Notes: generated by a model from the sequence alone, not told the origin. 40,077 bases of DNA from Candidatus Zixiibacteriota bacterium (GCA_016235085.1 JACRMA010000030.1:1-40077); one strand, 5' to 3'; shown: positions 1 through 40,077, numbered from the stretch's first letter. Numbers and translations: made by a program.

Positions 1-35
1 CCCGTAGCACCAACAACCAGAATCGTGTCCGCCAA
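1..35 (-). CDS. Partial N-terminus of a probable NAD(P)-binding (SDR/NmrA-like) protein
   Basis: The complement of the first bases reads from a TTG codon at 35 as (M)ADTILVVGAT followed by a partial Gly codon. This is the classic first beta strand and glycine-rich turn of a Rossmann fold, as in NmrA-like and atypical SDR proteins. The gene runs off the left edge, so only about 11 residues are visible. An upstream in-frame GTG at 68 is an alternative start. The possible ribosome site (GGGACGGGG) is close to the TTG. It would lie downstream of citrate synthase and its terminator on the same strand. The call rests on one short motif and could be chance. Confidence 0.35.
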   Translation of the reverse strand, partial: MADTILVVGAT

Positions 36-73
36 ATTCCCCGTCCCGTCTTCTGCTGGTTCACACACTCCGG

Positions 74-114
74 TTCAATAAAATCCGCCCCGCCCGCCGA
101 GGCGGACGGGGCGG
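74..114 (-). terminator. Rho-independent terminator of citrate synthase
   Basis: A GC-rich hairpin with 14-base arms (85-98 and 101-114; one G-U pair on the minus transcript) is followed on the minus strand by ATTTTATT. It lies about 55 bases after the citrate synthase stop and in the right orientation. The core resembles the CCCGCCGAGGCGGG palindrome seen again near 8742. Confidence 0.75.
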
Positions 115-167
115 TTCCATTTCCCCCCAATCGGCGTGGCGCGCACGCCACGCAATTCTGCGCCCTA

Positions 168-1460
168 TTAGGCAGGAACCGGGGCCGACTGCAAGGTCTT
201 TTTCAGCCAGTCGGTCGTCGACGATTTCGGGCGAACGATCGGGTAACCCATTGCCCGGGCGATCACCGCCTGCGAGCAAATACCCAGCGCCCGCGAAACG
301 GAGAACAGCACCGTGTAGTAGGAGAACTCGGTCAGTCCGTACTTATAGAGCAGCGCACCGGAGCCGGCATCGACATTAGGCCACGGATCCTTGATCTTCT
401 GCACCTGCTTCAGAACATTTGGCACCACATCGAACACCTTCGCCACGATCTGGAATGCCTCGTCCTTGGCACAATACTTCTTGCCGAATTCGAGGAACGC
501 ATCAAAGCGCGGGTCGGTGATACGCAGCACTGCGTGGCCATACCCCGGCACCACTTTGCCCGACTGCAGCGTTTCCCACGCGTACTTCTCAAGCTGCTCG
601 TTGGTCGGCACACCGTTGAATTTCTTGCGGGTCTCCAGCACCCACGCCAGACATTCCTGGTTGGCCAGCCCGTGGAGCGGGCCCGCCAGACCGTTCAGCC
701 CCGCCGACAATGCGTAATACAGATCGGAGAGCGCCGAATTGACTGTGGCCGAGGAGAACGCCGAAACGTTGCCGGACTCGTGATCCGAATGCAGCACGAG
801 GTACAGTCGCATCAGACGGGCAAAATCACCGGACGGATCGGGAATGCCCAGCATGTGGACATAATCCGCCGACCAATCCAGATTCGTGTCGCTGTTGATG
901 CGCGGGCCCTTTTCAAAGCGCATCCGGTACACGCCGGCCGCTATCGCCGGAAGGACGGCGATGATGTTGAGCGCATCTTCGAGCGTGGCAACCCAGTAAT
1001 CGTCCTTCTTCATCCCCTCGTCGTACCGCTTGCGGAATGCCGACTCGCGCTCCATGCACAGAATCGCAGTGTCAAACATGCACATCGGGTGGGAATCCTT
1101 GGGCATCGCTTCCAGCACTTTCCAAACATAGTCCGGTACCTTGGCGCGCTTCTTCAGGTCCATTTGCAGAGAATGCAGCGAACCCTCGTCCGGCATCGAC
1201 CCGGTGCAAAGCAGCCAGAAGATTTCTTCGGGCAGACGGTCGGTGAGATCCTTGACCGGGATACCGCGAATAATGAGACCCTTGTCCGGTTCCACCGATG
1301 AGGTGTAGCACACGGCGCCACGGACTCCCCGCATCCCGCCATACACCTGGGATAGGGTAACTTTCCCTACCACGTCTTCCCCGTGGGCTTTGAGGAATTC
1401 TTTTACGTCATCCCGTAAAGCCGGGATTTGTTTTGCCATTGTCTCCTGCAGTGTCGCCAT
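168..1460 (-). CDS. gltA: Citrate (Si)-synthase, eukaryote-like type
   Basis: Condenses acetyl-CoA and oxaloacetate to citrate, the first step of the TCA cycle, in the cytosol. The 430-residue product has the catalytic triad in its usual contexts: His263 in GPLHGLANQE, His309 in VPGYGHAVLR and Asp364 in PNVDAGSGALL. The region around Asp364 and the following TEFSYYTVLFSVSRALG closely resemble the mitochondrial-type enzyme rather than the hexameric E. coli type. The ORF track extends 53 residues further, but the added part is low-complexity basic sequence. ATG at 1460 is preceded by AAGGAGAA at good spacing, so I use that start. It is divergent from the malic enzyme gene and followed by a strong terminator. 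Confidence 0.95.
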   Translation of the reverse strand: MATLQETMAKQIPALRDDVKEFLKAHGEDVVGKVTLSQVYGGMRGVRGAVCYTSSVEPDKGLIIRGIPVKDLTDRLPEEIFWLLCTGSMPDEGSLHSLQMDLKKRAKVPDYVWKVLEAMPKDSHPMCMFDTAILCMERESAFRKRYDEGMKKDDYWVATLEDALNIIAVLPAIAAGVYRMRFEKGPRINSDTNLDWSADYVHMLGIPDPSGDFARLMRLYLVLHSDHESGNVSAFSSATVNSALSDLYYALSAGLNGLAGPLHGLANQECLAWVLETRKKFNGVPTNEQLEKYAWETLQSGKVVPGYGHAVLRITDPRFDAFLEFGKKYCAKDEAFQIVAKVFDVVPNVLKQVQKIKDPWPNVDAGSGALLYKYGLTEFSYYTVLFSVSRALGICSQAVIARAMGYPIVRPKSSTTDWLKKTLQSAPVPA

Positions 1461-1821
1461 GGCGATTCTCCTTGTCCTCTCCCGCCCCATCCGGTGCGGG
1501 GAAAGAGTTATAGTACAGTCAGGCACTCGTTTTCGGCGCTCGGATTTTCCAACTTGAACTTCAGGTTCACGACCTATTACTCTACGTTTCGGCATCCTGA
1601 TTCGTGAATTAATTAACAATACTTGGTACCCTTCTCATTGCTTGGAATCAAGCCGATTCTGTCAATCTTACCCATAAAGCTGACAAAATGCCCATGGCGC
1701 CCAAAGCGATTTTGCCACCGGTGGCTTTTATCTGACCGGCGTACGTATTACCTTGCGGATGTCTACCCGTTGAATACCCCATGCAGAGGTGTTTGAATCG
1801 GTGGATGAAGGGGAATTGGCC

Positions 1822-4140
1822 ATGATCAAACGAGAAGAAGCACTCGAATACCATCGTCGTGCACGGCGTGGCAAGATCCAGGTCACACCCACAAAACCTT
1901 GTATGACGCAACTCGACCTGTCGCTGGCGTACACGCCCGGTGTGGCCGAGCCGTGCCGCGAGATCGAAAAAGATCCCGAGGCCGCATTCATGTACACCGC
2001 CAAGGGCAACCTGGTCGCGGTCATCTCCAACGGAACCGCGGTCCTCGGATTGGGACACATAGGCGCGCTCGCCGGGAAACCGGTCATGGAAGGCAAGGGC
2101 GTACTGTTCAAACGGTTCGCCGATATCGATGTGTTCGACATCGAGGTCGATGAGCTTGACCCGGAGAAACTCGTCCAGATCGTCAAGTCGCTGGAGCCGA
2201 CCTTCGGTGGAATCAACCTCGAAGACATCAAGGCCCCGGAGTGCTTCTACGTTGTGGAAAAACTCAAAGAAATCATGAAGATCCCGGTCTTCCACGATGA
2301 CCAGCACGGCACCGCGATCATTTCCGGCGCCGCCCTGCTCAATGGCTGCGAAATCGTGGGCAAGAATCTCGACAAGGTCAAAGTTGTCTTCAACGGCGCG
2401 GGAGCCGCCGGCATCGCCTGCGCGAACCACTATGTGCGTCTGGGCGTCAAACTGGAGAACATCATACTCTGCGACACCAAAGGCGTGGTCTACAAAGGAC
2501 GCACCGACGGAATGAATCCGTACAAGGCCAAATTCGCCTCGGCCACGACGGCGCGGACGCTCCAGCAGGCTATGGAAGGTGCCGATGTCTTTTGCGGCTG
2601 CTCGGTTGCCAACACGGTGACCAAGGACATGGTACGCGGGATGGCGAAAAATCCCATCGTGTTCGCCATGGCCAATCCCGATCCGGAAATCACCTACCCC
2701 GATGCCAAGTCGGCGCGCAACGACGTGATCATGGCAACGGGACGGTCAGACTATCCCAATCAAGTCAATAACGTCCTCGGATTTCCCTTCATCTTCCGAG
2801 GGGCTCTCGACGTGCGCGCCCGTGCCATCAATGATGAGATGAAGATTGCGGCGACGCACGCTCTCGCATCGCTGGCGAAGCAGCCTGTGCCGGAGTCGGT
2901 GCAGGCGGCCTACGGCGGCGCCGAATTCACCTTCGGGCCCGACTACATCATTCCCAAACCCTTCGACCATCGGGTGCTCCTCTGGGAAGCCAAAGCCGTG
3001 GCCAAAGCCGCCATGGATACCGGCGTCGCTGGAGTACCAATCGATCTCGACAAGTACACGGAGCAATTGGAAGCGCGTCTGGGACGTTCGCGTGCGGTCA
3101 TGCGTGACGTTATCAATCGCGCCCGCCGCGAACCCAAGCGGATCGTCTTCCCCGAGGGACACGCAGCGAAGATCCTCTATGCCACGCGCACCATCCGTGA
3201 CGAGAAGATCGGCGATCCCATTCTCATCGGCGATCCCGAACGGATCAAAGCCCGCGCGGCCGACCTCAATGTCGACATCGAGGGGCTGGAGATCGTCAAT
3301 CCTGCCACATCGGAGTGGACCGAATCCTTCGTCGATGAGTTCTATCAGTTGCGCTGCCGCAAAGGCTGCACCTTACGTGATGCCCGCCGCGCGGTGGAGG
3401 ACAACCATTACTTCGGACTGATGATGGTGCGCACCGGCAAAGCCCATGGGCTGGTTGCCGGCGCCACGATGCATTACCCCGAAGTCCTGCGTCCGGCACT
3501 GGAGGTCTTTCCCAAATCCGACCACAACGAGAGAGTGGCCGGGATGAACATGCTCATCCTGGAAAACGACATCCTCTTCTTCGCCGACACAACGGTCAAC
3601 ATCGATCCCACAGCGGAGGACCTGGCCGACATCACCCTGACTTGCGCCGCCAACGTGCGCAAATTCGGCATGGAGCCCAAAGTGGCGCTGCTGTCGTTCT
3701 CCAACTTTGGCTCGGTCCGTCATCCCAGTACCGACAAGGTCCGGCGGGCGGTGGAGATCATTAAGGGACGCAACCCCGCTTTGATCGTCGACGGCGAGAT
3801 GCAGGCGGATACCGCGGTGACTCCGGCCATCCTGAATGAGACCTACCCCTTCTCGAAACTCAAGGAGCGGGCGAATCTGCTGATCTTCCCCGACCTGCAG
3901 TCCGGCAACATCGCCTACAAATTGGTCCAGCGGCTCGGCAATGCCGAGATCATCGGGCCACTTTTGGTGGGAATGGAGCGTCCGGTGCAAGTTTTACAGG
4001 TCGGATCGTACACAGTGCGAGATATTGTCCATCTGGCCGCTGTGACCGTGGTGGAGGCTCAGGGACGGGTTCAAAGAGAGTTGTTCATTACCAAAGAGCG
4101 TATTTCCGAACCCGACATCCACGAGGCGATCAAGAGCTAA
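1822..4140 (+). CDS. maeB: NADP-dependent malic enzyme with C-terminal phosphotransacetylase-like domain
   Basis: Oxidatively decarboxylates malate to pyruvate. The 772-aa length and domain order match the MaeB hybrid class: a malic domain (about 1-160), an NAD(P)-binding domain (about 160-425, with the nucleotide loop [15 protein letters not shown]), then a phosphotransacetylase-like domain (about 435-772). Visible motifs are the catalytic tyrosine region [24 protein letters not shown], and the metal-binding stretches [11 protein letters not shown] and [11 protein letters not shown]. In known MaeB proteins the PTA domain is regulatory, binding acetyl-CoA, rather than catalytic. ATG at 1822 follows GAAGGGGAATTGGCC; the ORF-track start 33 bases upstream has no ribosome site. 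The gene is divergent from citrate synthase and ends at a terminator. Confidence 0.95.
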
Positions 4141-4172
4141 CGCGCTGTTATTCAATGTGTAACGGCAAGAAT

Positions 4173-4200
4173 GGGCGCCCAGTTCCGGGCGCCCTTTTTT
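4173..4200 (+). terminator. Rho-independent terminator of maeB
   Basis: Perfect 8-bp stem GGGCGCCC / GGGCGCCC with loop AGTTCC, directly followed by six T residues, 32 bases after the maeB stop. Confidence 0.92.
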
Positions 4201-4243
4201 GCCCCTGGCATGGTCAACTTGTCATAATACCGTCGAGCTAGGC

Positions 4244-4273
4244 TGCGCAGTGGGTGCGTAATGCCACTGCGCA
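4244..4273. repeat. Inverted repeat in the gene-poor gap
   Basis: Arms TGCGCAGTGG and CCACTGCGCA are separated by a 10-base spacer. The sequence GGCTGCGCAGT at its left end recurs about 78 bases downstream (4319), again followed by a CGCAC-containing stretch, so this looks like a decayed small repeat. No coding function is evident. Confidence 0.6.
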
Positions 4274-4521
4274 CTTAAGTCCTTGTGTCACAACATTAAA
4301 AACAGGCGTGCGCAATAAGGCTGCGCAGTCACTACGCACTTTGAGCCTCCGAAACCGTGTGCCAGCTCAAGGCGTTTTTCGTGTAAGTCATTGGCAATCA
4401 ACAAAACGACCTTCAAAATTGCCCTCCAACTTCACGTGGCACGATTGTTGTTATGCATTGTTGCGGCGAGAAATTCCGCGGGTTCCGTCGCGAGACGAAT
4501 CGGGGGATGCGGATCGCCAAA

Positions 4522-4587
4522 AGCCCCGCCGCCGGATGATGAGATGGAGGGCATCGAATTCACCCCGGCGGTCGGGGCTCATTTTTC
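4522..4587. other. Long bulged hairpin with T-tract; candidate terminator or small RNA end
   Basis: The interval 4201-5032 (about 830 bp) holds no convincing gene. Inside it, arms of 14 paired bases (AGCCCCG-CCGCCGG at 4522-4535 and its complement at 4565-4579) pair with only one bulged base. The loop is 29 bases, and CATTTTTC follows on the plus strand. The minus-strand transcript would end in TTTTGG. It sits between convergent genes, so it may terminate transcription in both directions, or be the 3' end of an unannotated plus-strand RNA. I see no clear promoter for such an RNA. Confidence 0.5.
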
Positions 4588-5032
4588 GCTCCAACTTGAA
4601 GCAGCAATAACCCGCCAATTCCCCGGCGTGGTTGACAGGTCCTCCTTGACCATCAATCACGAGGGAATAAGTTACCATCCTGACGTGTAGTGCATATGAC
4701 TCCGCCGGCTTGGGGGTGGACAGATTCACGGCGCGAGTCAATCGTTGATCGGCTAATGTTCAGGCAGTTTCGAGTCGTTGGATTCCGCAGACCAAGCTGG
4801 ATTATTGCGAATGTCGGCGTGGTGTTCGTCAGCCGTGATCAGGACCAAGGCGACCGGTACGTTGTCCGCATCCCCGATTTCGACAAAGGCTCACCATTCG
4901 CCTGCAGTATCGCCCTGATAAAAGAGGTGGGCGTCCTCTGGGCTGCGCCCAAGCGATACCGCTCAGCGATCAACCGGACAGCCACCCGACAGCAACAGCC
5001 CTCGCCGCGACCTCTGTCTTGCACGTCAGCAA

Positions 5033-6565
5033 TTAGGGTCGGAAGCTCGATGTGATCTGAATCCGCTTGCGCACCGAGCGGCTGATGTCGGCGCCGGTAC
5101 GGTCCCTACCTTCAAAATCGATGATTAGCCAGTAGTCGCCGGGACGGACACGGTGGGAAATCTGGAATGACGACTCGAAGATCGCCCGATCGCTTTCCGG
5201 TTGATCCACCCGGGCATAGAGCAGATCGAGAATCGGTCTGCTGGATTGCGACTGCTGCTGCAGTTTGCGTAGGTCCCCAGTCAAGTCGGCGCCCGCCCAG
5301 CGGAAAAGCGGCGCCCCCAGACTATCGGCGGAGACCACCGGTTTGCTGACCCGGACCTCTCCTTTGGCCCCAACGCGCACCCGCTCGAGATAGACCCTGG
5401 TCGTGTAAGCCCACTTCTCTCCCGGCGGCAGATACATCTCGACATACGGCGCGATCGTGTCGCCTTTGACAAAGCCGGGGAACGCCGTCCCCTGGAGTTC
5501 GCGATCCTCGCGATGCACTCGCGGCGCAATTCCCGGTCCCCTGGGACCATGCTTGTAGACCAGAAGAATGTCGCTGGTGCCATCGCCGGCAAATGGCGAC
5601 GGCAGGATCAGAGTCTTTTCGCCTCCGCCGGAATTGTTGTGCCCGCCCGCGATCGACACTTCCAGCGTGTACCGCCCGGCCCGAAGCCCCGTGACCTCAA
5701 AATAGAACGGAATACTCAGACTGCGGCGATTGGCGGTCACTCCGAGCACCAGCCCGGCCAGCCCCAGTTCACGAGTCTGCCGGCGCGTGTCCAGCAGCCG
5801 TTCGCGCTCGCTGGGACTATCGCCCAGAAGATTCAAGGTGGCATCGAGCTCATCGCCCGCGAGCGTCGCTCCGGTCAGGTCGTCACCCCACACGGCGGCG
5901 GTCACCCAAACGTCGAATGTCCCGTCGCGGTTCGGAAACGACACGGCCTCGATCGCCGGATAGATCGGTTTGGCCGGCTCTGGTTGATCGGCCAGAAGCG
6001 GCAGTGTCACGCTGGGCCAGGTGTGAGTCGATTCGGCCACCGCGGCCAAACCTGTATCCTGGGTATCCCACCAGTAGAAGAACGCAAGTGTGGTGTCGCC
6101 CCCGCCACCGGGAGCACGAACATTGTAATCGGTCACCCACCACGCCGACGGAGGCCCAAACCGAATGAAGTAACTCCAGCGCACATCACCTTGGGGTCTC
6201 CACACCTCCCCCACGCAATGCGCGCTGTCATGCGCCCACGTCAGTCCGGCCATCGCGCGACTCCACTCAGTCGAATGCCGTTCAATGTATCGATCCGCAC
6301 GCGCCCGAAAGGTGTCCCGCGTGATGGCAGCATTGAAATCATAATCCCAGTAGGCCGAATCCAGAATCAGGATGATCGCCGACTCGGTCGCAAAGCGCGT
6401 GCTGTCGCCCGCCGTCAGTCCGGATGGAAGTGGCCGGAAACCGGACTCCATCGGCGTGACCTTTGTCGTCACACACGATTGGGAGACCAGACCGCAAAGC
6501 GCTGTCAGCAGTAACGCCGGCACAATGGCGGCAACTTGCCCTGCCACACCAGAACGCACGCTCAT
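5033..6565 (-). CDS. Exported GWxTD-like domain protein (divergent)
   Basis: The 510-residue protein begins with a hydrophobic export signal (about 10-26) and a possible but weak lipobox (VSQSC, Cys31). The central stretch DVRWSYFIRFGPPSAWW resembles the GWxTD domain, where a 'y-i-r-y-G-p-P' core follows a helical 'NE..YyrRv' region. The C-terminal part (HRVRPGDYWLIIDFEGRDRT) looks like the beta-rich tail of those proteins. The canonical GWxTD motif itself is not intact, so the family call is tentative. Proteins of this family are common in the FCB group and their function is unknown. ATG at 6565 is preceded by GGGAGGG. Its upstream region matches that of a truncated ORF near 10344. Confidence 0.5.
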   Translation of the reverse strand: MSVRSGVAGQVAAIVPALLLTALCGLVSQSCVTTKVTPMESGFRPLPSGLTAGDSTRFATESAIILILDSAYWDYDFNAAITRDTFRARADRYIERHSTEWSRAMAGLTWAHDSAHCVGEVWRPQGDVRWSYFIRFGPPSAWWVTDYNVRAPGGGGDTTLAFFYWWDTQDTGLAAVAESTHTWPSVTLPLLADQPEPAKPIYPAIEAVSFPNRDGTFDVWVTAAVWGDDLTGATLAGDELDATLNLLGDSPSERERLLDTRRQTRELGLAGLVLGVTANRRSLSIPFYFEVTGLRAGRYTLEVSIAGGHNNSGGGEKTLILPSPFAGDGTSDILLVYKHGPRGPGIAPRVHREDRELQGTAFPGFVKGDTIAPYVEMYLPPGEKWAYTTRVYLERVRVGAKGEVRVSKPVVSADSLGAPLFRWAGADLTGDLRKLQQQSQSSRPILDLLYARVDQPESDRAIFESSFQISHRVRPGDYWLIIDFEGRDRTGADISRSVRKRIQITSSFRP

Positions 6566-6665
6566 GGGAACCCTCCCGGTTACAAGACCAATACACGCGT
6601 GCCCACTGTTCTATTCCCGAACCCTGGAGGATGATCAGCTTCCCTTGCGCAGGACTTCACGCCAC

Positions 6666-6747
6666 GCCTGGTGCCCTGCATCTCTGGGGATTGTTGAAAA
6701 ACCGGCTTCGATCGATTCGAAGGCCTGATCATTCGGGTGCCACGGAC
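6666..6747. repeat. Repeat family B, copy 1 (82 bp)
   Basis: Starts with GCCTGGTGCCCTGCAT and ends with CATTCGGGTGCCACGGAC. An almost identical 82-bp copy lies at 8851-8932 in the same orientation. On the minus strand it reads KPVFQQ, a sequence often seen at the C-terminus of transposases, so it may be the 3' end of a dead insertion sequence. Confidence 0.8.
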
Positions 6748-6825
6748 AAGAAAGACCGAGCGGCTCTTCTGCTCAGTTTTCCTTGTAGTGCCCTTCTTCT
6801 GTGCGTGGAAAGGTGACAAGAACAA

Positions 6826-6967
6826 GCCTGGTGCCCCGCAGCTCTACTGCGGGAAGATTCACATTCACGGACATAATTCCGGTGCCGATCAATTCCAAAT
6901 CTTCTCTTGGCATTGATGCCGGATTTCGCCGTCAAGCCACCCGCAGCAGAGCTGCGTAGCACCAGGC
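6826..6967. mobile_element. 142-bp MITE-like element with 28-bp terminal inverted repeats (family A, copy 1)
   Basis: The left end (6826-6853, starting GCCTGGTGCCCCGCAG) and right end (6940-6967) are inverted copies matching at 25 of 28 positions. Each end is itself palindromic around GCAGCTCTGCTGC. The 86-bp core carries no ORF of note. The first 127 bp recur at 8605-8731 with about three changes, which shows it is a dispersed element. It directly abuts the transposase remnant. Confidence 0.75.
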
Positions 6968-7148
6968 GGTCCAAGAGTGGTCGGACGCTCAATGGACACC
7001 GCTCGGGTGGGATCGACGAGCGCCCCTCTTGGTCGTACATCCGGTCCAACGTCCGTGACAGCGGTCGCAGGGGATGATCCGCCGGTATCCGATCCTCCGG
7101 CGACGGATACCGGAACATGTATCCTTGATACTTCTCGTGACCGCGCAT
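6968..7148 (-). pseudogene. N-terminal fragment of an IS1182/IS5-type transposase
   Basis: From ATG at 7148, with a strong AAGGAGGGC ribosome site, the frame reads MRGHEKYQGYMFRYPSPEDR, then IPADHPLRPLSR and GRSSIPPER. This is the N-terminal (DUF772-like) region of IS1182/IS5-group DDE transposases, which typically read MF.Y.S.ED.VP.DHPLR and later RPSIPPE. About 15 residues between the two blocks seem lost, and after PPER the frame drifts into unrelated sequence ending in the family A element. No catalytic DDE residues remain. Repeat B just beyond could be the matching 3' end. Confidence 0.7.
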
Positions 7149-7381
7149 GGCGCCCTCCTTCGTGCGATGAGGGCACAAAGACTAATTCAATCACTTACGG
7201 CAAGAGTTTGTCAGCAACGTGCTAGAATCGGCCCGCCACCGTATCGCGATGGCCCGCGTCAACCGTCGGCGCATCGACCATCCTGGTTAGTCCGTCGCGA
7301 AACATACATAAGTCCAGCTACGCCGCGGGGCGCCATATCGGCACGCTCACCGGTGACCAGCGCTCCGATAGAGGATGAGGA

Positions 7382-8527
7382 TCACTCAGTCCAATCAACA
7401 TTGCCAGACGAATATATCTCCCCCGTCTCTTCGCCCATCTGAACGCTCAATTCCGGGAGCACGAACCACCTGCCACTCTTGGCCTCCACTGCGATCAGGT
7501 CGAATGCACCAATGGGTTCCCGCTTTCGCACCACGGTCACAAGCAACCACCTGCCGTCGGGGGACCAGCATAGGCTCCAAGGGTCATAAGGTTCGAGATG
7601 TGCAAGCGGAACAAACTCGCCAAAGTCGGGCGCGTGGCTGATCACTACCCCGCTTGGCCGAGTAAAGGGCGGGCCCCACGCCACGGCAGCAAGAAATTGT
7701 CCATCGCGCGAGAACGAGGGTTCGAATAGCCGGGAAAATCCTGCGGGATGACGGGGTTTCCGCCACTCACCTCCAGAGCGCTCTCCAATCGTGACGTCGG
7801 TGTCATTTGAGAATGCCAAGAATCTCTCATCGGAGGACACAGCAAAACCCCGGATTCGATCACTGTCGTATGGGAACAAGACTGAATCTCCCACCGATGA
7901 ATCCAGGACCATCACCTTCAACTGCTCTTCCTTGCCGTAATACTTGCGAATTGAATAAATATCGTTGCTAAGTCTGCCCACGCTGAAGTACTCGTCGTAC
8001 GAACTCTGACCGTGGATTGGCACGTACTTAATTCTTATAGTGCTGTGAGATGCGGTCAAGGTCTCAGGGACTTCCTGGTCAGGCTCGGACCTCCACTTCG
8101 ACACTAAACGGCATTGTTCATTTGTGCAGTCGAATCGAAACACGCCATCTCCTCTAAGGGACCCAAAAATAACTCCCTTGCCATCACGCGTCCACTTTGC
8201 CCCAAGGTAACCGTCAGGCTCCAAGCTGTCAGGCACGGACTTAACTGAGACCTTCAGAGACGGAATATCGACGATGCAGAGCCTCGGCTGACCATGCCAT
8301 GGGAACGAGCAAAATACGACTCTACCTCGTGCTTCATTCCGCCACGTCGTCAGCAATCCCTGGTCACCATGAACAACACCGGGGCAACTGCCCGCGAGGA
8401 TAATGAGGACCGCTGCAACTCGTGCAATGCTTCCCCTTCTAGAAGCAACTGGGTGCCTTCGGAACCACTCGGTCAAATGGAACGCCGCGCCCACACTCTC
8501 TATGAATCTTGGCGGATATCTCGACAT
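7382..8527 (-). CDS. Exported PD40/TolB-like beta-propeller protein
   Basis: A 381-residue protein with a hydrophobic export segment (about 36-50, RVAAVLIILAG) after a long basic N-terminus. The repeats WTRDGKGVIFGS, FSRDGQFLAAV and WSPDGRWLLVTV are typical PD40 (TolB-like) propeller blades. It is probably a secreted or periplasmic binding or scaffold protein; no catalytic motif is visible. ATG at 8527 follows GAGGGCGAAGCT. Base composition is lower than the neighbours (25 of 60 G+C by hand count at 7921-7980). The gene is flanked on both sides by family A and B repeats in mirror order (B-A gene A-B), suggesting it arrived or was rearranged with them. Confidence 0.75.
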   Translation of the reverse strand: MSRYPPRFIESVGAAFHLTEWFRRHPVASRRGSIARVAAVLIILAGSCPGVVHGDQGLLTTWRNEARGRVVFCSFPWHGQPRLCIVDIPSLKVSVKSVPDSLEPDGYLGAKWTRDGKGVIFGSLRGDGVFRFDCTNEQCRLVSKWRSEPDQEVPETLTASHSTIRIKYVPIHGQSSYDEYFSVGRLSNDIYSIRKYYGKEEQLKVMVLDSSVGDSVLFPYDSDRIRGFAVSSDERFLAFSNDTDVTIGERSGGEWRKPRHPAGFSRLFEPSFSRDGQFLAAVAWGPPFTRPSGVVISHAPDFGEFVPLAHLEPYDPWSLCWSPDGRWLLVTVVRKREPIGAFDLIAVEAKSGRWFVLPELSVQMGEETGEIYSSGNVDWTE

Positions 8528-8604
8528 AGCTTCGCCCTCAAGTCAACGACCATTACAATCAGCCATCTGGGGTTTCCAAGCGCCTATCCATACCTCGCAT
8601 CAAT

Positions 8605-8731
8605 GCCTGGTTCCCCGCAGCTCTGCTGCGGGAAGATTCACATTCACGGACATAATTCCGGTGCCGATCAATTCCAAATCTTCTCTTGGCATTGATGCCG
8701 GATTTTGCCGTCAAGCCACCCGCAGCAGAGC
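8605..8731. repeat. MITE-like repeat family A, copy 2 (right end lost)
   Basis: About 127 bp nearly identical to 6826-6952, same orientation. The left terminal repeat is intact and palindromic. The right terminal repeat is cut after 13 bases, where another element with the same GCCTGGTGCCC start begins. Confidence 0.8.
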
Positions 8732-8763
8732 CTGGTGCCCTGCCCGCCGAGGCGGGCTGCAGG
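8730..8763. repeat. Palindromic REP-like unit
   Basis: Begins GCCTGGTGCCC like families A and B and contains a 7-bp stem (GCCCGCC GA GGCGGGC). It is followed by AGGAAGATTC, which resembles the AAGATTC following the left end of family A. Confidence 0.55.
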
Positions 8764-8850
8764 AAGATTCGAATTCACGAACAGGCACGCTGAGACGTTA
8801 TACATCCGACGGTTTGAATCCAAAGCAATTCGTGCCTGCCGCTCGGATCC

Positions 8851-8932
8851 GCCTGGTACCCTGCATCTCTGGGGACTGTTGAAAAACCAGCATCGATCAA
8901 CTCGAAGGCCTGATCATTCGGGTGCCACGGAC
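8851..8932. repeat. Repeat family B, copy 2 (82 bp)
   Basis: Near-identical to 6666-6747 and in the same orientation, including the TGTTGAAAAACC core. A more degenerate version of the core (TGTTGAAAGACC) is visible near 10170. Just downstream (about 8942-8959) is another GC-rich palindrome, GCCCCG...CGGGGC. Confidence 0.8.
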
Positions 8933-9022
8933 TTCGAGACGCCCCGGTGCTGCGGGGCACTAGCGCAGAGGGATTGGCTAATACATGGGAGCTTCCTTTC
9001 CGATTTCAAATGAACTCCTTTG

Positions 9023-10096
9023 TCAGGGCCTCGGCCCGATATCGAGACCTCCGTCGATGCGTAAACCCATCGGAGGAAGCGTGGTAGTCTGGTAGGTCAT
9101 GTCCACTACGTTAAGGATGCGTAGCGGCTGGAGGGAGTGGCCGTCGGCTCGGCCTGACAGTACGGCATGCCTGTTGTCCGGCAAAAAACGCACCTGTGAT
9201 TCGCGGGCAAGAATGTCCGTGAACCGCCGGATAAGGGTCAGGTGGTCAAGATCAATGACACTCAGAGATTGTTCAATCCCCAGCATTTCCGGTGGGTCGG
9301 TGACCACGGCCACGGAGCCGTCGTCGCTGATCCCGGCCTCTCCATAGGGCAGAGCCAGGCGATACTCGTAGAGGGTTTCGCCGGTGACCACGTCGCCAAT
9401 CACAAACCAGGAGTAGTGGACACTCCCGTTGAGACCGATGACCAGTACCCTCCGCCCGTCCGGATGCAGGCGAGTATACTGTGGAAGCAGTGCTAGTCCA
9501 TTGGATAGACGCGGCTTATACCGCCCGGAGGATTCTCCGGTGGAAGCATCGAGTATCGCCACAACTGAGTCTTTAGTCGAAGCGACGAGGCTGCCCGTCG
9601 ACGGCCCAAACATGCCTGAAGAAGCGCCGACAAGATGCCTGATCACGGTCCCGTCCTCGGGTCGTACAACGTCGGCGCCGCAGAGCAACTCCTTCCCGTG
9701 CGAAAGGAACTGCAAATGCCCTCCGAGAGAATCGCGTCGCCACACTACTTGCTTGCTTTCGATGTCGATCTTCGAGAGCGCGGCGTAGCTGTATCTGTCT
9801 GCCCGATCGACGACGTAAAGAGACCTGCCATCGGGCGAAGCCGCCAGTATCTCCGGATACTGCTGTCGCACAATTGAGTCGAGGAGCACCAAGCTGTCGG
9901 CGTCGTAGATGAAGATCCGGTGACTGACGCCGCGATAGATGTTGTACTTGACGTCCTTTGGCTTAGTTGACTTCCCGCAGTCGATGACAACCAGGCAGGC
10001 TGTGGCCGCAACGAGGACAATAGCCCAACTGATGCGAAGGGCAGATTCAACTTTCCCCCACAGCGGGAACCGCGGACTGGCATTGCTCGTAGTCAT
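9023..10096 (-). CDS. YVTN/WD-type beta-propeller lipoprotein
   Basis: A 357-residue exported protein. The hydrophobic segment ISWAIVLVAATACLVVI is followed by CGKSTKPKD. The lipid cysteine could be Cys34 (ATAC) or Cys40 (VIDC); the TKP context favours Cys40 by analogy with neighbouring lipoproteins, whereas the lipobox rules favour Cys34. The rest is propeller-like, with blades such as ILAASPDGRSLYVVDR, RLHPDGRRVLVIG, AGISDDGSVAVVTD and VRFLPDNRHAVLSG. A surface or periplasmic binding role is likely; the substrate is unknown. ATG at 10096 has GAGGAGTCAA in front. Confidence 0.75.
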   Translation of the reverse strand: MTTSNASPRFPLWGKVESALRISWAIVLVAATACLVVIDCGKSTKPKDVKYNIYRGVSHRIFIYDADSLVLLDSIVRQQYPEILAASPDGRSLYVVDRADRYSYAALSKIDIESKQVVWRRDSLGGHLQFLSHGKELLCGADVVRPEDGTVIRHLVGASSGMFGPSTGSLVASTKDSVVAILDASTGESSGRYKPRLSNGLALLPQYTRLHPDGRRVLVIGLNGSVHYSWFVIGDVVTGETLYEYRLALPYGEAGISDDGSVAVVTDPPEMLGIEQSLSVIDLDHLTLIRRFTDILARESQVRFLPDNRHAVLSGRADGHSLQPLRILNVVDMTYQTTTLPPMGLRIDGGLDIGPRP

Positions 10097-10206
10097 TTGA
10101 CTCCTCGTTATGAGTTGAAGTCCCGACTTCCAGGAATCCGATCGTGAAGCGAGGCTGCCTGCAGCAGCAGGGCCTGTTGAAAGACCATCACCGCCGTGAA
10201 TTCGAG

Positions 10207-10280
10207 AGGCCGGACAGGAGCGTCCGGCCTACCAGATTGTAGCGATATCGGTAGGCCGGACACTCTTGTCCGGCCTTTTT
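10207..10280 (+). terminator. Paired GGCCGGAC hairpins, the second terminator-like
   Basis: Two hairpins with the same 8-bp stem (GGCCGGAC/GTCCGGCC), at 10208-10229 and 10254-10275. The second is followed by TTTTT. The two also form one larger inverted repeat through GGCCTACC/GGTAGGCC. No plus-strand gene ends here, so this may be a REP-type element that happens to work as a terminator. Confidence 0.6.
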
Positions 10281-10344
10281 CAGCACACCCCGGATCTGCA
10301 GGCCACACACATACCAGCCCAATCACGCAAGGAAGCCTTTTCAT
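10276..10344 (-). pseudogene. Truncated start of an exported or lipoprotein gene
   Basis: ATG at 10344 is preceded by GGGAGGGTCC and starts MKRLPCVIGLVCVWPADPGC, a plausible short export signal. The frame then runs straight into the GGCCGGAC hairpin repeat. Further upstream, GTTCTATTCCCG (plus strand) lies at almost the same distance from the start as in the GWxTD-like gene at 6565. It appears to be a gene beginning whose body was lost at the repeat. Confidence 0.35.
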
Positions 10345-10497
10345 CTGGACCCTCCCAGTCTACACATCCCTCTACACTTATGTGGCGCGTTCTATTCCCG
10401 GCCGCTTAACGCCGCAGGCCGCTTGCACGACTAATCCCCATGTGCCATCTTTATCATGAATCTCAGGCACCATACGAGCTTGAACAGGAGGTGTGCG

Positions 10498-11496
10498 GTG
10501 AACTGGAAATCCATCCTTGCTACAATCGTCATCGTCGCGATGATCTCATCAACTGCGGTCGCGGGCGAAACTTCATCGCTCAGACCCGTATCGACCTTTT
10601 CAATTGTCGCGCGGGACTCCGTGACCGGCCAGTTGGGCGTCGCGGTGCAATCGCACTGGTTCTCGGTGGGACCGGTCGTGCCGTGGGCCGAGGCCGGCGT
10701 GGGCGCAATTGCCACACAATCATTCGTGAAGATCGATTATGGTCCCGATGGACTCGATCGGTTGCGCAAAGGCGAAACTCCCCGGCAGGCTCTGGACGCC
10801 ATGCTCGCCGCCGACTCCGGGCGTGAGGTGCGTCAGGTGGCGATCCTCGACGCCAGGGGCAATGTCGCGGCGCACACGGGGAACAAGTGCATTATCTACG
10901 CCTCGCACATCACCGGTCCGGGTTTCTCGGTGCAAGCAAACCTGATGGAGGATTCCACCGTGCCCCGCGCCATGGCCAAAGCCTATCGCGAAGCGAAGGG
11001 CCACTTGGGAGATCGCATCCTCGCCGCATTGCGTGCCGCCGAGGGCGAAGGCGGTGACATCCGCGGCCGCCAATCGGCCGCCATCCTGATCGTTGACGGC
11101 CAGCGGCATGAGAAACCCTGGCAGGGGAGGCTGGTCGAGTTGCGGGTGGAAGATCATCCCGATCCGATCGGCGAGTTGTCGCGCTTGTATCGTCTCAACG
11201 AGGCCTACGACTGGATGAATCGCGGCGACGTCTACTCGGAAAAGAAACAATGGGACAGCGCATCGGTAGCCTACGGCAAAGCCGAGAACCTGGCGCCCCA
11301 GATTGCCGAATTGCCGTTCTGGCATGCGACAACACTGGCAAGCGCCGGCCGAATCGACGAAGCCCTGCCAATCTTCGAGCAAGTCTTCGCCAAGGAGCGC
11401 CGCTGGATTCCGCTGGTAAAACGCCTGGTGCCCGCCGGGCTATTGCCGAATGACACGACGTTGATCAATCGGATACTTTCTCGAATACCAAAGTAG
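10498..11496 (+). CDS. Exported DUF1028 (Ntn-hydrolase-like) protein with TPR-like tail
   Basis: A 332-residue product. After a signal peptide (MNWKSILATIVIVAMISSTAVAG) the DUF1028 region runs from about 30 to 225: TFSIVARDSVTGQLGVAVQS, VGAIATQSFVKIDYGPDGLD, GNVAAHTGNKC and GFSVQANLM. The family adopts an Ntn-hydrolase-like fold; its biochemical role is unknown. The last ~90 residues (AYDWMNRGDVYSEKKQWDSA, ASAGRIDEALPIFEQVF) look like two TPR units. The ORF track starts at 10456, but GTG at 10498 has a near-perfect AGGAGGT site and a cleaner signal peptide. It heads a run of six exported proteins on the plus strand. Confidence 0.88.
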   Translation: MNWKSILATIVIVAMISSTAVAGETSSLRPVSTFSIVARDSVTGQLGVAVQSHWFSVGPVVPWAEAGVGAIATQSFVKIDYGPDGLDRLRKGETPRQALDAMLAADSGREVRQVAILDARGNVAAHTGNKCIIYASHITGPGFSVQANLMEDSTVPRAMAKAYREAKGHLGDRILAALRAAEGEGGDIRGRQSAAILIVDGQRHEKPWQGRLVELRVEDHPDPIGELSRLYRLNEAYDWMNRGDVYSEKKQWDSASVAYGKAENLAPQIAELPFWHATTLASAGRIDEALPIFEQVFAKERRWIPLVKRLVPAGLLPNDTTLINRILSRIPK

Positions 11497-11562
11497 TAAT
11501 TTGGGCCGGCATTAGCTATATTGGTATTGCAGGTTGAGTTCGCCAGCAACGGGAGCCTGATC

Positions 11563-12048
11563 ATGAGATACCGTGCACTCACAGGAATAGGAATCGTAGT
11601 CTTGATCATTGCCGGGCACGCCTCCTGCAGCCACAAGGGACCGACCCAGTGGGATGGAACCCTCAAGTGGGTCAACACCTCGGCGCTATATGAGCAACAG
11701 AACGCCAAGAGAGACCATTCGCTGTTATTTGTCGTGACCACCTGGTGCGGCTGGTGCAAGCGGCTGAAGAACGAGACTCTGACTGATACCGCTGTGTGCC
11801 AGATCCTGAGTGAGTCATTCAACATCGCGGAAATCGACGCCGACTCCGACAGTTTGGTTGCCTATATGGACACAACCGTCACGTGCCGTTATCTCAGTGG
11901 GACGATTTACGACGTCAGCGGCTATCCAACAACAGTAGTGCTAACCAAAGAGGGCAAGCTGATCGGCACAATCCCCGGTTACAAGAACGCCGCCGATTTC
12001 AAGGCTCTCCTGATTCGGATCCGGGATGGTGAGTTCGATCCCCATTGA
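11563..12048 (+). CDS. Thioredoxin-like lipoprotein with CGWC motif
   Basis: A 161-residue predicted lipoprotein (hydrophobic signal, Cys22 in HASC) with a thioredoxin-fold domain. LLFVVTTWCGWCKRL carries the CxxC redox pair (Cys62, Cys65), and VSGYPTTVVLTKEGK contains the cis-proline turn and following strand. The CGWC variant and the short domain resemble the thioredoxin_7/DUF255-like group that acts as thiol reductase or disulfide carrier outside the cytoplasm. Two further cysteines (around residues 86 and 108) are present. ATG at 11563 follows GGGAGCCTGATC; the earlier start in the ORF track lacks a ribosome site and would bury the signal peptide. Confidence 0.82.
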   Translation: MRYRALTGIGIVVLIIAGHASCSHKGPTQWDGTLKWVNTSALYEQQNAKRDHSLLFVVTTWCGWCKRLKNETLTDTAVCQILSESFNIAEIDADSDSLVAYMDTTVTCRYLSGTIYDVSGYPTTVVLTKEGKLIGTIPGYKNAADFKALLIRIRDGEFDPH

Positions 12049-12212
12049 CGGGCGAATCCCGGCAGACCCAGTGAAGTCCATCATTCCCAACCACTTCTGA
12101 AGCTCTGACCAGCAGGATTTCCTCCACAATTAAGTTCCGGGGAATACATTTTGCCTCCAAGCGTATTATTCCTGATTGGAGGCACATGGGACGGTTCTCC
12201 CGGGGGTGGACA

Positions 12213-14279
12213 ATGTCCAATGCAAGGCCGGTGGTGAGACTGACATTCGTGATTCTCGGCGTAGCTGCACTCATTCTGGTCTCGTGCTCGGGCCGGAGCA
12301 CGAAGCCGGTGGACGCAGGTGACCCGGAATTTCATGAACTATGGCCAGATGAAGAGGCCGAGTTGATGGCGCTTCTAATCTCGGAAAAGACAAGCGCACC
12401 GCGAAAGTTGTATGACCAGATAAGTTCAGACTTGGGCTATATCCGCAAGAACTGGGGTGACTCGATCCCCATTGTTAAGCAACTGGTCTTCTCCCCGCCA
12501 TTCTTCGCTGGACATATTGAAATGGGCGTCGACAACAACATCTTCGACTCGATGCAAGCCGGTAAGTACACGAACTGGGACTCCCTCAATCAGTACTTCG
12601 GTCTGGCCAGTATTCACTTTGGAGGGTCGTCAAACGCCGTCTTTATTCAAATGACTACTAGAGTCAACCCCAGGATTCTCGTTTCAGCCTATCGGGGTCT
12701 GCCTGGAGTACGCTGGATCCATTCTGGCTGGTCAGGAATGGACCGCTCGCGGCTATACGCCTACTTGGATTCGGTCGGCCCGAGTTATCTGTTTCGTGAG
12801 GGTTGGGGTGATTGTCCGGCAGGATGCATTCACTCGCGTTACTGGTACTTCCGGTCAGAAAACGGAGCAGTGTCGTATCAGGGCGAGTTCCGTCCAAGCT
12901 GGGACAGCGTTATTCCCGAACCGACCTGGTGGAGCGCAGCCTCCAGATGCATTGAATTGTACCATGCTGCGACCCACTGGGAACGAAAGGACAGCATACC
13001 TCCCACGCCAATTACAGACCTCCTCGCCGGGAATCCGACTGGAAATTCGATCACTCTATCATGGACGGCACCTCACGACCCCGGAAGTACCGGTGGTGCC
13101 TCTCGTTATGATATGCGCGTTTCAACTTCGCCCATAGTTGATTCCAACTACAAACAGGCTCAGGCAATATACGGGATCCCCACACCTGGAGCGCCGGGAA
13201 GTCCCGAACACTTTACATTCATGAGGTCGGGATCCAATACCAAGTACTACTTCGCGATGAAGTCGATGGACTATGACAGAAATACGTCAGCAATTTCCAA
13301 TTTGGCCCATGCGACAACGCTGGCCACATCGGACTGGAAAATCTTCGATACATCAAACAGCCCGCTGGTCAGCAATAGAATCACTGCTCTTTGTGCCGAG
13401 CCGAACGGGACGATTTGGTGCGGTACCGAGGCAGGAATCAGCCGTTACGATGGAAGCGGCTGGTCGACATATACCTCGTCCAATAGCATTCTGCCGAGTG
13501 ACTCAATCTCGACGATCACACTGGACCGTGAAGGCACCTGCTGGATCGTTACTGGCACGGGGGTCGTGAAGTTCGACGGAACCGACTGGTATCCCATCAA
13601 CGTTGATACGAACGGGCTTGCAAGCAGCCATGTTCGCTGTATGGCAGTTGACTCGGCGGGGGGGATTTGGTTTGGACATGACAATGGCATGGTGAGTTGC
13701 CTGAGCGAGGGCAAATGGACCCACCATCAGATCTACGACGGCCCGGATCACTTTGCCCCAATCTGGTCCATGACATGTGACAAGTCCGGAAATGTTTGGC
13801 TCGCCACCGATTCTGGTGCGTTCAGATTCGTTGGATCCGTTTGGACGAATCCGACAGCCGAAAACAGCGATCTTGTGAACTCGAGAATCAGGGTGATGGG
13901 CGCGGATCGAAGTGGCGTCTGGTTTGGCTTTTTCCACAACTGGTATTATGGGGTAAGTTTGTTCACGGGCAGCTATTGGAAGCTGTTTTCATTCATGAAT
14001 AGTCTGTTCCCCGACGAGTCGATCAATTCAACGTCCGTGGATCACGAAGGGCTCATCTGGTTTGCGACTCCGGCGGGAGCCCTCCGCTTCGATGGCGCGA
14101 ATTGGATTCTCGTGCAGACTCCACTCAGCGGCGCGCACTCCAACAATGTCACGGCCATCGCATTCGACTATTTTGGTCCAATTTGGTTTGGAACTGACGC
14201 TGGAATCTGTGTCTTTGCACCGCAGGCGACATCCACATCAGCGGTCATTGAGCGATTGACTGCAACAACCATGAGGTAA
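12213..14279 (+). CDS. Lipoprotein with unknown N-terminal domain, FN3-like domain and two-component-regulator-type propeller
   Basis: About 688 residues. The lipoprotein signal ends in LILVSC (Cys25), followed by SGRSTKP. Residues about 35-260 form a domain shared with the lipoprotein at 16161: both have EAELMAL.(I/L)SE...AP..LY..I..DL..(I/L)R.N.G near the start, and PxWWS near the end. Residues about 275-370 resemble a fibronectin type III domain (PITDLLAGNPTGNSITLSW). The rest has Reg_prop propeller blades, e.g. GTIWCGTEAGISRYDGSGW, GGIWFGHDNGM and GPIWFGTDAGICVF. The product is probably cell-surface. The start is uncertain: ATG at 12213 follows GGGGGTGGACA, while ATG at 12186 has GGAGG only 3 bases away. 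Base composition is lower than the neighbours. Confidence 0.72.
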   Translation: MSNARPVVRLTFVILGVAALILVSCSGRSTKPVDAGDPEFHELWPDEEAELMALLISEKTSAPRKLYDQISSDLGYIRKNWGDSIPIVKQLVFSPPFFAGHIEMGVDNNIFDSMQAGKYTNWDSLNQYFGLASIHFGGSSNAVFIQMTTRVNPRILVSAYRGLPGVRWIHSGWSGMDRSRLYAYLDSVGPSYLFREGWGDCPAGCIHSRYWYFRSENGAVSYQGEFRPSWDSVIPEPTWWSAASRCIELYHAATHWERKDSIPPTPITDLLAGNPTGNSITLSWTAPHDPGSTGGASRYDMRVSTSPIVDSNYKQAQAIYGIPTPGAPGSPEHFTFMRSGSNTKYYFAMKSMDYDRNTSAISNLAHATTLATSDWKIFDTSNSPLVSNRITALCAEPNGTIWCGTEAGISRYDGSGWSTYTSSNSILPSDSISTITLDREGTCWIVTGTGVVKFDGTDWYPINVDTNGLASSHVRCMAVDSAGGIWFGHDNGMVSCLSEGKWTHHQIYDGPDHFAPIWSMTCDKSGNVWLATDSGAFRFVGSVWTNPTAENSDLVNSRIRVMGADRSGVWFGFFHNWYYGVSLFTGSYWKLFSFMNSLFPDESINSTSVDHEGLIWFATPAGALRFDGANWILVQTPLSGAHSNNVTAIAFDYFGPIWFGTDAGICVFAPQATSTSAVIERLTATTMR

Positions 14280-14282
14280 GCT

Positions 14283-14819
14283 ATGCACCGCGCGATATCA
14301 CTCGCAATGAAGGGACTCACAACCGGGCTCTTGGTTGTGTTCTCCCTCGCCTGCCACAGCAGCCCCACCAAGCCCCTCGGCGACCCGCTTTTGAAATTCA
14401 CCCGCCAGCCCGCCGACGGTTTCTGTCCACAGGAAGGCAAACTGTTCAAGTCCACGATCTGGAAGAACACATCGGGCACTCATACGCTGACGGGCACCGT
14501 CCTCGTTGGCTTCGATGGGCAGCACGACAGTTGTGTCGTCACCATCGGACGCTGCCTGGCCGAGGTTCCATTCCGGCAACACGTCCTCACCACGGCAGAG
14601 GCCACCCAACTGCAGACACTCCTGGCGGCCATACCGACCGAGGCGCCACCCATCAACTTTGCGTGCGACCCTTGCGTAATTACGCGGTATGAATTCGATG
14701 GCCGGACGGTGGATAACAATCCGTGCTTCGAGATATCCGACGCGGCCGATGCCTATCGGCAAAGCCTCACCGCCGTCGAGGACTTATTGAGAGTGATGGC
14801 CGAAGGCACGGCGTACTGA
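14283..14819 (+). CDS. Small lipoprotein of unknown function
   Basis: A 178-residue protein with a clear lipoprotein signal (LLVVFSLAC, Cys24) and the TKP motif just after it (CHSSPTKP). The mature part contains five further cysteines (PADGFCPQEG, SCVVTIGRC, NFACDPC and NPCFEI), so disulfides are likely. I do not recognise a family. It starts 3 bases after the previous stop, so it is almost certainly co-transcribed with it. Confidence 0.7.
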   Translation: MHRAISLAMKGLTTGLLVVFSLACHSSPTKPLGDPLLKFTRQPADGFCPQEGKLFKSTIWKNTSGTHTLTGTVLVGFDGQHDSCVVTIGRCLAEVPFRQHVLTTAEATQLQTLLAAIPTEAPPINFACDPCVITRYEFDGRTVDNNPCFEISDAADAYRQSLTAVEDLLRVMAEGTAY

Positions 14820-14878
14820 AGCGCCGGCCAAGGGAAAGGCGCCGGATGCGCCGATAGGAATGGAGGAGGTACGATCCC

Positions 14879-16123
14879 ATGCGACTATTCGTCTGTTTGC
14901 TCGCCGGCACCGTGATCCTGGTCGGGTGCCAGGGTAATCCTGCCGTGTCCAAGACCGAAAACAACAATGCCGAGAAGTCCAAGGCCGTGGTCGATGACCG
15001 CCTCGTGCAGGCGAATACCCGTTTCGGGTTCAAGATGTTTGCGGAGCTGGCAAAACACTCCGCTGAGGCAAATATCTTCGTCTCCGCCCCCAGCGTTGCC
15101 ATTGCCCTGACCATGACCTACAACGGCGCCGACAGCACGACGCGCGACGCGATGGCCTCGGCACTCGAGCTGGAGGGACTCAGCCTCGATCAAGTCAATC
15201 AGGCGAATCGCGCCCTGAAATCGCTGCTGGAGAATCCCGATTCGGCCGTGACCCTCTCGATCGCGAATTCGCTCTGGGCCCGCGAGGGACTGCCATTCCT
15301 GCCCGATTTCATGAATCGCAACAAAGAGTTCTACGGAGCCCGGGTCACCAGCCTGAACTTCGACGATCCCGGTGCGGCTCCCACGATCAACACCTGGGTC
15401 AGCGAGAACACGCATGAGAAGATCCAGCAGATCGTCGACGCCCCCATCGACCAGGGCACTATTCTCTTCCTGATCAACGCGATCTACTTCAAGGGCGCCT
15501 GGACTCGGACATTCGATAAGGCGCGCACTGTCGATGGCCGCTTTACGCCATTGAGTGGCGCCGGACGAATGCTGCCATTCATGCACCAGTCGGGCAGCTA
15601 TCCATACCTGAAAGGCGACGGTTTCCAGGCGGTCAGCCTTCCCTACGGCAAGGGACGCGTCAGCATGTACATCTTCCTGCCCAACGAGGGAACGAACCTC
15701 GCCACGTTCCAAAGCGGCCTGACGGCGGCATCCTGGGAACAATGGATGGCTCAGTTCGCCATGCAGGAAGGCGATATCGCGCTCCCGCGTTTCAAACTCG
15801 AGTATGAAGCGAACCTCAACAGCGTGCTGGCGTCACTGGGTATGGGAATCGCCTTCGATGGCGGACGGGCGAATTTCAGCAAGATGTTCCCGATTTCGCA
15901 GAGCCGGAACGTCTTCATCAGCAAGGTCAAGCATAAGACCTTCGTTGACGTCAACGAGGAAGGGACCGAAGCCGCGGCCGTCACATCGGTGGAAGTCGGC
16001 ATCACGTCGATCCGTGAACCACAAGAGCGTTTCAATTTCATCGTCGACCGGCCCTTCTTCTTTGCGATCCGCGACAACCAGACCGGGACGATTCTATTCA
16101 TGGGTTCTATCGTGAATCCGTAG
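14879..16123 (+). CDS. Serpin-family lipoprotein (serine/cysteine protease inhibitor)
   Basis: A 414-residue protein with a lipoprotein signal (LVGC, Cys17) and a full-length serpin domain (about 40-414). Recognisable serpin blocks are NIFVSAPSVAIALTMTYNGA, NSLWAREG, LINAIYFKGAWTRTFD, DFVDVNEEGTEAAAVTS-type hinge (TFVDVNEEGTEAAAVTSVEV) and RPFFFAIRDNQTGTILFMGS. The hinge EEGTEAAAVT fits an inhibitory serpin (small residues at P12-P9). Aligning to alpha-1-antitrypsin puts P1 at about Thr in GITSIRE, with Ile and Arg close by, so target specificity is uncertain. A surface-anchored inhibitor would protect against external proteases. ATG at 14879 is preceded by GGAGGAGGT. Confidence 0.93.
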   Translation: MRLFVCLLAGTVILVGCQGNPAVSKTENNNAEKSKAVVDDRLVQANTRFGFKMFAELAKHSAEANIFVSAPSVAIALTMTYNGADSTTRDAMASALELEGLSLDQVNQANRALKSLLENPDSAVTLSIANSLWAREGLPFLPDFMNRNKEFYGARVTSLNFDDPGAAPTINTWVSENTHEKIQQIVDAPIDQGTILFLINAIYFKGAWTRTFDKARTVDGRFTPLSGAGRMLPFMHQSGSYPYLKGDGFQAVSLPYGKGRVSMYIFLPNEGTNLATFQSGLTAASWEQWMAQFAMQEGDIALPRFKLEYEANLNSVLASLGMGIAFDGGRANFSKMFPISQSRNVFISKVKHKTFVDVNEEGTEAAAVTSVEVGITSIREPQERFNFIVDRPFFFAIRDNQTGTILFMGSIVNP

Positions 16124-16140
16124 GGTGGGCTCCGCCCACC
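16124..16140. repeat. Short palindrome GGTGGGC-TCC-GCCCACC
   Basis: A perfect 7-bp stem with 3-base loop directly after the serpin stop codon. No T-tract follows. It resembles other intergenic REP-type hairpins in this window. Confidence 0.6.
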
Positions 16141-16160
16141 ATTGCGGCGGAGAGCCGGCG

Positions 16161-17324
16161 ATGCGCAAATCACACATAGTCATTCTAGGTGTCCTGACAA
16201 CAATCGCCCTCGCGGCCTTTGGTTGTGGCGAGGAGAAGATCACAAAGCCCAAGCCTGTGGGTCTCCGGCTGACACCACTCGCCAATGCCGAGGCGGAGCT
16301 GATGGCGCTCTGGCTGTCCGAGGAGGTCGAAGCACCGTTGGATTTGTACGAGCGCATCCGCGCTGATCTGGTGGCACTCCGATCCAACTTTGGCAACACT
16401 CCGCTCCTCGATTCGATCTCCTTCACATCGCCTTACGAACCGGGATTCCTCCTCTTCGACTTTGGTCCATTCGGGCGTGAGGAACTCCTCAATCACGCCA
16501 GCCCCGTCTGGGATTCGCTCAATGCCCTGTACAAACCCGTCTTCGATACGACCTACCAGCGCGCGGCCTTCCCCGGACGGCTGAATGCAATGCGGCTGGC
16601 GGAAGCGTATGCCCGCGTTTCGCAAATCTCCGACGGGGGAGTCGGATTGCATGTCAATATGACGTTCGGAGGATGGTGGCCAAACCAGATCACTCCCGGA
16701 TTTCTGGGCGGCGATACCATGGTGTATCTGTTTCAGCACTCCTACCAGGAACAGCCGATTTCGGCGCCCGACAGCATTGCCTTTTGGTGTTACTACTCCA
16801 CCCCCAATGCCGCATGGTCGGCCGGACGATATGTCGTTGATGACACAGGTCAGGGCGATGCGCCTCCCAGTTGGTGGAGCGACTTCTGTTCGCACGCATG
16901 GCACATGAACCAGCGCGCCGAACGATGGTGCCAGGGCGATCCGGGCATTGTCCCGGTACGCATCACGGACGTTCCGCCGGCCAGCATCGGACGCGACGGT
17001 TTCACTCTCCGATCGGTTTCGCTGTCGGGCAACCTGATCTCGATCACAGTTCAATACGGCGGCGGCTGCGAACCCCACGACTTCCTGCTGTTCATGAGCC
17101 CATCGGCATTTGCGGAATCTTACCCAGTCCAGGCGAATCTGTACTTGATGCACGAGGACAACGACGACCACTGCGAGGCGCTGATTACCGAGACAATCCG
17201 ATTCGACATTTCGCCGATCGCCCGCCAGTACGAACGCTTTTACGGCCAACCCGGTGACATCAGGCTGAACGTATTCAATTTCGAGCGCACCGAATCACTG
17301 CCAGTGCTCTATCATCCGCGGTAG
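16161..17324 (+). CDS. Lipoprotein of unknown function, paralogous to the N-terminus of the 12213 gene
   Basis: A 387-residue lipoprotein (signal ending AAFGC, Cys22; then GEEKITKP). The region EAELMALWLSEEVEAPLDLY through the motif PPSWWSDFC corresponds block by block to residues about 35-260 of the protein at 12213. Here, however, the C-terminus is a different, shorter beta-rich domain without FN3 or propeller blades. No known family is recognised. ATG at 16161 is preceded by GGCGGAGAGCC; the ORF-track start at 16125 overlaps the palindrome after the serpin gene and lacks a ribosome site. Confidence 0.75.
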   Translation: MRKSHIVILGVLTTIALAAFGCGEEKITKPKPVGLRLTPLANAEAELMALWLSEEVEAPLDLYERIRADLVALRSNFGNTPLLDSISFTSPYEPGFLLFDFGPFGREELLNHASPVWDSLNALYKPVFDTTYQRAAFPGRLNAMRLAEAYARVSQISDGGVGLHVNMTFGGWWPNQITPGFLGGDTMVYLFQHSYQEQPISAPDSIAFWCYYSTPNAAWSAGRYVVDDTGQGDAPPSWWSDFCSHAWHMNQRAERWCQGDPGIVPVRITDVPPASIGRDGFTLRSVSLSGNLISITVQYGGGCEPHDFLLFMSPSAFAESYPVQANLYLMHEDNDDHCEALITETIRFDISPIARQYERFYGQPGDIRLNVFNFERTESLPVLYHPR

Positions 17325-17397
17325 ATGCCGTAGCATCCGCCGCAGATCGCCACACGCCCCTTGCCATTCAATCGTTGGGCGCGTAGAATCGTCTCCT

Positions 17398-17676
17398 GTG
17401 TCCGACGAATCCTTCGAACAGCCGATTGATGGCACACTCGATCTCCACACCTTCTCCCCAAAGGATGTGACATCGCTGGTGCCGGCCTACATCGAGGAAT
17501 GTCACGCTCAAGGCATCCATCATCTCCGCATCATCCACGGCAAAGGTACCGGGACCTTGCGAACCATTGTGCACTCGATTCTGCAAGCTCATCCGTTGGT
17601 ACAGTCCTACCGGCATGAGGGCGGCAACGGTGGCTCCTGGGGAGCCACCGTCGTCGATCTCAAGCCAACTCCGTGA
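17398..17676 (+). CDS. Stand-alone Smr domain protein
   Basis: A 92-residue protein consisting almost entirely of a Smr domain, as found at the C-terminus of MutS2. It shows LDLHTFSP (the LDLHG-type motif), LRIIHGKGTGTLR (the HGKGxGxLR motif) and VDLKP at the end. Smr domains bind or cleave nucleic acids, including branched DNA and RNA on stalled ribosomes; a stand-alone version could act in either setting. The start is GTG at 17398 with no good ribosome site; an in-frame stop lies just upstream. A perfect 23-bp hairpin (10-bp arms, 17628-17650) lies inside the coding sequence at the GGNGGSWGATV region. Confidence 0.88.
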   Translation: MSDESFEQPIDGTLDLHTFSPKDVTSLVPAYIEECHAQGIHHLRIIHGKGTGTLRTIVHSILQAHPLVQSYRHEGGNGGSWGATVVDLKPTP

Positions 17677-17691
17677 GCAGTCTTCGGACGA

Positions 17692-19932
17692 TTACGGACA
17701 GAACGGCGCCGAACCGCCCTCGAAGACAACATTGATCATTTTGATCACGTCGAACACGTCGAAGACGCTGTCGCAGTTCATATCCACGCGTCCCTCAGGT
17801 GGTATCGGTGGTGTTCCCCCCGAGAAGACAAAGTCAATCAAGCTGATGATATCGAACACGTCGACGGTTTGGTCACCGTTGAAATCGCCCATGATATACG
17901 CTGGTTGCACATAGAACTTGATGGCCGAGCCAAAGCCGGATGAATTGCCGGCGCCATCAGTCGCTTTGATGTGCCAATACCAGAATTGATTGGTCACAAG
18001 CTGGTTGGCCAAAGGCAACGGGAAGCTGGTGGTTCCCAATCCGCTGAACGACCGCAGGCCGGTTGTGAACCCCGGATCGGCTGCCACCTGCAACTCGTAC
18101 GTGACCGGCGTCGCAGCATCCGGCGACTTCGCCAGGGAAACAGCGGTCCATGCGAACGTCGGAGTCGTCGTGGTGATCGTGTCGTTGGCCAGCGGCGACG
18201 GTGGAATCGGCGTGGGAACCGCCGGTGGTGTGGCGTCGATCCAGATCGTCCGGACTGGCGAGAGCGCACTGGAATCACCAAAGTTGTCGAAAGCTCGCAA
18301 ACGCCATGAATACTGCCCATCAGGCAGTACTTCGGTGTAGCTATGCGATATCGGCACAGTGCGGAATGTGACTCCGGTGGCGAACAACGGATCGGTCGAA
18401 TACTCCAGCACGTAATTGAGCGAAGAATCGTAGGTCGACCAGTCACTCCATGAGAACGTGACCGATGGATCATTGGTGATTATGCCCGAGGCTGGTCCCA
18501 GAAGTTTTGGCGGGAACAACCGCAGCGGCATGTTGGCTGCGTACACATCCTGATTGAAATCCCGTGTGTCGGTGAATACGACAGTGGCTCTCAACCGGGT
18601 GGAGGTCAAGCCGATGTATTCTCCAATCAATCCGGCGTTGGGGTTCAAAAGTGTAATCGGCGTGCGATTATCATACGGCGTGATTTGCGGAGACGACTTC
18701 GCGGAGGCCGCATTGAACGGATTCGACGAGACGTTCGACACCCGCTGATTAGGCGTCCACGTTTGGCCGCCATCAAACGAATGCGTGATCCACAAGTCGA
18801 AGAGCAGATTCGACGGGTCAAGCCGGCGGTCATAGAACGCCACACTCACAACCCCATCGGGATTGACCGAAATCCAGGGATGGAACTGATCGGCTCCATT
18901 CCCGACCGGATCGTCGTTGAGACGCTGCCGTGGCGACCACGTCTTGCCGCTGTCAGCGGAGACGGTCATGTATAAATCGAGAAATCCATCGGCCGCCCGA
19001 TCGGGGAAGGCACAATAGAACCGCCCGTCGTAGGGGCCATCGGTGATATCGGCGGTCAGCGCGGGATACGCGAAGGCGAGGATGCCTCCGTTGATGTTCT
19101 CGGCCAAGAATGATGTGGGAGCAACGACGCGGTCGGTTCCCCACGTGAATCCCTGATTGGTCGAGATGTCGCACAGAATGGCCGACCGGGCAAACGAGAG
19201 CCAGGCAATCACAACCCGGCCATCATTCCCCACCGCCGGCGTCGGCCACTGCACATTGCCCTTGTCCGAAACCGGGCGGGGCGTACTGAAACTGAATCCG
19301 TCGGTCGAACGAATGCAATGGATTGCCGTCGTATCAGTGAAACGAGTCCACGCAACATAGACACTGCCGTCGGTCGGACCGTGGGTTTGATCGCACGCAA
19401 TCATCTCCTTGTCTTCAAATGGGCCCGAGGGTGTGTCAACGCCGGTCAGAACTGTTCCCCACGTATTCCCGGAGTCAAACGACACCGGGAAGAAGATGCC
19501 ATTGGCGGGCCCCACGGACTCAAACGAGAGAAGCACCGTGTAGAACCTTCCCGCAGAATTCGCCACAATCGCCGGGTCAGAAGCCCAGTCGTAGGGGAGA
19601 TTTCCGATCAGTCCTCCCTCGATCCAGGTCGTGCCCCCATCGTGAGTGTAGCCCCATCCGATCTGCCGATAACCGAGCCGAAAATCGCGCCATACGGCCA
19701 CCATGTTGTCCGGATTCGTCGGGTCGACAGCCACCTGCTCTTCGTTTTGCAGTTGTGTCGTCGCATCGTGATTCAACTTGATGTTCGGCGGGGTCGTGTC
19801 TGCGACATCGAACCACATCGGAATGTCCATGGCCGTTTGCGCAACAACCGAACCCGGATCCGCAAACAACGTCAAGAGGACGAGCAGGGAAACCAACACC
19901 ACCATGAGAGTGGCACGATCGCTCTTCGGCAT
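17692..19932 (-). CDS. Secreted BNR-repeat (sialidase-like propeller) protein with C-terminal dockerin-like domain
   Basis: A 746-residue secreted protein. The signal peptide ends near DPGSVVAQ. Five Asp-box (BNR) motifs mark a sialidase-type propeller: THDGGTTW, SFDSGNTW, STNQGFTW, SADSGKTW and SFDGGQTW. Two beta-sandwich (FN3-like) regions follow (about 475-690). The end has two dockerin-like calcium-loop helices, GDFNGDQTVDVFDIISLIDF and VDMNCDSVFDVFDVIKMIN, each followed by VFxGG. I cannot confirm sialidase catalytic residues, so enzymatic activity is not claimed. The dockerin-like tail usually marks exported proteins for attachment in Zixibacteria-type genomes. ATG at 19932 follows GGGAGTTCGAT. 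The gene converges on smr with only 15 bases between stops. Confidence 0.85.
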   Translation of the reverse strand: MPKSDRATLMVVLVSLLVLLTLFADPGSVVAQTAMDIPMWFDVADTTPPNIKLNHDATTQLQNEEQVAVDPTNPDNMVAVWRDFRLGYRQIGWGYTHDGGTTWIEGGLIGNLPYDWASDPAIVANSAGRFYTVLLSFESVGPANGIFFPVSFDSGNTWGTVLTGVDTPSGPFEDKEMIACDQTHGPTDGSVYVAWTRFTDTTAIHCIRSTDGFSFSTPRPVSDKGNVQWPTPAVGNDGRVVIAWLSFARSAILCDISTNQGFTWGTDRVVAPTSFLAENINGGILAFAYPALTADITDGPYDGRFYCAFPDRAADGFLDLYMTVSADSGKTWSPRQRLNDDPVGNGADQFHPWISVNPDGVVSVAFYDRRLDPSNLLFDLWITHSFDGGQTWTPNQRVSNVSSNPFNAASAKSSPQITPYDNRTPITLLNPNAGLIGEYIGLTSTRLRATVVFTDTRDFNQDVYAANMPLRLFPPKLLGPASGIITNDPSVTFSWSDWSTYDSSLNYVLEYSTDPLFATGVTFRTVPISHSYTEVLPDGQYSWRLRAFDNFGDSSALSPVRTIWIDATPPAVPTPIPPSPLANDTITTTTPTFAWTAVSLAKSPDAATPVTYELQVAADPGFTTGLRSFSGLGTTSFPLPLANQLVTNQFWYWHIKATDGAGNSSGFGSAIKFYVQPAYIMGDFNGDQTVDVFDIISLIDFVFSGGTPPIPPEGRVDMNCDSVFDVFDVIKMINVVFEGGSAPFCP

Positions 19933-20143
19933 ATCGAACTCCCGGACAAGCAGTTGTGAACTCGACGACATGTTGTGGCTGGCCGCAATGCGCTCCGATC
20001 CCTTGGGCCAGCCGGTCAGTACTGGGTTCCCTATCACGGAACACCGATAATGTCAAACTAACAATTATCCCGCTTTTGGCAAGCTCCGGAGCGAACCGGA
20101 TCGGATTAGTGGACAATATTCGGGCGAGAATCGACGAGGCGCG

Positions 20144-23089
20144 TTACGATGGCACGCCAACCGGCTGGGGCTCTTGCTTCCGATCCAATTCGGACCGGAC
20201 CGCTGTCGCTATGCTCTTCTTGCTCAATGGCTTCCGAACGAACACCCCCGCGCCCATGTCCTGGGCCATGCGCACCTTCGCCGACTCAGAGTACCCGGAC
20301 ACAATGACCGCCCGCTGCGATCCATTAATTCGGAGCGCCCGGCGATACGTCTCGAGCCCATCAATGCCTCTGGGCATAATCATGTCCAGAACAAGCAGAT
20401 CGTGAGGCGTCGATTCGAGAACTTCAATCGCCATCTCTCCGCTCTCGCAGAGGGTCACGTGGTATCCGAGCGACGTGAGCAGCCGGCTCATGATTTCGCG
20501 CTGCACATCATCGTCGTCGATGACCATCACCTTCTCGGTGCCGGATGGAATCGTCTCCACGACTTCATCCACCACTTGATCCCGTGTCACGGGCAGGTAG
20601 ACAATAAACGAGGTCCCCGTGCCGGCCCTTGTGGTCACGTCGATGTACCCACGATGATCCTTCACGACGGCATCGACTATACTGAGCCCCAGTCCGGACC
20701 CTCGCTGTTTGTGTCCCGACTTGGTCGTAAAGAACGGCTCGAAGATTCTCGGAAGCGCCTCAGGTGAAATACCCTTCCCGGTGTCGGAAACGGTGATACG
20801 GACATACTCTCCGCGCGGCACGCGATTGAAAAGGATGGTCGTGTCGTCGGCGTAGTAATTGCGCGTTTCGACGGAGATCGTCCCACGGTCGCCCACCGCA
20901 TCACGGGCGTTAACGAGCAAATTGAGAATAATGCGATGAATTTGCGCGAGCCCTCCGCGCACATTCATCAGATCCGACCCCAGGTCCGTTTGCAGCGTCA
21001 ACGTTTCCGGCAGCGGCCCCAGATCTCTGACCGCCTGGCTGATGACGGTGTTGACATTCAGCACGGTCTGGCTGAAATGACCCCGGCGGCTCACCGTGAG
21101 AAGCTGCTGGTTGATCTCGGCAATCTTGGACGCCGCCGCTTCAATGTCATCGACGTACGCGCGCACCGGATGGCCATCCGGAAGCTGGTCACGCATCAAT
21201 TCCGGATATGCCATCATGGGACCGAGCAGATTGTTGAAATCATGTGCGATCTGTCCCGCGATTCGTTCGGCGGTCTCCAGCCGTTGCGTGCGCGCCTCAG
21301 ATTCCTTAAGCCGCTTGGTCTCCGTTATGTCCTGGACGAGCGCCAGATGCATCTTGCGTGCCACCGGCTTTCCCTCGGTCCATAGTGGCGAGACTGTCAG
21401 GTTGACCCAGACCTCCCGGCCATCCTTATGGATGTACCGCTTTTCCAGTGAGAAAGTCTTGATCTGCCCCTGACGTAACCGGGCGAGATTGGTTAGGTCC
21501 GCCTCGAGATCGTCCGGGTGTGTCAGTTCCAGGAATGAGTGCCCCAGAATCTCCTCTTCCGTGTACCCGATGATCTCGCAGTATTTGGCATTGATACGCA
21601 GATAGTGTCCATCCTCGGAATCGATCACGGCCGCACCCAGTCCTGCCTGTTCGAAAATCGACCGGAATCGAAGCTCACTTTCCTGGAGTTTCGCAGCCGC
21701 GTTGAGCCGATCCGTGATGTTACGCGCAAACCCCGCGGCGAATTCCCGCCCGCCGAACTGGAGGTGTGTTGTCATGATCTCGACCGGGAATTCACTGCCA
21801 TCCTTTCGCTGGTGCACCGATTCGTTCAAGAACGACCCTTTGGTACGCAGCGTGTTCCATACCGACGCCAGCGTCTCGGCCGTCATGCGCGGGTTGATCA
21901 TCTCGATTGGCTCGCCGAACAGGTCGCCGGGGCCGTACCCCAAGACTTCATGCCCTGCGAGATTGGCGTAGACGATTATTCCCTTGGTATCGATCCAATA
22001 GACGCCTTCACGGTGCACCTCAATCGAATGCTTCAACATCGTGATTTGCTCTTCGGCCACCTTCTGCCCGGTGATATCCATGTTCACGCCGATGGCAATA
22101 TTGGTGTTTGAACCAGGCCTTTGAATGACCTGCCCGCGCCAGCGGATCCACCGGAGCTCACTATCATTGCGAATGATCCGAAACTCCATTTCACCCTCAT
22201 CGCGCGTTTGAATCAACTGCGCGAAACGCGCCTTCAGTCCTGAGACATCATCCGGATGAACGCGGCTCCAGCAGAACGCGGAAAAATCCCCATTGAAGTC
22301 CTGGGGAACCTGCCAGAGGCTGGCGATTTCCGGTGTCCAAATTCCCTGGCCGTTCTTCAGATCCACTTCAAAGGCTCCGATGTGACCAGTCCGCAGAGCC
22401 AGGCGCAACCGTTGTTCGCTCCGCTTAACCCCTGCGACCATCGCGTTCCCGATGCGCAGGAGAATCAGCGCACTCACGGATACGAGAAGGATTGCGACCA
22501 TTGAGGTCTGGAGCACCGCCTTGATAAAAGGCGTCCGGATCTCGGCCATGTCAACCTTCGCGACCAGCCCCAGTTTGAGATCCGGCAGGTAGCGATAGAC
22601 TGCAAGGACTTGGTTCCCTCGGTAATCGCGGCCCATCATCGTGCCTGACCGCCCCAACAAGGCTTGTCGGGCCGGCGCGGCGATGTCGGTGTCGAACGGC
22701 ACAGGCGAGGGGCGGGTGATGGTTCTGCCCTTCTGGCTAATGACAAAGACGATCTGGTTGTCTTTGCTTCGGACAAGCAAGCACTCCATCGAGCGTCCCG
22801 GATCAACAGAATCCGAGGAAGTGAATTGCGCCCCATCGAGAAGCCGCAAAATCGGAACCAGTAGCGACTCCGCGTTCGTCGATCCGCCCGCTCGCTGGCT
22901 CTCGCTCATCGCCACACCCGTAATCATTCTGGCGCGGCTTTCCGCAAGGTCAGTCAGCAGATCCGTTTGCTCGTGAATCGCCGTCTGGTAGAGTGTCCTG
23001 AGTGCCACGCCCACCGAGACAACCACCGTCACCGTCAGGACCACGATGAGCGTGAGCACTGTCCGCTTGCCGCTTACCGCTGTTCTCAT
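20144..23089 (-). CDS. Hybrid sensor histidine kinase with three PAS domains and a receiver
   Basis: A 981-residue membrane sensor. A transmembrane helix (about 11-30), an external sensing region (about 31-190) and a second helix (about 191-212) are followed by PAS domains (about 225-345, 350-465, 470-595). The kinase core has the H box ERIAGQIAHDFNNLLGPM (His616), the N box NLLVNARDAV, the G1 box DTGKGI and the G2 box GSGLGLSIVD (797-806). The C-terminal receiver (about 853-970) has the acidic pocket DDDD, phospho-acceptor Asp902 in LVLDMIMP, Ser931 and Lys953. Without a DNA-binding output it probably relays phosphate to a separate protein; no partner regulator is next to it. The ribosome site is weak (GAGG about 12 bases from ATG). 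Confidence 0.93.
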   Translation of the reverse strand: MRTAVSGKRTVLTLIVVLTVTVVVSVGVALRTLYQTAIHEQTDLLTDLAESRARMITGVAMSESQRAGGSTNAESLLVPILRLLDGAQFTSSDSVDPGRSMECLLVRSKDNQIVFVISQKGRTITRPSPVPFDTDIAAPARQALLGRSGTMMGRDYRGNQVLAVYRYLPDLKLGLVAKVDMAEIRTPFIKAVLQTSMVAILLVSVSALILLRIGNAMVAGVKRSEQRLRLALRTGHIGAFEVDLKNGQGIWTPEIASLWQVPQDFNGDFSAFCWSRVHPDDVSGLKARFAQLIQTRDEGEMEFRIIRNDSELRWIRWRGQVIQRPGSNTNIAIGVNMDITGQKVAEEQITMLKHSIEVHREGVYWIDTKGIIVYANLAGHEVLGYGPGDLFGEPIEMINPRMTAETLASVWNTLRTKGSFLNESVHQRKDGSEFPVEIMTTHLQFGGREFAAGFARNITDRLNAAAKLQESELRFRSIFEQAGLGAAVIDSEDGHYLRINAKYCEIIGYTEEEILGHSFLELTHPDDLEADLTNLARLRQGQIKTFSLEKRYIHKDGREVWVNLTVSPLWTEGKPVARKMHLALVQDITETKRLKESEARTQRLETAERIAGQIAHDFNNLLGPMMAYPELMRDQLPDGHPVRAYVDDIEAAASKIAEINQQLLTVSRRGHFSQTVLNVNTVISQAVRDLGPLPETLTLQTDLGSDLMNVRGGLAQIHRIILNLLVNARDAVGDRGTISVETRNYYADDTTILFNRVPRGEYVRITVSDTGKGISPEALPRIFEPFFTTKSGHKQRGSGLGLSIVDAVVKDHRGYIDVTTRAGTGTSFIVYLPVTRDQVVDEVVETIPSGTEKVMVIDDDDVQREIMSRLLTSLGYHVTLCESGEMAIEVLESTPHDLLVLDMIMPRGIDGLETYRRALRINGSQRAVIVSGYSESAKVRMAQDMGAGVFVRKPLSKKSIATAVRSELDRKQEPQPVGVPS

Positions 23090-23518
23090 AGTGAACTCGC
23101 CTCAGGAGCTGCTCTTGACCGATCCGAAGCAGATCACGCGTTATCCCCCGCACATCCTGTTCGGAGCTGGCAGAGTACCGCTGATGGCGTCCCCCCCACG
23201 ATCGAAACTGGAGCCTCACCTTGCACAATCAGCCAACCGCTGGCCAGTTCTCCTGGCTCAGAGGCGGATATTCTTGCGCCTTTCGAAAATATCGGCACGC
23301 TGGCACGAATCTTGACAAACTGGTATGGGACAATGAATTTCTGACAATTCTGCGCACTACCCTTTGCCTAATCAGGCTCAGGTTTAGGTTACGTGTGCTC
23401 GGTCCCCCCCCTCGCGGAACCTACGCCGTGGAGTTTTTCAACACGTCTGTAAGACGTTGTGCAGGCGGAACCTATGACACGCTGTCTGAGATGGGTAGCA
23501 AGAGCACGGGTGGAAGGC
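23090..23518. other. Intergenic region with no gene; relic repeat sequence
   Basis: 429 bp between the kinase start and the mutY stop, both minus-strand. No ORF is convincing. Near 23440 the string GTTTTTCAACAC is the reverse complement of the TGTTGAAAAAC core of repeat family B, next to a small palindrome (ACGTCTGTAAGACGT). The words CGGAACCTA occur twice around it. A possible but poor minus-strand promoter for the kinase (TTGTCA, about 19 bases, GATATT) lies around 23290-23317. Confidence 0.4.
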
Positions 23519-24619
23519 CTACGATTGCGAATTCTCGGTTGGAATACCCCCAATTGCCTCGATGATCGCCCGATTGGCCGAAGGGAACGCAAGCGCGTGC
23601 AATTCGGTTGGCCGCACCCAGCGCCAGTTCTGGCAGCCGATCTTTCGTGGCCGCCCGGAGAGGTACACACAATCAAAAACATGCAGGCGCACAGTGTAAT
23701 GGCTGTAGGCATGACGAACAACCATCCGCTTGCGCCCAATCCTGACCTCGATGGCCAGTTCCTCTTCGATTTCACGCCGGCAGGTTTCGGCCAGCGCCTC
23801 TCGCGCCTGCTGTTTTCCTCCGGGAAACTCCCAGAGACCCGGCAACAGGCCGGTCTCGAGCCGTTGCGCGATGAGAATCTTGCCGTCCCCGCGCCGGATG
23901 ATTCCACACGCGACTTGCACCTCGCTGCGTGGGGTGCGTGCCTCCGGCATTCCATACTTGTCGGGATGCCCCTTTTCAAATGCGCGGCAATTCTGCGTGA
24001 GAGGGCAGCTCGGACAACCGGGCGAGCGGGGCGAACAAATGAGCGCACCAACTTCAATGAGCGCATCGGTCCAGATGGCGCCGTTGCCAACCGTCATCAA
24101 CTTTGAAAGCTCCCGATAGACTTTCGCGCGCACCGGCCCATTGCGAACACCGCCCGTGATGCCAAACAATCTCGCCCCCACTCGTGCAACATTGGCGTCA
24201 ATCGCGGGGACGCGTGTGCCAAAGCAGAAATTCGACACCGCGGCAGCGACATAATCGCCCACTCCCGGCAGGGCACGAATCTCATCGTACTCACTTGGAA
24301 ACACTCCCCCGTATTGGTCCTGAATGATTCGCGCTGCCTGGTGGAGATATCGCGCGCGGTGATAATACCCCAGCCCCTCCCACTCTTTCATCACATCATC
24401 GAGTGTCGCGCGCGCCAGAGATCGCAACGTGGGGAATCGTTTCAGAAATCGCGGGTATCGTTTGATCCCCACCGCGACCGTGGTCTGTACCAGCATCACT
24501 TCGGACACCCAGATCCGGTACGGATCGGTCTGGCCACGCCACGGCAACGGCCGCGCATGTTTCGCGAACCAGCGCCGCAACCGGCTGTACAAAGCACGGG
24601 ATTCGGGGGCGAATGGCAC
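23519..24619 (-). CDS. mutY: A/G-specific adenine DNA glycosylase (MutY)
   Basis: Removes adenine mispaired with 8-oxoguanine or guanine in base excision repair. The 366-residue protein has the N-terminal helix-hairpin-helix glycosylase domain: catalytic Glu40 in SEVML, LPGVGDYVAAAV for the HhH, and catalytic Asp141 in IDANVARV. Four cluster cysteines follow (195, 202, 205, 211; spacing C-x6-C-x2-C-x5-C), then a C-terminal Nudix-like 8-oxoG recognition domain with a complete Nudix box (GKQQARE...REIEEE). The usual MLQQTQV reads MLVQTTV here, so the first Gln after ML is replaced by Val. The start is GTG at 24619, preceded by AGGAG overlapping the end of the EamA-type gene, so the two are co-transcribed. 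Confidence 0.95.
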   Translation of the reverse strand: MPFAPESRALYSRLRRWFAKHARPLPWRGQTDPYRIWVSEVMLVQTTVAVGIKRYPRFLKRFPTLRSLARATLDDVMKEWEGLGYYHRARYLHQAARIIQDQYGGVFPSEYDEIRALPGVGDYVAAAVSNFCFGTRVPAIDANVARVGARLFGITGGVRNGPVRAKVYRELSKLMTVGNGAIWTDALIEVGALICSPRSPGCPSCPLTQNCRAFEKGHPDKYGMPEARTPRSEVQVACGIIRRGDGKILIAQRLETGLLPGLWEFPGGKQQAREALAETCRREIEEELAIEVRIGRKRMVVRHAYSHYTVRLHVFDCVYLSGRPRKIGCQNWRWVRPTELHALAFPSANRAIIEAIGGIPTENSQS

Positions 24620-24634
24620 TGACGACGCTCCTGT

Positions 24635-25060
24635 CTAACGGGCCAGAAGCCAGATGGCGGCAATGGCGAGGACCAGACCGAAGCCCTTGGAGAGCGAAAA
24701 CGATTCCCCCAGAAACAAGACGCCGATTGCCGCCGTCACCACCAGTGAGCCAAGGAGCGTGATCGGACCCGCCGCGGACAACTCGCCCCGATGCCGGTAG
24801 ATCGTAAAATTCATCACGCTGGCGAGACTGACACAAAGCCCGCCAATAATCGTGTAAACAAGACCCGGCCGTGTGACTTCAGGACCCCAGACCGGCTGCC
24901 GCGCCACTGCCAGATAGGACACGATGCCAAGTATCGCCGCCACCTCGAGCCAGAACCCCCCAACCGCATCAGGAATCTTTCCGGCCGCCAGCTTGGTAAA
25001 CAGTGTGTATGTGCCACCAACAATCCCCACCAGAATCGAGAATAGAAGCCATCGTTCCAT
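24635..25060 (-). CDS. Small EamA/DMT-superfamily membrane protein
   Basis: A 141-residue inner-membrane protein with about five hydrophobic helices (WLLFSILVGIVGGTYTLF, ILGIVSYLAV, VYTIIGGLCVSLASV, ITLLGSLVVTAAIGVLFLG, GFGLVLAIAAIWLLA). The end, LFLGESFSLSKGFGLVLAIAAIWLL, is a hallmark of a single EamA (drug/metabolite transporter) domain, half the size of the usual ten-helix transporter. Half-size versions are thought to dimerise; the substrate is unknown. ATG at 25060 has GAGGAGG at good spacing. It lies immediately upstream of mutY. Confidence 0.85.
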   Translation of the reverse strand: MERWLLFSILVGIVGGTYTLFTKLAAGKIPDAVGGFWLEVAAILGIVSYLAVARQPVWGPEVTRPGLVYTIIGGLCVSLASVMNFTIYRHRGELSAAGPITLLGSLVVTAAIGVLFLGESFSLSKGFGLVLAIAAIWLLAR

Positions 25061-25177
25061 CGGTCATTCCTCCTCAGTCCACCGGAGCGCCGGGGCGCGG
25101 CAGTATGGCGGAATTTCGGCTGGCACGCTATGCCAAAACGCGGTATCATCGGTCCGTCTGAGACGGAGGGGGCACAC

Positions 25178-26389
25178 GTGATCGAGCATACCGCCGAGTT
25201 GCTTGGGATCAAGAATGAACGCCGGATCATCTTCCTGGTCATGGATGGACTCGGAGACCTGCCATTTGGCAGCCGCCTGTCGACACCGCTGGAAGCAGCG
25301 CGCAAACCGAATATCGACGCACTCTTGCCGCAATCGACGACCGGCCTTTTTGATCCGGTCGAACCGGGGATCACACCGGGGTCGGGTCCCGGACACCTCG
25401 GATTATTCGGCTATGACCCGCGGAATCACTTGATTGGGCGCGGCGTATTGGAAGCGCTCGGCATCGACTTCCCTCTGCAGGATGATGATGTCGCCGCGCG
25501 CTTTAATTTCTGCACGCTCGATTCCAATCGCCGCATCACCGACCGCCGCGCCGGACGGATTTCCGATGACGAGAACCGGCGACTGGTGGACAAAATCAAT
25601 GAGCAGCTTGCGATGTCGAACGATGTTGAAGTCATCGTTCGCAGCGTCTCAGAGCATCGCGGCCTGGTCGTGTTGCGCGGTCACACTCTCGGCGGTCGCG
25701 TTAGCGACACCGATCCGCAGACTCTCGGCGGCCGGCCATTGCCGGCAGGCGCGCTCGATGCCGAATCGCGCACAACCGCGGAGTGGCTGAATCGCTTCGT
25801 CACGGAGATCGAACGGATTCTCCACGATGAAACCAAGGCGAACGGTGTGCTATTGCGTGGGATCGACAAGCGGCCCCCGATACCCAAGATCGCCAACCGC
25901 TTCCCGATCAATCCCGGCGCGATTGCCACTTACCCGATGTACCGAGGGATCGCGCGCCTGGTTGGCATGCATGTCTTCGATCCCCCGGGAGACATTCCTG
26001 CAACAATGGCAGCACCGAAGTCGGTCCCCAAGGAATACGACTACCTGTTCGTTCACATCAAGTACACCGACAAGGCGGGCGAGGACGGTGACTACGACCG
26101 CAAGGTTTCCGTCATTGAGGAAGTCGACCGGCATCTCCCCGAACTAATGAAAGCCAAACCCGATGTCCTCGTGATCACCGGCGATCACTCAACCCCGGCG
26201 ATCTTGAAAGCTCACTCGTGGCATCCGGTCCCAGCGCTGGTCTATTCACCAGGGACGGTGCTCCCCGATGGTTCCAAGACTTTTGGCGAACGCGCCTGCC
26301 AAGTCGGCGGCCTCGGCCGCTTGCCAATGCGGCATCTTCTGCCGATCGCATTGGCTCATGCGCAAAAGCTGGCAAAGTTCGGGGCGTGA
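25178..26389 (+). CDS. apgM: 2,3-bisphosphoglycerate-independent phosphoglycerate mutase, archaeal-type
   Basis: Interconverts 3- and 2-phosphoglycerate in glycolysis and gluconeogenesis. The 403-residue length and motifs match the ApgM branch of the alkaline phosphatase superfamily: IIFLVMDGLGD (metal-binding Asp), PGITPGSGPGHLGLFGYDP (nucleophile loop), RFNFCTLD, FVHIKYTDKAGEDGDYDRKV and VLVITGDHSTP (metal ligands). The ORF track starts at 25130, but GTG at 25178 is preceded by GGAGGGGG with 5-6 bases spacing and starts the protein just before the first strand. The gene is divergent from the EamA-type gene and followed by a 34-bp perfect palindrome. Confidence 0.93.
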   Translation: MIEHTAELLGIKNERRIIFLVMDGLGDLPFGSRLSTPLEAARKPNIDALLPQSTTGLFDPVEPGITPGSGPGHLGLFGYDPRNHLIGRGVLEALGIDFPLQDDDVAARFNFCTLDSNRRITDRRAGRISDDENRRLVDKINEQLAMSNDVEVIVRSVSEHRGLVVLRGHTLGGRVSDTDPQTLGGRPLPAGALDAESRTTAEWLNRFVTEIERILHDETKANGVLLRGIDKRPPIPKIANRFPINPGAIATYPMYRGIARLVGMHVFDPPGDIPATMAAPKSVPKEYDYLFVHIKYTDKAGEDGDYDRKVSVIEEVDRHLPELMKAKPDVLVITGDHSTPAILKAHSWHPVPALVYSPGTVLPDGSKTFGERACQVGGLGRLPMRHLLPIALAHAQKLAKFGA

Positions 26390-26437
26390 TTAGCATGAGG
26401 CGCAGTGATCCAATCAGAGAATACGGATCGAGAGTCC

Positions 26438-26471
26438 GGGAGGGCGATCCGCCGCGGCGGATCGCCCTCCC
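26438..26471. repeat. 34-bp perfect palindrome
   Basis: GGGAGGGCGATCCGCC and its exact complement meet with no spacer, between apgM and the beta-helix gene, ending 28 bases before the next ATG. No T-tract follows. It may be a REP-type element, a terminator without a tail, or a cruciform/operator site. Confidence 0.7.
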
Positions 26472-26499
26472 TCGTCACCACATTGACTGTGAGGATAGC

Positions 26500-27703
26500 A
26501 TGAAGTTAACGCGTATTGTTTCGTTGCTGCTCACTTGTGTCCTGACACTCCCGGCGGTTCCGAGTCACGCCGGCATCCGCTACGTAGGCAAAAATCTCCA
26601 ATCATTCATCGATACCGCCAAACCCGGTGACACATTGCGTCTCGCCGTCGGCACTTTCGAAGCCGTTCCCGTGACTTTCATGGATTCCCTCTGCGGCAAC
26701 TGCCAGGAACCGAAGACCCGGCACCAGGCCTCTTATGGTTTTCGCATCAAGGACAAGTCGCTGTGGATCGTCGGCGCCGGGCCGGACAAGACGATTCTCG
26801 TGACCAAGGCTGGATACGGTGTCTTCTCGCGACACCTCGGGCCTGGCCACCGATGCCGGTATTGTCGTGCGAAATTCCCGCATCACCGTGGAGAACTGCT
26901 GGATCCGCGACAACACGCAGTATCCCGAATCGCTGATCGTCGGCATCGGCGGAGTCATGGGACGCGAAGGTGCCGAACTGTACGTGATCAACAACAAGAT
27001 CACCAACAATACATGGGATGGTGTCGCATTGTATCGCGGCGCCACCGCCACAATCGCCGACAATATCATCCATCAAGGACGCGGCGCCGGCGTGGGGATC
27101 ACCTGGGATGCCACCGCCACCGTCCTTCGCAATCAGGTCTCGCAGTTCTGGAAGGGCATTGGCTCGTTCGGCGCCACGAGGGTCATCTGCAAGAATAATG
27201 TCGTTTATCACTGTCTCGGCTGGGGCATCATTGCGACCGGAACCTCCTACATGGACTGCGCCAATAATCTCATTTTCCGCAACGGTAATTGCGGCTTCGG
27301 GCTCTGGGGTCCCGAGGTGCGAGGACGGCTGACCAACAACGTGATCGTCCTAAACGGCTGGCGCGATGAATGGGTCTGCCCGCGTGTCGGTGTCTGGAAT
27401 CTCGGCCACCCCCTTCTGGCGCCGATGTCCTACAATGTACTTTGGGACAATGTGCAAGGCGACTGGCGTGACATGCCCGACTACACAAATGAATTCAATA
27501 ATGTGCACATTGATCCATTGTGGGACACACTGTCATTCGTGCCTAGACCCGGCTCGCCACTGATCGATAATGGCAATCCCGAACTCACCGATCCGGACGG
27601 CACTCGCTCCGACATCGGCATCTACGGCGGTCCGCAGGCATTCCGTAAACCGGTCCCGATTCCGCGGACTGCCCCGGTGGATACGCGCAAGAAGAAGAAC
27701 TAG
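26500..27703 (+). pseudogene. Secreted right-handed beta-helix repeat protein, interrupted by a frameshift
   Basis: ATG at 26500 (GAGG ribosome site) starts a signal peptide (MKLTRIVSLLLTCVLTLPAV) and a parallel beta-helix N-terminus (KNLQSFIDTAKPGDTLRLAV, KSLWIVGAGPDKTILVTKAG). Near 26825 the frame is lost. The continuation resumes in the +1 frame (SGLATDAGIVVRNSRITVEN, NKITNNTWDGVALY, NLIFRNGNCGFGLW) to the stop at 27703, ending with the usual SPLIDNGNP and DIGIYGG motifs. One extra base or two missing bases between about 26820 and 26850 would explain it. The intact product would be about 400 residues, of the NosD/pectate-lyase-like fold (surface polysaccharide binding or lysis). It could be a sequencing or assembly error rather than a dead gene. 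Confidence 0.8.
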
Positions 27704-27704
27704 T

Positions 27705-27779
27705 AGGGGCGCCCCTGTGTGGGCGCCCAATTGTCGCGGCGCGGAGACATCCGGGCGGCCACTTAGGGCCGCCCCTACG
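27705..27779. repeat. MITE/REP-like element GTAGGGGCGCCCC..., copy 1
   Basis: Starts GTAGGGGCGCCCCTGTGTGG and ends with an imperfect inverted copy (GGGCGGCC...GGCCGCCCCTAC). It directly follows the beta-helix stop codon. A related copy begins at 27891. Confidence 0.75.
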
Positions 27780-27837
27780 ATCGTTAGATTTTACAAGAAG
27801 CCAATTTTGCGGATTATTCCGCGACCTCCAATCTGTC

Positions 27838-27857
27838 GGGGCGTATTGCCTACGCCC
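27838..27857. repeat. Hairpin GGGCGTA-TTGCC-TACGCCC
   Basis: A 7-bp stem in the 27704-28163 gene-free interval. The same GGGGCGTATTGC word forms a longer hairpin at 29838, so it is a second REP-like family. Confidence 0.55.
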
Positions 27858-27889
27858 TCTGTCCCGCGCGGTGAGAATTCTCTGCAACC

Positions 27890-27969
27890 GTAGGGGCGCC
27901 CCTGTGTGGGCGCCCGTTTTGTATCCGCGTACGGAGACAACCGGACGGCCACACAGGTCCGCCCCCACG
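27890..27969. repeat. MITE/REP-like element GTAGGGGCGCCCC..., copy 2
   Basis: The first ~28 bases are the same as copy 1 (27705). The middle and right end are diverged but keep GGAGACA..CCGG.CGGCCAC and a C-rich end. The rest of the gap up to 28163 shows no gene. Confidence 0.7.
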
Positions 27970-28163
27970 CGAAATCGCGTCACCCATCCCCCAAAATTTG
28001 TCACCGCGCAATTCGATACGGCACGATTCCTGCCCCACTGGCCCCGGCGATGTCTTATACTGGCACCCTTCGGTCGGCCGTGTAGCAGGACGCCGGTACT
28101 GACCTGTTTGGAACCGAATTCACGAGTGAAGAAGCATAGGTGGACGGGAAAGGAGCGGAGAGA

Positions 28164-29024
28164 ATGGCCATTCGCAAAGTGGGAGTGGTGGGCTGCGGTT
28201 TGATGGGCTCCGGCATTGCTCAGGTGAGCGCCCAGGCCGGTTACGATGTGATCGTACGTGAGGTTACCGACGAACTCTTTCAGCGCGGATTCAAGCGTAT
28301 CGCCGGTTCTCTGGACAAATTTGTTGAGAAACAAAAGATGACGGCCGCCGACCGCGATGCGGTGCTGGCGCGCATCAAAGGCACCACGAAACTCGCGGAC
28401 ATGAAGGACTGCGACCTGATCGTCGAAGCCGCCATCGAGAACTTCGAAGAAAAGACCAAAGTCTACCGCGAACTCGACGCCGCCTGCGGCCCGAATACGA
28501 TATTCTCCTCCAACACCTCATCCCTGCCGATCGGTGACATGGCGGCAGTGACCAAACGCCCCGATCGTTTCTGCGGGCTGCACTTCTTCAATCCTGTCCC
28601 GCTCATGAAGCTGGTCGAAGTCGTGCGCTCGATCGATACCTCCGATGCAACCTACCAGGCAGCGAAGGCATTCGCCGAGTCAGTGGGCAAGACCGTGGTC
28701 ACCGCGAAAGACACACCCGGCTTCGTCGTTAATCTGCTCTTGGTTCCATACCTGCTCGATGCCGTGCGCGCGCTCGAAGCCGGTGTCGCCAGCAAAGAGG
28801 ACATTGACAACGGCATGAAGCTCGGCTGCGGCCACCCCATGGGACCGCTCACCCTGCTCGACTTCGTCGGACTCGATACCACGTACTACATCGCCGAAAT
28901 CATGTTCGCCGAATTCAAAGACACTCGTTACGCCGCGCCGCCGCTTTTGAAGCGCATGGTCAACGCGGGTTACAATGGCCGCAAAAGCGGCCGGGGATTC
29001 TACCATTACTCGGCGCAGGCCTAA
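28164..29024 (+). CDS. hbd: 3-hydroxybutyryl-CoA (3-hydroxyacyl-CoA) dehydrogenase
   Basis: Oxidises L-3-hydroxyacyl-CoA to 3-ketoacyl-CoA, or reduces acetoacetyl-CoA in the reverse direction. The 286-residue length is that of the short monofunctional Hbd/PaaH enzymes. It shows the Rossmann loop VGVVGCGLMGSGIA, DLIVEAAIENFEEK, SNTSSLPI, the catalytic HFFNPVPLMKLVEVV (His of HFFNP with Glu of VEAAIE) and DTPGFVVNLLL with PMGPLTLLDFVGLDT. ATG at 28164 follows GGAGCGGAGAGA; the ORF track starts eight codons earlier. It is followed within 16 bases by enoyl-CoA hydratase, forming a CoA-intermediate operon. No thiolase or electron-transfer flavoprotein gene is in the window. Confidence 0.95.
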   Translation: MAIRKVGVVGCGLMGSGIAQVSAQAGYDVIVREVTDELFQRGFKRIAGSLDKFVEKQKMTAADRDAVLARIKGTTKLADMKDCDLIVEAAIENFEEKTKVYRELDAACGPNTIFSSNTSSLPIGDMAAVTKRPDRFCGLHFFNPVPLMKLVEVVRSIDTSDATYQAAKAFAESVGKTVVTAKDTPGFVVNLLLVPYLLDAVRALEAGVASKEDIDNGMKLGCGHPMGPLTLLDFVGLDTTYYIAEIMFAEFKDTRYAAPPLLKRMVNAGYNGRKSGRGFYHYSAQA

Positions 29025-29039
29025 GAGGAGTCAGGATCG

Positions 29040-29825
29040 ATGGCAAACTACGAAAATATCCTCGTTGAGATCGCCGCACCGCTGGCGACCGTGACCGTCA
29101 ACCGTCCAAAAGTGCTCAATGCGCTGAACGATCAGACAATCGCCGAGCTGGACAGCGCCTTCGCATCGCTCGAACAAAACGATGCGGTCCGTGTGGTCCT
29201 GCTGACCGGATCGGGGGAGAAAGCTTTCATCGCCGGAGCCGACATCAACGAACTGAAAGTCTGCGATGTCCCCGCAGGCATTCAAAAGTCGATTCGCGGC
29301 CAGAATCTCTTGCATCGCATTGAGGATTCCCGGTTGATCGTGATTGCCGTCATCAACGGCTTCGCGCTCGGCGGCGGTTGTGAGATCGCGATGGCCTGCG
29401 ATATCCGTCTGGCTGCCGAAACCGCCCGTCTCGGGCAGCCGGAAGTCGTTCTGGGAATCATTCCCGGCTACGGTGGCACCCAGCGCCTCCCGCGCCTCGT
29501 GGGACGAGGCAAGGCCAAGCAGTTAATTCTGAGCGGCGAGATGATCAAAGCCGCCGAGGCGCATCGCATTGGGTTGGTCGATGAGGTCTACTCAGTGGCG
29601 GAGCTGATGCCCAAGGCGCAGGCAATGGCCGCCGAAATCGCCTCCAAGGGGCCCTATGCCGTTTCCACCGCGAAACGCTGCATCAACCTGGGATTGGACG
29701 TCGACCTGAAAAGCGGATTGGAATACGAGTACACGCAGTTCGGCGTGATTTGCTCAACCAGCGACAAGACCGAAGGCTGCGCAGCATTTCTCGAAAAACG
29801 GCCGGCCAAATTCTCCGGAAAATAA
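29040..29825 (+). CDS. crt: Enoyl-CoA hydratase (crotonase family)
   Basis: Hydrates 2-enoyl-CoA (crotonyl-CoA) to 3-hydroxyacyl-CoA. The 261-residue protein has the crotonase signature: the oxyanion-hole stretch AFIAGADINEL, then VIAVINGFALGGGCEIAMACD, GQPEVVLGIIPGYGGTQRLPRL with both catalytic glutamates in their usual places (ADINE-region-proximal and QPEV), and a C-terminal FLEKRPAKFSGK. It starts at ATG with AAGAGGAG upstream and is 15 bases after hbd. Together with hbd and the acyl-CoA dehydrogenase it covers the C4 (or longer) beta-oxidation steps, or their reversal toward butyryl-CoA. Confidence 0.95.
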   Translation: MANYENILVEIAAPLATVTVNRPKVLNALNDQTIAELDSAFASLEQNDAVRVVLLTGSGEKAFIAGADINELKVCDVPAGIQKSIRGQNLLHRIEDSRLIVIAVINGFALGGGCEIAMACDIRLAAETARLGQPEVVLGIIPGYGGTQRLPRLVGRGKAKQLILSGEMIKAAEAHRIGLVDEVYSVAELMPKAQAMAAEIASKGPYAVSTAKRCINLGLDVDLKSGLEYEYTQFGVICSTSDKTEGCAAFLEKRPAKFSGK

Positions 29826-29837
29826 CCGTGCGGCAGT

Positions 29838-29860
29838 AGGGGCGTATTGCATACGCCCCT
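29838..29860. repeat. Hairpin AGGGGCGTAT-TGC-ATACGCCCCT
   Basis: Perfect 10-bp stem, 3-base loop, between crt and the acyl-CoA dehydrogenase gene. Tail TGTTG only. It could weaken read-through between the two genes, or be a REP element of the same family as 27838. Confidence 0.65.
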
Positions 29861-29922
29861 TGTTGCCCGAGATTCTGTCTGCCGCCAGAGGGCTATCAAT
29901 CCGACACACGAAGGGATTCATC

Positions 29923-31068
29923 ATGGATTTCGCATTGTCAGAAAACCATTTGGCCATCCAGCAGGTCGCCCGCGAATTCACCGAGAAGAAAATCCTCCCC
30001 CGCGCGTCGGAGTTCGACACTTCCGGCAAGATGGATATGAATCTCGCCCGCGAAATGGGCGCGGCCGGGTTTCTCGGCGTGATCGTTCCCGAGGAATATG
30101 GTGGCACCGGGCTCGACACGCTGTCCTACGCCATCGTCATGGAGGAACTGGGGCGCGGCTGTGCATCGCATTCCACGATTGCCGGCGCGCACAACTCGCT
30201 GTTTGGCTACCCCGTTCTGACCTTCGGCACGGAGGAACAAAAGAAGTTCTATCTGCCTTCCATCTGCTCCGGTGAGAAGTTCGCCGCATTCTCACTCACG
30301 GAACCGGGCGCCGGATCGGATGCCGGTTCGATCGAAACTACCGCCACCGCCGACGGGGACGACTACATCCTCAACGGCAATAAGATCTTCGTGACCAACG
30401 GCGCCTTCGCCGACTACATCATCATCATGGCCAAGACCGACAAGAAAGCCGGAGCGCGCGGCATCACCGCGTTTCTGGTGCACAAGGAAATGCGCGGCCT
30501 TGTGATCGGCCATATCGAAGAGAAGATGGGATTCCACGCCTCGCCCACAACGTCGCTCATTCTCGAGGACCTGCGGGTACCCAAAGCCAATATTCTGGGT
30601 AAACTGGGCGGCGGGTTCCGGGTGGCCATGGAATCACTCAATTCCGGACGTATTTCCGTCGCCGCCAGTGCCATCGGCATCGGCGCCCGCGCCTTTGAAT
30701 TGGCGCTCAAATACTCCAAAGAACGCAAACAATTCGAACAGCCGATCTCATCGTTCCAACTGGTCCAAAACCATCTGGCCAACATGTACGCCCGTGTCGA
30801 ATCCGCCCGCTGGCTGGTTTATAACGCCGCCTGGCGCAAGGATCAGGGGCTGGACTACGCCACCGAGGCGGCCATGGCGAAAGTCGTTGCCTCAGAGATG
30901 GCGACATATGTCACCCATCGTGCAATCCAGGTGCTGGGCGGCTATGGGTATCTGCGCGAATACGAAGTGGAACGGCTCTACCGCGAGGCGCGGCTGACCG
31001 AACTGTTCGAAGGAACCTCTGAGATTCAGCGCCTGGTGGTCGCGCGCGGCCTGATCAAACGCGGTTGA
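29923..31068 (+). CDS. Acyl-CoA dehydrogenase (short-chain/butyryl type)
   Basis: FAD enzyme that oxidises acyl-CoA to 2-enoyl-CoA, passing electrons to ETF. The 381-residue length and motifs are typical: FALSENHLAIQQVAREF, FSLTEPGAGSDAGS, GRISVAASAIGIGARAFELA, RKQFEQPISSFQLVQNHLA, QVLGGYGYLREY and LTELFEGTSEIQRLVVAR. The catalytic base is expected to be the Glu of FEGTSE. ATG at 29923 has AAGGGA at good spacing; the ORF track starts 21 residues earlier within the hairpin-flanked leader. The most likely substrate class is short-chain acyl-CoA given the neighbours, but chain length cannot be read from sequence alone. Confidence 0.95.
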   Translation: MDFALSENHLAIQQVAREFTEKKILPRASEFDTSGKMDMNLAREMGAAGFLGVIVPEEYGGTGLDTLSYAIVMEELGRGCASHSTIAGAHNSLFGYPVLTFGTEEQKKFYLPSICSGEKFAAFSLTEPGAGSDAGSIETTATADGDDYILNGNKIFVTNGAFADYIIIMAKTDKKAGARGITAFLVHKEMRGLVIGHIEEKMGFHASPTTSLILEDLRVPKANILGKLGGGFRVAMESLNSGRISVAASAIGIGARAFELALKYSKERKQFEQPISSFQLVQNHLANMYARVESARWLVYNAAWRKDQGLDYATEAAMAKVVASEMATYVTHRAIQVLGGYGYLREYEVERLYREARLTELFEGTSEIQRLVVARGLIKRG

Positions 31069-31110
31069 CCTGCCACCGTAAATCGGCCTATTATTGCTCG
31101 CATATGGTGG

Positions 31111-31129
31111 CACGGGCGGCGCGCCCGTG
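31111..31129. repeat. Palindrome CACGGGCG-GCG-CGCCCGTG
   Basis: Perfect 8-bp stem in the 268-bp gap after the acyl-CoA dehydrogenase gene. It is another REP-like hairpin without T-tract. Confidence 0.6.
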
Positions 31130-31213
31130 TATCACGGACATGAGCACCAGCCACGCAATGGTGGTGGCGGAACAGGCATGAGAAGCTTGAGTCAAGCGTA
31201 CTCACACAGACTC

Positions 31214-31291
31214 CAAGGGGCTAAAAGCCCCTTGCGGTTTTCACAACAACCTGACCACCGTGTTCGCGGACAAGGGGCTTCCAGCCCCTTG
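31214..31291. repeat. Two copies of the palindrome CAAGGGGCT-NNN-AGCCCCTTG
   Basis: Copies at 31214-31234 (loop AAA) and 31271-31291 (loop TCC), 9-bp perfect stems, same family. The first is followed by CGGTTTTC and could act as a weak terminator for the operon upstream. Confidence 0.7.
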
Positions 31292-31336
31292 CTGATCGCT
31301 TGATTTGAACGGACTGATCCGATTCTCGGAGGAACC

Positions 31337-32565
31337 ATGCCTGTCCCATTGATGAGACTCTTCGGGACGGACTGCAGAATCCATCAGTCACCGATCCGCC
31401 AGTCGAGAAGAAGATCGATCTTCTGCACATGATGCACGAATTGGGCATCGAATCGGTCAATCTCGGTCTCCCCGGAGCCGGGCCGCGTGCCCGCGCCGAC
31501 ATCACGCGCATGGCCGAAGTGATCCGAGACGAGAAACTCAATTTGTTTCCGAACTGCGCGGTGCGGACAGTCAAGGCCGACATCACGCCCTTGATTGAGA
31601 TCGTCCAGCATACCGGTGTCGCCATCGAAGCCGCGACATTCATCGGGTCGTCTCCGATCCGCCAGTACGCCGAAGAGTGGACGATGGACCACATCCTCAA
31701 GCTCTCGGTCGAGGCAGTCGCTTACGCGGTTCAAAACGGTCTGCCCGTCATGTATGTCACCGAGGACACGACGCGCGCCCGTCCGGAGGACATCCGCCGC
31801 ATGTATTCCGCAGCCATCCAGGCCGGCGCCAAGCGGATCGTCGTTTGCGACACCTGCGGCCATGCGATGCCCTATGGCGTGCGCAATCTCATCGGCTTCG
31901 TGAAACAGATCGTCGCCGATTCCGGCGAGGATGTGAAGATCGACTGGCACGGCCACTCCGACCGGGGGCTGGCGGTGGTCAATTCGCTCGCTGCGATTAA
32001 AGCCGGCGTCGACCGCGTCCACGCCACCGGGCTCGGCATCGGTGAACGTGTCGGCAATACCGCGATGGACCTGCTTTTGGTAAACATGAAACTCGACGGC
32101 ATCACCGACCGCGACCTGACCCGCCTGGCCGAATACACCCGCATGGTCTCGGAGATGTGTGATGTCCCCATGCACAACATGTACCCCGTTTTCGGCCACG
32201 ATGCGTTCCGAACCGCAACCGGCGTCCACGCCGCCGCCGTCATCAAAGCCAAGAACAAAGGCGATGACTGGCTGGCCGATCGGGTCTACTCCGGCGTTCC
32301 GGCGGGACTGTTTGGTCTCAAGCAGAAGATCGAAATCGGTTTCATGTCCGGCGTCTCAAACATTGTCTACTGGCTGAAAGAACACGGCGTCGAGCCGGAC
32401 AAGAAGCTGGTCGACGAAATCTTCACCGCCGCGAAGCAGCATAATCGAATCATGACCGACGACGAGATCTTTAACATAGTTCGCTACCATCAGTTTGCTT
32501 CAAGCAATCTGCCCACCGACACACTCGATGAATGGACCAAGCAAATCAAGGGGCAGGGTGCGTGA
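31337..32565 (+). pseudogene. HMGL/LeuA-family synthase (2-isopropylmalate/homocitrate synthase-like), frameshifted at its start
   Basis: The ORF track starts at 31429, but the same frame continues upstream and encodes DETLRDGLQNPSVTDPPVEK from 31351. DETLRDG is the metal-binding and catalytic signature of the HMGL/DRE-TIM family, so these residues belong to the protein. That frame has no start codon before an upstream stop at 31315. In the neighbouring frame, AGGAGGAACC ATG CCT GTC CCA TTG (31337) gives an ideal start. One lost base near 31350 (for example TTGGAT becoming TTGAT) restores MPVPLDETLRDG. Other motifs are IDWHGHSDRGLAVVNSLAAI (HxH) and GLGIGERVGNTAMD. The C-terminal leucine-regulatory domain of LeuA is absent. 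The substrate is uncertain. The break may be an assembly error. Confidence 0.8.
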
Positions 32566-32623
32566 CCTTGAGGAACGAATCCCGAGAAAGGGAAACGGGC
32601 TAAAGGACCGTCCAAAGTACACC

Positions 32624-32675
32624 GAGGACCCCTCCATCGTCGAGGACCCCCCATCGTCGAGGATCCTCCATCGTC
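32624..32675. repeat. Three tandem 17-18-bp units (GAGGACCCCTCCATCGTC)
   Basis: Three consecutive diverged copies (18, 17, 17 bp) between the HMGL-like gene and the next element. The last overlaps the left end of the 32672 element. Confidence 0.7.
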
Positions 32676-32742
32676 ATTCCCGCGAAGGCGGGAATCCAGC
32701 TCCCCACACACGCTTGGACTCCCGTTTTCGCGGAGATGACGA
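32672..32742. mobile_element. 71-bp TCGTCATTCCCGCGAAGGCGGG-type inverted repeat element
   Basis: The left half TCGTCATTCCCGCGAAGG is mirrored imperfectly at the right end (...TTTTCGCGGAGATGACGA). The left half contains a perfect hairpin ATTCCCGC-GAAG-GCGGGAAT. This form of REP/MITE element occurs in very many bacterial genomes. Confidence 0.75.
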
Positions 32743-32859
32743 AGTGGAGACACACTGCGCGATTCCATGCGACCCCTCATGTTGTGCGAAGCTCGGGGAA
32801 TCCCGCCATCCGCTGATCCTCACCCGCAAGCAGTCTGCACGCCGTCGCGCGCAGTCTTG

Positions 32860-34428
32860 ATGTCACTCGTGCTTTGCCTCGCCGGCCTGACAACTGCAGT
32901 CCAGGCCGAGGAATCCACGCGGCCAATCGGCCGGATCACCGTCCAGACTCTCAACGTCTACTCGCCCGAAGAAATCGCCAAGGGCTGGCCCTACCGCGTG
33001 ATCAACGCACTCCATTTCCGCACCAAAGAATCAATTATCCGACGGTTCTTGCTTTTCAAAGAAGGCGATACCCTGGCGCCATACTTGGTGACGGAAACCG
33101 AGCGTAATCTCCGCGCCCTCCCGTTTCTGAAGTCCGTGACCATCGCGACTGAGCCTGACGGCGATACCGCGACCACTGTCACAATCACCACTCAGGACAG
33201 CTGGACCACCGAGCCCGCCGTGTCCTTTGAGCTCAAAGGAGGAAAAGCCCTCTACGGTTTCGAACTGAAGGAGAAGAGTCTGTTCGGCACCGGACGCGCG
33301 CTACTGTTCAACTACGACAAGCAACTCGATCGCACGGTGCGTTCCCTGGTCTATCGCGATCCCATCCTTATCGGCCCGTATTGGTATGGAGAGGCATTGT
33401 TCGCGTGGCTTTCCGACGGCTGGGAGAAGGCCGGGCTGATCGAGCGCCCGTTCTACACGTTCACCGCCGGTTGGGCGCTCAGGATGTACTTCGACGATTC
33501 CCGCCAGAGTGCGTGGATCTACCGTGATGCCCGAGTTGTCTCGCAGTTCCGCCAGGCACACACTCAATACGAGGGCCAGGTGGGCCTGGCGCTTTTCGCT
33601 TCCCAAGGCCTCGCCCGCCGGCTGACACTGGGATTCGACGGAATCGATGACCGATTCGACTCAACCCAGTACCACGCGAATGATCTCCTCCCGGGCAATC
33701 GCCGGTTCCGCTACCTGACAATCGGCTATGAAGAAGTTGCCAACGACTACCTCAAACTCAATTACATCAATCGCGACCAGCGTTTCGAAGACATCAACCT
33801 GGGACATCAATTGACCGCGCAGGTTGGTATCTCCCCCAGTGCTTTTGGCACCCCGCGTTCGATCCTCAGATTCACGGCATCCGCACAGCAGGGATTTCGG
33901 CTGGCAGCAAAATCGTATCAACTAACGACGGTGAATTTCGAGTCACGCTGGGACCGCCGTCCCCGAAATACCATTCTCACGGCAACTGCCGGATGTGTTC
34001 TCAAGTTCGAATCGCCGATTTTGCAGACCACCGTTGCCCGGCTGCAATTCAAGCAGGGATGGAATCTGGACTTGGACAAACAATTCTACGCGGATGTAGA
34101 ATACGGACTGCGTGGCTACCGGCCGTATGTCTTCGCGGGGGACATGTCGTTAATCGCGAATCTGGAGCAGAGAATCTTCTATGGTCATGAGCTGCTGCAA
34201 ATCGCCTCCCCCGGCCTCGCGCTCTTCTGCGATATCGGTGCGGCCGGCCGCTCCGGCCAATGGCGCAGCATGAATTTCGCGACCGACATTGGCGCCGGCC
34301 TGCGTCTCGGACTCCCCAGAGCCGCCCAACACAATGTCATCAGGATCGATTTCGCCTACGCCCTCCGCCCCGACCCGCTCGGCCGCAAAGGCTGGCTGGT
34401 CTCCATCGCATCGAGACAAGCTTTTTAG
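32860..34428 (+). CDS. Omp85/BamA-TamA-like outer membrane protein with one POTRA domain
   Basis: About 522 residues. A signal peptide (MSLVLCLAGLTTAVQA) is followed by one POTRA-like domain (SIIRRFLLFKEGDTLAPYLV, ETERNLRALPFLKSVTIAT). The rest is alternating amphipathic strands typical of a 16-strand beta barrel, ending in aromatic-rich strands (FAYALRPDPLGRKGWLVSIA; terminal Phe). Single-POTRA Omp85-like proteins of this size are known in FCB bacteria; the substrate is unknown. The start is uncertain: ATG at 32860 gives the signal peptide but no ribosome site, and the ORF-track ATG at 32767 would add an odd 31-residue leader. The stop codon TAG lies inside the 9-bp repeat array at 34427. 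Confidence 0.8.
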   Translation: MSLVLCLAGLTTAVQAEESTRPIGRITVQTLNVYSPEEIAKGWPYRVINALHFRTKESIIRRFLLFKEGDTLAPYLVTETERNLRALPFLKSVTIATEPDGDTATTVTITTQDSWTTEPAVSFELKGGKALYGFELKEKSLFGTGRALLFNYDKQLDRTVRSLVYRDPILIGPYWYGEALFAWLSDGWEKAGLIERPFYTFTAGWALRMYFDDSRQSAWIYRDARVVSQFRQAHTQYEGQVGLALFASQGLARRLTLGFDGIDDRFDSTQYHANDLLPGNRRFRYLTIGYEEVANDYLKLNYINRDQRFEDINLGHQLTAQVGISPSAFGTPRSILRFTASAQQGFRLAAKSYQLTTVNFESRWDRRPRNTILTATAGCVLKFESPILQTTVARLQFKQGWNLDLDKQFYADVEYGLRGYRPYVFAGDMSLIANLEQRIFYGHELLQIASPGLALFCDIGAAGRSGQWRSMNFATDIGAGLRLGLPRAAQHNVIRIDFAYALRPDPLGRKGWLVSIASRQAF

Positions 34429-34461
34429 AATAGGTCCAATTGGCCCTACAGGTCCTATTCT
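34427..34461. repeat. GGTCCTATA-type repeat, array 1 (between convergent genes)
   Basis: Reads AGAATAGGTCCAATTGG then CCCTACAGGTCCTATTCT: 9-bp periodic units and a near-palindrome overall. The stop codons of both convergent genes (TAG at 34426-34428; minus-strand TAG at 34455-34457) overlap or lie within it. Confidence 0.75.
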
Positions 34462-35009
34462 TCCTTCCTTCGGGCGTCGGTCCGCGCTTTGTACAGCCGC
34501 TCCGTGAATCCACCCTCCTTGAGAAAGGCCCGCTCCAACTGCCGGAGCTGCTGATCCAACAGGTAGCAGGTTTGGTGGATGAGGCAGATCACAGTGTTCG
34601 CCGCCACTTCCGCAGGAGCCTCTTCGATATGGGCCCTATAGGTCCTATAGGACCTATCTTCTTCGTAGGCCAATCGCCTCACGGCTTGCGCCGTCGCGTG
34701 GTCTTTCCCCCAGAGCGGCAGATCCCGCTGCCGGAGGAAGTCCTGATAGTCCAGGAGCAGTTCCTCCAGGCTGGCTCGCGCGACACCCACCAGTTTCAGT
34801 TCCGTCTTCTTGGATGTTCCCGAAGCCTGACTTCCCTCAGCGATATTCTGCCGCCCGCTCCGCGCCGACTGTACCATCTGATCATGAGTGCGTGACCGCT
34901 TCTCAATGAAGCGATCACAGAATTTGACGGTGGCGTCGTACACCAGCTCCGACTGCTGAAAGGACTTCAGGCTCTTGTAGCCCCCATGTGCTGGAATGAT
35001 CTCTGCCAT
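34455..35009 (-). CDS. Four-helix-bundle protein (S23 / 23S rRNA intervening-sequence protein family)
   Basis: 184 residues, predicted all-helical. The core QMVQSARSGRQNIAEGSQAS followed by TSKKTELKLVGVARASLEEL and LLDYQDFL is the signature of the four-helix-bundle family that includes the proteins encoded in 23S rRNA intervening sequences and the bAvd accessory protein of diversity-generating retroelements. No reverse transcriptase is nearby. Arrays of a 9-bp repeat (GGTCCTATA and variants) lie immediately upstream of the start, at the stop codon, and inside the gene, where a 20-bp perfect palindrome encodes DRSYRTYRA. In front of ATG 35009 the minus strand has repeated AGGACC words that may serve as the ribosome site. 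Confidence 0.85.
   Translation of the reverse strand: MAEIIPAHGGYKSLKSFQQSELVYDATVKFCDRFIEKRSRTHDQMVQSARSGRQNIAEGSQASGTSKKTELKLVGVARASLEELLLDYQDFLRQRDLPLWGKDHATAQAVRRLAYEEDRSYRTYRAHIEEAPAEVAANTVICLIHQTCYLLDQQLRQLERAFLKEGGFTERLYKARTDARRKEE
34631..34660. repeat. GGTCCTATA-type repeat, array 2 (inside the S23-like gene)
   Basis: GGGCCCTATAGGTCCTATAG followed by GACCTATCTT. Positions 34638-34657 are a perfect 20-bp palindrome (ATAGGTCCTATAGGACCTAT). It stays in frame in the S23-like protein. Confidence 0.8.
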
Positions 35010-35013
35010 GAGT

Positions 35014-35045
35014 ATGGGTCCTATAGGTCCAATAGGTCCTATTCT
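35014..35045. repeat. GGTCCTATA-type repeat, array 3 (upstream of the S23-like gene)
   Basis: Units GGGTCCTATA, GGTCCAATA and GGTCCTATTCT follow at 9-bp steps, beginning 5 bases upstream of the start codon of the S23-like gene. The last unit matches the end of array 1 (AGGTCCTATTCT). Confidence 0.8.
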
Positions 35046-35104
35046 AAAAGCCCCGGCAGACCCCTTCCTATCACTTTGTTCAAGAACTCACCTCGAAAAT
35101 GCGC

Positions 35105-35110
35105 TATACT
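35105..35110 (+). promoter_or_regulatory. Possible -10 element of coaX (leaderless mRNA?)
   Basis: TATACT ends 8 bases before the coaX ATG and no Shine-Dalgarno sequence is present. A transcript starting about 7 bases downstream of it would begin at or next to the ATG. No convincing -35 is seen at the standard distance. Confidence 0.35.
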
Positions 35111-35118
35111 CTGGTGCC

Positions 35119-35889
35119 ATGCCCCTCCTCCTCACCATCGACATCGGCAACACGACCACGCAGATCGGCGCCTTTGATGACGACCGTCTGGTGTTCTCAT
35201 TCCGGCTGGCATCGACCCACACACGCACACCCGACGAAGCCGCACTGCTGTTGCGTAACGTGCTGTCTGACGCCGCTGTGCAAACGGCGTCAATTACCGG
35301 AGCAGTTGCCTGCTCCGTCGTGCCGGTGCTGACTCCAGTGATCATCGCGGCTGTGGAATCGACTTGTCGGCTGATCCCGATGCTAGTGTCGCCGCATCTC
35401 AAATTGGCCATCCGTCTCGCTGTGCCCTTCCCTGACCAAGTTGGTGCCGACCGCATCGCCAACGCCGAGGGCTTCTGGGTGGAACATCATCGCTCCGGCA
35501 TCGTGGTCGATTTCGGCACAGCCACCACGTTCGACGTGATCTCCGGCGACGGCGCCTACATGGGCGGCGCCATTGCCCCCGGTCTCGAGACTTCAGCGGA
35601 ACGCCTTTCCCAAAAGGCAGCACAATTGTTCAAAGTCGGAATCGAACCGCCCGCCTCGCCGATCGGGGTCACCACCGAAGAAGCACTGAAGTCCGGACTG
35701 TATTTCGGCGGGATTGGTGCCGTCGATGAAATCGTGCGCCGAATCTCGCTGGCGATGGGCGGCAGCCCCAAGGTGATCGCCACCGGTGGACTCGCATCCG
35801 TAATCTCCAAGGACTCCCAGACAATCCAGGCCGTCGACCCGATCCTGACCCTCAAAGGACTCCGGGCGATCTTCCAGGCCAATAGCTAG
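35119..35889 (+). CDS. coaX: Type III pantothenate kinase
   Basis: Phosphorylates pantothenate, the first step of coenzyme A synthesis. The 256-residue protein shows the ASKHA-fold phosphate loop LLTIDIGNTTTQIGAF at its N-terminus, the catalytic Asp111 in VGADRIANAEG, IVVDFGTATTFDVI (Asp131), and GGAIAPGLETSAERLSQKAAQL, all diagnostic of CoaX. ATG at 35119 is chosen because IDIGNTT must lie near the N-terminus. The ORF-track start at 34996 would add 41 residues encoded by the 9-bp repeat array (MGPIGPIGPI). No strong ribosome site is visible. The gene stands alone between the S23-like gene and groESL. Confidence 0.93.
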   Translation: MPLLLTIDIGNTTTQIGAFDDDRLVFSFRLASTHTRTPDEAALLLRNVLSDAAVQTASITGAVACSVVPVLTPVIIAAVESTCRLIPMLVSPHLKLAIRLAVPFPDQVGADRIANAEGFWVEHHRSGIVVDFGTATTFDVISGDGAYMGGAIAPGLETSAERLSQKAAQLFKVGIEPPASPIGVTTEEALKSGLYFGGIGAVDEIVRRISLAMGGSPKVIATGGLASVISKDSQTIQAVDPILTLKGLRAIFQANS

Positions 35890-36007
35890 AATCGGGTTGC
35901 CTGTCTCAGCGCCCGTCAGTCCCAGTCCTCCATCCGTAATTTTAACTCGTTGTAAGACAACATATTATAATTCGACTGTCGCTCTGCACGCGTCCGCCAA
36001 AAAAAAT

Positions 36008-36037
36008 TTGCATCGCCACCCTCGATTTTCGTATAAT
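36008..36037 (+). promoter_or_regulatory. Sigma-70-type promoter of groESL
   Basis: TTGCAT (36008-36013), 18-bp spacer, TATAAT (36032-36037), followed 13 bases later by the CIRCE operator. A second TATAAT with a weaker upstream TTAACT lies at 35966-35971 and could be an additional promoter. Confidence 0.8.
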
Positions 36038-36050
36038 CGGCACCAGCCTA

Positions 36051-36077
36051 TTAGCACTCACCGCTTGCGAGTGCTAA
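36051..36077 (+). promoter_or_regulatory. CIRCE operator (HrcA binding site)
   Basis: Exact consensus TTAGCACTC, nine-base spacer, GAGTGCTAA. It lies just downstream of the groESL promoter, about 88 bases before groES. HrcA repressor bound here shuts off the operon in the absence of heat stress; hrcA itself is not in the window. Confidence 0.97.
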
Positions 36078-36164
36078 CAGGCTATGTGAACTCGAAACGC
36101 AGGGTCAAAACTCAACTGAGTTTCAGATCAAGAAAACCATAAGAGCAAGCAAAGGGAGGAAGAA

Positions 36165-36455
36165 ATGAACGTGAAGCCTCTGGCAGACCGAGTGGTGGTT
36201 AAACCGCTCGACACGGAGAAGGAAATCAAGAAGGGTGGAATCATCATCCCTGACACCGCCAAAGAGAAGCCGCAAGAGGGTGAGGTCATGGAAGTCGGCA
36301 CCGGACGCCGCACCGAAGATGGCAAGATCGTTCCCCTCGAAGTCAAGCGGGGCGACAAGGTGCTCTACGGCAAGTATTCGGGCACCGAAGTCACCATCGA
36401 GAACAACGAGTTTCTCATCATGCGTGAAGCCGACATCTTGGCCGTGGTCGGTTAA
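36165..36455 (+). CDS. groES: Co-chaperonin GroES (Hsp10)
   Basis: Lid of the GroEL folding chamber. It has 96 residues, the usual length. Motifs are [16 protein letters not shown] at the N-terminus, the mobile loop [20 protein letters not shown], and [20 protein letters not shown] with ILAVVG at the end. ATG at 36165 is preceded by AAGGGAGGAAGAA. It is transcribed with groEL, 53 bases downstream, under CIRCE control. Confidence 0.98.
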
Positions 36456-36508
36456 GACCGCGCGAGCCAACGGTACCGCATCAATCATCAGACAGAGGAG
36501 ATAGCAAT

Positions 36509-38164
36509 ATGGCAAAGATGCTCGAATTCTCAAGTTCGGCGCGGGACAAAATGAAACGAGGCGTCGACCAATTGGCCAATACGGTCAAGATCACTCTTGG
36601 CCCCAAGGGCCGCAACGTCGTCATCGACAAGAAGTTCGGCGCCCCGACCATCACCAAGGACGGCGTCACCGTCGCCAAGGAAATTGAACTCGAAGACCAC
36701 TTTGAAAACATGGGCGCCCAGATGGTCAAGGAAGTCGCCTCCAAGACGTCCGACATCGCCGGCGACGGCACCACCACCGCCACCGTGCTCGCCCAGGCGA
36801 TTTACCGCGAAGGCCTCAAAAACGTCACCGCCGGCGCCAACCCGATGGGTCTCCAGCGCGGCATCGCGAAAGCGGTCGAGCTGATCGTGGCCGATCTCAA
36901 GCGGCAGAAGGTCGACGTCACCTCGAAGAACGAATACGCCCAGGTCGCGACCATCTCCGCCAACAATGACAAGACCATCGGCGATCTGATCGCCGACGCG
37001 ATGGACAAAGTCGGCAAAGACGGCGTTATCACCGTCGAAGAAGCCAAGTCCACCGAGACCACCCTGGAATTGGTTGAAGGCATGCAGTTCGACCGCGGCT
37101 ACATCTCCCCCTATTTCGTGACCGATCCGGAGGCGATGGAAGCCATTCTCGAAGATCCCGTCATCCTGATCCATGACAAGAAGATCGCGACCATGAAGGA
37201 CATGCTGCCGCTTCTCGAGAAAGTCGCTCAACTGGGCAAACCACTGCTCGTGATCGCTGAAGACGTCGAAGGCGAAGCCCTCGCCACCCTCGTGGTGAAC
37301 AAGCTGCGCGGTACCCTGCGCGTGTGCGCGGTGAAGGCCCCCGGATTCGGCGACCGCCGCAAATCGATGCTCGAAGACATCGCGATTCTAACCGGTGGCC
37401 AGGTCGTGTCTGAGGAACTCGGCTTCAAGCTCGAGAATACCGTCCTGTCGCATCTGGGCAAGGCCAAGCGCGTGACCGTCGACAAAGACAATACGACGAT
37501 CGTCGAGGGCACCGGCGCCTCCGACAAGATCAAAGGCCGCATCGGCCAGATCCGCAAACAGATCGAAGAGACGACCTCCGATTACGACAAAGAGAAGCTG
37601 CAGGAACGTTTGGCCAAGCTGGCCGGCGGCGTGGCCGTAATCAATGTCGGCGCCGCCACCGAAGTCGAAATGAAGGAAAAGAAGGCGCGTGTCGAGGATG
37701 CGCTCCATGCGACCCGTGCCGCGGCCGAAGAAGGCATCGTCCCCGGCGGCGGCGTGGCTCTGCTGCGCGCGCTCGGTGCGCTGGACAAGATTAACGGCAA
37801 GGGCGGCGACGACGAATCCATCGGCGTCAATATCGTCCGCAAAGCGCTCGAAGAGCCGATGCGCCTGATCGCCGAGAATGCCGGTGTCGAGGGCTCGATC
37901 GTGGTCAACCGCGTCAAGTCCGAGAAGGGCAGCTTCGGCTACAACGCTCTGACCGACGTCTACGAGGACATGATCAAGGCCGGCGTTATCGATCCGACCA
38001 AGGTCACCCGTATCGCGCTGGAAAACGCGGCGTCGATTGCCTCGCTGCTTCTGACCACCGAAGCCATGATCACCGACAAGCCGGAGCGGAAGTCTCCTCC
38101 GATGCCCGGTGGCGGCCCCGGCGGTATGGGCGGCATGGGCGGCGGCGGCTACGACGATTTCTAG
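36509..38164 (+). CDS. groEL: Chaperonin GroEL (Hsp60)
   Basis: ATP-driven folding chamber subunit. It has 551 residues. Hallmarks are [20 protein letters not shown], the ATP-binding [14 protein letters not shown] (catalytic Asp in GDGTT), [17 protein letters not shown], and [11 protein letters not shown]. The disordered tail is rich in GGM ([15 protein letters not shown]), as in standard group I chaperonins. Ribosome site GAGGAGATAGCAAT. No obvious terminator follows; the next gene begins after a 144-bp gap with inverted repeats. Confidence 0.98.
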
Positions 38165-38210
38165 ACGAGAGAAGCCTATTGGATAAGTCGCCAAAGAAAG
38201 AGATTCACAT

Positions 38211-38232
38211 ATCTGACAGTGCGGTGTCAGAT
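38211..38232. promoter_or_regulatory. 22-bp inverted repeat upstream of the CBASS-like operon
   Basis: ATCTGACA and TGTCAGAT flank a 6-base spacer (GTGCGG), 76 bases before the CD-NTase start. It could be an operator or the junction of the inserted defence operon. No T-tract. Confidence 0.45.
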
Positions 38233-38243
38233 GGGTTACCGAG

Positions 38244-38274
38244 AATCCCCCCCGATCCTCTACCGGGGGGGATT
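38244..38274. repeat. AATCCCCCCC/GGGGGGGATT hairpin
   Basis: Perfect 10-bp arms with an 11-base loop between groEL and the CD-NTase gene. It has no T-tract, so its role as groEL terminator is doubtful; it may be another REP-type repeat. Confidence 0.6.
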
Positions 38275-38308
38275 ACTCATTTCCAGAATAAGAAAAAGGG
38301 AGGTACGG

Positions 38309-39367
38309 ATGGCTACACCTGGCAAGCTCTTCAATGATCTGTTAGAGAGAATTGAACCGCCAGATGCACGTGCAAAGAAGGCAGTCAAACTACCGACCCG
38401 AGTGCGTGCGCATTTGGAGACGAGTGAGAAGCTTGGAGCTGTTGAGCCTTACACTCTGTTGACAGGTTCATATAAGAGACACACTGCCATCGGAGAGATT
38501 AAAGATGTAGACATCATGGTGTTCCTTGACCCGAAGATGAAGGACGAGAAGCCCGAAGTGGCTTTCTCGCTGTTAAGGGACGCGCTGAACGACCTGCCAG
38601 GACGACTAAAGACCGACATCACTCCGCAAAGAAGATCTATCAGAGTCACGCTCGAGGATCAGGACTTCACTCTCGATCTGGTCCCCTGTGTCGCGCCCTT
38701 TGGCACAGAACAGCCACTCCTGGTCCCTGACAGGCCGCGGGAGCAGTGGATCTGGTCAGACCCTCTTGGTTATGCCGCTGCTCTGAGCGACTTGAACGGA
38801 AAGCGCTACGACATCGTCGTGCCAATGATCAAGCTTCTAAAGGCCTGGCGGGATGGACGCAGGATCTACATGCGCCCAAAAAGCTATTGGATCGAATGCC
38901 TCGTCTACTCAGTTCTCTCCGCAGAGGGTGTTGTCAGCAAGGGCGATTCGCATGCAACCGTGATCTCGCGCGTATTTGACGCTGTACACCAGCGCTTCGC
39001 CTGGGCACTAAACCAGAACGATGTTGTTCCGCAGATTCTTGATCCGCGGTTAGGCAACAACGTCGCATCCGGTTGGGAGCGTGGGCACTTCGAGGCCTTT
39101 ATGAACAATCTTTCCAAGAGCATGAAACTTGCGCACGACGCCTTAGCCACAAGCGAGGATGATGAGGGAAAGAAAGAGGCGGTGCGGCTGTGGACGGAGG
39201 TATTCGGCGAGAAATGGTTCGAGGGTACGATCTACGCAGAAGCTATGAGGACGGCCTCCGGCGTGAGTGCAGGTACTGTCGTTGTGCGATCTACAGGTCT
39301 GCTCGCACCGATAGGTGGACGTGAGAAAGGGTTCGCGATCCCTGAGCACAGATTCTATGGCGCGTAG
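38309..39367 (+). CDS. CBASS-type CD-NTase (SMODS nucleotidyltransferase)
   Basis: Makes a cyclic oligonucleotide second messenger on phage infection that activates a downstream effector. The 352-residue protein has the polymerase-beta-like core: LLTGSYKRHTAIGEIKDVDI with the GS motif (53-54) and metal-binding Asp66 and Asp68, and the third acidic residue Asp123 in FTLDLVPCV. DIVVPMIKLLKAWRDG fits the helical OAS1-like C-terminal half. It ends EHRFYGA; a terminal small residue is what E2/Cap2 conjugation needs. ATG at 38309 follows AAAAAGGGAGGTACGG. The start of the next gene overlaps its stop. The nucleotide product and clade cannot be told from sequence alone. Base composition is lower than in groESL next door. 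Confidence 0.9.
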   Translation: MATPGKLFNDLLERIEPPDARAKKAVKLPTRVRAHLETSEKLGAVEPYTLLTGSYKRHTAIGEIKDVDIMVFLDPKMKDEKPEVAFSLLRDALNDLPGRLKTDITPQRRSIRVTLEDQDFTLDLVPCVAPFGTEQPLLVPDRPREQWIWSDPLGYAAALSDLNGKRYDIVVPMIKLLKAWRDGRRIYMRPKSYWIECLVYSVLSAEGVVSKGDSHATVISRVFDAVHQRFAWALNQNDVVPQILDPRLGNNVASGWERGHFEAFMNNLSKSMKLAHDALATSEDDEGKKEAVRLWTEVFGEKWFEGTIYAEAMRTASGVSAGTVVVRSTGLLAPIGGREKGFAIPEHRFYGA

Positions 39368-39815
39368 ACGTCTTATGCCGCGCTTTCGCATCCGGATCCC
39401 CCGCGATATCGGATACCAACGAGTCGCAATGGAAGTAATGTTCCCATCGCTGAAATTCAAGAACAGATGGGGGGCGAGAGGGAATCGCGGACATTCCTTT
39501 CCTCGTTGGGAGGGCAACCTGACACCTCGGAAGGGCGGATCAACATACTTCGTCCGAATAGAAGAGCAGCCTCCGAGTAGGCCGAAGGTCTATGTGATCA
39601 AGCCATCATTACCCAAGACAACGCCACACCGGTACCCTGACGGCGCACTCTGCCTGTACTACCCTGCCGACAACTGTTGGCGAACTGGCGACCTGATTGC
39701 TGAGAAGATTGTGCCCTGGACTGCGGAGTGGCTCTGCTTCTACGAGATTTGGGAGCAAACAGGAGTATGGTTCGGTGCATCCGTGACACATACCGGCCCA
39801 AAGGATTGCATCTAG
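39357..39815 (+). CDS. Stand-alone E2-like (ubiquitin-conjugating fold) CBASS protein
   Basis: About 152 residues. The stretch HRYPDGALCLYYPADN followed by WRTGDLIAEKIVPWTAEWL and CFYEIWEQTGVWFG resembles the prokaryotic E2-like family found next to CD-NTases, with Cys99 in LCLYYP as the probable conjugating cysteine. No E1 or JAB domain is fused. In type II-short CBASS, a lone E2 has been reported to attach to the CD-NTase C-terminus and prime it; the same role is inferred here. ATG at 39357 overlaps the CD-NTase stop by 11 bases (coupled translation). An alternative ATG at 39375 would shorten it by six residues. It is followed 13 bases later by the DUF6602-like gene. Confidence 0.82.
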   Translation: MARRRLMPRFRIRIPRDIGYQRVAMEVMFPSLKFKNRWGARGNRGHSFPRWEGNLTPRKGGSTYFVRIEEQPPSRPKVYVIKPSLPKTTPHRYPDGALCLYYPADNCWRTGDLIAEKIVPWTAEWLCFYEIWEQTGVWFGASVTHTGPKDCI

Positions 39816-39828
39816 TAGGAGGATTGGG

Positions 39829-40077
39829 ATGGCAAAGGCAGATCTCTTAACTGTGTTCCTTCAATTACAGAAGAAGATGGTCGCAGAATTGGAAATGACA
39901 AGCAAGACAGTAGACCATCCCGGTGCCAAAGGCACGGGAACCGAATTGAACTGGTTAAGAATGTTCGGAACATACTTACCACACCGTTATCGTGTTACTA
40001 AAGGATTTGCACTAGACTGCGAGGGGAAAAAGAGTGAGGAAATCGACATTCTTATCTATGACAGACAGTACTCCCCT
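39829..40077 (+). CDS. Partial DUF6602-like protein (possible nuclease effector of the CBASS-like operon)
   Basis: Not in the ORF track because it runs off the right edge. ATG at 39829 follows TAGGAGGATTGGG. The 83 visible residues begin MAKADLLTVFLQLQKKMVAE. They include TVDHPGAKGTGTELNWLRMF (Glu39), YLPHRYRVTKGFALDCEG and SEEIDILIYDRQYSP (Asp73). The pattern of conserved Glu, then LP.RY.V..G, then a strand with a buried Asp (E/QxDILIYD), matches what I recall of DUF6602 and resembles a PD-(D/E)xK nuclease core, but the catalytic lysine is not visible. As third gene of the operon it may be the effector or part of it. Low G+C (54 of 120 at 39841-39960 by hand count). Confidence 0.65.
   Translation, partial: MAKADLLTVFLQLQKKMVAELEMTSKTVDHPGAKGTGTELNWLRMFGTYLPHRYRVTKGFALDCEGKKSEEIDILIYDRQYSP

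Follow-up and report, generated by a model that had tools for sequence, protein, structure and literature searches.

A lipoprotein domain with a putative subtilase prodomain core is encoded on either side of a serpin gene in a Candidatus Zixiibacteriota bacterium

Introduction

The N-terminal prodomains of S8 subtilases work in trans, and propeptide-like inhibitors that stand alone have been described chiefly in a handful of fungi, plants and protists; those of MEROPS family I9 expose a C-terminal tail. The stand-alone propeptide-like inhibitors of family I9 include POIA1, the yeast peptidase B inhibitor and Arabidopsis SPI-1, and TgMIC5 and SUB1-ProM are also of the stand-alone propeptide-like kind (PMC6993865). 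In subtilisin BPN', residues E69 and D71 have a helix-capping role (PMC6993865). Among bacterial lipoproteins, Brucella Omp19 is a protease inhibitor (PMC6607954).

Here we describe a domain carried by two neighbouring lipoproteins, P0001 and P0002, of a Candidatus Zixiibacteriota bacterium (GCA_016235085.1), encoded in a stretch of 40,077 nucleotides (JACRMA010000030.1:1-40077), the whole of which is called the window below. The domain resembles the Fervidolysin N-prodomain (PF22148) in profile-profile comparison (probability 97.9), with some members above or near the Pfam cut-off. It differs from that prodomain in standing alone or being fused to non-protease modules, with no S8 catalytic domain following it, in having two extra N-terminal helices and an added beta meander with a GDCPxGC motif, and in the replacement of the C-terminal tail by a turn. 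With the stand-alone I9 inhibitors it shares a propeptide-type fold unattached to a protease, but those inhibitors are mostly small, whereas this domain is about 235 residues long, bacterial and lipid-anchored here, and has a GDG turn in place of a free C-terminal tail able to fill an active site. Omp19 may be likened to it by functional analogy only, as a lipid-anchored protein with a proposed restraint of envelope proteases. The serpins (PF00079) have an unrelated fold; a serpin gene accompanies the domain in the gene row of this genus and of one Neomarinimicrobiota MAG.

Results

Organization of the locus

The genes of the row all lie on the plus strand. A DUF1028-TPR protein (10456..11496), whose counterpart in another genus of the same family (G005) lies directly upstream of a P0001-like gene, and a thioredoxin-like lipoprotein (11521..12048, PF13098 E=3e-11) precede P0001 (12213..14279, 688 aa, with an alternative upstream ATG possible at 12186). 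P0001 is followed by a small lipoprotein without a family (14283..14819), present in the sister species too, by a serpin with a lipoprotein-type signal (14879..16123, PF00079 E=9e-117), which is the sole serpin of this genome, and by P0002 (16161..17324, 387 aa). The intergenic gaps from P0001 to P0002 measure only 3, 59 and 37 bases. A promoter and terminator scan of the row gave sites no commoner than in shuffled sequence, and an Rfam search of the window gave no match.

Both proteins carry lipoprotein signals, read by eye as LVS|C in P0001 (Cys at residue 25) and AFG|C in P0002 (Cys at residue 22, with an unusual -2 position). In P0001 the shared domain (12285..12998, residues 25-262) leads into an FN3-like stretch (12999..13337) and then into six stretches of Reg_prop beta-propeller repeats (13350..14222, PF07494 E=2.2e-25). 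In P0002 it (16224..16946, residues 22-262) is followed by a C-terminal module of the YGGGC..HDF...ESYPVQANLYLxH type (16956..17321).

Elsewhere in the window, an ORF without a Pfam match (9023-10096) is 80% kept in the sister species, where its counterpart adjoins a 34%-identical paralogue, and a BNR-repeat protein with a dockerin-like tail (17692-20037) is also present in that species. A CBASS-type anti-phage locus, with a CD-NTase (SMODS) and then an E2-type protein, was found at 38219-39815 on the plus strand (PADLOC cyclase E=8e-62, PADLOC E2 E=8e-35).

Extent and fold of the shared domain

A first-pass annotation of this DNA had proposed that the two lipoproteins share an undescribed domain of about 220 residues and differ in their C-termini. 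P0001 and P0002 are 27% identical over 282 aligned positions (BLASTP, E=7e-14), and within the 3.3 Mb assembly the P0001 domain had P0002 as its sole other match (E=2.6e-9), so chance does not account for the similarity. A family profile of which both proteins are members scores P0001 at E=2.5e-87 and P0002 at E=1.8e-67. The sharing was thus borne out, with a slightly longer extent: both proteins have in common some 235 residues that follow the lipid cysteine and include a C-terminal helix. The differing C-termini were likewise recovered, the P0002 module being found separately in other genomes; for P0001 the propeller was supported by Pfam, but the FN3 assignment is by eye only, with no Pfam FN3 match. 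As to the domain being undescribed, no Pfam or NCBIfam model spans all of it, but the core can be traced to S8 prodomains, from which it has diverged, as detailed below.

The AF2 model of the P0001 domain, built with 59 sequences, reached a pLDDT of 90.2 and a pTM of 0.86, and the predicted order of helices and strands was the same in P0002, whose C-terminal module was modelled at low confidence. Different folds and short chance blocks are thus contradicted by the shared element order. The domain plan comprises two helices before a core and, after it, a four-strand meander with a common GDCP[AS]GC motif. In P0001 the added N-terminal helices (EAELMAL...LYDQISSDLGYIR; 12351..12482, plus strand) are predicted at positions 23-33, 40-57 and 62-66 of the model, the core comprises the model elements E73 to E149 (12501..12731, plus strand) and the meander strands occupy 156-202 (12750..12890, plus strand), with the WGDCPAGC motif at 12804-12827 on the same strand. 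After the core, the modelled chain bends round at a conserved G-D-G and enters a further strand, leaving no free tail.

GDCP[AS]GC is present in 12 of the 18 rows of the whole-domain protein search set, two more rows keeping both cysteines, which probably form a disulphide; in P0002 the motif is lost together with its cysteines. Conservation of GDCPxGC in the wider set is inflated by a scan that was seeded on [WD]GDCP[AS]GC. A sequence search for a solved structure gave chance RuBisCO matches only, and the literature search returned no paper on a GDCPSGC motif in this domain.

The core as a divergent subtilase prodomain

The 59-row family alignment was compared by hhalign with 17 aligned S8 prodomains gathered from related genomes, and matched them over 75 columns with a probability of 97.9 (E=5.5e-13); the 18-row family gave 96.5. 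In the controls, 60 column shuffles stayed at or below 0.8 and 4.25, and reversing the profile gave 0.2. PF22148 matched 14 of the 59 members at E<=0.1 (best 2.7e-6), and member L081 scored 25.9 bits against a gathering cut-off of 21. On re-testing, one of ten members exceeded the cut-off, most of the family lying below it; P0001 and P0002 themselves gave no match to PF22148, nor did P0001 as a single sequence match the S8-prodomain model (E=2.4). Weak family matches to Peptidase_S8_N (Pfam) were also obtained. Given a profile match far above the shuffles together with the PF22148 hits, the core is identified, by sequence comparison, as a homologous but divergent subtilase (S8) prodomain.

The layout of the central unit agrees with that of subtilase prodomains as described in PMC6993865. 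The helix motif common to the S8 prodomains of relatives (e.g. TGIASLDSLNSKYKV) compares with GxYxxWDSLNxxY in the family, an LD-LN helix being present in some of those prodomains, and the LDxLNxxY and AEPN motifs are in register between the two groups. At the helix-capping positions, where strand 4 ends, E is found in 26 of 59 members and N or D in 45 of 59. P0001 (H-S-G) and P0002 (rearranged) have both lost the E/N capping residues.

Distribution and architectures

Counting its own genome, the P0002 domain has relatives in 16 of 98 related genomes, and the 18-row profile located the domain in 26 of 133 genomes of the Zixibacteriota-type phylum of the window. A GTDB genome scan yielded 176 relatives, of which 80 were kept, so that the taxonomic check suggested at first pass extended the domain to MAGs of well over ten other phyla. 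The MAG names comprise Zixiibacteriota, Krumholzibacteriia, Eisenbacteria, Phycisphaerae, Myxococcota, Auribacterota, Verrucomicrobia, Cloacimonetes, Calditrichaeota, Neomarinimicrobiota, Bacteroidetes, Alpha- and Gammaproteobacteria, Dadabacteria, Dehalococcoidia, Truepera, Poribacteria, Nitrospinota and others; these are labels without a contamination check, and one 'Hadesarchaea' contig bears a Zixibacteria-like copy. The domain was not found in viral contigs.

Judged from the ORFs, most members are stand-alone proteins of 250-300 aa, and some relatives lack a lipobox. Fused forms carry dockerin-type repeats, an FN3-like stretch plus propeller, a tandem double domain, a T9SS tail, a beta-helix or HEAT-like repeats. 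The domain is modular, as had been proposed, and lipid-anchored here; any role in surface display is conjectural. A Poribacteria contig (L112) has four domain copies in a row, and the tandem double domain of L136 (G055:C5) forms one 486-aa protein with GDCPxGC missing from both halves.

History of the two copies

In the tree, P0001 grouped with the G005 protein of the same architecture (support 96/90), and P0002 with an extra copy of the sister species G001 (100/100). Forcing the P0001 and P0002 groups into one clade gave a p-AU of 0.020, or 0.052 with the G005 protein included. The row in G001 reads DUF1028, thioredoxin, small lipoprotein, serpin, extra domain copy, P0002 orthologue and BNR protein, with P0001 missing; in G005, DUF1028 is directly followed by the P0001-like gene. 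Tree and synteny therefore disfavour P0001 and P0002 as recent tandem duplicates, and the local duplication envisaged at first pass applies instead to P0002 and the extra G001 copy. Gain and loss between the sister species indicate a patchy evolution of the domain.

Serpin and protease context

The serpin context is firm in this genus. Outside it, a Neomarinimicrobiota MAG has a domain-bearing lipoprotein gene 70 bases upstream of a serpin, and in another MAG about 2.3 kb separate a domain protein from a serpin downstream of it; serpins occur in 15 of 50 domain-bearing genomes, and the number of such neighbours expected by chance is roughly 0.1, on a rough reckoning of ~30 serpins x 10 kb in 3 Mb. 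The domain lay within 1.5 kb at only two of 89 further serpin loci, which were drawn from two phyla and from the domain-bearing genomes; the two were those of the Neomarinimicrobiota MAG and the sister species. A general domain-serpin operon was therefore rejected, and the link is occasional.

The serpin link is clearer for the C-terminal module of P0002 than for the shared domain. This module, which 14 of 58 relatives carry, adjoins a same-strand serpin in this genus and likewise in G005, G011 and G037. In other genomes it is often fused to a 'DSRCP..CxWAG' module, and a module of similar appearance, judged by eye, lies beside serpins in several Neomarinimicrobiota. Pfam has no model for the C-terminal module (GGGC..HDF..ESYPVQANLYLxH), which appears to be a second serpin-linked family without a name.

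Serpins were present in 58 of 133 genomes of the phylum, and at G049:C30:24436-30787, G070:C89 and G007:C19 three to five serpin genes stand side by side. A small 'ESRCPMDAQC' lipoprotein (L249 801-1337 and similar ORFs) adjoins serpins at seven loci of the Neomarinimicrobiota search. Directly upstream of one domain-serpin pair is a DUF6438-like lipoprotein (L108 3817-4746), which was considered as an emfourin-type inhibitor and set aside, Pfam giving PF20033 at E=7.5e-7, just under the cut-off. A literature search returned nothing on Zixibacteria serpins.

A motif pattern that detected S8 in 24 of 44 control loci found no ORF with S8 motifs in the window or in the sequence, up to 5 kb, flanking 80 family members, and a subtilase partner gene next door was accordingly discarded. 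The only recurrent neighbours of the domain were those accounted for by related species.

Discussion

Two diverged copies and a serpin in a tight same-strand row fit an envelope protease-control locus, and we tentatively take the shared domain, at a little short of an even chance, to be a prodomain-like, protease-binding regulator on the envelope, for which we infer binding, target and inhibition. The domain would be a free-standing extracytoplasmic derivative of the S8 subtilase N-terminal prodomain, kept on the envelope by its lipid anchor. Its prodomain-type sheet could dock onto helices at the surface of subtilisin-like or similar proteases, own or foreign, and so restrain or position them, and a second binding specificity might come from the C-terminal modules, which vary between proteins (propeller, serpin-linked module and others). 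Possible targets are the 14 S8 matches of this genome. Inhibition in the manner of a classical propeptide is doubtful: a turn takes the place of the free tail, the helix-capping residues are gone from P0001 and P0002 alike, and the domain genes have no linked subtilase gene. For these reasons the domain was not filed as an I9 inhibitor.

The same three observations suit a close rival, which we regard as a serious possibility, namely that a captured prodomain fold has given up its protease function and now serves at the surface as a structural or ligand-binding module with no link to proteolysis. Fusion to many unrelated surface modules and the patchy gain and loss between sister species point the same way, but the capping N/D is kept in most members, serpin neighbours occur in unrelated phyla, and P0002 carries a serpin-linked module. 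That the domain serves as a folding chaperone in trans for prodomain-less proteases is improbable: S8 prodomains do act in trans and this genome has 14 S8 matches and no PF22148 match, but the domain is not linked to proteases, is variously fused to non-protease modules, and the S8 proteins of relatives bear prodomains of their own. It is just as unlikely that the core resembles prodomains by its ferredoxin-like fold alone, through convergence, as RRM or metal-binding domains would. Foldseek against the PDB gave only generic ferredoxin-like matches (E>=0.013), with RRM and HMA domains ranked first, weakly; against this stand the margin of the profile match over its shuffled controls, Pfam matches specific to PF22148 and, weakly, Peptidase_S8_N, and the motifs shared in register. 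A display domain copied in place on both sides of the serpin gene, and of no broader significance, would explain two lipoprotein-signal copies close together and none elsewhere in the genome, but is very improbable given the wide distribution, the pairing of P0001 with the G005 protein and the P0001-like gene adjoining DUF1028 in another genus.

Extended to the whole family, the regulator reading is still more tentative, and rather unlikely to hold in full: these proteins may be envelope protease regulators in well over ten phyla, built on a captured subtilase prodomain, binding proteases by a surface other than the tail and paired with serpins in some lineages. The shared domain is a real, wide and unnamed family, with the origin of its core identified from profile comparison. 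A large bacterial family on the same core would show detachment and remodelling of subtilase prodomains on a wide scale. The domain is a clear candidate for naming as a new Pfam family, which would help to annotate many 'hypothetical lipoproteins' in uncultured phyla.
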